Of a stretch of DNA of 64,000 nucleotides, positions 1 to 64,000 are shown piece after piece. Below the pieces are notes generated by a model. The model ran no database searches, had not been told where the DNA came from, and saw only the letters and a list, made by a program, of their open reading frames with translations. Within the stretch, counting starts at the first letter, position 1, and every line of letters starts with the position of its first letter. The stretch is from Thuidium tamariscinum. Taxonomy: Eukaryota; Streptophyta; Bryopsida; Hypnales; Thuidiaceae. The stretch spans positions 4,588,001-4,652,000 of the forward strand of contig OX344751.2 in NCBI GenBank assembly GCA_947034885.2, in the 5' to 3' direction. A program made the position numbers and the translations under genes.

Positions 1-339
1 GGATCTGACAACAGCCAGTTGGGCTGGGCCCACCTTCGTAAGGAAGATTTAACGTCACGCGAACCCACCAGCAAAACGCAACAGGTGAATCCTCCCAATC
101 TAAGCATTCACATGTGAAGCAAGTAAAAGATTTTCAGGACTCTCCTGTGAATTAATTTGTTCACAGTGAAGGCAAATAAGGCATTTTTGACAGTGAGAAA
201 ATAATTCATAAAACCTTAAGTCTGTATGAAGAACCCTCACCCAATCCTTCCTGGTTGAAAAAAGAGCAGCCCCAAACTCATAAGAGGCCCATTCCAGTGA
301 CATAGTGTAAATGAACGAAGGATTCAGAGTCTCAGGGTT
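1..339. other. Left-edge flank of the piggyBac element, no gene recognised
   Basis: Only short chance reading frames are seen here. The longest is a minus-strand frame of 67 codons at 100-303 with no family signature I can name. Nothing supports a gene, RNA or repeat boundary before the TTAA at 340. Confidence 0.4.
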
Positions 340-378
340 TTAACCCCTAAACGTCGGCGGCGCCATTTTGTGGCCTTT

Positions 379-427
379 GGATGAAGAATATTTGCCGTGG
401 TCACCACGGAGGGACAGTTCTTCATCC
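379..427. repeat. Subterminal palindrome of the piggyBac element
   Basis: Ten-base perfect arms GGATGAAGAA (379-388) and TTCTTCATCC (418-427) enclose a second perfect palindrome, CCGTGGTCACCACGG (395-409). It sits about 40 bp inside the left end. piggyBac elements often carry internal inverted repeats near their tips that help the transposase bind, so this is a candidate binding structure. The function is inferred. Confidence 0.6.
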
Positions 428-990
428 GCCATTGAGGTAATGAGGTAGTACGCCAACTTGTGTATATGATGGTGGTGTCAGTGCAGTGATTCAGCGGTTT
501 CTGTATTTTTGAAAATTGAACCAGTGAGAAAAACGGGAAGGAACAAGCGGCCGATTGAAGGGAGTAGTGTGCCCGAATCTATGAGTTGGGTAACCTTGAA
601 ATATTTTTTTTCAAGCTCCAGGCTCTGACCATGAAAGAAATACTGGTTGACAAAGTTTTGTAGAACCTGCCCTGCTCTCAGACCTGTCAATGAAAGGGCA
701 GTTTGGGAGAGTATGTGAGCTTCACGAAAAGGTCGGCCCCGCTGACTTGCCGTGTATGCCAGAGCACAATCTTATAAAATAAGGACGAATTGAGGGGCCC
801 GCAAGGGCAAGGTGGCCTTCGTAATTACTGATCTTTTGCAGCTTGCAACCTTGCACTGAGAAATGGCGGCGTGAACTTGCAGTGCAAGCCCTGATCTTCG
901 TGTGGGAGGTTTGAAGATGCAATGGGCACAGAACGACGGTGAAAGCACAATTGAGAGTAGAGTGAGAAGAAGGAATTCTAACATTGAGCT

Positions 991-1452
991 ATGTCGAGAT
1001 ATAGTGCGAGAGAGAAATTCGATCATTTGCTTGAACCTACAACACATCCATCATGGTGTATCAAAGAGGCCTGCGCCATAGCGTCCGAATTGCTAATCAC
1101 ACACAATGCCACAAAGTGGCAGCTGCAATATATGATGGCCATGTTGGATGAGAAATATCTTCTGAGCTTGCCAAAATTAGAGGGCGATGACAGTGGTGAA
1201 TTCCAATTCGATCGCACAGCATCGAATCTGCGGTACCTGTGGTTGCGTTGGAGTGCTTTACTTCTAGGATGGAAACGATATAGACCTGTAGGGCAAAAAG
1301 GTGGTTTCTCTGTAGAATTGTTCACTACGTTGAGGGACCGCATCTTTCCGTTTCCAAAAATAGAGCATGGCGTCGATGAGGAACTTGAAGAGTCATGCGA
1401 GGCTGGGGAGAAGGCAGCAGGTGGCGGTGTCGGGTGTCCACAACCGACTTGA
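991..1452 (+). CDS. Unidentified ORF inside the piggyBac element (153 aa)
   Basis: An ATG-initiated frame of 153 codons in the 5' third of the transposon. The product starts MSRYSAREKF. It has a mixed, protein-like middle section with several Trp and Tyr residues (about residues 75-105) and an acidic, then Gly-rich, tail. I do not recognise a domain. It may be a 5' exon of the transposase transcript, a second element-encoded protein, captured host sequence, or chance. Its place between the terminal repeats and on the same strand as the transposase argues for an element-encoded product. Confidence 0.4.
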   Translation: MSRYSAREKFDHLLEPTTHPSWCIKEACAIASELLITHNATKWQLQYMMAMLDEKYLLSLPKLEGDDSGEFQFDRTASNLRYLWLRWSALLLGWKRYRPVGQKGGFSVELFTTLRDRIFPFPKIEHGVDEELEESCEAGEKAAGGGVGCPQPT

Positions 1453-1700
1453 ATCAGTGCACGGCGATATCGATCAATAGCGGTACATCATTGTTTACAA
1501 GAGGCGACGACAGTCGACTGGGTCGAAAGCGATGGAGCCTGCCCACGGAAGACCCGTCGATCCCAACAGCTCCAGCGCTGATGCAGACGTCGACCGGGCT
1601 CGGCATCGACATAGTGCAGGCGGAAGTTCAAGCGGAGGCGGGACATCGAATGCAAATGGGAGTGTGACTGCACACAGGTACGTCGACGGAGACATTCACG

Positions 1701-2231
1701 GTGCACGAACTCTCGTCGCACTTCGGCAGGCAGCATCGGAGTACGTCGCCCATCCTGACTTCGGAACATCCACTCAGGTCAGCAGCTCCTGAGACTGTTC
1801 ATGATCCTGTACATAGCCATCGTACCTTAGAAGTAGTGAAAGTACAGAGGCATCTACTTAGAGCGGAAATACAAGAGGGCTTTGTAGAGACGGAGGAATG
1901 GTTTGCAGCATACGTGATAAATGAACGAGTGGATCCTAGTACGAAATTTTTGTACCTACTTGTAAGATTTGATGATGGGGAGGAGCGTAAGATTTGTGCT
2001 GGATCTGCGTCAAGACCTGAGCGGCAACAACAAGGAAGAGCATCGACGAGGTGGCTAGCAGCAGCGGCGTTGTTCGGCACGTACAGCATGGGGACAATGG
2101 TGAAGACGTCGATGAACACGCCCACGCATCCTCAGGTGATGACTTCTTTAGCTCGGACTACAGCGACAGCTCGGGAAGGTCCACGCCAACAGAAGCGGAC
2201 ATCGATGGTGACAACACGGACGAAGGGCTGA
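1701..2231 (+). CDS. Tudor/Agenet-like reading frame in the piggyBac element
   Basis: A 176-codon frame in the same phase as the downstream transposase core. Around residues 60-100 it has the pattern W-x-x-A-x-V-I, then Y-L-L-V-R-F-D-D-G-E-E-R. This resembles the barrel strands of Tudor, Agenet or SGF29-type domains, which read methylated histone tails. From about 2020 a second frame (2051-2788) takes over with better-looking composition, so the real junction is probably an intron or a frame break near 2.0 kb. The domain call is a visual pattern match only. Confidence 0.35.
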   Translation: MHELSSHFGRQHRSTSPILTSEHPLRSAAPETVHDPVHSHRTLEVVKVQRHLLRAEIQEGFVETEEWFAAYVINERVDPSTKFLYLLVRFDDGEERKICAGSASRPERQQQGRASTRWLAAAALFGTYSMGTMVKTSMNTPTHPQVMTSLARTTATAREGPRQQKRTSMVTTRTKG

Positions 2232-2788
2232 AGAACGGAGAGGACTCTAATCGACAGGCAACTGAAGAGGACGACACGGACGACACGATGTCGGAGAACA
2301 CCTACGTCGCTGCCGGTCAGCCAAGAGCAATTCTCCGGTATGCCACCTCCGAATCAGTGGAAGTAAGACAGAAATGGAGAGTGCAGGACGAGCATGTCGC
2401 ATTTCATGAAGGAGGCCCTCCATTGACCAGTGGAAGGCGCCCTTCATCGAAGACTGCAGGTGGCCATCCCCCTGCAGAGGCTCATGCAACGGGTGGAAAG
2501 CGATCGTTGCCCGAGCGTGGGAAACGGAGATTGAATACCGGGAAAGGGCGGAATTCGAATTTGAACTTGCCGCCTTCTGATGGAGTGAATGCTGACCCCT
2601 GTGGACTCCATGACAACGACGGCAGCAGCTCTGACTCGTGGTACCAAGGTGCCCAGACTGCAGTCTCGCATCGAAGAAGACGAAGAGCAGCGACATCGCC
2701 GAGCACTGCACGACGCAAGTCAGAGCAACGGCAGAAAGAGGTGGACGTTGACGAAGCTCTACGTCGTCGCTTCGCTGAAGACCAGTAG
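2051..2788 (+). CDS. Acidic Ser/Asp-rich N-terminal region of the piggyBac transposase
   Basis: This frame is rich in Asp, Glu and Ser in its first 80 residues (for example DDFFSSDYSDSSG). It then turns basic, with an Arg/Lys cluster near residues 206-235. Many piggyBac transposases begin with a long acidic, low-complexity region followed by the conserved core, which fits its position just upstream. It lies in a different phase from the core frame that opens at 2589, so an intron or a frameshift must lie near 2.6-2.8 kb for the two to be one protein. Its first codon in the open frame is GTG; the first ATG is near 2288. Confidence 0.45.
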   Translation: MASSSGVVRHVQHGDNGEDVDEHAHASSGDDFFSSDYSDSSGRSTPTEADIDGDNTDEGLKNGEDSNRQATEEDDTDDTMSENTYVAAGQPRAILRYATSESVEVRQKWRVQDEHVAFHEGGPPLTSGRRPSSKTAGGHPPAEAHATGGKRSLPERGKRRLNTGKGRNSNLNLPPSDGVNADPCGLHDNDGSSSDSWYQGAQTAVSHRRRRRAATSPSTARRKSEQRQKEVDVDEALRRRFAEDQ

Positions 2789-4358
2789 CTTCCACATGTC
2801 CCGTTCTATAAAAATGCTGCATTGCCATTCACAAGACCAGAGCCAAGGTGCAGCCACCCATACGGCCGCCTACCTAGTGTCAAAGGCATTTTCCAAAAAT
2901 TCTAGTCTGAGAGAATGCATTGTCAGAGAGTCGAACTTGTATGCATCGGAAGTTATAAACAAGGACGGCAGAACTAGAGGAGGGCCTGATTGGATCCCTC
3001 TGGGTCTTGCTGAATTCAGGGCGTACTTGAGTATCACCTTGTTCATGGGCATCAAGCGTTTTCCCAACCGTCGATTGTATTGGTCACGTCAAGAAAGTCT
3101 GTACCATTGCAATGTCATCTCACGCATCCTCACGCGAGACCGATATGAACTAATCACGCGATGCTTGCATGTATCTATCGCAGCACCGGAAATGAGGGAT
3201 CGGCACAGTCCATCGTTTGACAAACTACACAAGGTGAGGTGGCTCGTGGATGACGTCTGCAAGAACTTCCAAGCCCTCTGGAGATCAAATCAGTAGGTCA
3301 CTGTAGACGAGAGCATGGTGATGTACAAAGGAAAATATTCTCCTATCAGGCAGTACATGCCGAAGAAGCCGGTCAGATTTGACTTGAAGGTCTGGGCAGC
3401 CTCTGACGCTTTGTCAAAATATGTTTGGAATTTTGAAATTTATTGTGGAAAGGTACGACATGTTCAGGAAGAGGACTCCAGTAGTGAAGACATCGACATC
3501 GATAGCGTCATGTAGACTGATTTCCCGGAGATTGAAGGCGCAGGTGCGGGATTGCAAGGTAGGCATGTAGTGAAGGAACTGCTGCAGTCCTTACAAGGGA
3601 AGGGCCACATAGTCACTGTCGATAACTTCTTCACGTACGTCCCTCTTTTTCTTGACTTACTGGACAGAGGTATTATGGCGACAGGAACTCTGAGAGCAAA
3701 TCGCAAGTATGTACCTCGTGCATTGTTTGCGAAGCGGGTCACCAAGAAAATGGACTATGGCTGGTCGGACTATCGCATGCATGTGGAGGGCAATATCTGC
3801 TGCTCCGTGTGGAAGGATAGGAACGCTGTTGTTCTGCTATCGACTCATGCCGCTCTAGTTCCAGCTGCAAGGTTGAAATCGTTTGTGCGTCGTCGGATCG
3901 ATGGAAAACGAAAGAAGGTGAAAACTACTCCCATGCATCTGCAATACACGCAAAACATGCGTGGAGTTGATACGTCTGACCAGCTTCGTGGGGTGTACTC
4001 CTGTTTGACATGCAGCCACAAATGGTGGCATCGATTGTTCATGTACCTTCTTGATACAAGCATTTGCAATGCCTGGATCATTCATAGCGATCTGAGCTTC
4101 AGGTTCATGGAAGAGCCGCTCACGCACTTGGCTTTCCAAATGGAGCTAGCGAAGCAATTCATCGCCAAGTGGGGTGGGCGCACTCAATCGTACTCCATAG
4201 TGGCTGCAACTGAAGCTTCCACCCACGGCACAAGAAGCATGGGGACAAAACGTGCAAAATGTTTTGTGTGTGGCAAGAGAACAAACCAAGCATGTCCTGC
4301 ATGTCAGAAATACATATGCAAAGGATCTTGCTACTGGGAGAGTCACTGGTCTTATTGA
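2589..4358 (+). pseudogene. piggyBac transposase core (DDE_Tnp_1_7), with two in-frame TAG codons
   Basis: One frame runs through this region and is cut by TAG at 3294-3296 and 3513-3515. The conserved core begins near 2790 with the family's 'SNLYA' block (about 2930-2945). The three expected catalytic aspartates are all present: in VTVDES (codon 3306-3308), in TVDNFFT (codon 3621-3623) and in GVDTSDQL (codon 3969-3971). These correspond to D268, D346 and D447 of insect piggyBac. The C-terminus has a cysteine-rich zinc-binding module (C-x2-C-x5-C-x2-C, then C, C and H; about 4258-4350), also typical of the family. The first TAG lies four codons before the first catalytic Asp. The intact motifs and few lesions point to fairly recent inactivation, or to stops skipped by splicing, which seems less likely. 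The enzyme would cut and paste the element at TTAA. Confidence 0.85.
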
Positions 4359-5402
4359 AGTGAAATGCGAGCAGGACATGAAGACGGCATTCTTTGCGAT
4401 GAAATTTGGCGCGGCCTGACTGCGAGTTTACAGAAGACCTTCATGAGGCAGGAGCCTTCTTGTCATGGCGTGAGCTTCATTTCGTAGGATCATTTCCCAT
4501 CACTCACACTTGATGCCGTTTGAAAGTGCCGGCAAAAATTTTTATTGCCACGATCTGTGCATGCGGCAATGATTGATGTCGATGCGGAGCACCATGAGCA
4601 GCGTACTTCAAACTGCGCAGGACACATTGCCGTGGGAAAGCGTCCGCCCTTCTATCTAGAAGACTGACGTGGCAGAGCGGGCTGCTGCGAGGTTCTGGCC
4701 GGGCACTACGTCTGCTTTTCAGGGCAGGTCACCAGTGACCGAATACCCAACCGGTGGTCAGACTTCTTCGCCTGCCCCACGGCATCAGATGCTTCGATTG
4801 CCCGTGCCCGTTCTGCCCGACCACATTTCTGAAGAATGTCGACTTCACAGCTCGAAGGATGCTCAATGAAGCGGAGCACGACGACGGGGATAGTGGAGGG
4901 GCGTCAGTACAAGCGCTGCTCAGTTTCTAGAAGCCGAAAAGAACATCAAGCAGAGTACCAGGAATTTTTGAAAACATTTTGAGTTTGTTTTTTTCCCCAA
5001 GAATTCTATGTCTCTCCCCTTGCAAGTACTGGATTTCTCATTTCACTTTCTTGCTTGCCAAGTTACTAGCGTCCATGTCATACTCTGTTCATTAGCTCAT
5101 GAAATCACTATCATGCTGCATTGTGCTAACCTCCTCAATTTCCTCCGATCGAATTTTTCACACCGCATCTGTGCTGCCCCCACTCCCATCCTGCCATAAA
5201 TCACACCACCACGCACCGTGTCCACTAGTAAAAATTCCTAGTTCTCAACACTGAGCTGCCGCACATCCTCAGCAAGAACGCTGCAGTCCTGAATTGCCGA
5301 TTCCATGGCCTGCCGATTTGTCATGATTCGTGAAAGATCAACCCACGGCTGTAGGCTCTCCTTCACTTTTGGACCAACGGTGACCAGTCCGGCAGTTCAA
5401 GG
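4359..5402. other. 3' non-coding part of the piggyBac element
   Basis: No convincing reading frame is seen. A short perfect palindrome, GGTCACCAGTGACC, lies at 4727-4740. The region carries the GC-richer composition of the element and ends at the inferred right terminus. Confidence 0.5.
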
Positions 5403-5406
5403 TTAA

Positions 5407-6610
5407 GGTTGAGGGGTTATAAAGAAGAAAATGCCAATGTATTCTTTGGAATTGGCACTTGAATTTGTGGCCAAAATTGTGCGTTCATGGTAGTTTCATA
5501 AAGGTGAAAATTAGTTAATGTAGTTGAAAGGAAATGTGATTCATTGATAGTTTTGTGCACATGAGCTGCAGGGATTGTAACAACGTTAGCTCTTGCGAGG
5601 ATGACTTTTGCAACTTTATGTGGTGGCACAAATATGGTGGCACTAAAGCAAATTCTATCATTTTTCATTCCGAAACTCACAAAGTGTGTCACTTCTCATT
5701 GAAAATGAACTATTGTCAATAGTGAAGTGGGCCCCTATTTCTGTTCTTTGTGACTACTTCCACTCACCCCATATTATGTTGCTATTTTAGGGAATGAAAA
5801 GTGATGGAGTTTGCAATTGTGCAGATAGTGAAACCAAAAATGCAATAATTTTTTATTCTTTGCCTTCAAAACCTAAGGTAAACTAGCCCATGACAGGCCA
5901 ACTTTCTAATGCAAACATCTACAAAACTATCCATTACAGTTTTGTATCAATCCATCGCAAAAAAATTCTAATTAATGAGGTTAGGACTTCATTAGGTAGG
6001 TTAATGGCCACCAACATCATGCCCAAAGTGGGGGGACTTTACAAATAACTCAATTGACTTCAAAAATTCATAACTAATTCCACAAAGCTCCAAAAAATAT
6101 GAAATGACTTGGGTTAGATGCCTATTCTAGCTGTCTTTCAAGGAAAATTCACTGAAAAATATTTCAAGATGTTTCACCTACCCTAAATTCAGTTCCAGCC
6201 ATTAGATGATTGGTTTATGGACCTCCTACCTTACTTCCTTGCTCTTAATCTGGATTTCAGACTGAATAAATTTCAAATAGGGGTGACGGGAACCGGTATG
6301 GACTTTGTTTCATTGGTGGAGACGTTCACCCGGTATTGAAGTCGGTACATAAGACCTGGCGCAGGTTCGCAAGTTCATCTTCCAATCCCATGTCCTTTAG
6401 CTCGCAAGTCGCAACCCGCAATTGGCACCATCTCGATGAGTCCCGAGTCCCGACGTTGCCATTCTAAGCTTTCAGAGCTCCTTTTGGCATTTCTGAATCC
6501 ATCTCACGGCAGACTTTCCTTCTCGTAGACTAACATTGAGCTCCACCTCGGTTTCCTGAACAGAGCAGGGGATGCAAGTCCTCAAGAGTTTTTGCTGATT
6601 GCCTTCTGAA
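5407..6610. other. Intergenic DNA and PPR gene upstream region
   Basis: An AT-rich flank with no supported gene. It contains one TA-flanked MITE (listed separately). The 370 bp before 6611 are more GC-rich and are likely promoter and 5' leader of the PPR gene. I see no clear TATA box. Confidence 0.4.
5993..6233. mobile_element. TA-flanked MITE, AGGTAGGRGG family, copy 1
   Basis: The right end reads GGACCTCCTACCT followed by TA (6232-6233). The left end is more decayed (TAGGTAGG at 5993). The interior carries the family core: a block matching GGTCCAAAAAATATGAAATGACTTGGGTT-like sequence and a CTTTCAAGGAAAATTCACTG block. The same core recurs at about 11.4, 34.3, 34.9, 37.1, 43.6, 44.4, 45.5 and 46.5 kb. 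The TA duplication suggests mobilisation by a Tc1/mariner-type transposase. Confidence 0.6.
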
Positions 6611-9600
6611 ATGGCCATGGCTGCTCTTTCGTGCACCGGCTTACCGATTCCTTCTTCATTGGCATCTTCGCATTTGGAATGCGCGAGCTCAGTCTCTAGC
6701 AGGGCTGCCGTGGAGCCGTGTGTTGGATGCCGGATTAGAGTTTGCTCGACATTCTGTTTTCCGGATTCGTGGTCTCCATTAGGGTTAGGTTTGAGTGATT
6801 TGAATCGGAGGAGGCTTAGGAGAGGCAGAAAGGAGGAGGATAGCAGTCGACGGTTTGATGTTGTCCAGGAAGGAGTGTTGAGAGTTTTGGAGAGAAACCC
6901 TAAACCCTGGACTAGCCCGTTTGGGGTTAGGTCATCATTCACTGTTGTTCAAGCTGCTTTGACGCCTGGGGAATTGGAGGGGGGGAATCGACTGACTTCG
7001 ATCAAGGACTACAATTCTGCGCTTTTGAGATGTGTTAGGTGTTCTATTTTCTGCCATTTCTGCATTTTGTTTTAGAATCGTCTTGCACGCCCCTTTTTAC
7101 AATATAAATTTCCTTACAATTACCAAAAGAAAAGTATGTCGAGGGTCAGGCAATCTGCAAGTTTCTATTGACGAGTGAGGGTTTGGCCAGGTATATCGTG
7201 CCTTCCCTTCTCCTCACCTCTTTTGGATAGGGATTCTGTTGAACATAGGAGGAGAATTTAAAACGAGCACATTTTGCATTGAACGTAGTTCCAATTATTG
7301 GAATGATCAAATTCCTGTTAGATATTGAATCGGGATTCAAACGTTCCAACGTATCCATCATTTGGACGCCAGATGCAAATGTTAATAAGGTTCAAAGTTC
7401 TATTGGTAGATGAAACATCGCTAACACAACCTCTAACGTTATTTTGATGTACATGGACCAATTGTCCAAGATAGTTTATTTTTGGAATTAAACTCAATTG
7501 AAGTGGGATTCTCCAACCTTGAATCGTTGTTTGCATTAGTGTATTTCTTAAGCTTTTGAAAATTCATTGAAATTGTAGTGCTGTGTGGTGTGGCAGAGAT
7601 GGACGCATGAGAGATGCAATGATAGTGTTTAAGCGCTTTCAAGGAGCTGGTTTGAGACCTGACGTAGTTTCGTATACAACGCTTATCCAGGGCTTTGGAA
7701 AGCTCAAATCGTATAAGAAAGTCACAGATGTGTTCACTCAAATGCAGCGCAACAGGTACTTCCTTACTGCATCCTCAAATGGGAATATATATCTGCATTT
7801 TTCAGCTTTTAATACCACCTACACTAGTCCCGTGTCGCAGAAATTCTTGCCTCTTTGAAGTTTATTGTCTCTTTAGATTTGGCATGTCTTAAAAGCAATA
7901 GGAGCATGCTAAGGCTCACCATTCCAATGTATGAATTTTCTTCTGTCTATTAGAATAATGACATGTGGTTATTGGTGAAAGTCGCATTCTAGGATTGTCA
8001 AATTTGATGTTTTTTTAATTTTCAATCAGTAATGATTGTACTGAAGATTATATTGAGGATTATAGAGACGATTGTACTGAGGATTAGATAAAAAGATAAA
8101 TATGAATTTTTTTAATTTGGGGTACCATAACAGCCGCTTGTTATGGTACCTGACTAGGAGTGTTACGGCGTTTCAAAACTTTCGTCCTTTTGAAATTTCC
8201 TGGGCTGCTGTACATGTAGAGTTTGCCGGTTGTCGTTCACGTTAAAAATTCACGTGCTCTGGTATTAGACACGATGGGTGTCCTCCTTCTCAGCAAGTGC
8301 ATCACTCTTTCTTGATTGTATGATTAATTGGTGGCATGCTTCTTGGGGCAGGTGTCAAGCAGATCTCAAGTTGTGTACAGTTTTGATAAGCACATTTGGG
8401 AACGGAGGACTGCCTGTTTTGGCAGAAAGTGCGATGCAGTATGCGAAAGCTCAAGGCTTGCAGCCTGATGCTATTGCTTATACTGCACTTGTCCATGCAT
8501 ATGCACAAGAATGCCTGTGGGAAGAAGCGGAGAGGGCCCTAAGGTGACCCTTACAGAGGAATACATCCTTCCCTGGAGTGTTTGGGCTTGTATTACTTTG
8601 ATGTTAACGAAGGTGCATGACTATATTGTAATTATCATCTGTTGCATCATGAGGCTCAAATTGACCAATTTCCACATTCATTTCTTTTATTATTCAATTG
8701 TATTTCATGATTATAACTTACACTTCCAGAATTGAGGAACTACCAAGATTTCGAACTGTGGATTGGAGCAATCCATCAATACTTTATTACTCCAATATGT
8801 AATTTCGAGCTCATTTCTCTTGTTTGTTAGTACTAGAAGAATCATTTGACTGAATTTTAATGGATTTTATTGTTGTTGTCCCAGAGATATGCTGGATGCG
8901 GGAATAGTGGATGACAGACCCTTCGCTGCTCTTGTGTCAGCGTATGGGAAGGCAGGCTCAAGGAACCAAGTTGATAGGGTTTTGGAAATCATGCAGTCTT
9001 CAGGGGTTGAGCCTGGCACAGTACTTTTTAATACTCTGATTAATATCTATAGTAAGGCCGAAGATCCTGAGAAAGCTCGTTCAGTGTTGCAGCTCATGCG
9101 AGCTAATGGTGAGTTCAATTTGTTTTTAAGCAGACGATTGTACCATTGGGGGGGTGCACTAAAAAGGGATGCTATGCATTTACATTTCGAAAGTGTTCAA
9201 CAGCAACCTCGAAGAATTTTTTATGACCCTGCTTTATGTGAAGTGCTTTCCAGTATGTATGGCTAGTAGACCTTAACTCTTGTCAACAGGAGCTGATTTT
9301 GAACCTTGCTCACTGTCTGCGGAACTTGAGATTGTCTGGTTCCTTTGTCGAACTTTAATTTGTTTGAGATGTAACTATTTCATCAACTCGCCGTGCACAG
9401 GTTGCCAGTGTGATGAGATCACGTATACATCTGTCATGGGAGCCTATACACGCACCAAGCAGCCCTTGCAGGCAGAAAGTATGATGGGGGAGATGAAACA
9501 GACGGGTATCCAGCCTGGTTCTGTGAGCTATGGAGTTCTCATTAATGGGTATTGTCAAGTTGGCCGTCTAGGAGATGCAGAAAGGATATTAAGGTAAGGA

Positions 9601-10553
9601 CCATTGGTTCTCATTGGACCTGAATTTCTTTGGAGGACGCTTATTGCTCATTGATATTATAGGAAGTGCTACCCCGGATGTTTGCTAGTCTCTATTGTGT
9701 AATATCTGTGATGTTTTTGCTCTGCAGGTCAATGCAAAATGCTAACTGCAAACCAACAGTGGAGATTTACAACATTATGATTAATGGTTATGCTTTTGCC
9801 AAGATGCGAAGTCAAGCTGAAAGGCTATTTCAGGCTTTACAAGACTCTGGGCTGCGACCTGACACAGTCACATTCAACACTCTCATTTCTATGTACATCA
9901 GATGTAGGAAACGAACACAGGTGGGTTACAAAATCCTTTGAATCTCTTCTACATGTACCTGATACTTTTAAGTCCTCAGATGATCTATTTGCTGTGGACG
10001 TCCGGCAGTGTCGTGATGCTTGTAACCATTGGTAGTTTGTAAGCTATTTGAATCTCTTTATGCAAGTGCTCATATATTTATGTGTGATTCATGGTTTGGG
10101 AAAGTTTGAGTGTGATAGTCAATGAGGTTTGTTGTCTAAGATTGAAAGGAACACAATTTTGGACATATCTCAAGATTGTGAAAGTTGAAACCCTAATCAC
10201 CTTCATCCGTCATCTACAAGCGGTGTACATTTAATTCCTCAATCTCTACCAAAGTTGGTGGAAAACAGGAGTAGGTCTGTAACGATTTTAGTATCATCTA
10301 CCGCAATATTTGATATCTATCATAGACTTTGATGGTGATTTGGTTCTTGCGTACTCGTAAGTTCTCTAAACTTATTTTTCTTTTTTGACCGCAGGCAGAG
10401 GAATGCTACATTCGTATGCAACAATTGGGCTGCAAACCAAACTCTGTCACGTTCAAGATACTACTGAAGGCATATACGGATAATAATAATTCAATTGACG
10501 CTGAGAGGATACGACTTGACATGCGGAAAGCAGGAATCAGCTTGGAAATCTGA
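6611..10553 (+). CDS. P-class pentatricopeptide repeat protein (7 exons, 515 aa)
   Basis: Exons: 6611-7038, 7597-7755, 8352-8543, 8885-9108, 9401-9593, 9728-9920, 10395-10553. Every junction is GT-AG and the phases agree. The first ~110 residues are Ser/Arg-rich without repeats and look like an organelle transit peptide. From about residue 138 the protein is a run of roughly ten 35-residue PPR motifs (for example the A/G-x-x-PDxVxYTxLIxGF pattern). There is no E, DYW or SMR tail; the protein ends shortly after the last motif. P-class PPR proteins bind organelle RNA and usually stabilise, process or help translate it. The RNA target cannot be read here. The ATG at 6611 is the first in frame; an ATG two codons later is also possible. 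Introns fall at nearly the same place in successive motif pairs. Organelle location is inferred from the N-terminus. Confidence 0.88.
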
Positions 10554-13500
10554 ACTGGAAGTTTTGAGTCGCATCGACGAGCCCTAGTTTGGGGAAATAG
10601 CTGGAATCACATTTTCTTTACTGCTGGTGGCCATCAGAACTTGGATTCTAGGAGCGTTTTAGCTCAATTTCTGTGGAAAGGCTTGAACAACACACTCTGG
10701 ATCCGCTGATTGCCATTGAATCATAGAGCTCCATCGATTCGAGCTCCGAAGGATGCAATTGCTTATTGAGAAAAGGGGAACTACGACTAGATCAAGTTTG
10801 GTGGCAATCTTCCACACAGGACTTACAACTCAGGCCTGGCGATGGATTTTCTTGAGGATTCGGTCCTGCAAGTTCCGGTCATCAGGTGGTATGTCTCGAT
10901 TGAGATTTGTGAATGGGTGATTTAGGACCAAAGGTGTGGAACTGTAAAAGCAGCTTCCCACCAGCACCCATAGTACTGTACTTTTAGCCTTTTCATGACA
11001 AAGCTGCTGCTCTCTGGGAAGAGCCTATCTTTTTAAATTCTAGCAGTATGTTGGCTCATGTTTTACTGTACAGTACAAGCTCATCTTGCGTGCAGATTGA
11101 GTTACACCTGCAAGATCCTACTCCGCAACATTCTTGAGGAGATACCTCATCACCCTTGACAAGGAATCCAGATTCGTTTGTGCACAATCTTGAGCTCATC
11201 ATACATGAAGGCTCCACAAGCTAAGCTTACATGAAGGCAAGTGATAGCCACTTATCAAGTGCCATGCATGCTAACTATTTTCAATTCGCCGTTGAATTCT
11301 AAAAGTGATCATGACATGGGTACATTTTGCTTTCTTCAATGTACTAAAAGTGTACATTTTTGGAGAGGGTCACTATGTTTCAACTTCAAAATTTCATAAC
11401 TAATTCCACAAAGGTCCAAAAAATATGAAATGACTTGGGTTAAATGCCAATTTCATTTTTCTTCCAATGAAAATTTACTAAAAATTGTTTTAAGGAGTTG
11501 TGCTTCCCTAAATAGGCAATCAGCTCTTAAATGGTAGTTTCAAGAAGTGATTACCTTGTTAAGGTAGAATCACCTAATTTTGAGCATGATTGCTTCTAAA
11601 AGAAAGCCTTGGCAAAACCTAAAGAAAAAGTACTTGCTTATTGTACTCTCTTGAAGGTTTGAACAATGAAAAAGGGGAATAGTTTAAAGAAATCCACTAC
11701 TTCAAGTTTGACTTATTCAATCTTTTAAATATTATGATCAATTTTGTTTTTTGGTATATTAACCAAACTTTATTGAAAAATAAACTTAATAGGATTTGAA
11801 ATGATAAATTTTTGATACTCAATAATGCTTGTCAAAGAAATGTATTCAATTTAAGGTGATCCTACCTTAAAGGGAAGTGTAAGTTCTTACAATTGTTTAA
11901 TTTCAAAAGGATTGATTGTTCATTAAAGGAACAATTGGAATTTAGATAGGTGATGATGAAGTTAAAAATGATGGATGTTTGTAGAAATAGTGATTGAAGA
12001 TGGAAACATTCATTCCTTTGTACAAATGTAAATAATTTTGCATTTAAATGATTGGATTGAAGTTATATATTGTCTACAAAGATCTAAGTGTACAACCATC
12101 TTTTGTGAATTTCCATATTTTTTTGTTGAAATTTGGCATGTGTACAAGTAGTATGATGTAATATGCAAATTTAAAAGAAAAATTATTTGCATTGCAAAAA
12201 ACTCATTCAAAGAGGAATCTAAATTCTAATCCTACACAATAATATTGAAAATAAAATATTTTTGTCAAACTAAAAAGGCAATTATCATGAAATTTGTTCC
12301 CTCAAAAGTCTTGAAATTTGTTTCATATTTCAAATGATTATCTCTAAATTCCCATTCTTTGAGTTTCAAGAATTTTTTTTTGTCTTTGCAAAAAATCCAA
12401 AGAATGAGAATTTAGAAATAATCATTGAAATATACCAAGTGATTAGTAGAAAAATGTCCAAATCCACAAGAACTAGCTCATATATTTTTGTATTTTGGTT
12501 CACTACAATACAAATTTTATAAAACATTAGCTAGTTTTTGTTGATTCCAACATTGCTTTCATTTAGTGAGTGTATTGCCAGTTTAAGGTAGATCCTTTAT
12601 ATACTTTCAAAATTTTGTCCCATTGTTCCTAATAAGATTTAGTACTTATTGGTATAGATATTCAAATGAGAAGAAATTATTTTCGTCACTTCAAGTATCA
12701 TAAAGTAGGTGTAATTTTCCAATAGTTGTCAAAATAGCCTACTATCCTTTAATATGGTTGATTTTTTCTTTAAATTCAATTTTGGGAAATGCACTAAGAA
12801 GTGATAGTTTTTTTAATTGAAATTACTTTCAATGTACTCTTTAGAGGCTAATGTGGTTTAGAAACAAGTAGTTGTTAAATGACTATTTGAAAATTTAAGC
12901 AAGGTTTGGTAAGGTCAATTTCAAATGTTTTAAAAAAAAATTGGCAAAAGGTATAGGCATGTATTTTTAGGTCATAGTACACTGCACCTAAATTTGATCC
13001 TTTTTTCTTATAAAATAGAGGTTGTACATATTTGGACATGAACATATATGCAATGTTTAGTTTTAGAAACAAGTCACAATTAGATGCATTGGTCTTATAT
13101 CCTTGTGACTATTTTTTCTAAGTGGTTAAAAATCCATAACATCCAAATTAGAAAGATCGATTTTTTTTTCTATATAATTTTTAAAAAAAATTCTCCAAAT
13201 TTTTGGCATCTATTTTTCTTACATGAATTTTTGCCAACCATGGCTGCTTGGGATAGTTGCATTTTTTTTAAAGTACTATTAATAGTATCATTCCTTTTAG
13301 TTTGATTGAATATACTCAAATTTTTAATGAATAAATGTTATCCCATTCATATTTTCTAAGTTTCATCAATATTGAATGGATATAAATTGCCTCATCTCTC
13401 CAATGAAGGTTACTTTCCAAACTGCCCCAAAATAAAATAAAACCAAATCCGTAGTCCCCTATTCTTTGAAACATTAAGAACATCCCCATTGCAGCTCAAA

Positions 13501-13790
13501 ATATTACTCAAACTGGGTATTTGGACGAGTCAGCCAATTGTTTGTACTCCACTGCACTCAAAATAGAACTAAAAATATGGCCGAGTGTGGCCAAATTTAC
13601 TAGGCAGATGGAAAAATGTTGAATTTTAGCTAGGGCTTGGAAGAGAGATTGATTGTACTTTTGACCCCCAATATCAAGGTACAAGCCCTTGCTGACCATT
13701 CAATTTCAATTTAAAAAAAAAATGAAATGCTTAAAAATAGTTTCATGTACAAAAAATGAGACATTTCTTGTCTCAAAATAGATGAAAAAT
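10554..13790. other. 3' flank of PPR gene and AT-rich intergenic DNA
   Basis: About 700 bp after the stop remain mixed in composition and probably include the 3' UTR. From about 11.3 kb the DNA turns strongly AT-rich, with homopolymer runs and no supported gene. It holds one decayed MITE core (11.34-11.56 kb). Short ORFs here are chance. Confidence 0.5.
11340..11560. mobile_element. TA-flanked MITE family, degraded copy 2
   Basis: It has the same core as the copy at 5993-6233 in the same orientation: an AATTCCACAAAGGTCC block followed by ATGAAATGACTTGGGTTAAA. The terminal repeats are no longer clear, so the boundaries are approximate. Confidence 0.5.
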
Positions 13791-13821
13791 GCAATCCATC
13801 TTGGCTTGAATTTTCCAAGAG

Positions 13822-13968
13822 AAGTGGAGCTCCCTATATCCTCTTGGGGTAGAGGGAGGAGTCCCAATCCATGTGGGACAAAAGAGAATTTCAAGTTCAT
13901 ACTCTCTTTTGTCCCACATGGATTGGAACTCCTCCCTTCACCCCAAGAGGATGTAGGGAGTTCCACTT
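13822..13968. repeat. Long hairpin, about 67-bp arms with a 13-bp loop
   Basis: The arm at 13822-13888 is the reverse complement of 13902-13968 with only a few mismatches. For example AGTCCCAATCCATGTGGGAC pairs with GTCCCACATGGATTGGAACT. An RNA from either strand would fold into a stem of about 65 bp. It may be a MITE collapsed to its ends or an inverted-repeat small-RNA precursor. A related hairpin follows at 14032-14203. Confidence 0.75.
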
Positions 13969-14031
13969 CCAATAGAAACTCATGCCTCCCTACACCCACT
14001 TTATGATAATGTAGGAAGAAGTGAATCTACC

Positions 14032-14203
14032 ATGGAGGAAGGTTCTTTATATGCCCATGGGGTGGAGGGAAGTGCTCCAACCTACGTGGGATATATAAAT
14101 TGCAACTTGTTGGAACTAGAATTTTGAATTTTGAATTTTGAAAATCCACATGGGTTGGAGCACCTCCCTTGACCCCATGGGGATATAAGGAGCCTTGCTC
14201 CAT
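14032..14203. repeat. Second long hairpin, related to the one at 13822
   Basis: Arms of about 58 bp (about 14032-14090 and 14146-14203) pair around a loop of roughly 55 bp containing a GAATTTT triplication. The arm block GTGGAGGGAAGTGCTCCAAC parallels GTAGAGGGAGGAGTCCCAAT in the first hairpin, so both come from one family. No target-site duplication was identified. Confidence 0.7.
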
Positions 14204-15310
14204 TGCAAACTCAAAATATTTTGAAATCTCCTCAAGCAAGGAGAGTGAGATCTCAAAGGAAATTAAAATCCAATATTTTTGGGTTTCAATTCAAGCCAAA
14301 ATAAACTGAAAAACTTGTTTAAAAAAAATAAAGATATCATTTAGAGGGTTATTTGCACTGTTCAGCAGTGGGGCTCTCCAACTTGGGCCGGGATGGGTTA
14401 TAATCATCTGCCCTGCAAAGAGCCTGATTTTGAGTCAAATTCTGACCCATGTGGTGGGGATATAATCAAACAAGAAAATAAACAAACAATAAAACAATAA
14501 AACACCATCAATGTACATTTCAGTCCAAATTCCAACGTAGCCCACAGTAATTGCACGAAAAAGAACCTGACCCCAGTCAGAGAGCGTACCAATAAATGCC
14601 AGGACCCTTGTCGGATCTCGCAAATCGTAATCTCCACCTTGTTGGACTGGGTCTGACCTAGATGCTGACAGGTCGCCAGCTCAGATGTTTAACACCTCTC
14701 AAAACCATGACGTGGCAGACCACCTGTCCCTATTCAAAATCCTGGCTGTTGCACATCCCCGGCCCCGCCTGCTTCTCACGCGCCTCCCAACGTTTGCTGC
14801 AGCTAGCACTGCAGACCTTTCACCATCGCTCACCATGTCCGAGCTCACTCAATTCCTCTTCAGACACGCCTGTTGCGGGAGTCCTCTGCAGCTACTTCAG
14901 TGACTAATTGCGTCCAATCCATGAATTTTCAATTTTCCCACTCTGCGTGCGCGCGTGAGGTACATTGTAATTAAGTATTTGTTGCTGTTGGCAATTGAGG
15001 TAGAGTGTTGCGGAGCTTCATGGAGTGTGCATTCGTTGTGTAGGTTTTGGTTAAAGGTTTAGAAGCGCTCAGGAGGAAGAGAGAGATAGATAGAGAGAGA
15101 CAAATGCACCTGTGATTCCTGTTTATGAGGAGGTTTTTTGTTTTGATCGATTTGCGAGGTTGTACGGTGTTTTGAGGAATAGGAGGTGGTGCGGTTGACG
15201 TACTGCAGGTTGCAGGTTGAGCGAGAGGTGCGGTGATTGAAGCGCGAGGTGGAGGTGCTGGGGCATTGTTGCGTGAAAGAATTTTCTGTGTCTGTGTTGT
15301 GAGAGTCCCG
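14204..15310. other. Upstream region of the receptor kinase gene
   Basis: No gene seen. Composition becomes more GC-rich from about 14.6 kb. A purine-rich GAGA/GATA stretch lies at about 15070-15105, some 200 bp before the start codon. It could act as a GA-rich promoter or leader element. No TATA box is obvious. Confidence 0.35.
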
Positions 15311-18300
15311 ATGACGAGGACCAGGAGAGGCATGGGAGCTGTAACGACTGAGACCGTTTTGTACATGTTGTGCATTTTGTTTATTTCATCGGTGGATGGA
15401 GCGACTGACCCTAACGATGGTTCGTTACGGTTCATTCATTTCCCTGCGCACCTCGCTCTAATTTTTTGTACGTTTTTCTACTGGTTTGGTTTGGAGACGG
15501 TTATTGCTCAGGTAAAGGTATGTGATGCTTGTCATGGGAGCTTTTTAATTTATCTTTTCATTATGAACGGCTCAATTCTTTCTGTGATGCTAAAGCATCG
15601 TTTCAAAGTGATTTCATTAGGATCGGTAGTCAGAAACGTAACGCCCTCGTAGCTGAAACTATCGCCATTGGTCGTAAAGGAGGGGTTGAGGGGAATTAAC
15701 AGGTAAATCATGTTTGAACTGTAGCGTTATATTTTGTGAAGGACGCATGTCTGAGGTGTATTGCTTAATTTACGTCTTGTATTGATCATGACTATTGAAG
15801 GGCATATCGTGTTTATTAGTAGTCACGCGGTCAAGTAATTCTGCTCTCAAATGTGAACTTGAGGTGTCCAGAGGATTCTATCTGCGTCACTTCAAGCATT
15901 TTAAGTCTTCAACCGATGTGCTCTCATTAGGAGATCACTCAAAAGAGCTTTCTTTGTAGCTAGAAATTTCCATTGGTCTTCCCTCGGGCTTCATGGGAAG
16001 GAGCAGTGAAAATAATGTTGGAACAGCACTGTGTTGAGTAAGGCAAGGGATGGTGTACCTTTTGTATTCTTCTATCGACCATATTATGTGGATGTTGAAG
16101 GGATATCGTGTTGATGATAAGACGGTCCATCTTTTATGCTCTGAAATTTGAACCTAAGGTAGAGAACACTGATTTCTGCATTTCATGCATATTCAAACAA
16201 GATGCATTCATTGGGAGATAGGTCAGTCATTAGAGCGCACCAGAAGGGTCACTTTGGGGGCTACAAGAGGCAAATTATCGTGGGATAAAGTTTTTCTCAT
16301 CAATGTGCGATGGTTTCTTATGAAATCATTTATAATGGGAGGTTGATGTCCTCTGTTGAAGGACAGTAGACAAGAACCCCATTTCCATCAAAGATGAGTG
16401 ACCATCTAGACATTTATCAAGCCAAGTCATGCTTATGATTATTTTTCTAATTGAAGTACATTTGAGTGTATCGGAAGAGATGAGTGTTTATTGGAAACAG
16501 GGGTCAAACAAAAGGTACACGAAATTTGACGCCTAACGGTTTTAGTGTCCTCTCCGTTACCTTCTAATGCAATTAATTTAACACGCTAGGTCTGGTCTAA
16601 ACGATGTGAAACGTTGGTTACTTACATTTTGATAATTTGAAGCTTATTTAAAACACAGAAACTGATTTCAGGGTTAGTCGCAGGCTGACATGTTGATTCT
16701 TTGGTGTTTTTGAGTACAGTGTCTGCCATGAATACCATGTTCACCGACTTTAACAGCGACGCAAGGCTCTTGAACTGGGTGCAAAGCGCGGGTGATCCCT
16801 GCAGTAACAATTGGATGGGAGTTACTTGTGAGGGCCCTTTTGTTTCCTCAATGTGAGATTTTCCGAATACGACTCCACCAATACTTTCGGCAATTTAATG
16901 CAATGTGTTCGTGATTTAGAGTACTTACTGTTGCCATTCTTTCATTCGGTTGCAGCAAGCTACCTAGTATGGGGTTGAATGGGAAAGTGCAGGGATCGGT
17001 TTTACAGAATTTGAGACACCTCTCTATAATGTGAGCAATTGTAGTTATTGATTATTGCCAAATTTAGTATACATATTTGTTCATCTCCCTGTGTGAGTTT
17101 TTATTGGCAGTAAGTCCATATGTATTGTTCAATTGTTTAAAATTTGTGAAGCGGACGCAACAAGCATGTATTCTGATGGGTGGGGAGGTGCTGGTCGTGC
17201 AGGGACCTCAGCCATAACAACCTGAACAGCGAGATCCCTAGTTTGTTCCCTCCCAAGTTAACTGACTTGTAAGATTCTTTTCAAGTCCATCAAAGAATCT
17301 ATACGGCTCTAAAGTGGATTAGAATGATTAGTCAGGATCCTGTGCTGACTTGATTTGTCTCACTGAATTTCAATGGTTGATACTCTTCTTTTACCAAGGA
17401 TTACTGCATGAGTCGTTGGGAGTTCTTTTTAAGAGGTCTTGTTAAGACAATTTAACTTTGACTAAAGTTTGATAACTTCGTCAAATTAATAGCTACTTGA
17501 TAACATGAAGTTCACATGAATCTTATACTTCATATTAACTCATAGGGAAAGATCTGACAGTGTGATTTTGGATATGGCAAATACTTTAAAACGATGTTTC
17601 TAGCCAAATATTGCCCCTCCCATGTGTAGGTCAGTTCTCATCGGTGACGTACTCGTGCAGGAACTTGTCCAACAACCAGTTTACAGGCACTTTCCCCTAC
17701 TTGCTCATTAACATACCTACTTTGATAAGCATGTAAGTAATGCTGGCTCCGACTGTTGCACATGAAATGTGATCCAAGAAATTTTGAAACAGGATACATT
17801 TCGAGTTCGCACAGGTTGTAAATTACTTCAGAGTTTGCTGTTTAGGCCCTAAGCTTATGAAAGTCGTTAAAACATCGAATTTATGTAATGGAACTGAATT
17901 ATGGTTCTTGGCAGCAAATTGAACGACAACAAGCTTAATGATACGCTTAACGATCAGATTTTCAGCAAATTGGTCAACGTAACCACGCTGTAAGTTCTTC
18001 ATGTGATAGCCTCTGACCGTTCCTTTTCTGTATCTGTGAGAGGATGGTTGCTGCACAGTAGTGAGCTGGTAGCATGCAGAGAATGGGTGCACTTCATATT
18101 TACTTATCAGTAACCAAAAGGAATCGCGCACTTTCGGTGTGAAGTTGGAATCAAAGTGTCTCTAACATTTTTTTGGAGGGGTTCTTCTTTCTGCAGTGAT
18201 ATTTCCAACAATGGATTTACCGGACCGATTCCTGAAGCTTTAGGAGACATGACCAGCCTACAATATTTGTAAGTCTCTTAGAAAATTTATAATGACGCAA

Positions 18301-21300
18301 CAATGACGCAAACGTCACTCGCTAATATCGAAGGAATGCTGCTTGCATAAATGGACAAAGGTGCTGTTCTGCAAATCCACTACTTGGCATGAACCTTGTT
18401 TATTGGATTTGTGGACTGAAGATGGTGTTGTCATATTGCCTAGGTACCTGCAAAACAATAAGTTGACCGGTCCAATCCCAGCGTCCTTGTCTAAGCTTCT
18501 ACTTTTGGACACCTTGTGAGTTTTCTGACGCTTATATGACTCTTTTCTTGCCTGTGCTAATGATTCCAATATCTTATGAACATTATTACACCGTTTGATC
18601 TGATTTTCTAAGTTTGATTCCGGTTGCATGAAACAGGGACGTGTCTAATAACATGCTGACAGGTTTCCTCCCACCTGATTTGAATCCACCAAATTTTAGG
18701 TACGTTTACTTTTACTCTGCTCTACCACAAAAGATCACTAATCCCATATTCGATTGACGAATTTTTTAATATGAAGTTAATAGGAAATAGATTCATATAG
18801 TCCTAATGCTGAGTTACTGTACAAGTGAATGTTAGTGTTACCCAAATGGTTCTAGCAGCTTAACGTCCGTGTGGTGTCAGAGTCGCGGCATGGGCTATTG
18901 TATTACAATGAAAGAGATTAAGTAATGCCAAGTCAACATTAACTGTACATTAGTTTCAATTATCTTAATATTGATTTTATGTACGTTCTATCAGATTAAA
19001 TTTAATTTGCCATAAATATCTTTATGAATTGAAAAGGGATCTCTCGCGATGCTATTCAGTGGAAAGTGCGCTCTGCTATTTGTGCAGGCACGGAGGCAAT
19101 CAACTCAGCCAGCAAGCTCCTCCTCCACCTCCATACACTCCACCTCCATATGCTCCACCTCCACCTCCAAAGAGCCCAAAGCCAGTAACCCCACCAACAG
19201 TTACCTCATCTCCAGCTTCTTCATCTAAGTCATCAAGTTTCTTATCAGGCTCCAAAATGGTTGCATTAATTGTAGTAGTCATTCTGGTGCTTGCTGCCGC
19301 TGGTATAGCGGTGTGGTTCTTTGTTATCCGGAGCAGGCCTGAGCATTTGAAGGCATCAGACATCGAGGCTAATATTCACAGCAGTCGGCGAACCTGGTTT
19401 TTGCCTCTTATTCCACCTGGAAAAGGTCAGTGCACGTTCTCTCCGAATCAAATCACAAATCACAGATATTTCAGAACTAGAGCACTTCGAGGATCGATAA
19501 CTTTCATTGGTTGCATGCATTCAAAGTGGGAATAAAAAAAGGGTAACATTTTGAACCATTGCTGGTAGGATCACTCTTTTGAGAGAGCAAATTCAATCTA
19601 GTGTTCCTGGGTAAGAATGCCTGGTGACCTGGAATCTGAGCTTATGCTTATTGTCAAGTCTCTAAGCTGTTTTGATGACTTCCAGGATCCCACCGTCCCT
19701 CTCCGGGTATGAAAACGTGATATATTAACCCAATGAATGGAAGTTGATATAGAAATCTGACTTGTTTTTGTCTGGGTCAATACAGAGAAGACAAGAAAAA
19801 TGAAGGTATTTGAACCAGGTGAGGATGTTTGCTGCCAGACTTATACATCTATTAAATGAAAGTGATAAGTCCATCAGCTGTGTGAGAACTCTGGTATAGT
19901 TTTTGGCAGAAGTCTCAGGAGTCCCTATGAGAATAATTTGCAGATATAGTCTCTGAGTTCCATTGAATTTCCGAAGTAGATGACCATGAAAAAGTTAAAA
20001 CTTATTAAGATTCAGAGTCTCTGCCAACATGCGATTTTTGGTGACGTAGTAAACTGTCATCGTTTAAAACCAAAGTTCTTTAGGATTGCGTTGTAGTGAA
20101 TACAGGGAAATAGGACTAGGGCTCCAAATGATTTTTTCTAATATCATATCTAAGTTTTCTTTTAAATTTAATTCTGCTGTGAGTTGGCCTTTTAGATACA
20201 TTTGAGAAGGGAATGGAAGAAAGAAAAATCAAGGCTTCACCTCCAGTGAAGTCACTCAAAGTTCCGCCAGCATTTAATCGCGAAGAAACCATTATTGAGG
20301 ATGCTGTAGTAGGGAAGCTGAATAGGACCAGTATTCTAGCGACAGCTTTCTCCGTGGCAGATCTTCAGGAGGCTTCGAACAGTTTCTCGCAAGGCAACTT
20401 ACTCGGCGAAGGATCCCTTGGTTGTGTGTACCGCGCTGAATTTCCCAATGGCCAGGTGTTTGCTGTCAAGAAACTTGACACCAATGCGTCGATGGTGCAC
20501 AATGAGGATGATTTCTTAGGCGTGGTGGAAGGCCTGGCGAAGTTGCAACATGCCAACTCGGCTGAGTTGGTGGGCTACTGCGTCGAGCATGGGCAGCGGC
20601 TTCTAGTGTACGAGTACATCGGTCGAGGGACACTGCATGAGCTACTGCATGGAGGTTTAGTTGAGAACTCCAAGAGATTGACGTGGAATACGCGCGTGAA
20701 GATCACATTGGGTGCAGCTCGCGCTCTTGAGTACGTGAATATCTATCTTCATGATATCAATTAAGGGTTACGTTCGCTCATCACATGAGTGAGGCCTGTT
20801 AGATGTCATACTTTAACTTACTAGGTGTCCATCGTCTCGTGTCTGCATGTGTCTTTCAGGCGTTGGGCATAGTAAATAAGTCTTTGAAATATTCCCAAAT
20901 ACTTTGGAATACTCGTTCTAAGAATATGCTTATTACACAGACCGCGGTCTGTTAGAAATTGTGTTAAACATACTAGATGTTGTGTTGTCTGTGTGAGAAG
21001 ACAACATCCCCTTCTCAAATTAGAGCAGGACTTTCAAATCTTGCATTTTGAGCAGTAGGTTGGCTGTGATCAGCAAGGTCATCAGTGCACGTACATCCCT
21101 GAGAAGTGTGCCTATTCAAACTTTAGATTGGGTGAATTTGGGCTTGCAGGTATTTGCACGAAGTATGTTTACCACCAGTCGTGCATCGCAACTTCAAGTC
21201 TGCCAACATTCTATTGGACAATGACCTCAATCCACATGTCTCGGATTGTGGTTTGGGAGCTCTTGCTCCATCTAGTGCCGAAATTCAGGTACATATCCCT

Positions 21301-23042
21301 CTTTAACATCCTTGTGAAACAGAGGATGTCAATTTTTGGAATTTAGTATGGTGGCAACGGACGGACTGAAGTGCTAGACATAAGTTATCAGCAAGGTTAG
21401 TGACTCCTGTTTCGTTGATGTAAGACGTGGTTTAATTTCTGCAAGTACTGGGTTAAAGTTTTATGACGCGGTGTATGTTTTGGAATATTGGCAGCTTTCT
21501 GCGCAAATGCTGAGTGCCATTGGGTACAGCTCCCCTGAATACTCTATGTCCGGAGCTTTCACGACTAAAAGTGACGTCTATAGCTTCGGTGTTGTGATGC
21601 TCGAGCTCCTAACTGGGCGTAAGCCTGTTGACAGGTAACCTCATCCTTTTCTGGTATTTGGAGATATTGCTTATCATTTCACCAGATGGCAAATTCCTAC
21701 TTCACTGGAGATGATGGATAGTATACTCTCTGTGATTGCACATTCTGTAATTTATTGCATATTTCTACAGTATCCTGCCATATTGTGTACACACCCGGCT
21801 GGACAACTTCCGCATTCCAAGTTGAGAACTCATGCAACAGGAACCCATTTGTACATGCCCCCGAGCCAGTGCGATTAGAGAGAGTTGAGTGTCCATTGAT
21901 GAATGCATCAACACGTTTAAAACTGAGCAGATTTTTGTCATGAGTGTAGTTAAAGCATCAGCATATTTCGTTTGAGTTTCTGTTTTATTATATCCCTCGT
22001 TTTGTTCTGAATTTCCCAAATGTATTGAACTCGCAGCTCGAGGCCAAGGTCAGAACAATCACTGGTGCGCTGGGCAACGCCCCAGCTACATGACATTGAC
22101 GCATTGGCCAGAATGGTGGATCCAGCACTAGAGGGTGTATACCCTGTCAAGTCCCTCTCTCGATTCGCCGACATCGTTGCTTTGTGTGTACAGGTGAGAT
22201 TGTCTACCACGTGCAGGCTTCTTGCTGACTAGCACCTACGCTACAATTGACTCCGCTTCTTGTGGTGCAGCTGCTAAGCTGCAAAGCGCTGTAGCCTATT
22301 TCATAGTGACGCTGTACTGTCAGATGAGCTTAATTCATGATGAAGGGTAGGGATCAGTTTTCGATCAGCAACATATATTGCCCATAAAGACCTACTCAAA
22401 CTTTCATACTGTCTTCGTTCTAGATGCTGCCTGTGTTGATACCTCCTCCGCTCTAGTCTGGAGTGAACAAATACCGTTCCGTCACTTGCTAATGTGAATT
22501 TCATCCGAGGATCGTTGTTTGATATCAGATACCCAGGCACAGTAGCCATTGAAACACTTAATAGCTAAAAAGATGTTTTCAGTGGACCTCAGAACATTAC
22601 ACTCTTCAAGGGAGTCTATGGAAACCATGGAATCGACCATGGTAAACCTGATCCTTGGGTATCCACGATGACATTTTCCCGTTCTTAATATTAATATACA
22701 ACAAGAGGGAGATAGAAGACGCAAAAGACGTCAGCATTGATGTCCTTCGTTGCATTTGAGGTCTACAAAACCAAGCTGGAGTAGAACTTTTTTAGTGCAG
22801 TTATCATGTCCTCTGAATAGAAAAGGTGAACTGCTTCAATGGCTAAAGAATGTTATGTCACTTCTAATACATGACTTCCTGGTGGCGTTCGTTTGCAGCC
22901 CGAACCCGAATTCCGGCCCCCAATATCTGAAGTGGTACAGTCGCTGGTGCGTCTCATGCAGCGGGCCACTTTGAGTAAACGCCGAAACGAGTCCGACTCT
23001 GGCGCTCCTCAGGCCGACATGCCAGATCCTTACGACTACTGA
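15311..23042 (+). CDS. STRUBBELIG-receptor family LRR receptor-like kinase (16 exons, 740 aa)
   Basis: Exons: 15311-15419, 16720-16852, 16956-17030, 17203-17268, 17661-17732, 17915-17989, 18197-18268, 18444-18515, 18637-18699, 19088-19425, 19786-19818, 20196-20730, 21150-21288, 21495-21634, 22037-22193, 22899-23042. All are GT-AG and in phase. Order: signal peptide (about 1-30); N-terminal SUB segment with GDPC and NWMGVTC (about 37-81); six to seven LRRs (82-246); Pro-rich stretch (257-282); one membrane span (about 303-326); kinase domain (about 435-700). The glycine loop GEGSLG (440-445) and the ATP-binding Lys in FAVKK (461) are present. The catalytic loop reads HRN instead of HRD (560-562), and DCG replaces DFG (580-582). 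Arabidopsis SUB/SRF proteins share these changes, so this is probably a weak or inactive kinase that signals by scaffolding at the plasma membrane in cell and tissue patterning. It is within the usual SRF length. Which SRF subgroup it belongs to cannot be told by eye. Confidence 0.92.
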
Positions 23043-24129
23043 GAGGAGAGTGTATCAATCTCCACCAGGGGTAGCATTGGCAATCAGCGTCCATCGATGT
23101 GGCATAATTAATAGAACTACCTCACCAAAACTCTTCCTTCTAGCTTGTCTTCGGGCCACAGATATTTTTCTTACCGAGAGAAGCACAAAGCCTTGTCGAC
23201 CGGCACTTTCCAGTTACAGATTTCAAGAGCCTCCTGCGCGTTCTCTTCACAATTGGTGACTTGGTTCAGAATTGCTGAACAAAGCCAGAGAATTGTGCTC
23301 TTCACGTCACAGAAGAGGTGCAAATTCCAGCTTCGATTCTTTAAATTTCTACCTCTCATTCCAACCCCAAGCAAGTGATGGTCAGGGCTACATGTATGTG
23401 ATGCTGATTGCATCGCAAAACCATTGCAGAGGCTGTAGCTTCTACCTGCAGAGCGACAGCGTGTGGATGCCCACACCATGATGCGGAGAATTGATCACTT
23501 CGGAAGTAACACCGGCCGGTGATCAGCGGAATCAAACACATCCTCAAGGTGTTACTGCACTATGTATAATAGTGGAGAATTTTGTTGTTTTGGTTTTCTA
23601 AAGAGCCTTTTCCATGGATATAAAAGGCACTGTTGAATTAGTAAATAGAGGTCGGCGGTGTTAATGTTAGCAAATCCAATTCTTTTCTGGGGTATGTTAC
23701 CACTACAGTAGCGGGTTTCAATTTCGAAATAGGGTACCGACTTGTAGGTTTGTTGCAAGTACCAATATGGATTGTAAAATTGGCTACTGCAACAATCTGT
23801 GTAGTGATCTCCTTTCTCTTAGCATCTTGTAGCTTCTACCCACTTGAGAATATTTTAGAGATATCTGTAGGTGAAGTAAATGAAATAAGCATTGATTCTA
23901 TTACAATTCTGGTCTTTACATTCAATTGGTGGATTTGAATCTAAACAGATGTATTAAGTACACACAAGGTAAGAGACAAGGCAATCACACAACAAATCAT
24001 TGGAATGCTTGTGGTGCTCTAGGTTATTGCCATAAATATTGGATGAAATAATTATATGATATCACTTTAGGATGAAAATGTAATGGATATTATGATAGGA
24101 GTTGTGGTGTGATGTTAAATCAGTCCCAC

Positions 24130-24260
24130 AAAGTCCCTTAGTTTACCGCAGGGTAAATGCTGAAATTTTTTATTTTTTGCATAAATTTTTTTTTTAAATT
24201 CTAAGTTCATATTTAGCATCAAAGACCTCAAATTAGTTTAGGGAGACCTTAACACAACCA
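24130..24260. mobile_element. Partial GGGGT-type MITE (half copy)
   Basis: GTAAATGCTGAAATTTTTTA followed by the CAAAGACCTCAAATTAGTTT block matches the left half of the elements at 43394 and 60399. The opposite end is missing or unrecognisable. Confidence 0.5.
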
Positions 24261-24806
24261 AAAAAGCCAACAAAAACAAAAAACCCAAACCTCAATCAAC
24301 CCCTTGTAAAAGAGTTTTATTCTACTAGAGCCATGTCAGTCTACCCCTCTATCGTGCCTTCGTGGGACTGATGTAACGTCTTGCAGAGTTGTGCCAATGC
24401 ATATTTAATTAGTCATACTTGCATATTTGGAATGAAGTACATGAAGTGAAAAAGCATGTCATCTCTAACTAGACAACTTCAAAGGATTATAACTTTAGAC
24501 TTACAACTAGAATCTTCATCTTTCTTTATCTATGAACATATACTTTCATCACCTCTATAACCATGCTTATATAACACAATAGTATATATTTTATGTTGAG
24601 TAGAGTTATATTATATTATATTGGCCACTTAGGGCTCCCCATTTCCTCTCCACCTAGTTTTAGGGGTTAAATTTCAAACTTATTGGAATTTTTTTAAATT
24701 ATGGCACATAATATTTTACAAATATCTAACTACTCTGAAATAAAAAAATTTTAATTCTTCATACATTGATTAACAAAATTTGGACATGCTTCAAATGTTT
24801 GCTTAG

Positions 24807-25154
24807 TTATTTACAAAATTGGCTGTTAAATAGGATACTTAACCACCCTACTGTAACTCTTTCCAAGCACCAATGAATCAAAGTGACAGGAGAGGGTTCC
24901 GTATACCGGTGATTGGGTGCACATGAACAAGAGGCCTGTATTCTAACCTCGATGAAGGATGCCGAAGAATTCAGCTTGTGCAGTCGGAGAAGCTTTGTTA
25001 ATCCAAGAATCCCTGCGCACCAAGCCGCAGCTGCTTCAAACTTCGAGTCAGTAGCGAAGCAAATTCCAATCCCCGAACTATGGGCACCAAATTCTATCAC
25101 TTGCTGCTCATGTACTGAAGAGCTTGGGATGCGCGGCATTGGTTTTCCAAACAT
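24807..25154 (-). CDS. Possible minus-strand ORF upstream of the NADH kinase (115 aa)
   Basis: An ATG-initiated frame of 115 codons whose first half (about 24.9-25.15 kb) has gene-like composition compared with its AT-rich flank. It starts only 77 bp from the NADH kinase start, head to head. I recognise no domain; a region near residues 29-60 is Ala- and Leu-rich. It may simply be the antisense of the kinase promoter or leader. Confidence 0.15.
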   Translation of the reverse strand: MFGKPMPRIPSSSVHEQQVIEFGAHSSGIGICFATDSKFEAAAAWCAGILGLTKLLRLHKLNSSASFIEVRIQASCSCAPNHRYTEPSPVTLIHWCLERVTVGWLSILFNSQFCK

Positions 25155-25231
25155 GGCTTAGGTTCAGACTCTGGCAGTCCAATTAGGTTTTCTTCGATTC
25201 CAAAACGGAGAGGAAGCAACGGTTCGGGTAA

Positions 25232-28200
25232 ATGCAAATGTCCTCGATGGCTGCTGCAGGAGTGCGACGAGTGTTGGTGCTGGCTAAACGAAGTGCGTAT
25301 GACATGTATGTGGCCCGGCACCAGGACCCGAATTTCACGCGTCTCCTCTCGGAACCTCAGGTTTGTGGCTTCTCCTCTGTTTTGTCTGGACCTCGTAACC
25401 GGAGGTTTGAAACAGCATGCTCTCGGATATTATGTTTCACGATTTCTAGGTCCTGCATTGACCTTTACGGTTCAGAGGCATGGCGATTGTTGTTTCGACC
25501 TAATTTTCTGGATTCTTGATTTTATGTGATTTGCCTTGATTGTGAAGTACGTAGTCACCATTCTTAATGCTTCCGTGGAAGAGACGAGACGAGAGATTTC
25601 CGAATTAGGATTATTTCGTTTTGAGGTGGATTGGCCTTGATTGGACTGGTCTTCGTGAGTCTTTGCGACTCGCAGCAATTGTTTCTGGATTTGGATTTGA
25701 TTTCATCCAACTGGGAAGCATTGATTAGGTTTAGGAAATTACTCTACGACTGTGTGAGGTGTGAAGACCGATCCGTTTCCTTCAGTTTAAGTGTTATGGA
25801 GGAAAGAATGTTGGAAATGCTAGTTTTGCCCTTAAAGGAAATTGAAAATCAAAAATTTGGAATGAATAAATTAACTATAATTAAATTGGACTACACTAAT
25901 TATAGAGTTTTCTTCGCGAATTCTCGAAAGTGGAATTGTAGGGATGCCTATATCTATCGTCTAGAGGAGAGTATCTCAGACATCGAATTGAATCTTAAAC
26001 CTAGGGTTCTGAATGGCAGAGGCCCTCTGCTGTTGATGGTTTCAATTTCTAACAGATTCTACTTTATTTTTTAAGGGTACAGATTCAGTTAGGCGATAGG
26101 TGTGTCTTCCAACTGATCACACCTTGACAGCGTTTTGCAATGGGTTTAGTATGTTAAAAATTGAATGAACGGCTTGCAAAGGGTTTACAAAGGTCGAATT
26201 TCGCTTGACACTGCGGTATTTTTGTATTTTTGTATTTTTGTGTATTGTAACTTTAATCAATCCACTTGCTCATAATATTCTCAAAGTAAGTTTCGTTTGT
26301 ATGTGGGGATTGAATTCCAATAGATATAGGATTTGCCTGAAGGTCTCGAGCAAGTACAAGTTTCACGTAGTGACACAGGTATTCGTGCTGCATGATTCTT
26401 CTTGTACTTTAATAAGTCAGGAGTTTAATCAAGGAAAAGGACAAGAAAATATAGCTTTAAGCACCTAATTTGCCAGGCGATGCAGGTGGTCGCCAATCTT
26501 TCACGTCAACATGAAAACGAATCTATTCAGGTGTGGTTACGTCTGCTCATTTTACTTGACACTGGATTATCCTTCTCTGCATCTATTGTACTCCTCTAGT
26601 GCTTGATCTCCTGTAATTATCACGGTCCTCTGAAGTTTAGCATCGGTAAGCTACTCTGCAATAACATCAATCGTGTTAGTGAATGCACATTGTGACCATA
26701 TGGATTAAAGGTCTTACCAAGTTGCTAAGGATTTAAAATACAATGTGCTATTCTTGTTGATGATGCATGCAGATGGTGGGCAATTTACAAGACAGACACA
26801 TGGTCCATGAGCACACTGTTCAAATGTGTCGAGATATTCTCAGTCGCCGGCAAGGGCATATCCAGTTTGAGATGCATTTAAGAGATGAACTGCAGTCTCC
26901 CATTCGTGATGTGGACTTGGTGATTACTGTCGGAGGGGATGGAACACTTCTGCAAGCGAGCCACTATGTGGACAGTTCTATTCCTGTTCTCGGCGTGAAT
27001 TCCGACCCCACTCAGATTGATGAGGTTTGTCCTGCAAATTTTGAATCATTGTTTCAATGATGGAATTGTGAAATGGATGTTGTTAAGCGGCCTCATGTTG
27101 AAGTCTGATGAGAGTATTTCTAATCAGCTAGTTTGCTTCAGTCAAAACTTGGCTTATGCACATCCTGTCAGTTATTCAACTGGCCTGAGGACTCCAAGCT
27201 ACCTTTTGGAAATATATCATCTTTTTTCTTTAGCTTTTCAGTGACTACTTTATCCGTTTGACCGAACCCAGTTCTTCTCTGCGATATATGAAGTTTGCCT
27301 TTAGAATTCTAGAATCCATTTCATGTAGTTTTGACGTGCAGTTTGACTTCTTTTTCAACTGGCTGCTGTCTTATGTTTGAGGCCTGACTAGTTGTTTTCT
27401 TTGAAATACAGGTTGAGCAGAATCTCCATCGTTTTGATGCCAGTCGGAGTACTGGCCACCTTTGTGCAGCCACTGCTAATAATTTTGAGCGGGTAATTCC
27501 AACTACTGACTGGATATTCTACTTCTTTGTGACTATATTCTAGAGCAGTTTTGGTATGCTAACAGTTTCTCAGTGACAGATACCAAGATTGCGAAGGCTT
27601 TCGAGTGATGTGACCATCTAGGTTGTCATGTGAACTGAGAAAGGGCTGCAAGTCTGAAATCTTTTGGATACTCCCGAGTCAATTATACCTTCCTTTGTTG
27701 GTTTAGATTTGCTCTGACTACTCTTCTGTATTTCGATGGGTTTTTTGACAATCAGTTTTACCAATTTAGTGTTTGCACACTCCAACCTGGTGGTTTGATG
27801 AAAAATTCATGATCTCATATCAGATGCTTGACGATATCCTTCATGGAAGTGCAAAGCCAGTGGAGCTGAAAAGAATTTCAACATTTATTGATGGGGTCAG
27901 GATTGATGCACCCGCTTTGAACGACATCCTCATTGCTCATCCAAATCCTGCTGCTATCTCTCGCTGCAGTTTCAGGTGTGAAACTCTACTGGCTTTGATG
28001 GTCTTGTATTTGAATATAAGGAGCACACCTGTTTTTTCTTTGATGAACGGACCTACGATTGTGAAGAACATGCTGTCACTGAATGCTTACAAACCTGAAG
28101 TCTGGTGGATCTTCATTTAGGACTCCCTTTGTATCAAATAAATGTGAGAAGTTGATGGAGACCGATAACACAGGGACCTGTGCTTACCTTTTTACTATCT

Positions 28201-28581
28201 CGATGCAGTATTAGAAAAGAAGACACCGAGGAATTACTTAGTCCCGTCATACATTCGCGCTCAAGCGGATTACGAATTTCCACCGCAACAGGTTCAACGG
28301 CAGCAATGAAATCAGCTGGTGGAACTGTGATGCCTATACTATCTCCCAAATTGCAGTACATGGTCAGAGAGCCTAACAGCCCACACCCAAATTACACTAG
28401 CTTCATGCAAGGGTTTCTTGAAAACGACCACGCACTCGAGGTGAATTGGCGCTCCAGGAAAGGCTTTGTCTATGTCGATGGGTCTCATTTGTGTTATCCC
28501 ATCAATTTTGGATGCAAGGTTGATGTATCGAATCATGCACCTCCACTACGAATTTTTTGGGATCAGAAGTGCCGGGTCTGA
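25232..28581 (+). CDS. NADK3: NADH kinase, plant NADK3 type (6 exons, 343 aa)
   Basis: Exons: 25232-25360, 26486-26530, 26773-27024, 27412-27492, 27824-27975, 28209-28581. All junctions are GT-AG and phases match. The product phosphorylates NADH (or NAD) to NADPH (NADP) using ATP. In Arabidopsis, NADK3 is a small peroxisomal NADH-preferring kinase. The NAD-kinase signature VITVGGDGTLLQ is at about 108-119, with the conserved GGDGT. NSDPTQ follows at 134-139, and the nucleotide-binding block SSGLRISTATGSTAAMKSAGG is at about 239-259. The length fits plant NADK3 (slightly over 300 residues) and lacks the long N-terminal extension of NADK1 and NADK2. The start could also be the ATG at 25247. The C-terminus (WDQKCRV) does not obviously end in a peroxisomal SKL-type signal, so location is uncertain. 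The first intron (25361-26485) is long and contains a chance ORF. Confidence 0.92.
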
Positions 28582-30239
28582 AACTTGGCTTACCATCTCA
28601 ACAAAAGTCCCTATTGCGAGCGAGAATCTTGACTCAAGACAGTTGAATCTGAGCGTATCACAGGAAATGTACTTTGATTGAAAGCTGTGCTTCTGGCGTG
28701 CACACAGGTAGCAACTATTCAATTAAATTCCGTTTCGCTCATGTTAAATGCCGTTTCTAGTATTTTCACCTGCCAAGTATTAGTAATTTCTCAAGTTGAT
28801 TTTGTTACTCGTTTCATCTTTTGAAAAACACTAGTAGCCTGATATGTACGGTGAGTGACTCGTTTGGTGTGAAAGTAAATTAAGTGGAGATGTTGGACAA
28901 CGATGTAATAGACCTCGGGATGATATCTGGGTTCTTGTATTGATCGAGGTAGTATTGTGAGACCTCTTCGTGTCTCTTTGGAACCTGACTGACCTTGTCC
29001 TTATTTTGTGACCGGTTGCAGATTGAAGCAGTCTCCCATTCTGCTGATGATATCCTCTTTGCCGGAGAGTAAGCCCTGGATGCGAGCATGCAGAGATATC
29101 GTGATCACAAGGCATGTGAGGTTTGAAAGAATATCATGCCTCTTGTAAATACGATTGTTGGTTGTATTGCCGATCCTTCTCATTTGGAGGAAAAGTTTGA
29201 TGAGATATCCCCACGGTCACAATAGATCTGCCACTGGTGTAGCTGAATTGTATACGAAGAGTGTTTTTAAGATTCGTAGATTGTCTTCAAAGATCATAAG
29301 CAACCATCAGCAATAGAGATTGTAAGTGAGTGAATTTCGGGGAACACTCTTTGAGAGGTGTGGACTTATAGCACATTTTATCATCATGGGATTCATAGTC
29401 AAAATAACAAACTAATAGAGTAGTGAAAGATATACTTGAATGGATGTTTGTAGGAAATGACATTCTTGAAAGTGTTTATTTTGGTTGAGTTTGCTGGTGT
29501 CAGCCCTAAACCTTGGACAACCCAAACCTAGAGTTTCATTCAAATAGATGAATATCAGGCGTGTTGCTTGTCTAGCTATGCTGAGAGGAAAAGTGCAATA
29601 TCTGTACCAAGTCCTCTTTGTTATGCACATGTGGATCTTGTTCATACTCTATTTTGGTCTTTTCCTGAAAGTAGCGGCCATCGATTATATATCTTGATAT
29701 GGTACAAGTGATCTGACCAGACTTTGTTCACTCTTGCAGATCTATCAGAATTCTGCATTATAAGTACCCATATAAGACAGCAGACGAAATTATGGAATGT
29801 AATATCTTCCAGGAGAAATTCATAAGTCTCGTAAGTATGCTAATGATCCTAAACCTCAACTTTGAGCTCTTCCCCAGTAGAACTCACAGAAAATATTTTT
29901 CTCAAAATCTGTATGTCAATTCTTTGTCAATCCTGAAATCCTCGTAAAATGTCAGAAGAGATTAAAGATCAGGGGGTGAAAGATTTGCTTCAACAATTGT
30001 TCCATGCGGCGCTCGACTTTTGTGTGGTTGCTGTGTATACAGTGGAGTTGTGGGATTTCCGAATGCATTATATATATCCTAGATCACAAACTTAGTGGAG
30101 AAAGTGATTTGAGTTCAACTTTTTTCTTAAGTGTGAATCGGAATGGATAAACATCGAACCGAGTTGGATCGATTTTAATGTAAAGAACGCCGTGAATTGC
30201 GGAAATGCATTTCCAGTGATGCTTATAGAGCATACCTTC

Positions 30240-30520
30240 ACTCACAGGAGTGCCAGGGCCACAACATTGTCTGGTTAGGTTAACCAGACAATGGTCCTTC
30301 CCATGCTGGTTAGGTATTATGCTTTGGAAGATGCCTGGGAGGGACTTATCTTTTAAGGATTAGGGGTTGGTTGAGGAGCCATGTAAGACAATTTTGTTCA
30401 CAAAGGGGTCCCCTTTTCAAGGAAGCAAAAGGGAGTCCTGTTCTCATTGGACAATGATGTGACATCATTGGAAGTCATTGCATGCAATTGAAAGTACTGT
30501 GAGCCTAGCCTCAAGTGGTC
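30240..30520. repeat. Diverged direct repeat, copy 1, with a perfect 12-bp hairpin
   Basis: It shares an ordered series of blocks with 32500-32800: GTCCTTCCCAT, TATTATGCTTT, AGATGCCT, GAGCCAT, AGGGGTCCCC or its variant, and CTCATTGG. At its left edge ATTGTCTGGTTA (30266-30277) and TAACCAGACAAT (30281-30292) form a perfect stem with a 3-base loop. The two copies lie 2.2 kb apart in the same direction. They could be the ends of one old element or two dispersed copies. Confidence 0.5.
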
Positions 30521-32499
30521 AATTTCTTCAATTTTTATGTAGTGCTTTTGAAAAATTGGCATTTAATTGTGTTTATGCAACCCTAGATGATAAGATGTTA
30601 AGTTTTATCACTTCTTGTACATATTAGACTCTATTTGCAGAAAATGATGAACTTCTCAATTTTACAAGATTTAAGAAAAAACTAGTTTTCCATCCAACAC
30701 CTTTCAAATTTTTGTACATTTTTGTTCATATCTTTTTCCAAGTATATTATTTGGTCATAAGGAAAGATCATCCTTTAAAAGATTCAACTAGCTTAGGGGA
30801 TAATAATTAAATAATAACAACAAATTTCATAACTTTATATATAGTTTGTTGTAAAGAAACAAAACATTTGATTTTCTAAAGTTGTATATATGTAATGTTT
30901 TAAAATTAAATAAATAATACAATTCTTGTATAAGAAGGTTCTAGAAAAGATATTAGGATGGATTTTTTTTTAACAAAAATAGAATAGGACTAGTGGAAGA
31001 AAACTTACTTTGTTGGCTAGTGTGCTTGAATTTTAGATCACTTGGCTCATAAGTGCTTAATATAGAGTATCTATTTTTAAGTTGTCTATTTCTAAGTTAC
31101 TATTATTTGAAGTAATGAATTGGAAATTCTTTTGTTGGTTCCATTATACAAATCCTTCAACTATTTTCTTAAGTAATGGTTGTGTATAATATTGGCATTA
31201 CTTCACAACTAATTAGAATCACAGTAGTTGTTTAATAATTTGGATCACATTAGAGTTTGAAATTTCTAATTTGAGAATTGTAAAGAAAGATATTAAAAGA
31301 AATTAACTTCAACATTTATAAACTAGGTATCGTAAGATTCAAGTTAAGTTTCCTACTATTGAATCTATTCTATTCTTATAAATAAATAAAACTAATTGTA
31401 TCCCAAAATTGTACCTAAGCCATCATCAAACCTTCTATGCATAAGAAACATTTTATTTATTTAATTTTACAATAAGATACATATGTAAATTTTGAAAATC
31501 GAATGTCTTATTTATAAGAAATTATTTTATAAAGTTGTGAAATTTGTTGTTATTGTTCAACAAAACTCTCCTAAATGCTCTAACATTCATATTCTAAAAG
31601 ATGAACAAAGTGCTTCAAGTTGATGTTTCATTCAAATACCTTGTCATTCATCCAAAATACAAATTGAATCATAACCTTTGTTTACAACCAATTTGATGAT
31701 GAGATTGATATAAATATTACATTCATACAAAAATATAAGCAAAAATGTGTTCTAAAATCTAAAAGGATTCAAGTATTAACAGCTTCACCTAGAAATGCCA
31801 AGTAAATGAGTTATATTCTTTAGATAATTTGGAGTTGGCATCACAATGAAAAAAACATGTTTTTCATCTAATTTTAGGGGAATTTCTTGAATCCAAATTC
31901 AATAAAAGGCGTTGAATGTTTTCTCCTTTTAATATATATTAACTTTCTTACATAAGAAAATAGCAATTCTATGGATCACTCTGTAGTATATTTTGATCAT
32001 TTCTATTATTTACTCTTTCTCATAATTTTAGTCATGAAAATGATTTTTACATTTAGGATCATTTGTTGGAACTTAAATAAGATTCTCAAGTCTAGTTTCT
32101 ATTAAATTTAAGAAAATCCTAAAATTCCATATTTCATAGTGATTTGAACTTTGGACCTATTACTATAGGGTGTTATCATTCTAATTTTAAAATGATATGA
32201 TAAAATTGATGCAAACCAAGACGTTATGTACTACCTATAAAAAAATGTTAAGATTTATTAGGTAGATTTTGTATTTGATATGAATTCCTTTCAATTTTTA
32301 AATTAAAATATTCACATTGATTTGAAATTTCTATAACTTCTAGAAGACATGTGCTCATACCTCTCAAAAATAATTGTAGAAAAATTCTTTTATATATAGT
32401 TGAAAAATAGGAATAGAGAGAGAGAGAGAGACAAAATTACTTTGATCATAGGACTAGAGAGTGCAATCTTTGTTTCCACAATTCACAATGAAGCCATCT

Positions 32500-32800
32500 A
32501 TTAGCCATGTTTTGGCCTCAACACATAACACTATCATATGATCAAGCATTGAGCAAGTCCTTCCCATACTAGCACAATATTATGCTTTACTAGATGCCTA
32601 AGGGAGACTTTCCACTTAATTAAAAGATTGGGGTACGATTGACCAAAGAGCCATAGGAGACTATTTTGTTTATTTTAGAGGCCCCTTTCTAAGAATGCAC
32701 AAGGGCCCCCTATCTCATTGGTTAAACAATGTTGTGCATTGTTATAAGATTAAAGTATTGTTCCTTCATTAGTTACCCCATGCCAAGGCTACAAAACATT
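32500..32800. repeat. Diverged direct repeat, copy 2
   Basis: It matches 30240-30520 block by block, at what looks like about 70 percent identity by eye. The perfect hairpin of copy 1 is not preserved here. No target-site duplication or coding interior supports a firm element class. Confidence 0.45.
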
Positions 32801-33479
32801 GGTACTTGATATTATGATATATATTATTGTATAACCAACATATACCATTCCTCCTTAGAAATCAAAATATTCTCTTCTAGAATCTATAGAAGTGAACTCA
32901 CTATAATCTTTAGAGAGTTATTGGTTGGCTAGAAAAAGAGATGAATTGCATAAACACGGAGATTGAAGAGAGTTAGTAAACTACACAAAATAGTGAAATT
33001 AGGTTGCTCCACCCAAATTTCTTGACATTCCACACTATCTAAATACTTGTTGTAAATGTATATGAATACGCTATTTTTGAAATAGTTATTGGTGTAGTTG
33101 GATCTCATGAACCTCCATGTGTACAAATGGAAGTATTTGTAGAAATATTTGTTGACTAACTTTGATCATTTGTAGACTAACTTCCTTGGGGTAAGGCAAC
33201 CTAATTTCAGCATTTAAGGTAGGTACACCCAGAAGCGCAGCTGACCTTAAAGTGCCATCTACAATTTGTGTACATTTCCAAAATCAATTATGTATTAAAA
33301 TTGTAGGTGGCTCTTTTAGACATAAACTTTGATCCTTAATAACTTTTGTAATTTGTATCCAAATGCTACATTCTTTGGTGCATTGGAACATGCTTTCACT
33401 CATCAACAAGAGTATATGAAAATCTAAACAGCCTAATAGTAGTAACTAGGCACAATATTAATTTGTTGTACCCACCTTA

Positions 33480-34048
33480 AGTGGAAGAAGAAAGCTTAAG
33501 TTGCAACACTGAGAGTCTCCTGCTTTCTGGGGGAGAAAAAAGGACCAACCCTTTCTCCCTGGGGCAGATTAATAATGTTATGATAAGAGCCAGGATGTCT
33601 GTGCCTGGACATGTACTTATATTTGGCAGTATCCTATTATCTGGCTGACCCACCCCATTTTTTATTTTTTTTTATTTTTAAGCAAATGAAATGGATACGC
33701 ACCCATTTCAACTACCTTATTATATTCAGCTATGTCCACCTCATGCTTGGAGTTATGCCATCGTTTGGATAAGCTCGGTGACTTGGGGCCTGCTGGAAAA
33801 AGGAATCCTCAGATGTTGCCTTGCCAGACACTCACTGCATACCAACTTATGGTAGAACTACCCATTGCCAACCAGGGATCCATATCCAATCTGTAGGTGT
33901 AGCTATTTCCAATCGGGGCTTTTTTTTTTGGCGAAACTTCGTCGAATCTGTCAGAATCTGACAAACTAAGTTAACAATCATCCCTCCAAAAATTGACACC
34001 TGTAGGAAGGCTAGTAAGGAGGACACTACTATAGTGGGAAAAAAACAC
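33480..34048. other. Intergenic stretch, nothing recognised
   Basis: Mixed AT-rich DNA with no coding frame and no repeat match that I could find elsewhere in the window. Confidence 0.4.
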
Positions 34049-34988
34049 TATAGGAGAGGGCTCATAAACCGCTCAGGTTTTTGCACTTGTCCACTAGGAG
34101 GCTCTGAAATGAATCATTTACTGTGAGAAAATGAATTGTGGATTACATTGAAGCATGCTAAGACTTTGTTTTCACTATGGGAGGAGGTCCAGAAACCGAC
34201 CATCTAAGGGCTGGAACAGAATTTTGGGCAGGTCAAACATCTTGAAATATTTTTCAGAGAATTTTCCTTGAAAGACAGCTTGAATAGGCATCTAACCCAA
34301 GTCGTTTCATATTTTTTGGAGCTCTCTAGAATTAGTTATCAAATTCTGAAGTTGAAAGTGCATAGGGCTCTAAAATGGTGCCCTAGCTAAAATGTACACT
34401 GTCAGTACACTGCTGAAGGCTATGAAAATGCAACATGTACAAGTACTGTACATTTAAGATAGGGCACCATTTTAGAACCCGCTCCATTCAAGAGCCTCCT
34501 CCCATAATTGAATGGATGGTTTCAGAGTCCCATTGGGTTCATTCTCAACTATGTGGATAGGTGTCTCCTGATTATATTCAAAATAAGGATTGATTGTTGA
34601 ACTACCTTCTCTCAAGTGATAAAAAAATCTGAAAGAATGATTTATTCAACCATCCATTTCAGTTTTTGAAAGGGACGCATTTAGAAACAAATTATATCAC
34701 TTTTGACATGTCACACTGCTATTTTTTAATCAAGCCAGATTTTTTTTCAAACTGCGCACGTATAGGTTTGCAAGGCCTTCTAATCATCACTATAGGCCCT
34801 ATGCCAGACTATGTTTGAAAATTCATAACTAATTCAATAATGCTTCAAAAATTACAAAACAACTTGTATTAGAATCCTCATCTATTTCTCTTTGACTGAA
34901 AAATGAGTTAAAAATATTCCAGTCAAAGGAAATATGTGAAAAGGGGGAACCAACCCTTAGATGGGCAGTTTCTGAACCTCTTACCTTA
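34049..34988. mobile_element. TA-flanked MITE (about 610 bp) interrupted by a younger MITE
   Basis: The left end TAGGAGAGGGCTCATAAACC (from TA at 34049) and the right end GAACCTCTTACCT then TA (34987-34988) enclose 940 bp. An inverted relative lies at 46402-47015 (614 bp). Subtracting the nested element at 34176-34506 leaves 609 bp, so the two are the same length. Confidence 0.72.
34176..34506. mobile_element. TA-flanked MITE nested inside another MITE
   Basis: Perfect outer ends: TATGGGAGGAGG at 34176 and CCTCCTCCCATA ending at 34506. TA is on both sides. The interior contains the family core (ATATTTTTCAGAGAATTTTC, then TCATATTTTTTGGAGCTCTC). The homologous spot in the inverted relative, near 46885, lacks it and acts as an empty site. 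Confidence 0.75.
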
Positions 34989-35027
34989 TGTTTCCAATCA
35001 AGGCTGGAACAAATTTTCAACCAAAGC

Positions 35028-35765
35028 TTAACCCTTAAATGCCGGGCCTATAACCATTGCTTTCATGCCCTTGTGTCCAGTACTCAGTTTGTTGCCATTT
35101 TGGGACTAGATGTGTATGAAATATTTTTCATTTATTTTTCAGAGATGAAGATACATCTCTTCTGTACTCTCCGAAAATTTTAGATTTTTTTGAGGAAAAT
35201 ATATTTTTCTGAGAATTTTTGAAGAAAACGTGAAGAAAAATCATATCAAATAGAAAATTATCTCAAAAAATCTGAGAATTTCACCATGTGTGGAAATTTA
35301 AGTGGAAAACATCATGGCGTAAACTCAATTCCTGTGTCATTCTATAATTACAATTCAGAAGACTTTGAAAATACAGATAAACTTCAAATTGCAATAAAAT
35401 ATTCAAATTTTGTTTTTTTTCCAAAATTCCAATCGGAGAAGAAACTAAAATAGATTACCTTCATTTTGTTAGTTGGGCTCAAACTCCAAAAATATTGTTT
35501 TTTTGGAGACATTTAAAGTAAGGAGCAAGAACTTCCCAAAATACACTGAAAATAACATATTCTCTGATCCGTTTTTTTCTATTATTTCTAATTCATGTGA
35601 AGAGAAACACTCACATGACTACAAAATGAATTAGGTACTCTTCATAACCCTTTGTGAAAGGTCAAGCAACAAGAAATGGATGAAAAATTGCTAGCAATCT
35701 CCCTGTGCATTGTTGAAAATTCGTCCAAACGCCATAGAATGGGGCTACCGGCGCTAAGGGGTTAA
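35028..35765. mobile_element. Non-autonomous piggyBac-like element, 738 bp
   Basis: The left end TTAACCCTTAAATGCCGG (35028) and the inverted right end TTAACCCCTTAGCGCCGG (ending 35765) match at 13 of 18 bases and have TTAA duplications. They share the GCCGG block at positions 14-18 with the large element at 340-5406 and the partial one at 63937. The interior is AT-rich and non-coding. It would need transposase from an autonomous relative. Confidence 0.78.
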
Positions 35766-36000
35766 AATTTGATTTTTTACTCCTTATCAAAATTAAGACT
35801 AGGAAGTTCATAACACATGTCCCAAAATAATAAGCAAGAAAGTAGTTCTTCAAAGGTCAAAATTGGAAGATTCTATATATTACAAATGGGTTCTAGCCAA
35901 CTTTTGGCTTCCAAAACTCATAATATTTAGAAGTCAAGGAAAAAGAATTGGCAATTTCAATTATTTCTATCTTCCTACATAGCAAAAATTTTATATTGCC

Positions 36001-36909
36001 TTAACTCCTTAAGGACAATACCAATTATAGGCAAATACCTGTGACTAGAGACTTCATTATTTCTCTTTGAAAATTTGATACAACATTTTCCTAGGGAGTA
36101 GCTTCAAGGCCCAACAATTTTTACAACTTTTGACTACATGGTGAAAAACTTATTGTATGATATATAATTTTTAGTGTTCGGTGGGTAGACTAGGCAATCC
36201 AAAAAAATTATGAAAAAATTTCTTTTTTGAAAAATAAAAATTTGAAACTGATCCTTTAGATTTATATTTACGTGAAATGCTTTGAATCATTCCATTTTGA
36301 TTAATAAAATAAAAGTTATAAGAAGTTTTAGTTTGGGGACAATTATAGATTCACTATTCTAAAATAAACTTTAAAGTCATTTGTTCAACTTAATTCTTAA
36401 TATTTTTGAAAAAATATTTTAAAGAAAAACATTGGGTACAGGGTATTTATTACAACATTACAACCACTTGGATTGGCATTTTTTCAATTCTATAAATAAC
36501 AATTTAGTATTTTAAATCATTCTCCTCAACCTTAAAATTACTATTTTTTTCCTATATGTTGCGCAGTTCCAAATGATGTGAAAATTTTCAAGCATATGAC
36601 CAATTTGCCTTGAATAATGAATCCAAAGAATTATAGCTATTATGGATATTTTATCATACAAATGTGAGCTTGAGAAAGTACACTTGCTTAGTTTTTTATA
36701 GGGCCAAAAAAAAGAAATATGTCAAATGCTAATATCTTGCAATCTACAAGATAAAAATTTCTAAATTTTTTTCCACATCTTCTTACACTAGAATACTAGA
36801 AGATACTATGGTTTTTAGGTGTCAAAAAAATTCAATTTTGTACATGTAACAAAAATGATAGTTTAGAAGTGTTTTTGGAGAAACATAGTCAAAAATCTTT
36901 AGGGGTTAA
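36001..36909. mobile_element. Non-autonomous piggyBac-like element, 909 bp, copy A
   Basis: TTAACTCCTTAAGGAC at the left, and the inverted TTAACCCCTAAAGATT at the right, with TTAA on both sides. It aligns along its whole length, same orientation, with 39351-40283 (for example the shared blocks GCTTTGAATCATTCCATTT and TCCAAATGATGTGAAAATTT). Non-coding. Confidence 0.75.
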
Positions 36910-36999
36910 TTCCTCTAAAACAAATGCAAAATTTATTAAGTGGTCAATTATGGGTGGTTCTACTGTGTTGGAAGAAGAATGATTAGATAAACATGCAGA

Positions 37000-37270
37000 C
37001 TATTGTAGGAGGTCTACCATAAAGTACCCATCTATGAGCTAAAACTGAATTTGGAGATGTGAAACTTTCATGAAATATTATTCAATGGATTTTTCTTGAA
37101 AGATAAATGAAATTGGCATCTAATATAAATTGTTTTGTATATTTTAGATCTTTTTGAAATTAATTATGATTTTATGAAGTTGAAATGCAATGGATTTTTA
37201 AAGTGCCACTCCAACTCTTGAAATGGTACAATGAAAATGCATCATATACATATGGCATGTCCTTAGAGGA
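37000..37270. mobile_element. TA-flanked MITE core, degraded copy
   Basis: It carries the family core in the order seen at 34176: TTCTTGAAAGATAAATGAAA, then TTGAAATTAATTATGATTTT and TGAAGTTGAAATGCAATGG. The ends are not clear, so boundaries are approximate. Confidence 0.45.
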
Positions 37271-37279
37271 GCCACAATA

Positions 37280-37650
37280 TGGATCATTTGGCTATCTCGG
37301 AACAAAACCGTATTCACCAATGAGCGTTGGCCTTTGACATGCATTCAATTTGCTTTGTGGGAGGCTCTTCTTGACTCCGGGAGGGGAGCTTATCTCAAGG
37401 CAAAACAACATGCCCAACGCCGCCCACAACAAGCCAACAGGATTTGGCTTAACTTTGATGCTATCTGGATTCACTCCCCAATGTTAGCTTCTAGAGTTGG
37501 TGACAGTATTATTTGGATGAGGCAAGGACCTGTTCCTTGCCTTTTCTTCTAGCTTCCTTCTCTTCTACGCTTTTGTCCAGCCTTTTGGCTTGGCTGCTTT
37601 GTACTCTAAGTTTTGCAATGGAATTCCATTTGTTTAAAAATAAAAAATGC
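37280..37650 (+). mobile_element. LINE 3' end fragment (ORF2 C-terminus and tail)
   Basis: An open frame of 90 codons from 37280 to the TAG at 37550-37552 begins WIIWLSRNKTVFTNERW. This resembles the W-x-x-W-x-x-RN-x-x-x-F segment near the C-terminus of plant L1-type ORF2 proteins. It is followed by a pyrimidine-rich 3' leader and an A-rich end near 37635-37650. The upstream reverse transcriptase is absent, as expected for a 5'-truncated insertion. The call rests on a short motif. Confidence 0.45.
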
Positions 37651-37747
37651 ATTATATACAAACAATGTACATTTGTGGAGGCAAGAAGTCATAAAAACCA
37701 AGCACTCTATGGACTTCTTATCTTAATAAGTGGATTTGCTATTTGGA

Positions 37748-37826
37748 TACCTTGTAGAAGCTATTTGTCAATTCACTTTCTGTCAAAATGTCGTGATTCT
37801 ACTTGCAAATGGCTTCTACAAGGTGA
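37748..37826. repeat. Short hairpin
   Basis: CCTTGTAGAAGCTATTTG near 37750 pairs with CAAATGGCTTCTACAAGG near 37805-37822 around a roughly 37-bp centre that itself is partly self-complementary. No element class is evident. Confidence 0.5.
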
Positions 37827-38731
37827 TTATTCAAAGTATGTTAAGAGAAAATTACTAAAGTGATGGAAGCCCCATGCTCAACTACATGTTGACATGTCCC
37901 CTCCCTTCAAATAAATTGTTATAATACTAAAGGATTGCTAGGATCATGATAATAGATGGGTGATTAATGCAAATTGAATTAAGGCCAAGTAGATATCTAA
38001 TTTCAGTGATAGATGGCATTGATTGGTTTGTATGAAGGTGTAAACACTCTTAATTGTGACCTTTACCAAACACAAACTTGACTTCTATGTAATTGACATT
38101 TAATCAACTAAAAGGTGATTGTTACTACATGCAAATTTAATCCCAAAATGCACTTGAAAAGAGTAACATGGAAGAATTGCAAAGAGCTTATTGTAGGTGA
38201 TTCTATTATTTTTTCAGGGAGGTCACTTAGAAATTTTTATTAGGTATGGTGTCATCAAAGATATGGTGGGTTTAATTCCTTGAACCAAAAAATTTGAATT
38301 TTTTTGGAAATAATATAAGGTGCTAAAATATATTTAAAAATGTATTATAACTAAGATATGGTTCCCAATAATACATCCTATTTTATTATATTTTAAATCT
38401 AAAATACCCTTCATATAAAGGTTGTTGGGTACCCAAACTTGATATAGTGAGTGTGTACAGTACAGCTGGATGTAAGATATAGATAGGGTCATGCTATGTA
38501 TAGCTAGTTGAAAATTATAGTTGGAGGTATATGAAAGGTAGATGAATGGCTTCAAGTGTCTTTGCAATGGATGGAATGTATGTCTTGGCAAATTTAGGCG
38601 ATTGTACTACTAGGTGTGGATTGGCGTGCTTATGATTTGATTTGGGGTCACACCCAATGAGTGCTGGACGGTGAATTTTGGAATATATGTGAGCGTAGAC
38701 AACTTTTCCTTTTTTTCAGTTTAGTTTCGGT

Positions 38732-39079
38732 TACTAGAAGAAAACTACGTTGTATTTGACAAAAACTGTGTTGAAACTCTGTTGCATTCAACATAATGTG
38801 TGGAATAGATTGTGTTGAAGTCTTGCTTTGTCATGCGATATTTTTCATCCTAACACAAAATTTGCATTTTCCTTGTTGAATTATGCGTTTTCCTTGTTCA
38901 ATTTTATGTTGACATGTTGAAACGCAAAATTTTGTGTTATGAAGGGAGAACTCAACACAATTCACTCCACACGTTATGTTGAACGCAACATAGTCCTATC
39001 GCAATCTTTGTTAAGTAAAACGCAGGTTTGGCAAGTTTAACGCAGTTTTTGGCATGAATAGTGTAGTTTTCTTCTAGTG
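38732..39079. mobile_element. CACTA-like MITE, 348 bp, nearly palindromic
   Basis: The left end TACTAGAAGAAAACTACG and the right end, read inverted, CACTAGAAGAAAACTACA match for about 17 bases. The similarity continues inward so that the whole element can fold (for example AACACAAAATTTGCATTTTC against GAAACGCAAAATTTTGTGTT). CACTAGAAGAAA is close to the CACTACAAGAAA tip of plant EnSpm/CACTA transposons. The flanking 3-mers GGT and AGT differ at one base, so the expected 3-bp duplication is only approximate. No coding interior. Confidence 0.68.
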
Positions 39080-39350
39080 AGTTTTTGCAAAGTTTGTCAC
39101 CATTTTTTGGTGATTGTTTGTTGTCTCAGTAGTATAGGTCTAGTGATGCCAATTTCTAGGTAGGTTGAACCCAGATTGTAGAGTTGGTTTGAATAGACTC
39201 TCATTTCATAAGAGTTGCCATTCTTTTTTGGAGGGGACATTCCCATTTTCTTTTGATTACCAATTTTTTTTGGTATTCTATGTATTTTTCAACACAATGG
39301 AACACAAAATCATAGTTTTGTACTTGCACCATTTTCATTTTTGTTCTAGA

Positions 39351-40283
39351 TTAACCCCTAAAGGACCAACATGCCTTCTTTGGCAACATAGCGATTTCGG
39401 GCAGGTACGTGTGGCTAGAGATTTTCATATTTTGGAACCAAACTTTAATAGAAGGTGTGGACGAGGAGTATCTTCAAAGCCCAATAATTTTCGTGACTTT
39501 TGACTACATGGTTGAAAAGTTATCGCATAAAACGTTGTTTGTTTCTCAACTCGGGCAGTTTGGGCAGATCAGAAAAAATCACTTTTTTTGGAAATAAAAA
39601 TTTGAAATTGATTTTATAGATTTATATATACATGGAAAGCTTTGAATCATTCCATTTGAATTAATGAGTCAAAAGTTATGAAGAATTTTAGTTTGCGGGT
39701 AGTTATGGATTCTCTTCTCTAAAATAAACTTTGAAGTCCTTTATTTTACTCAATTTTCAATATTTTTGAAAAAAATTAAAAACATTGGGTGTAGGTTGTT
39801 TATTACAACATTTGAACCTTTGGGATTGGCATTTTTCAATTCAATAAATAAATTTTTACCATTTTAGTATTTTGAATCATTCTCTACTTCTTTCTACTTA
39901 CTATTCTTTTTGTACATGTTGTACAATTCCAAATGATATGAAAATTTTCAAGCATGTAGCCAACTTGAATTGGAGAATGAACCCAAAGAGTTGCAACCAT
40001 TTTGGACATTTTTTCATACAAATGTGGCCTTCTGAAGTGCAGCTGCCCGGATTTTCGCAGTGAAAAAAAAATGACTTTTGTAACTTCAAACACTAATATC
40101 TTGCAATCTACAGGGTGAAAATTTCTAAAATTTTTTCTACACCTTTACAAACTATTGCACTAAAAGATCCTACGGTTACATATGTCAAAAAATGTTTTTA
40201 AAAAAACATTTGGTAGTTGTCCTAAAAATGGCAGTTTTGGAGCAGTTTTTGTTAAAACATAGTGAAGGAACTTTAGGGGTTAA
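39351..40283. mobile_element. Non-autonomous piggyBac-like element, 933 bp, copy B
   Basis: The left TTAACCCCTAAAG and the inverted right TTAACCCCTAAAG are identical over 13 bp with TTAA on both sides. It is full-length homologous to 36001-36909. Its better-preserved ends suggest it is the younger of the two. Non-coding interior. Confidence 0.8.
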
Positions 40284-41270
40284 GATGTTAAAACTTATTC
40301 TCAGCTCATTTCATTTCATTTGCAATTTACAGTACTATAATTTGTATGGACATTCTTCTTTGTTAGGATTGTACCATGTGCAGGATTGTAGTAGAACAAG
40401 AGATCATGGTGTCATTGCTATTTGATTGAATGTTTGCACAATGTGTCGGATGAAGGAATTTGTGTTTGTTACTTGTGCTCGTCTTTCAAAGTTCTAGTTT
40501 AGAAAAGCATGTAATGTGTATAATTTAGTTTCCAAAATCTTGTCATTTTGCGCACAAGGCAACTTCACAACTTTAAATCTTGTTTTGAGTATCCTTGTGT
40601 GGAAATTCTCCTTGAATTTTTTTAGTTTAATAAAGAAATATTAAATGGTGGAAGATTAGGTGGAATTCTAATAGTTGGACATGCGAATTCAATGAATTCA
40701 ATGCTAAACCTCCACATATGGATTTTGAACTTATTTAAGTCCATTTCAATACATTGTCTTCTATTGAAAATAATATATTTATAATGAAGATAGGGTGTGG
40801 AAAAATTGCCTCTCTTTTGAATTCAAAGTAAATGTAGGGTACTAAAAAATAGGCTAAATTAGAGAATTAGCTATGGATAGGGTATGTTTAATTGGTCCCC
40901 TCCATCAATATACCCCCCCTAAAAATACCCCTTCTTCACACGTGATAAATGAACACCCTAAATAGTGACCCCCCCGAGATTATTTTGTCTCATGGAAGTA
41001 TGATTTTGTCTACAATGAACCTTATCAAATCATGAGAAGTTTTGAAGGTTTATCCTTATAAATATTAGCTTACCTTTGTAGATCTCATGTTTTTTGAAAC
41101 AGTGTGAATCATCTACTTAAAAAATTCAAAAGTATTCATTAGAAACCAAACTACTATTCATGACCCTCTCTTTTTGCAGAAAATTCCAAAGATGAACAAT
41201 TGTACTTTTGCCTTGCATGCAAGAATCCCTTGTAATCCATTGGACACTTAGTATGTACAACTACATTGTA
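40284..41270. other. Intergenic AT-rich stretch, nothing recognised
   Basis: No coding frame, RNA or matched repeat was found. A C-rich run occurs near 40905-40935. Confidence 0.4.
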
Positions 41271-42911
41271 AGGTTAAGAGTATTGCCATCCATTTACTAC
41301 AAAGCAACATTGTAAACATTGTAGACCATTGATCTCCCTCTCAACGGTGCTATTCTGTGAGCTTGTGAGCATGAGCCTGTGAGGGTAGAGCAGGGATTCT
41401 GTGAGCATAAAGCTTAGAAATTTGAAGAAGCATTATAAAACTTAATTTTATTCATTAAAATTGATTCCATCTTAAAATTTGAATCAAATTTTTTTATTTT
41501 AGTACCTATTTTTGTAGACCTATTACCGTGGACCTATTATTGTGGACCTATTACCATGGTTATGTTGAAATTGGATGAAGATTCTAATTTTCAATCTTAT
41601 TTAAAAGTATGCATTACAAAAATGAAGAACTCAATTGATATGAAAGATGAATAAAGATGGAATTAAGTGAATATAGAGTATTGGTTGATCATTATCCTAT
41701 AGTAATGTAGATCTTTTTGAAGCCTAGGGAAAGGTACTAATGATTTATATTGATGTATTATTATTACGGTTGTTTAAATTTTAGAAAGAAATTTTGTTGA
41801 TAAAAATCTTTGCTACACTAAATTTTATTTTGGTTGATCATGTCTTGTACCATTATAAGTCTTCTCAAGGCCAATAAGAGGGCATCAATTATTTCCTCTT
41901 CATTTTTAAGTCAATGGACTTATTTAAATTTTAGAAAAACATTTGTTTGTATGATTTCATTATATATGGAAAGAACTTAGTTGCACCAAATTTCATTTTG
42001 TTCATGAGTATCTTATAGTAGCGTAGGTCTTTTCAAATGCCAATGTAGGCACCTACAATTTTGTCTTAATGTATCAATAATGGAACTTGTTAAGATTTAA
42101 GAAAAAATTTGATTGATAGGTATTACTTTTGTAAAGAATGAAATTTGTTACACAAGATTACTGATTAGTTGACTCATTATTCTCTTGTTCATCCAATGAA
42201 GAGATTCATTTCTTCTTTCTTAATTCAATGGTTGTTTATTTATCATCTTGAAACAAAACTTGTCAAGCTTTGCTAGATTTTTGTGAACACTCTCCTTGGT
42301 CTTGCTTCTTAGTACCCCTCGGCGCCGAGAGGAGTCCCACGGCTCCGATAAAATTATTATTGCAAAAAAAAAAAAAAAGTTTTTTTTTTTTTCCCTTTTC
42401 CAAGGGACTCCCTTCGGCGCCGAATGGAGTCCCACAATTGCGGAGGGAAAAAAGAATTTTTTTAAAATTGGAGGTGTGGGACTCCCCTCAATGCCAAAGG
42501 GTACTAAGAAGCAAGACTAAGGAGAGTGTTCACAAAAATCTAAATTTGTGAAATAACCTCATTTGATTTCAAAAAAATTATAATTAGTCACTAATTTTTT
42601 TTATTCATAAAATTTAGCAAAGTACAATAAATGGTAAAACAAAGTTATTCAAGGGACCACGGTAATAGGTCCATGATAATAATTCCACGGTAATAGGCAC
42701 TAAAATTTACCAAAGTTAATCAAATTTGGCCAAAAGTTTTCAATGGAATCTTCAAAAAATTGTGTAGGCTCGCAGGCTCACAAGCTCACAAGCTCACGCT
42801 CGCAGGCTCACAAAATAGCAACCCTGATCTCCCTCTTACAAGGAAGAGCAGTGGTCTACAATATTTACAATATTGCTTCACTATAGTGATGGATGGTGAT
42901 ACTCTAAGGTC
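41271..42911. mobile_element. Foldback-like element with inverted arms of about 260-300 bp
   Basis: The left arm (about 41271-41566) and right arm (about 42655-42911) are inverted copies. Shared blocks in order are GTATTGCCATCCAT or its variant, GTAGACCATTGATCTCCCTC, GCTATTCTGTGAGC, a GAGCYTGTGAGC repeat, and ACCTATTACCGTGG. Each arm contains short tandem repeats: GTGGACCTATTACC-type units, and GCTCACAA/GCTCGCAG units clearest at about 42767-42813. Long repetitive arms around a non-coding centre resemble foldback or MULE-derived elements. No 9-bp duplication was confirmed. Confidence 0.65.
42274..42542. mobile_element. MITE with inverted ends of about 50 bp, nested in the foldback element
   Basis: TAGATTTTTGTGAACACTCT at 42274 is the perfect complement of the sequence ending at 42542. 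Pairing continues through CTTGCTTCTTAGTACCC for about 50 bp with very few mismatches. The centre has A15 and T12 runs and GGCGCCGA-type GC patches. The high arm identity suggests a recent or conserved copy. Confidence 0.75.
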
Positions 42912-43393
42912 AAATTTAGGTTCATCAATAATCATTACTTCAAAAATTGATTTGTGTGTTTTATACAATGTTGGAGAAGTCATGCTGAAATGGTTTGAAA
43001 TTGTCTTTTATTTTGCCAATAAGTTATAACAAAAAATTACAATAATTTAATGCAAGTAATGCATCATAATAATGTGATAAATTGTAAAGTATTGCATCAC
43101 AATGATGCAATAAATTGTATATTAACATGCGAAACCATGAAACATTGATAACCACATGATAATTGTTGACAAACTACAAGTTCTAAACTTTGTGATGATG
43201 GCGTTGCTCCCATTTTGTCCATGAAGAGATAGTTTACTTTATAAAGAGAGAGAAGATGAATAGTCTTTTAATCTAATCCCTACTATACTTGCTTTTATAA
43301 CTAAAGTAAACTATAGAGAACTATAATGGAGAGCATACCAATATAATGTATTTCTTAACAATTTTCATTCACATGTAGTTGCTAAATGGGATT
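42912..43393. other. Intergenic stretch, nothing recognised
   Basis: AT-rich DNA with an ATGCATCA/ATGCAATA small repeat near 43050-43110. No gene supported. Confidence 0.4.
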
Positions 43394-43917
43394 GGGGTGA
43401 ATTGACCCCCTTACCCAACCCCTTAGAAAGATGCTGAAATTTTTTATCTTCCATATACAATAAAATTTACATATTTCAAATTTATATTTGCAATGAAAGT
43501 CCTCAAGTTATCCAAGAGCCAAGGTGTAAGGGAAGGTGTTGTTAAAGCAACCCTTTGATAGCTAATTGTATTTTGGAGGAAGGTAAACTCCATGAAATAA
43601 TTTTCAGCAAATTTCATAGGAAGAAAAATGGAGTTGGCATCCAACCCAAGTCATTTCATTTTTTTGGACCTTTGTAGAATTAATTACAAATTTTTGAAGT
43701 TGAAATGCAATGGTTTCTGAAAGCAACCCTTCCTAAAATGCACATTGTTGGGACATTGAAGAAAGCAGAACCTACATCTATGTTAAAGGTCCTTTTAGAA
43801 TTGGGTCCCTTTTGAAGCACCCTTCATTACAATATAAATTAATGGAGCACAAAATAGGGGGCTTCTTGTTTTCACTTGCACCCCTAGAATGACTTAGAGG
43901 GGCCGAGCGAAAGGCCC
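43394..43917. mobile_element. GGGGT-type MITE interrupted by a TA-flanked MITE
   Basis: The left end GGGGTGAATTGACCCCCTTA and right-half block CTTGCACCCCTAGAATGACT then GGGGCCGAGC match the intact copy at 60399-60649. After removing the nested 303 bp at 43527-43829, about 221 bp remain, close to the 251 bp of the intact copy. The right tip has decayed. Confidence 0.65.
43527..43829. mobile_element. TA-flanked MITE nested in the GGGGT-type MITE
   Basis: TA then AGGGAAGGTGTTGTTAAAGC at the left; GAAGCACCCTTCAT then TA at the right. The interior has the family core (CATCCAACCCAAGTCATTTC, GGACCTTTGTAGAATTAATT). Confidence 0.65.
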
Positions 43918-44233
43918 TAATAGTAAACTGGAAACACCCACAACTGTCAAAATAAGGAATTCAACATAGTTGGAGGCTGCATTTTCTGAAAATGATATTT
44001 TTCTAGTATTAGCAAGTGAAAATCATGAATATTTGGAAAAAAAAATTAGATTTTTCGGATACAGTATGTAATTTCTATAAATTTTCAAAGTGTTGGCTCC
44101 CTAAATCTGTGAAACCATCTTATAGGTGCCCCCAAAATTGAACCTTGCGAAAATCAGCACTTAGCCAACCAAATTATCTTATGTGTGCTTCAATTATATC
44201 AACAAATTACAACCACACATATGGCGAACACAC

Positions 44234-44530
44234 TAAGGTAGGGGGCTGTAAAAGTGACCCTTTACTAGCTGATTTGAATTTTGGGGAAGCTAAACTCCTT
44301 AAAAAAAATTTAGTAAATTTTTGTGGTAAGAAAAATGGAATTGGCATCTAATTCAAGTCATTTCATATTTTTTGGACCTTCATGGAATTAGTTATGAATG
44401 TTTGAAGTTGAAAACACAATAGTTTCTAAAAGCGACCCCCTTCTAAAATGTATACTTCTGGTACATGTTAGAGGCAAAATCTACCAGATCGCTTTTAGAG
44501 ACAGGGTCACAATTACAGCCCCCTACCTTA
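44234..44530. mobile_element. TA-flanked MITE with the best-preserved ends, 297 bp
   Basis: TAAGGTAGGGGGCTGTAA at the left and its inverted copy at the right agree at all but about two of 27 bases. TA stands on both sides. The interior carries the family core (GGAATTGGCATCTAATTCAA, TCATATTTTTTGGACCTTCA). Confidence 0.8.
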
Positions 44531-45029
44531 TGAGAACTTTGCTGACACATTTAGGTGAATCTACTGTCCATTGCAAGGAACAGGCACGGGAATGGGTGTT
44601 TTGCCCTTACATGGAAGCATACACAAACAAAGTGATGGAATTTGACCTCTCCAACTTGGTGGTCATAGGCTGGCCGTTTCATGGTTAAAGTGAAAGACAT
44701 GTCCATATGACCATATCCCTTGCAGTAAAGGTTACCCTTTCTTTGTGTAAAAATTCTAAAAAATGTCCACAGATATGTATGCAGTGCAGTACAGGTACTG
44801 TAGTGTAAACTTTTGACTCTTGTAAATATGGCAGTCCCTACGAGTTAGGTCTCTTTCATTTTGACGGTTGAAATGACCAAGTCAAGTTTGACAAATGCCC
44901 TCATCAGCTGACATCAAATAACTTCGGTGAAGACCAACTTCAACAGCAATCACCATCAGCACCGAGAAAATGGTCTAGGTGAACTGGTCCCATTCAGGGT
45001 GTTTTTTAAGAGATTTAGCTTTTTCGAAG
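44531..45029. other. Intergenic stretch, nothing recognised
   Basis: No gene. The open frame at 44398-44688 overlaps a MITE and is taken as chance. Confidence 0.4.
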
Positions 45030-45700
45030 TAAGGTAGGAGGTCCATAAAGCGATCATCTAAGGTAGGAAGACCCATAACCATCAAAATAAGCAATTTAGT
45101 AGAGTTGAAGGTATCTTTTTCTAGAAAAAATATTTTTACAGTATTAGCAACTGAAAATCATGAATTTTAAAAAAAAATAGATTTTTTTAAAAATTTCTGT
45201 GAATTTTCAAAGTGGAACTCACTAGGGCACTCTATACTGCACTCAAATAAATCTACCTTGATTCTCACAACAAAATCTAAAAAATTCAGAGTTTACCAAT
45301 CAAAATTAAGAGTGAGTGACAATTTGGAGGTACTCTTGAAGACGATTTAAGGACACTCTACTTGTCAGTTATGGGTGCAATAACGGTTATGGATGGTGCT
45401 ACCTTAAGCGCTAAAGCTAAATTTTGGCAAGGGAAAACATCTTGAAATATTTTTCAATAAATTTTCTTTGAAAGACAAGAAGAAATGACATCCAACCACA
45501 AGTTGTTTAATATTTTTTGGGAGCTTTGTGGAATTAGTTATGAAATTTTGAAATTGCAATGCTATAGGACTCTAAAAGCAATCACCTCTTAGAATGTACA
45601 TAGTTTGTACATTTTGATATACTAAAGGAAGTGAAATGTACCTCTGAGTCATATATGTTCAGTTTAAAATGCCCTATTGATGTTCGAGCCTCCTACCTTA
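45030..45700. mobile_element. TA-flanked MITE, 671-bp variant
   Basis: TAAGGTAGGAGGTCCATAAA at 45030 and GAGCCTCCTACCTTA ending at 45700 are inverted ends with TA on both sides. The extra length comes from a left-half segment (about 45070-45215) that also occurs at about 43930-44130 outside any recognised MITE. Confidence 0.65.
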
Positions 45701-46144
45701 CTGGCAATAATTTTTTATGAACTTTTGATGAAGTGGCTACTTCTGTTCATTGTAGGGAGAAAACAATTTTGCTAGACAAATGAATACTAGTGAATTTTGG
45801 CTATACATAGATTTTGATGTGAAAGCAAAAGTGGCAATATATCCATCTTTGTAGTAGATGTATACTAGCGAGAATTGAAAATGTAATCTAATGACTAAGA
45901 TTAATTTGGCAACTTTGTTTAAAATGTATGGCCATAATGAAAGAAGTATAGGCAATTATAAACTTGTGCTTATTGAATTTAGTAGCAATGTTATCTTTTG
46001 ACACGAGGCTAGATGGCTAAATACAATTAGTAGATAGTGAAATTAGGCCAAAAAAATACAACTTTTATGCCTTAAATTCCTATAGTAAAATCGAGGTATC
46101 TGGATGGTGGGTGAATTTTGGCGATTTTTAGCCAATAAAAAAAA
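45701..46144. other. Intergenic stretch, nothing recognised
   Basis: AT-rich DNA without gene or repeat match that I could find. Confidence 0.35.
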
Positions 46145-46372
46145 CACTCATCCCCTTGCTTGACCACACCAAGTCATTTCAAGGATGCAAGTAAAAAAAA
46201 GCCCTCTATTTGGGGCCTAAGTAATTTGAGTAATTTACTAGTACATCTCTCCGAACTAATTTAGGGCTCTAATTGCAAATATGAATTCAAAATTTGCAAA
46301 TTTTATCATGCATGGAAAATATTAAATTTTAGGGTTTTTTAAAGTGGCCAAGGAAATTTTACCCTAGCTAGG
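46145..46372. mobile_element. GGGGT-type MITE, inverted degraded copy
   Basis: ATCCCCTTGCTTGACCACAC, then ATGCAAGTAAAAAAAAGCCC at the left, and AATTGCAAATATGAATTCAA then GTGGCCAAGG at the right, follow the order of 60399-60649 read from the opposite strand. Confidence 0.55.
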
Positions 46373-46401
46373 AAAATATGTTGTGTGTGTGTTGTAAGTT
46401 A

Positions 46402-47015
46402 TAAGGGAAGAGGCTTAGAAACCACTCATTTAAGGGTTGGTCTACCTTTTTCATGTATTTTCTTAAATGGGAATATTTTTAACTCATTTTTCAGTCAAAG
46501 AAAAATAGATGAGGAATCTTACACAAGTTGTTTTATAATTTTCAAAGCATATATGAATTACTTATGAATTTTCAAACACAATATGGCATAGGACCCTATT
46601 TGTGATTCGTAGGCCTTGGAAGCCCGCACATGCTTGGTTAGAAAAAGAATATAGCTCTATTTAGACACTAACATTGCAACATGTAAAAAATAATCAAGAT
46701 GGTATCAAAATGTGACCCTTTCTAAATTTGAAATGAATGCTTGAATCAATTATTATTTCAGATTTGTTAACATTTCATTGTAAGAAGGTAGTTGGACTAC
46801 CAATTCTTATTTTGAATAAAATTAGTAGACACCTATCCACTTAGTTTGAAATAGATCCATTTTGGATCTTAAACCATCCACTGAAGAAGTAAGAAACAAC
46901 TCTTATCATGCTTTGATGTAATCAAGAGTCCATTTTCCCACAATCTAGTATCCATTTTATAGCCTCCTACTAGATAGTTTGAAAAGCCAATGCCATTTTT
47001 GAGCCCTCTCCTATA
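46402..47015. mobile_element. TA-flanked MITE, 614 bp, uninterrupted inverted relative of 34049-34988
   Basis: TAAGGGAAGAGGCTTAGAAA at the left and GAGCCCTCTCCTATA at the right are the two ends seen at 34049-34988, in reverse order. This copy lacks the nested insertion and provides the empty site near 46885. Confidence 0.7.
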
Positions 47016-47049
47016 GCAGTAGAACTTGGTTTAGTGTACGCAAAAGTAG

Positions 47050-47535
47050 ATCAAGGTGAAGTAGCTCCCTCACTCGGTCTTTGCTTTGGGGCTAGGAAGA
47101 ATTGACCCCCTTATTGCTATGTTTTTTACCCTTGGGGAAAACACTAGATTTTTTTATTTTCCATTTATGAAAAAATAGCACATTATGAATTATGTTTGCA
47201 ATCAGAGACTTGAAATTATCCTTGGGAGGTGAGGAAATATTAAAGATATATGGCACAAAGTAAGGGGAAATTTTGACATTTATCTTTTGATGGGACAATA
47301 AGGAGGTCAATCTTCCCTAGCCCTTGCTTGCTCGACGCCTCTAAGTCATTCAAAGGGTGCAAGTAAAAAAAGTCCCCTATTTAGTGCTTGATTAATTTCC
47401 TTAGGGTACCCCACCCAACTAATTTGGGGCCTTTGAATGCAAATATGAATTCAAAATTTTCAAATTTTTTCATGTGTAGAAAAAAAAATTCTGCATTTTT
47501 CTAGGGCCGAGCAAGGGGGTCAATTCACCCTACTG
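47050..47535. mobile_element. Compound of two GGGGT-type MITEs
   Basis: An inner pair of inverted ends (GGGGCTAGGAAGAATTGACC at 47088 and GGTCAATCTTCCCTAGCCC ending near 47322) lies next to a second copy in the other orientation. That copy runs from CTTGCTTGCTCGACGCCTCT near 47324 to GGCCGAGCAAGGGGGTCAAT near 47524. A further left-end remnant (CTCCCTCACTCGGTC) sits at about 47065-47079. The order suggests nesting or tandem insertion. Confidence 0.55.
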
Positions 47536-49600
47536 TCAAAATGCTTTGTGTGTTTTGCACTTTAGCTTAGGCTTCATTTAAGGTTGGTGCCCTCCAAACT
47601 ATGACTTTTGCTATTGCACCCATTTACTAGTAGTCAAATTTTTATCTTTTCTTGCTAGCAAGTGAAAAGAGGTTCCAACGCACCAAAAAATGAGATATTC
47701 AAATATCATATGCAAAAGTTGTGTAGGGTCAAAAAAATTTGGTAGAGGTTGTAAAATTGTTTTTTCCACATGTATACATATTGATTTTAGAAATATACAT
47801 AGAGTGACAATGGTGGAATTAGGCATGGTGCAATTTTGGGTGTATCTACTTGACACCAATAATAAATGTGTCAAAACTGATTATGAAGCATCCTTCTCTA
47901 AGCCCCTTCATTTTCCATTTAGAATCTACCTCCACCTCCTTCAAAGATCATGACCTCTAGATTGGTGGAAACTACCAAGAGGGTATGAAATGCCTTAAAA
48001 AAAATTTAAGAAATGGTATTTTTTTTAGTATGGACTTCCTACCCCCTCCCCCCCCAAAAAATTAGTTAGATCCACTTCCTTGAAGTGAATGTGACTATAA
48101 TTTGAGGACTTTTGTATCCACATAGGGAAATTACACTCCATATCATTGGGCCTTCTTAGAGCCCCTTTAACTTCTCTTGTCATGGTGTAAAACCATTTTC
48201 AAAGGAATTCTTGATTTTAGTCACTGAAAACTGCCTCCAAAATTTGGTCACCTCACCTCTTGGTTTGGTATAAACAGAGTCTTCATAGGTATATAAAAGC
48301 CCAATCATGGTTTTGGAAAATATTGGTTTCTCAGTTTGAAGCCCTAAATCTTCCACTAGTTTATCTTTGAAAGATTTATCCCTATTTTTAACTATTTTTT
48401 TGGACTCTTGCCAATTTGTTGTAAAAAATTAATGGATTTTTTGAAGAAAAATAGTAGAAATTGTTAAAGTAGTAGAGTGATGTAGTGATTTTGAATGAAT
48501 ATATTTCTATTTTGGAATGAACGTCCAATGCCAATTGAAGAAGAAAAAAGATTTGCACCCTCCTTTGTCTTCCAAGCAAACACTCTATTTCCAAATGCAA
48601 TCTTTTGCAATTCTTATACAAGTCTTGCATACTTTTAATCATGCATACCAAATCTCAACTTCAACTTCAACAAAACTCTACTTTTAAAGACTTTTTACAT
48701 CAAATTTTGTGAAATTACAAGATAATTAATTGAGAGCTATCAATGATGGATTTTTTAAGATTCAATTGTATGTATATGTTTGAAATATTCATAAGCACAT
48801 CTTTCCTCTTAGAATTTTTTTAAGAAGGCTTTGAACTTAATGCCAATGAAAATGTTTCATGCCAAATTTTCTTTAAAATATATTAATGTTGTAATGAGTT
48901 TTTAATATATGATTGTTATGAAATAAATACAAAATTTACAACATACACAAATCAAGAAACTTCTCTCACTACAAAAAAAAAGAAACCAAGAGCATCAACA
49001 TGGAAGAAAAAACAAATTGTAAATAATTATGGCTAATCTTCTATAGCTAAGAAAAACACCAATTCTTTGCAAAATCTACAATACTCCATTGGGCAAAGAG
49101 TGCCCCATCAAGAAGATCCATCCATCCATCCATCCACTTCAAACTTTAAAGTTCCAGATTATTTTAGGCTTCCAAAACAAGACTAAACAACATAAACTAA
49201 TCTATTTTAGCAAACTACATTCATTCAATGTAGTGTTGCACCTAATGCCACATTACATGACAGAACAACTTCAAGATTGCTTTCTATAAAAGTAGCACAA
49301 ATGGATGAAATACATCAAAGAATGTTAAGAGAGTCATTTTTGTTTATTCTTTATCTATATGACTAGTATGTTTACTTGTTACTTTGTGATCTTTGTGCAA
49401 AGTTGTAAGTAAATTTATGTAGGAAAGGGAAGAAAAAAAACCCTCGCGGAAGCAAGTATCTTATGTTTAGATTCTTTTTAAACCAATATGCATTTTTCAC
49501 AAAATAAAAATTCCCTACAAGCGACTCTCAAGAGTTAAGACTTCAACGGAAAAGAGTCCCTCAACGAAAGGGGGTAAACTCAAAGAATTTTTCTGCTTAC
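47536..49600. other. Gene-free AT-rich stretch
   Basis: No supported gene. A C-rich run lies near 48040-48055 and an (ATCC)n microsatellite at about 49118-49136. Short ORFs are chance. Confidence 0.45.
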
Positions 49601-50908
49601 TATTTCCCGGGTGCAGAGTCAGCCCCTAAACGAGCCCCCTGGCCGGGCATCCCTAAACGCGCCCCCGAGCCGCCGCGTCTGACCACTCGGGCAGGGGCAG
49701 TCAAACCCCAAAAAATACAGGGGACCTCAGCGGGCCAGCGACGCTTTTGCTCCCTCCTCATCAGGGCGAAGAATTCCTCCCCATTTGCAAGCACAGCTTC
49801 TTAATCTCGCACTCGAAGCACCAAATTGCGCTCGCGAATCGTTGTGAGGGAGATATGGAGGTCGCATATTATTCATAGCACCGTTTTTGGAAAAATTTCA
49901 CGCTCTCGTATTTCTAGGCGAACCCTCTGTGAAGCGCCACAATCTCGCAAGGACCACTGTAGGTGCAGCTTTATTGGTCACCGTGTGGGACCATGACTTC
50001 TTCTTCTCCGTCGTCGTCCTCGTACTACCGGTAGCATTCGATCATTTCTGTACTTTCTGGCTAAGTCCGTCATTTGGGTTTCAGTTGTTTCTGCGTTGCT
50101 TGTTCGTTGTTGAATGTGGAACGCCGTTTTTCAACCTTGGTCTTTTTTGTCCTTTGGTGCCCTAGGTTTTCCCCTTTCCCACCTCTTTTTATACCCTCGT
50201 CCGAGCTCGGTCGCCTTCCCTGACTATTGATATGCTCGCCGGCTGAGCCGTTTCTGACACAGTGGTTGCTGGTTGGGTTCGAGTGTTCCATTAGTAAACG
50301 TGGGGTGTCCTTCCTGGTACAAGTGAATTATTGCAACTTCGCAGGAGCGGGGTGCTCTTCTTCATAGCCTGTGCGCTTCTTTCAGTTTCCTGTCGTAGGT
50401 TTGGATTGTGTGCGTCTGTTCCTTACACTTGGAAGTCATGACCACTCAAGGGAAGAAGAACCTTCGTTAGTTTTTCTCGTGTTTTCTTGCGTTTTTTTTT
50501 AATGGTTTCCCTTATCTCTGCTATTCGTTTGCGTGTGGGACTGTGCATGGTGGCTAACCAGGGCATGTATTCAATTTTGAAGATAATGTCCCTTTGAAAC
50601 GGTGCCAGGCGTCTGTCTTCCATACATCTTCTCACGCCGTTGCCGCAGCGGATTGTGCGCTCGTCTCCCGTTGAATTCAAATCGGAGCCGATCAGAGCTA
50701 ATTTGAGAAAAATACTTTTGTAGGAAAGCACGCAAGAGTCACAGGGAGGCTAGATTTCCTTTTCCATAGCGATGAGAGTTTCGTAATGAGGTGATTACCG
50801 AACGGCAGTAGGGTTAGCAATTGAATTGCGATTCTTCTGATTATAATGGATTCATTACGATCGGAGTTGATGATGAAGCATAATTCATAACAATTTGGGC
50901 TCCCAAGG
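49601..50908. promoter_or_regulatory. GC-rich upstream region of the nucleotide carrier gene
   Basis: Composition jumps from AT-rich to GC-rich at about 49600, with C-rich blocks to about 49790, and stays gene-like up to the carrier start. This probably holds the promoter and 5' leader, perhaps with a leader intron. No exon, TATA box or other coding region could be identified with confidence. Confidence 0.35.
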
Positions 50909-52729
50909 ATGAGCCCCCTTCCGGCGCTGTTCCAGCTGACCTCCATCGCCTTCACCCCGGATTTGCAGCGGGCGAGGCAAGAGGCCGCGCTCAAGAGCCA
51001 GGAGACGAAAGCGAAGGAGGTCGCATGGACCAATTTCCCCAAGGACCTCTTGGTGGGGGCGTTGATGGGCGGGGTGGCGCACACCGTGGTGGCGCCCGTG
51101 GAGAGAGCGAAGCTCTTGTTGCAAACGCAAGACAGCAACATGGTGGTCATGGACGGGAAGCACCCGCGCTACAAAGGGCTTTTGGATTGCATCGTGAGGA
51201 TCGCCAAGAACGAAGGCGTGCTGTCACTGTGGAGGGGGAATATTAGCAGCGTCATGCGGTATTACCCGTCGCTCGCCATCAATTTCGCCTTCAAGGTTTG
51301 TGTGCTCTCCCTTAGGGTTAGTCATGTTTGTGACCGTGCACTCTCCTGACTATGCATTTTCACTTGCGTCATGGGGTTGGTTCGAAGATCATGTGAATCA
51401 TGGTGGATTCTGTGATTTGCATTCAAGTTTTCATTGACAACAAGCGCTTGAGATTCATCTACTGCTTGTAGATGCTTTCACTCTCGTTAAGAGACACAAC
51501 TGGTCATACAACGAAGTTCCTTGTAATTCTACAATCAATGAAGATGTGAGTAAAATGCAAAGGAAGAGAACCGATTTTGTTCAGTATGACTGGAAATTCC
51601 ATGCAAGCATTCCGCGCGGAATGATTGCAAGGAATTTCGCTAATATTGTAAGAAACTTGCGTCTCTTCTTGTTCAATTTATCCACGTATTCATTAATTGT
51701 AGAACCACAAAGAACAGTACTGCATGACCATTTTTGCCTTTTTCGGAGAGAAAACACATATGGGCAGTAGATGAATCGGAAGCGCTTGGTTTCTGTGAAA
51801 ATTAGAACACTATACATAGAATGCGTCATAAATCACACGATGATCCTTGGACCATTCTTCTTGTGGAAGCTTTGAGACTCAATCGTTATGAAGTTTCAAA
51901 ATTAATTGCATTTTCTAATCCACTGATCACTTGGGGTATGTTACCACTGGCATTAAATGTATATGTGTATGTAAAGCATTTTTGTGCACGACAACCCGTA
52001 ATTCGTTGCACGGCATTACTTTGGAAATCTCCATGGATTGTGACTGATGCATGTTTTCTGTGTGATTAATTGCAGGATTTCTACCGAGCGTTGTTGACGT
52101 CGGGGGCCAGTCACGAATCTAAGGGCGCCTTGAGCAACGCCCCGGCGAATTTCCTGGCCGGCGCCCTGGCAGGCTGCACGAGCCTTGTCTTCGTCTACCC
52201 GCTCGACATCGCGCACACTCGCATCGCCGCCGACATCGGCCGCGGCACGTCTCGCCAGTTCCAGGGCCTGACCGACTTCCTGCGCACCATTTACAGGAAA
52301 GATGGCATTCGTGGCGTGTACCGCGGTTTCCCGGCGTCCGTGCACGGCATGGTGGTGCACCGCAGCGTCTACTTCGGCGGCTTCGACACCGCCAAGGAGT
52401 ACCTCTCGCAAGACTCGTATCTCTCCTTTTGGAAGCGCTGGCTCATCGCCCAAGGGGTGACGACTTCAGCCGGTCTGATCTCGTACCCGCTGGACACCGT
52501 GCGCAGGCGGATGATGATGCAGGCAGGCCTGGAGAAGCACATGTACAGCAGCACGTGGGACTGCTGGCGGAAAGTGTACCGCCACGAAGGGGCGATGGCG
52601 TTCTACAAAGGCGCCGTCACTAACTTGGTGCGCGGCACGGGCGCTGCCTTGATCCTCGTGCTCTACGACGAAATCCGGAACTACATGCACTGGACATCCC
52701 CGGCCACGCTGGAGCACCGACGGGAGTAA
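50909..52729 (+). CDS. ADP/ATP carrier-like protein, PM-ANT1 type (2 exons, 346 aa)
   Basis: Exons 50909-51295 and 52076-52729 join in phase 0 at GT-AG. This is a mitochondrial-carrier-family protein with three repeats, each opened by its P-x-D/E-x-x-K/R signature: PVERAK (63-68), PLDIAHTR (171-178) and PLDTVRRR (267-274). The adenine nucleotide carrier signature RRRMMM is at 272-277. The segments VERAKLLLQTQ, YPLDIAHTRIAADIG and DTVRRRMMMQ follow Arabidopsis At5g56450, the plasma-membrane ATP transporter PM-ANT1, more closely than the mitochondrial AAC proteins. The likely role is ATP (and ADP) exchange across a membrane. The N-terminus (first ~45 residues) is longer than in many carriers and is not a clear transit peptide. 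The coding exons are strikingly GC-rich at third positions compared with the intron. The plasma-membrane location is inferred from the homologue. Confidence 0.9.
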
Positions 52730-55569
52730 TGCCCAATTAACCAGGCCAGGGCTTCGTTGTGTCACCGATCAACATGGATAGCCAGTCATTGCTGGGTATC
52801 TGATCTCCACAGCAATTAAGACGTTGTTTCACATCCAAACAATTTGCCAGGTACCATCTCCGTGTTACTTTGTGTATGACTCTTTTAAATCGGAGCTAGT
52901 GGAACAACAATCTGGTGTCCGCTTGAATTGAGCAGAACATGCCCTTTCGAAGGCACATTGACTTCAAGGGTACATTGAGAGCTAGCTGTCCTCGAGTAGA
53001 AGTTTTAATCCAAGCAGTTTGGATTCCTTTTTTAAGAGTAGTCAGTATTGGTGGACAGATCCTTTTGGACGTTCAGGGTATGTATATTTACTTTGTAGAG
53101 CTCTGATATACCATATTAGGCTTGTACCGGCAGCTAGGGCGCTATAATCTTTTTAACATTCACTTTTAGGATGTGAATTGTTGTTTGGAATAGTCGATCT
53201 GCTGCATTTTATGCATTGTGCCCAGCTTTGAAACTTACCGTATGAGTTAAATCACATCATTCCGCACTGAACTCATTTTAATTGTTGCAGCGTTGTGTTT
53301 TGCACTTCCGAATGTGCATCATTGTGTACCTTCGATGGTGGCCTTGTGACATAGGGTAGAATTTTTCGTTGAACGTTTCTTCGTGTGATTGATGGAGGGT
53401 TTAATTGGGCACGTAAATCACTTTGTGGACAGGCATTGATCGTTGAATTTTGCCAAGAATTTGATTACGTTCTCTCCATTGTCGTTTCAGGAACACTCCT
53501 GTTATGATTGGGAATTTCAGTGTTCACAATTTGAGGTTGATCAAATGAATTACATTCTGCCAGACGGATGTCTTTCGTCATGTATATTGATTTGCAGAAT
53601 GAGCGACACCTTGAGTAGTGGAATCGATGAATGGCTAGTAGTGAAGGTTGTAGTGTATTCTGGTATAATTATGACGCTCAACTGATTACTGGTCGTTTTG
53701 CTGTTTTCATCAGAATGGGGAGTCTTTATCAAATTCCAGCGCTCTTGCTGCTTGAGGATGTGTTTCTGTTGCTACGAAATCATCACCTCGTATTAGGGTT
53801 TTTACTTGCTTGAAGTTGATACCAACTCTCTCAATAGGCAGATCTGTGGTGTTGGGGTCTTTCGCAAGTGGCTAGTTTTCTTCTTCCTCCGATGTCTTGA
53901 CCTCGAGTAACCTGTTTTTCCATGGCTTGGGTGCAGAAGCGTGAGCCTTTGTGTTACTAAACAGTGCATGCAAGAAAATGGACTGATGGTCGACTTACAT
54001 ATGTTGAGGTAGACTCCTAATTGCAAGGATGGTCCTTATTTGAATTATCACTTGTTGTACTTCCAGTTCACCCTTTTCAATCTGTTTTTCCCCTAAAAAT
54101 TGTTTGACCCACTGTTTTCATTTATTTTCTCTTTGGTGGATTCTGGATGGATTTGAGTGTGTTCCTCTTGTTGCATGCAATTTCATGTAAAACACTAGTG
54201 TATGTTACATATGTGCCCTGTGTTGTAGAGCTGTGTTTTCTACTGTCAACCTGTAGGCAATCACTGAGCATTTATGACACTGCTTTGCGCAGGAAATGAT
54301 GATACATGAAATCTTGAGCTGAACCAATTATCCCATAATTCGAAGGAAGCATGGGATTCGATGTTTTCCCTTTGCATTGAACCCACTTTTGCATGATCGG
54401 TACTGCCGGATGCCATTCTTTTCCTATTGAGATGTCTTAGGTAGAGGACCCATTCTTGCGGCTTTCAGCTGCTGAGTGTATTAAAAGGAGCGATTAATTT
54501 TTTATGGAGCTTGCTCATTTTTGAAAGTACTTCACTGCACTGAAGGAGTGTATTTTTTGAGATATTGTACAAATAATTTGTGGGTAGGCTTTGACGATTT
54601 CGGCAAGCAATTTGTGGGTGATTTAAATCACAATCCATTAAACCATTAAAGTGATTGATTAAAATGTGCATACATGTAGTCTTGTTCATGTGTGGAAACA
54701 GAGTCTCAGAAGGTACTAGGGTTTCCCGAAATAGAAACGTTGAAGTGGCTGGTGTTTTTTGTGCATAGCCACCCTTCCAACTTCAGAACTCATTTGCTCA
54801 TCGTTTTGTGCACATTATCAGGAGATTTTTGGTGCATTGTCGAGCTCTGCTTGTTCAGATTGTGTGCTGGTGAGGATTCTTTCAATTGTTCTTGTATGCT
54901 TTTGTCAGATAGACACAAAAAGCACCATGTATTGGAGCAACTCGGAAGCAACGATTCAACATGGGAATTTATAGCTTCAGTTGGCATGAGTCAATCTTGG
55001 GTAGCTCACCTAGGAAAGGAGAGACTATTGAGGAGGTTGAGAGGTAAAGAGAAGGGCACCCAAGACATCTTCATCCTTGAAGGATGGATTGGTGGTTTTG
55101 AGATTCATGCATTTTTATACTATGTGACATCTACTTTGAATAAGCCAAATATACTCATGCGAAGTCATAGTCCTATAGAAGACCTTCCCTGAAGACCTTC
55201 CCTTTCTATTGCTCACAGTAAGAATGAATAGTTGCACTTCTATCCTATAAGGAAAGATTTTTAGTCAATCATTAGACACAAAATATCCTCAATGACATGT
55301 AAAGGTTAAAAGGCATTTTAATCAGCAATATGGACCTCCAAGTTTAGGAGGTTTAGGTGGTTTTTATTGTGACCTAGAAATAACAAGAATTGGGCTTTTA
55401 GCCTTCGGTCTATAAAAAATGGAATTATAGACTTGGAAGGGATAGAGAGTCAACTAAAGCTTCTATTTTGAAGTGAAACAAAATCCTACTAGTAAAATTT
55501 GGAATGCTACAATCTTAGCTACACATGACTTTTTCAATTAATGAATTACAAGTTAATATATGGCAACAA
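52730..55569. other. Carrier gene 3' flank and gene-free DNA
   Basis: Mixed-composition DNA follows the stop and probably contains the 3' UTR. The 166-codon frame at 54692-55192 starts at GTG and has no recognisable domain, so it is not called. Confidence 0.4.
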
Positions 55570-55989
55570 TAGGGGTAGTCACAACTTTTTCATTGAGCCA
55601 AACTTCATAGGAAAATCAAGTCATGGCAATGGACGGTTGGTTGTTATATAACCTCCACTAAGGAATATACTTATTCTACAAAGGCTTCACAACTTTTTTT
55701 AATTCTTTTTCGAAGACGAATAATAAGTGTGTGGTACTATTCACAAGTGAAGTTGTTACCTCAAATTCAATCTTTTGCTTCGGAAGTTATCGATTGCACT
55801 GTCAAAGCTACCAATCTCACCAATGAAGTAAAAGCCAATAAATGCATTCACATGATTTCAATTCTGCATATTCACTACACTCAAAAGGAGTGTCACAACT
55901 CCTTTACGCTAATCGACTCTTAATTGGGTCCTATTTTCCCTTGTTCTTTTGCAAAATCTAGTTACTGAAAGAAGTTGTGACTACCCCTA
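55570..55989. mobile_element. MITE with GGGGTAGTCACAACTT ends, about 420 bp
   Basis: TAGGGGTAGTCACAACTTTT at 55570 and, inverted, TAGGGGTAGTCACAACTTCT ending at 55989. TA on both sides could be the duplicated target. The interior is non-coding with an internal GTGTCACAACTCC echo of the tips. Confidence 0.7.
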
Positions 55990-58937
55990 ATATAACACAT
56001 ATGGTCATTATAAGATTTTCAAAACCCTCACACCCAAAAGCCAAGTCCTATGGTCCTAAGTATAGTTGCTTCAATAGAAACCTCTCAACCAGATTTCCAC
56101 CTCCAATAGACCAAACCAACCTCCTCTAGTTCAAAGATGTCTAGGACGCCTTTCAGTGTGAAAGGTGATGTATGAACTTAATCAACCCTATTCGATCCTT
56201 ACAATGATGTAATATGCAATCTTAAAAATTATAAGGATCAAGTAGGATTGCATATTATATTATTATGAGGTATTTTGAGAAGGGAAGCATGTTTGGTTGT
56301 ATATGTTCAATAGAAGAAGTTTTTTTGGCATAAAGACATGTTTTCCAACACTTGAAGTTTCTTATAAGGTATACAAATTGGACAGTTCATAATTGAAAAC
56401 ACCTTATTTTTAGTGATGAAATGAAAATAAACAAGTTTAATTCCAATGGTAGGTCATGGTAATGCATTATAGATGGAGATTAGAGAATGTATCCAACTCC
56501 AACATATCTTTGAAACAATCAAACATGGTTGTAGGCAATTTCATGATTTGGAATTGTATGAGAACTCTTAGACCTAGCTCTTAGACTTGAAGCTTGGTAC
56601 AAAATTGAAGGCATGATGAATCAAATATGTATAAAAATTTATTTTAAAAAACTTCTTAGAAAACCTCTTGTAGTCTACAATATAGCATTACAATATGGTT
56701 CCAAGTAGCTTTGAGGTTTTAACAAGATTATGTTTCAAAACACACAAGCAAGATGGTGCATGGATGGCTTGCATCACCAAATTTGAATCCCATACATGGA
56801 GCCATTTCTAAGCTCCTTTGAAATGACATTTGAATTAATTTTCTACATCTCCGAGAAGAATTGAAGAATCATGGAAGCATATGTATAATGTCTCTTCTAG
56901 TTTCAATGAGGAAGATTGCATAGCATTGTATGAGAGCATGTCACAAAGAATTGCTTTTGTATTGGCTACCAAATACTATTAAATAGATCAAAATATAGAG
57001 AAGATAGAACAATATTGAATCCTTGCATATAGTTGTTGATTGTAAATTGCTAAAAAATAGTACTAGTATTAGTTTTGTAACATGATGTATAAATCTATAC
57101 ACATGTTTGTGACTATTTTCTTTTGATTGCAATTTTTAGCTCTCAATTGAAAAACAGTGCAACATTGCTTGTAGTTGCTTGCTAAAGTTGGTTTCTTTAG
57201 CATAGTACTCAGTTCCATTCCTCACTATATGCACTATTTCAAAATTCAAGTTTGGCATCAAAATTATTTTCCATAATTCAAACAAATTAAATGTACCTAA
57301 TATCCATACCTCATACCAATACTAGCATACGTTGGGGTCAAATTCATTACACCCGAAACAAAATCATTTCTTTTTTGCTGAAATTCCTTTCATTAATAGC
57401 TTTTAAAATTTTTAGAAATCCGTAAGAGAGCATATGGAATATTTCATTCCCTTTACCAATAAGGATCTCCAACTTTACTAGCATGGTAGCTTTACGAGTT
57501 GGATTTTTCAAATTTGTCAAGATACTAAAGCTTTAGTGTAGTAAAGAAGGCTTTACTAACAATTAGAACTACTTGCACATAGTATTTGGTATTGGTGACC
57601 CTATGGGATTCTTTTTGTAAGATTCAAATTATTTTCATTAGAAATTTCTACACTATTCAAATATGCCATGTTATGATTTTTGAAAATTTCATGACATGCC
57701 ACATTCATTTTTATTTTGCATTATTTTTTAACAAATCTGACCCAAGTATAGGGTGTGTACTATTCTCTAAAATATGGGGGTAGTGTATTGCATCTATATT
57801 CACATTCTGATTGTTTTAACATATTAACAAATAAGATTTCTTAATTTAATCTCATTGTTGGTGAAGCAAGACAGAATACCGGTTACCAGCTTTCCCCTCT
57901 AGAAGTAAGGGTTCCAGGTTACCATGTATTTCATTCCAAATACAAACATTCCAAATTCAGAACTTATAAAAACTCATTTTTTGTTCATTTATGTGCTCAA
58001 GTAACCCCTGGCAAAGCTATGCAAAGTATTGCATTAGCTTCTAAGAGCAATGGTATCTTTCAGCTCCAAGATCATCTACACTCCACACGCAAATCAGCAC
58101 TACGTGCAGAATGATATAATCTTCGATTTTCTGAGAATTTAGTCTCATACTCGATCCACATCATCAAAATCAAATCAAGATTAAGGACACATTAGGTTCT
58201 GCAATTGCTACTACAAAATGTCAGTCAGTTCACGACCATACACTAAGCCCTCTGGCTCCTATCATTGGTTCAAGGGCCTCACGGAGTAAGGAGGAAGTAT
58301 ATTGTCTTCGGAGTGAATCATACGTAATGCAAACAATGCTTCTAAGGACATGGCTTATCAAGGTCCCACTGCAAAGAACTCCAGACCACAATAGAAAATA
58401 CCAATCACTGACATGCATTACCTTTAAATAGAGATTCAGATTTAAATTTGCGGGAATGAAGAGTTGATTCCTCTATAACAAAACGCAGACTATACGTTTA
58501 GTATTTACATCGAAATGCAAATAGTGCATTCGAAACATTAAGACGATGTAGCACATAACGGGGGTAACAAGAGTATGTCAGGTATAGCTACGGGCCGATA
58601 TAAAAATATTAGGAAGGAGAATTTACATAAATGCGGACATTCGCACTCTGATGCAATTGGTTGACTTGGAAAAACACAAAAATGAGAAAGTTCATGACAG
58701 TGAAAATCACGATTGACTAAAACATTCCAATGCAAAGATCAAACTGATTATCAACACCCATGAATTCATCCCTCGCAACAACGTTCAATTAAGGTCACAA
58801 AAACAGTCACCGTGTAATTGTAGTGCACTTCACAGTAGAAGACAGAATAAACTCAAAATTTGTCAATTTCCGTGATATTGTATAGACCTCAGAAGGCACA
58901 ATCAACACAAAACCTGACAATTCACCATGTCAGGCAT
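55990..58937. other. Intergenic DNA and RPS19 3' flank
   Basis: AT-rich to about 57.8 kb with no supported gene. The last ~600 bp before 58938 are more mixed and are probably 3' UTR and downstream DNA of the minus-strand RPS19 gene. Confidence 0.4.
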
Positions 58938-60179
58938 CTAAGCAGCATCAACAGTAATACGACCAGCAACCTGGTCCAAATCACGTTGCCCGTTCGACGT
59001 GATACGTCGTCCACTGCCACAAAAACAGGAATACCATCAAAAAAAGAATCTCTAATTCTTAGACTGTATCTTGCATTGCATTGTAGAGAATGCTATCCCT
59101 ACAACTAACTAGTAGATCCGTTCAAGAAAAACTAACCACGTAACTCCAAATTACAGTTGGCAAAGTTTATGCTAGAGATGGCTACAAACGACGTTAGAAA
59201 ATGCCAGGTTTCGAAGAATTTAAGAAAAACTAGGTTTGAGGGAGGGGTTTCCTACTAGTCACGATGAGTGCCAAGCTGAATATACCAAAATGGAGAGAAC
59301 AATTTTTCTTTTCTTTCAACAGGTGACCAGTCCGTTGTCATACTCGGGTTCAAAAGCAACAAAAAGCAGACCTAGTCCAGTATCCAGTACAAAAACATAG
59401 CGTCAAACTCACCCCTTGGGATCCTTCTCGACAATGTCAAGAAGCTCCAGCTGCTTCAGACATTGTCTGGCGATGGAGCCACTAGCCTTGGCAAAGTGCG
59501 ACGGCCTCGATCCATTGCTCTTGCGGCCACCATAAATCTTGCGGAAAGCGCCCACTCCAATACCTCCCCTGAGGTAAATCTTCCTCGCCATGGAAGCTTT
59601 ACAAGACAAAAAGTAATTCAACATTATTATCATGCACATGTCTCGAATATTGCACATTGCCAGTACTCTGGAAACCTGAGTTCCATAACTAATATCCATT
59701 TCAGGTCACTCCAAACCCTATTTTCGGAATCAGGTCACCAACTCCATGATACCCTGAACCCTAAACCGCTAACAATGCAGCCTCGGTCAACGCAGCTTAC
59801 CAGTTCTGATGTAGAACCAATCGGCATCATAAGGAGCAAGCTCCTTAAAAGTTGCGGTCTTCACAAGATCAGCCCATACTGGGACTTCGAGCTGCACGAA
59901 AGAAACAAAATCAACGGCCACGTAAGATCGAGCCCTAGCGCCTTACAAATTAGGTTAACTAAAAAAAAAGCCCCCAACAAAAAAAGAGAAAAGAAAAACA
60001 ATCGAACGCTCTCACCCCCCTCTCAAGAATAAGAAATCCTCCTAAACACGACAAATTCGCAAAATTTTAACAGTCCCCAAACTCAAGAGAAAAATGCTTA
60101 CCTTGCCGGAGCGTTTGAGATGGGCAGCGTAACTGCGCACGAACTCGTGGGAGGAGACATCCTTCACCGTCTTCGCCAT
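58938..60179 (-). CDS. RPS19: 40S ribosomal protein S19 (eS19), 4 exons, 142 aa
   Basis: Exons on the minus strand, in reading order: 60179-60102, 59891-59801, 59596-59413, 59013-58938. All junctions are GT-AG with matching phases. The protein starts [20 protein letters not shown] and contains the family blocks [46 protein letters not shown] and the C-terminal [19 protein letters not shown]. It is a component of the small ribosomal subunit head, needed for 40S maturation. The length matches eukaryotic S19 (about 143). The start ATG is set by homology. The open frame extends 34 codons upstream, but that extension is not conserved and is likely 5' leader. The 76-bp last exon lies 399 bp beyond exon 3 and is easily missed. 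Confidence 0.96.
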
Positions 60180-60281
60180 GGTGGTGGCAAGTGAGCGCAA
60201 GCGTCCGGCGACAGAAGGCTGGAAAAGAGGAGCACTCGGGCGCCTTCTTTCGACTATACTCTCTCTTCGTCCGTCACCCAC

Positions 60282-60290
60282 AAACCCTAA
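60282..60290. promoter_or_regulatory. Telo-box upstream of RPS19
   Basis: AAACCCTAA lies about 100 bp upstream of the RPS19 start codon. Telo-boxes are common in plant ribosomal-protein promoters and boost expression in dividing cells, usually together with site II motifs (TGGGCC/T). A TGGGCC occurs at 60393-60398 beside the MITE boundary. Function is inferred from position. Confidence 0.5.
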
Positions 60291-60398
60291 TCTAAGAACC
60301 GGTCTGTCGGGCTTTCCACCTCCGGGTATCTACCGAGATCGAAATTTACCGAGGTCGTTACGGTGTGGTAGTTGGCCTCACAGCTGACGAATTGGGCC

Positions 60399-60649
60399 GG
60401 GGTAAACTGACCCCCTCACTCGGTCACTTGGAAAACGCTGGAATTTTTTATTTTTTATTTTTTGTAAATAAACTTTTTTGCAAATTCGGAATTCGTATTT
60501 GCAATTAGAGGCCCCAAATTAGGTAGGTGAAGTGTACAAGGTAAATTAGCTAAGCACAGAATAGGGTGGGGTGGGTGGGGGGTCTTTTACTTGCACCGAC
60601 CCCTGGAATTACTTGCTTGGAGTGGCCGAGCAAGGGGGCCACTGACCCC
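60399..60649. mobile_element. GGGGT-type MITE, intact 251-bp copy near the RPS19 promoter
   Basis: The left GGGGTAAACTGACCCCCTCA and the inverted right GGGGTCAGTGGCCCCCTTGC, then CTCGGYCACT on both arms, form ends of about 30 bp. The interior has the family order: CGCTGGAATTTTTTA, CAAATTCGGAATTCGTATTT, AGGCCCCAAATTAGGTAGG, CTTTTACTTGCACCG. The target duplication is not clear. Confidence 0.72.
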
Positions 60650-60947
60650 GACGCTGGAATGGGTGCATGAAGTCCCGGCAGCCATGAAGCAGAACCCTTG
60701 CAACGATTGTTGGCTCGCGTTTTGCCTGCAAATCCATGGAGCGAGGCGCAAAGGAATTATGTGGGATCTGCCCTTTGCTCGAGTAGGATGCATCATAGTG
60801 CTCCTGTTGTTGGGGAGATGAGAGTCTCAACTATTTGCAAGGGTTTAGAGAAATTAAGGAGCGTTGATGATGTGATGCCCCTTGGTCATTTCGACTCTAC
60901 AAGGAGTATGCAGCATCCATTGCAACATGTGCGAAGATTAGTAGCAG
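60650..60947. other. Short intergenic stretch, overlapping ORFs of unknown value
   Basis: Several frames stay open here on the plus strand, and composition is gene-like (for example the frame from 60698). No domain is recognised; possibly a gene fragment. Confidence 0.3.
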
Positions 60948-61145
60948 GACGAAGACCTCCGGAAGCAGCAGGTGGAGAGGCGAAGATTCTGTGATTTGAA
61001 GGAGGTTGCAGTTGCGCTCCTAGAGAGGGCGATGGGATTGCTCCAAGCAGAAGTGAAAGTGGAGAATGGGCCACGAGTCGAGAAGATGCGGAGCTGGGTT
61101 GTGGTACGGGCAATGTTGGAGTCTCATAACTTGAAAAGAAATTAA
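60948..61145 (+). CDS. Possible coding fragment of unknown family (65 codons)
   Basis: This open frame follows a TAGCAG that could serve as a splice acceptor (ending at 60947) and stops at TAA 61143-61145. The product is charged and helix-like (it contains DLKEVAVALLERAMGLL and ends LESHNLKRN). There is no start codon at the beginning, so it would be an internal or last exon, or a remnant of a gene. I cannot name a family. It directly precedes the tandem array. Confidence 0.22.
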   Translation, partial: DEDLRKQQVERRRFCDLKEVAVALLERAMGLLQAEVKVENGPRVEKMRSWVVVRAMLESHNLKRN

Positions 61146-61165
61146 GGATTCAAAATCCGAGACTT

Positions 61166-62290
61166 GAATGTGTGAACGAAGGCGTCAGCATCACGGGATT
61201 TCCAAAAGGAGTTGCAGCATGAATGTTGGGGCAGTTCGTGTACTCATTGTAGGGTTCATGTTTCACCCCCACCTTCTTGAAGTTGGGTTATTGATTGCAC
61301 GATCTGCCAACTGTGATTAGGTCAAAAGCATGAAACCGAAGGCTTCGAAAACTGAGATATCGATATGAAACTTTGGACGAGGACAGTATCACGGAAGCTG
61401 CGAAAGGAGTTGTAGCATGAATGTTGTGGACCCGGAGCGAGCATGTGTTCATTTTCATTTCAGGGTTTTTGCTTCACCTTCCACCCTTTTGCAGTGGGGT
61501 ATTGATTGAATGATCTACCGATTGTGATTAGGCCAAAAACGTGAAACAAAAGGGTTTGAAAATTGAATGTGTACAAGGACTGCATCACGAAAGCTACAAA
61601 GGAATTGCAGCGTGAATGTTTTGGCAGTGTATGTGATCATTATAGGGTTTTTTGCTTCACCTCCCACCATCTTCAAGCAAGGTATTCGCAGCATGATCGA
61701 CCGACTTTGATTAGGCAAACAGAGTGAAGCAGAAGGAATCAAAAGCTGAGACATGAAAATGTGGATGAGAACAGCATCATGGAAGCTGCCAAAGCAGTTG
61801 CAGCATGAATGTTATGGACACGGAGCGAGCATGTGTTCAATTTAGGGCAAGGTATTGGTGGCATGAACTTCCAAATATGATTAGGCAAAAAGAGTGAAGC
61901 AGAAGGCTTCGAAAACTAAGAAATGAAATTGTGGACGAGGACAATATCACAAAAGTCGCAATGGAGTTGCAGCGTGAATGTTGTGGCAGAGTAAGTGCTC
62001 AATTTTCGGAGGTGGGTGCTTCACCTCCCACCAACCTGAAGCAAGGTGTTGATGGAATGATCTACCGACTTTGATTTGGCACAAAGAGTGAAGCGTAAAG
62101 ATTTGAATTTTGGGATATGAAATGAGGACGATCGAGGGCAGCAATGCAATAGCTGTCGAAGGAATTGTAGCGTGAATGTTGTGGATCCGGAGTGCACTCA
62201 ATTTGGGGTTTCTGCCTCACCGCCATCTTGAAGCAAGCTATTGCCTGAATGATCTACTGGCTGAGATTAGATCAGTGGATGGTTTGTCGT
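61166..62290. repeat. Tandem array, six diverged units of about 195 bp
   Basis: The block GCRTGAATGTT recurs near 61219, 61417, 61612, 61805, 61974 and 62172, giving spacings of 198, 195, 193, 169 and 198 bp. Each unit runs in the same order: ACGAGGACARYATCACGRAAG, GGAGTTGCAGCRTGAATGTT, a CTTCACCTCCCACC block, GAAGCAAGGTATTG, GATCTACCGACTTTGATTAGG, GTGAAGCAGAAGG and ATGAAATTGTGG. The fourth spacing is short because that unit lacks the CTTCACC block. No frame stays open across units, so it is non-coding. Confidence 0.85.
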
Positions 62291-63936
62291 CGAAGGTGTG
62301 GAGACGAAGGCAACAGACGCCACGAATACCATTTGCTTGTTCATCATGTAGCTTGTGGCGATGCCCAAGGTAGACATGCCTATTACCACCCTGATTTGCA
62401 TTCGGGCTTTGTTGGGGCCAATTCCAAGAGGGGCACATCTTTTTCAGAAGTGTGCGTGTTTCATGAATCAAACCCAAATGAAATTATAACTTTTTTGATT
62501 AAAACTTTAATTTATGTGAATTTTTGAAGTGGTCAGTCTTCAATTATATAACCACTTCTAGACTAGGGTCATAAATAACTCATAAACATCCTATAACCAC
62601 CTAATCAACAAGTAGATATTTTCTATTTGAGATGTGGTACATTATCTAAACTTGTCATAAAATCCATGATTTTGGCATGGAATGAAGGAAATTGGGGGGG
62701 ATTTTAGGTGGAAATGGGGCCGAAAGAGTGATGGAAATGGGTTGGTCTAGTTGGTGTAATTAGGTTGCAAATGAAAATGGATTGGTCGACTTTAACTTTG
62801 TTTTGTTTTATCATCACCATTGTTCAAAATTTCACACATGAAAATTTCACCAAACCCTCTCTATTGACACTCTATAATTGCATATTCCTTGTATACTCTG
62901 AAGATCTATTGTATGCACAACTTGAAGGCAATGTCATTAGAGAGGGTTGAGTGTGTATTTGAAGAAATTTGCTCCTCTCAAGGGTGATTGCAAGAATGAC
63001 TTGTCCTATTTGTTGTCCCCTAGGCTTTGGACAGGTGGTTTTTTGCTCATAACTTTTTCATTGTGTCTTTGTTTGCCATGAAATTTGGAACAGAGGTACA
63101 CACTAAAGTTCTTGACATTTGGTAATTTTTTGAAATTTTTAAAAATTAGTTTACTATTTTTAAATTGACCCCAATTGGATGTCTACCTTGGCCATTTTGA
63201 GGGGTTTTAGTACTATTTCCAACCTTAAATTTCAAATTTGAAGGTGAAAATTGGGATACAAGGACTTCTACTATAGTTACACAAGCTTGTGAAGAGATTT
63301 TCTAAAAATAGTAAAGTATTCACCTTCCACATGCGCTCAAAGTGCACTACCAAGGTACACTTGTAGAGAACACAAAATAATTTCTTTGAAGATGGAAATT
63401 GTCAAGAAGATGAAACTTTAAGTTAGAAAAAATGGATTTTTTTTTTGAATTTTTGAATTCTTTTACTATTTAAAAAATATAGAATTTCAAACTACCTATT
63501 TTCTTGTATTTTTCATCACTCTTTGAGAGAGCATAACTTTTAGAGATAAATTTTTCTAAGTTAGAACTTTCATCCACATACTATTTAGAGTTTTCTTAAG
63601 AGTATCCATACTTTATTTCATTAAAAAAAATTATTCCAAAAGTCACAGTACTACAATACTCATGCCATTCTGAGACAAAATCGTGAAGTCATTCTTGCAA
63701 TCACCCTCAAGTATTTCTGATAACTTAGCTATTGGTTTGATAAAGTATTTTCAACACTCTTCAAGAGTACTTTGGAGCAAAGCTTTCTCTTAAAGAAATA
63801 TTCAACTTATAGAAGTAGAATAATTTAGATCTTATACCCATAATAGTTTGAAGGGGTGGTTTCACTAATTGTGCCATGTTGCATTTTTCATGGCTACTAA
63901 TTTGATGGAGTGTTTTGAAAGCTTTTCTACGATACT
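62291..63936. other. Intergenic stretch, nothing recognised
   Basis: Composition falls to AT-rich after about 62.45 kb. Short ORFs only. No repeat match was found elsewhere in the window. Confidence 0.4.
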
Positions 63937-64000
63937 TTAACCCCTCACCGCCGGAAGTCCAACTATTTTTAAAAATTGCTTACTTTTCAAAGCTACATAA
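63937..64000. mobile_element. Left end of a piggyBac-like element, cut by the window edge
   Basis: TTAACCCCTCACCGCCGG at 63937-63954 fits the 18-bp end pattern of the elements at 340 and 35028. Only 64 bp lie in the window, so size and content are unknown. Confidence 0.6.

Follow-up and report, generated by a model that had tools for sequence, protein, structure and literature searches.

Positions 340-5406 of the window, by which is meant the whole stretch of 64,000 nucleotides analysed here (4588001-4652000 of contig C3, in an assembly of 363 Mb and 19 contigs), very probably represent a degenerate cut-and-paste transposon of the piggyBac superfamily, residing in the nuclear genome of a plant that is most likely a moss, and belonging to a group of relatives in which an additional module lies upstream of the transposase and a second conserved domain precedes its catalytic core. 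The element is placed in the piggyBac superfamily on the basis of its transposase domain, its aspartates, the TTAA target site and the terminal repeats.

The window element and its host

The bounds proposed for the element in an earlier note on this DNA, i.e., 340-5406, are exact, with TTAA at 340-343 and 5403-5406, given that L042, a related copy on contig C9 (9.256 Mb), aligns over the same span in a single match of 64.9% identity and has TTAA on both of its sides. A right end at 5416 (GAGGGG-TTAT) was discarded, as L042 terminates at the TTAA equivalent to 5403-5406. Inverted ends had also been claimed, and these are present but short and imperfect in the window copy, with 12 matching positions among the outermost 18, TTAA included. 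They are clear in a young family of the same genome, which has 16 matches over the same length, again with the TTAA, and whose ends read TTAACCCC.TAAACGCCGG / TTAACCC.TGAAACGCCGG. The terminal repeats of piggyBac elements are given as 12-19 bp long and beginning with CCYT in the available part of PMC10175614. In the young family, the left repeat starts with CCCC, departing from CCYT at the fourth base, and the right one with CCCT; in the window copy, they start with CCCC and CCTT, respectively. The features of the window element are listed below, with the strand in parentheses.

340..343 (+): left TTAA target-site copy; TTAA also in L042 and in 11/11 young copies
344..361 (+): left terminal inverted repeat, CCCCTAAACGTCGGCGGC; 90% identity to the young-family end over the first 50 bases
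991..1450 (+): upstream module (N-terminal domain of ORF1), without a Pfam family
1700..1723 (+): GARxLxxL motif, conserved, close to where ORF1 ends; exactly 127 nt ahead of the ORF2 motif in 9/9 loci
1827..2018 (+): conserved domain of ORF2, ~64 residues, perhaps Tudor-like; sub-threshold matches only
2078..2917 (+): ORF2 linker and start of the transposase; frame 2, stops at 2786 and 2903
2919..4349 (+): catalytic part of the transposase (DDE_Tnp_1_7), in frame 3; two TAG codons, at 3294 and 3513; the three Asp motifs at 3303, 3618 and 3963
4260..4343 (+): Cys-rich stretch at the C-terminus, visible by eye; no Pfam match
5385..5402 (-): terminal inverted repeat of the right end, in degenerate form
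5403..5406 (+): right TTAA target-site copy, from the comparison with L042

The search against DDE_Tnp_1_7 that the earlier note had proposed returned three stretches of the window (2589-3296, 3297-3515 and 3516-4358; E 1.3e-19, 5.5e-11 and 2.4e-30), and the motifs named in that note were recovered, with VDES at 3303, VDNFF at 3618 and GVDTSDQ at 3963. In the PDB, the transposase of L044, a member of the young family, matches piggyBat (9c0f, E 3.4e-27) and 6x67 (E 1.1e-22), the latter named only “Transposase” in the output and taken here to be the T. ni piggyBac. The Asp motifs, which contain the catalytic Asp residues, are aligned in these matches. The Cys-rich C-terminal module described previously is visible by eye as a Cys/His pattern from 4260, but no zinc family of Pfam matches it.

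The description of the copy as nearly complete holds for its length but not for its coding capacity, given that the frame of ORF2 changes twice and is interrupted by four stops. It passes from frame 3 (1827-2018) to frame 2 (2078-2917) and back to frame 3 (2919-4349), with shifts near 2018-2078 and 2917-2919. The frame 2 part has its stops at 2786 and 2903, and the frame 3 part at 3294 and 3513. ORF1 is also frame-shifted, since the module is read in frame 1 (at 1383) and the GARxLxxL motif in frame 2 (at 1700). The window copy is dead.

The attribution of this DNA to a land plant was borne out by the plastid contig, C19, which points in that direction and most likely to a moss. This contig has 115,000 bases, 12,500 of them masked, and presents rbcL, psaA and a plastid-like gene order, in which the gene names other than rbcL and psaA were assigned by reading open frames. 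The loss of the plastid rpoA is typical of mosses, and no rpoA-sized frame was found between petD and rps11, its usual place (the search covering that interval only, in a contig with 12,500 masked bases), which argues for a moss host. The best PDB matches of the PsaA of C19 are 8htu and the 6l35/7ksq/7kux/7xqp group, all of which we take to be Physcomitrium structures. Given that the host is not a flowering plant, the premise that flowering plants do not usually carry piggyBac elements has no bearing here. The window itself lies on a 47 Mb contig and contains genes for a protein kinase (20183-20764, PF07714), which may be the STRUBBELIG-like gene of the earlier note, and a mitochondrial carrier (52070-52729, PF00153).

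Families of the element and the upstream module

The genome-wide copy count, which had also been proposed, gave 659 piggyBac candidates with the Pfam model, of which 116 were scored, all 116 over the cut-off and distributed over ten contigs (C1-C10), and the same model returned 0/14 in the control genomes. By hand count, stops occur within 42 of the 116 transposase matches and 74 are stop-free. The closest DNA relatives of the window copy reach only 75-76% identity over the 1.4 kb searched. The young family that includes L044 has 11 copies of an element of 5,096 bases, TTAAs included, whose first 400 bases are 100% identical as printed (one copy at 718 bits vs. 722), as are at least the last 394 (one copy at 707 bits vs. 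711, at equal length). All 11 copies, i.e., 10 fetched pairs of flanks plus L044, have TTAA on both sides and differing flanks, and these near-identical, TTAA-bounded copies at different sites are strong evidence that the family moved recently.

The catalytic cores form no fewer than two deep clades, with 33-39% identity between clades in full-length matches (23 loci plus the window, some of these loci being the same place or identical copies), and core pieces from two broken copies show 32 to 45% identity. Synonymous sites are near saturation between families. The existence of many families, of at least two deep clades and of near-saturated synonymous sites fits a long residence in this genome.

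The module encoded by ORF1 was searched for with two queries. A 138-aa piece of L044 returned 148 places, from 238 candidates of which 150 were scored, and a 107-aa piece of L045 returned 143, again with 150 scored, out of 255. The union comprises 244 places, many of them common to both. The module is found upstream and on the same strand in 93 of the 116 transposases, against a mean of 0.27 and a maximum of 2 in 300 trials of random placement, which used rounded contig sizes and, for C6, C7, C10 and C11, rough guesses. When the transposases are taken as 123 (the 116 scored plus seven places from the DNA search), 99 of the 244 module places lie no more than 6 kb upstream of one of them, on the same strand, and no further module place occurs within 6 kb of these 123 in another arrangement. 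The other 145 places have no listed transposase nearby, the list resting on the 116 of the 659 transposase candidates that were scored. At 23 of the 116 transposases, no upstream module was detected with the two single-sequence queries, which perhaps overlook diverged modules.

The module begins at a conserved Met, has a common pattern around SLP and LGW, and occurs in both deep clades, whose cores are 37% identical. In 14 of 15 pairs, its pN is 0.15-0.32 vs. a pS of 0.66-0.84 (the near-identical pair L046/L047 was set aside, and L049 was missed by the pattern and left out), and an excess of synonymous over nonsynonymous differences marks purifying selection on the module, on the second domain and on a stretch of 60 codons in the core. 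A continuous frame of 945 aa leads from the module into the core in L050, where it meets a TAG inside the core, the remainder of which lies in the next open stretch. Given its upstream same-strand placement, this selection and the single frame of L050, we read the module as part of the transposase gene. Pfam scans of the ORF1 proteins at E up to 10 returned only Presenilin (E 2.6, one protein) and AAA_5 (0.21, one protein of seven), and a LEAFY-type SAM resemblance of ORF1 was absent from them. Steroid receptors, including the glucocorticoid receptor, appeared in a PDB profile search of the module at E 0.02-1.4 and were judged to be chance matches.

These data bear on three other explanations. 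The element might be an ordinary piggyBac in which the upstream frame is either fortuitous or an unrelated captured gene fragment, as could be suspected from the absence of a Pfam family for the module and its non-detection at the 23 transposases; a chance frame would nevertheless have to be found on the same side and strand at 93 of 116 transposases rather than 0.27, in two clades with 37% core identity, under strong purifying selection and, in L050, in frame with the core, and we consider this very unlikely. A recent horizontal transfer from an animal, a fungus or a virus appears slightly less improbable, although still unlikely: it would agree with the patchy distribution of piggyBac in plants, which was the premise of the earlier note, and with the very young age of one family, but it is opposed by the many families, the near-saturated synonymous divergence and the at least two deep clades within a single genome. 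Two scans of viral contigs with short peptide patterns from two transposase queries, with a reach of close relatives, confirmed no relative. Of the two interpretations offered previously, a little-described lineage is the better one, while a horizontal arrival is left unsupported by the many diverged families in at least two clades.

The contamination or mis-join that the earlier note had named as a reason to abandon its reading, considered here as a source of animal or fungal DNA, was checked and rejected, and its probability is negligible. PiggyBac is indeed best known from metazoans, as the accessible part of PMC10175614 indicates, but the transposase matches are spread over ten contigs, genes for a kinase and for a mitochondrial carrier lie on the window's contig, and 99 transposase-linked module places are found genome-wide.

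The ORF1-ORF2 junction and the proposed working of the transposase

In the nine loci with enough sequence (the window, L042, L044, L046, L047, L048, L049, L001 and L018, with L046 and L047 near-identical), the GARxLxxL motif of ORF1 is placed exactly 127 nt before the LEVV of ORF2, in the +1 frame. The interval is otherwise poorly conserved, with one exception: of 12 loci (a set that includes the close relatives L046/L047 and L048/L015), 10 have a donor-like GTGAG or GTGAA 54 nt ahead of LEVV. The site reads GTCAG in L042 and is lacking in the window. Eight of the 12 have an AG where LEVV starts. A GT-AG intron of 58 nt fits half of these loci (L044, L046, L047, L018, L017 and L014), and its removal would join the frames of ORF1 and ORF2, given that 58 is 1 mod 3. 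The acceptor does not fit in L048, L015, L049 and L001, the donor is weak in L042 and the window has none. Five of the nine loci (L044, L046, L047, L048 and L001) have an in-frame stop after the GAR motif and ahead of the presumed donor, which argues against a simple spliced fusion at these loci, including L044 of the young family. An intron of variable length is disfavoured, as the spacing is the same in 9/9 loci, and no slippery site common to the loci was seen by eye that would indicate programmed frameshifting. With equal spacings removed, 40 of 74 pairs show the +1 relation (p 2.9e-4 for an expectation of one third), a value that overstates the independence of pairs drawn from related and, in some cases, decayed families. 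Splicing, alternative splicing, reinitiation or frameshifting may operate at this junction.

The second domain of ORF2 (1827-2018 in the window) is conserved among 10 aligned members. It is perhaps Tudor-like, given sub-threshold Pfam matches to Tudor_3 in two and Tudor_5 in one of the ten (best E ~0.2), at which level unrelated families match equally weakly; a PDB sequence search with this domain gave no match.

In intact relatives, a DDD transposase, if enzymatically active, would cut at the terminal repeats and insert the element at TTAA. The module could act as the N-terminal part or a partner of this transposase, aiding its assembly on the ends or its contact with host chromatin, and in the many loci with the +1 frame, the module and the core could be either linked or separated by means of a short intron, of alternative splicing or of a second start. 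We tentatively propose, with somewhat less than even confidence, that mosses carry a long-established and varied branch of piggyBac, mobile to this day, with a multi-domain or two-part transposase, made up of an unnamed N-terminal module, a chromatin-reader-like domain and a DDD core, whose parts would be expressed jointly or separately through a very short, conserved GT-AG switch from one overlapping frame to the other.

Comparison with known elements

The present elements share with piggyBat (9c0f) and 6x67 the DDE_Tnp_1_7 core, the aligned Asp motifs, the TTAA duplication and the short repeats starting with CC, and the C-terminal Cys-rich stretch visible by eye may be a further common feature. 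They differ from them in the extra upstream module, in the second conserved domain before the core and, in L044, in an ORF2 open frame of 1023 residues. The textbook single-gene piggyBac differs from these elements, which add a module and a second domain, and we know of no described piggyBac element with such a module or +1 arrangement. En/Spm and MuDR are two-gene plant DNA transposons, and more than one protein product is possible both in these and in the element described here, but the transposase families are unrelated and the module is possibly fused here.

PiggyBac is widely used for gene transfer, and a plant with many piggyBac families and a recent near-identical burst would offer a native plant system for study and perhaps for use. 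The extra conserved module also raises the question of the role of an additional transposase part, which the young family would allow to be addressed directly.

In the literature, as far as the accessible texts go, piggyBac is described mostly from animals. The T. ni IFP2 piggyBac has 2,472 bp (PMC10803768, in the part available), against ~5.1 kb in the present element. Plants are mentioned without detail in the accessible parts of PMC10813416 and PMC10140906, PMC9942806 contains none of the terms looked for, and in PMC10619864 the word, in the part available, refers to the “piggybacking” of expression. No description of a moss piggyBac was present among the matches listed for the open-access literature. 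In the available parts of two repeat tables, 1230 pieces (122,417 bp) are assigned to piggyBac in the fern Ceratopteris and a single piece of 75 bp in the grass Stipa, which have only the superfamily label in common with the element described here; no element anatomy is given there.

A repeat beside the window element and a head-to-head piggyBac pair

A second repeat neighbours the piggyBac element of the window, given that a segment shortly outside it (window 6053-6233) is similar to two loci elsewhere in the assembly: 86 bases match L041 at 93%, and 177 bases match L045 at 83%, the counterpart in L045 standing within a long inverted repeat. The region G000:C8:23932384-23943667, which comprises L006, L007, and L045, holds a single piggyBac family of the second clade in two copies, which are arranged head to head, with their modules (the conserved ORF1 N-terminal domains) approximately 1.7 kb apart and transposase frames of 911 aa in one copy and 1127 aa in the other.

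Loci with a LEAFY SAM domain

In addition to one LEAFY-like gene (L021), Pfam matches above the cut-off placed the LEAFY SAM domain at five places, that is, the three loci listed here and two whose sequence was not retrieved.

LEAFY SAM loci
L023: 442-1752, at C1:35.71 Mb
L024: 693-1764, at C8:9.87 Mb
L022: 1459-1737, at C9:9.82 Mb

By eye, an upstream frame in L023 and L024 resembles a BED-type zinc finger. In Pfam, the upstream frame of L023 matched zf-BED under the cut-off (E 0.049), and that of L024 gave weak matches to other zinc-finger families only. Such loci may possibly represent host proteins in which a zinc finger is joined to a LEAFY-type SAM domain.

A nuclear rbcL fragment

A nuclear copy of the plastid rbcL gene is found at G000:C1:38347545-38348475, broken into two pieces and bearing one TAG.
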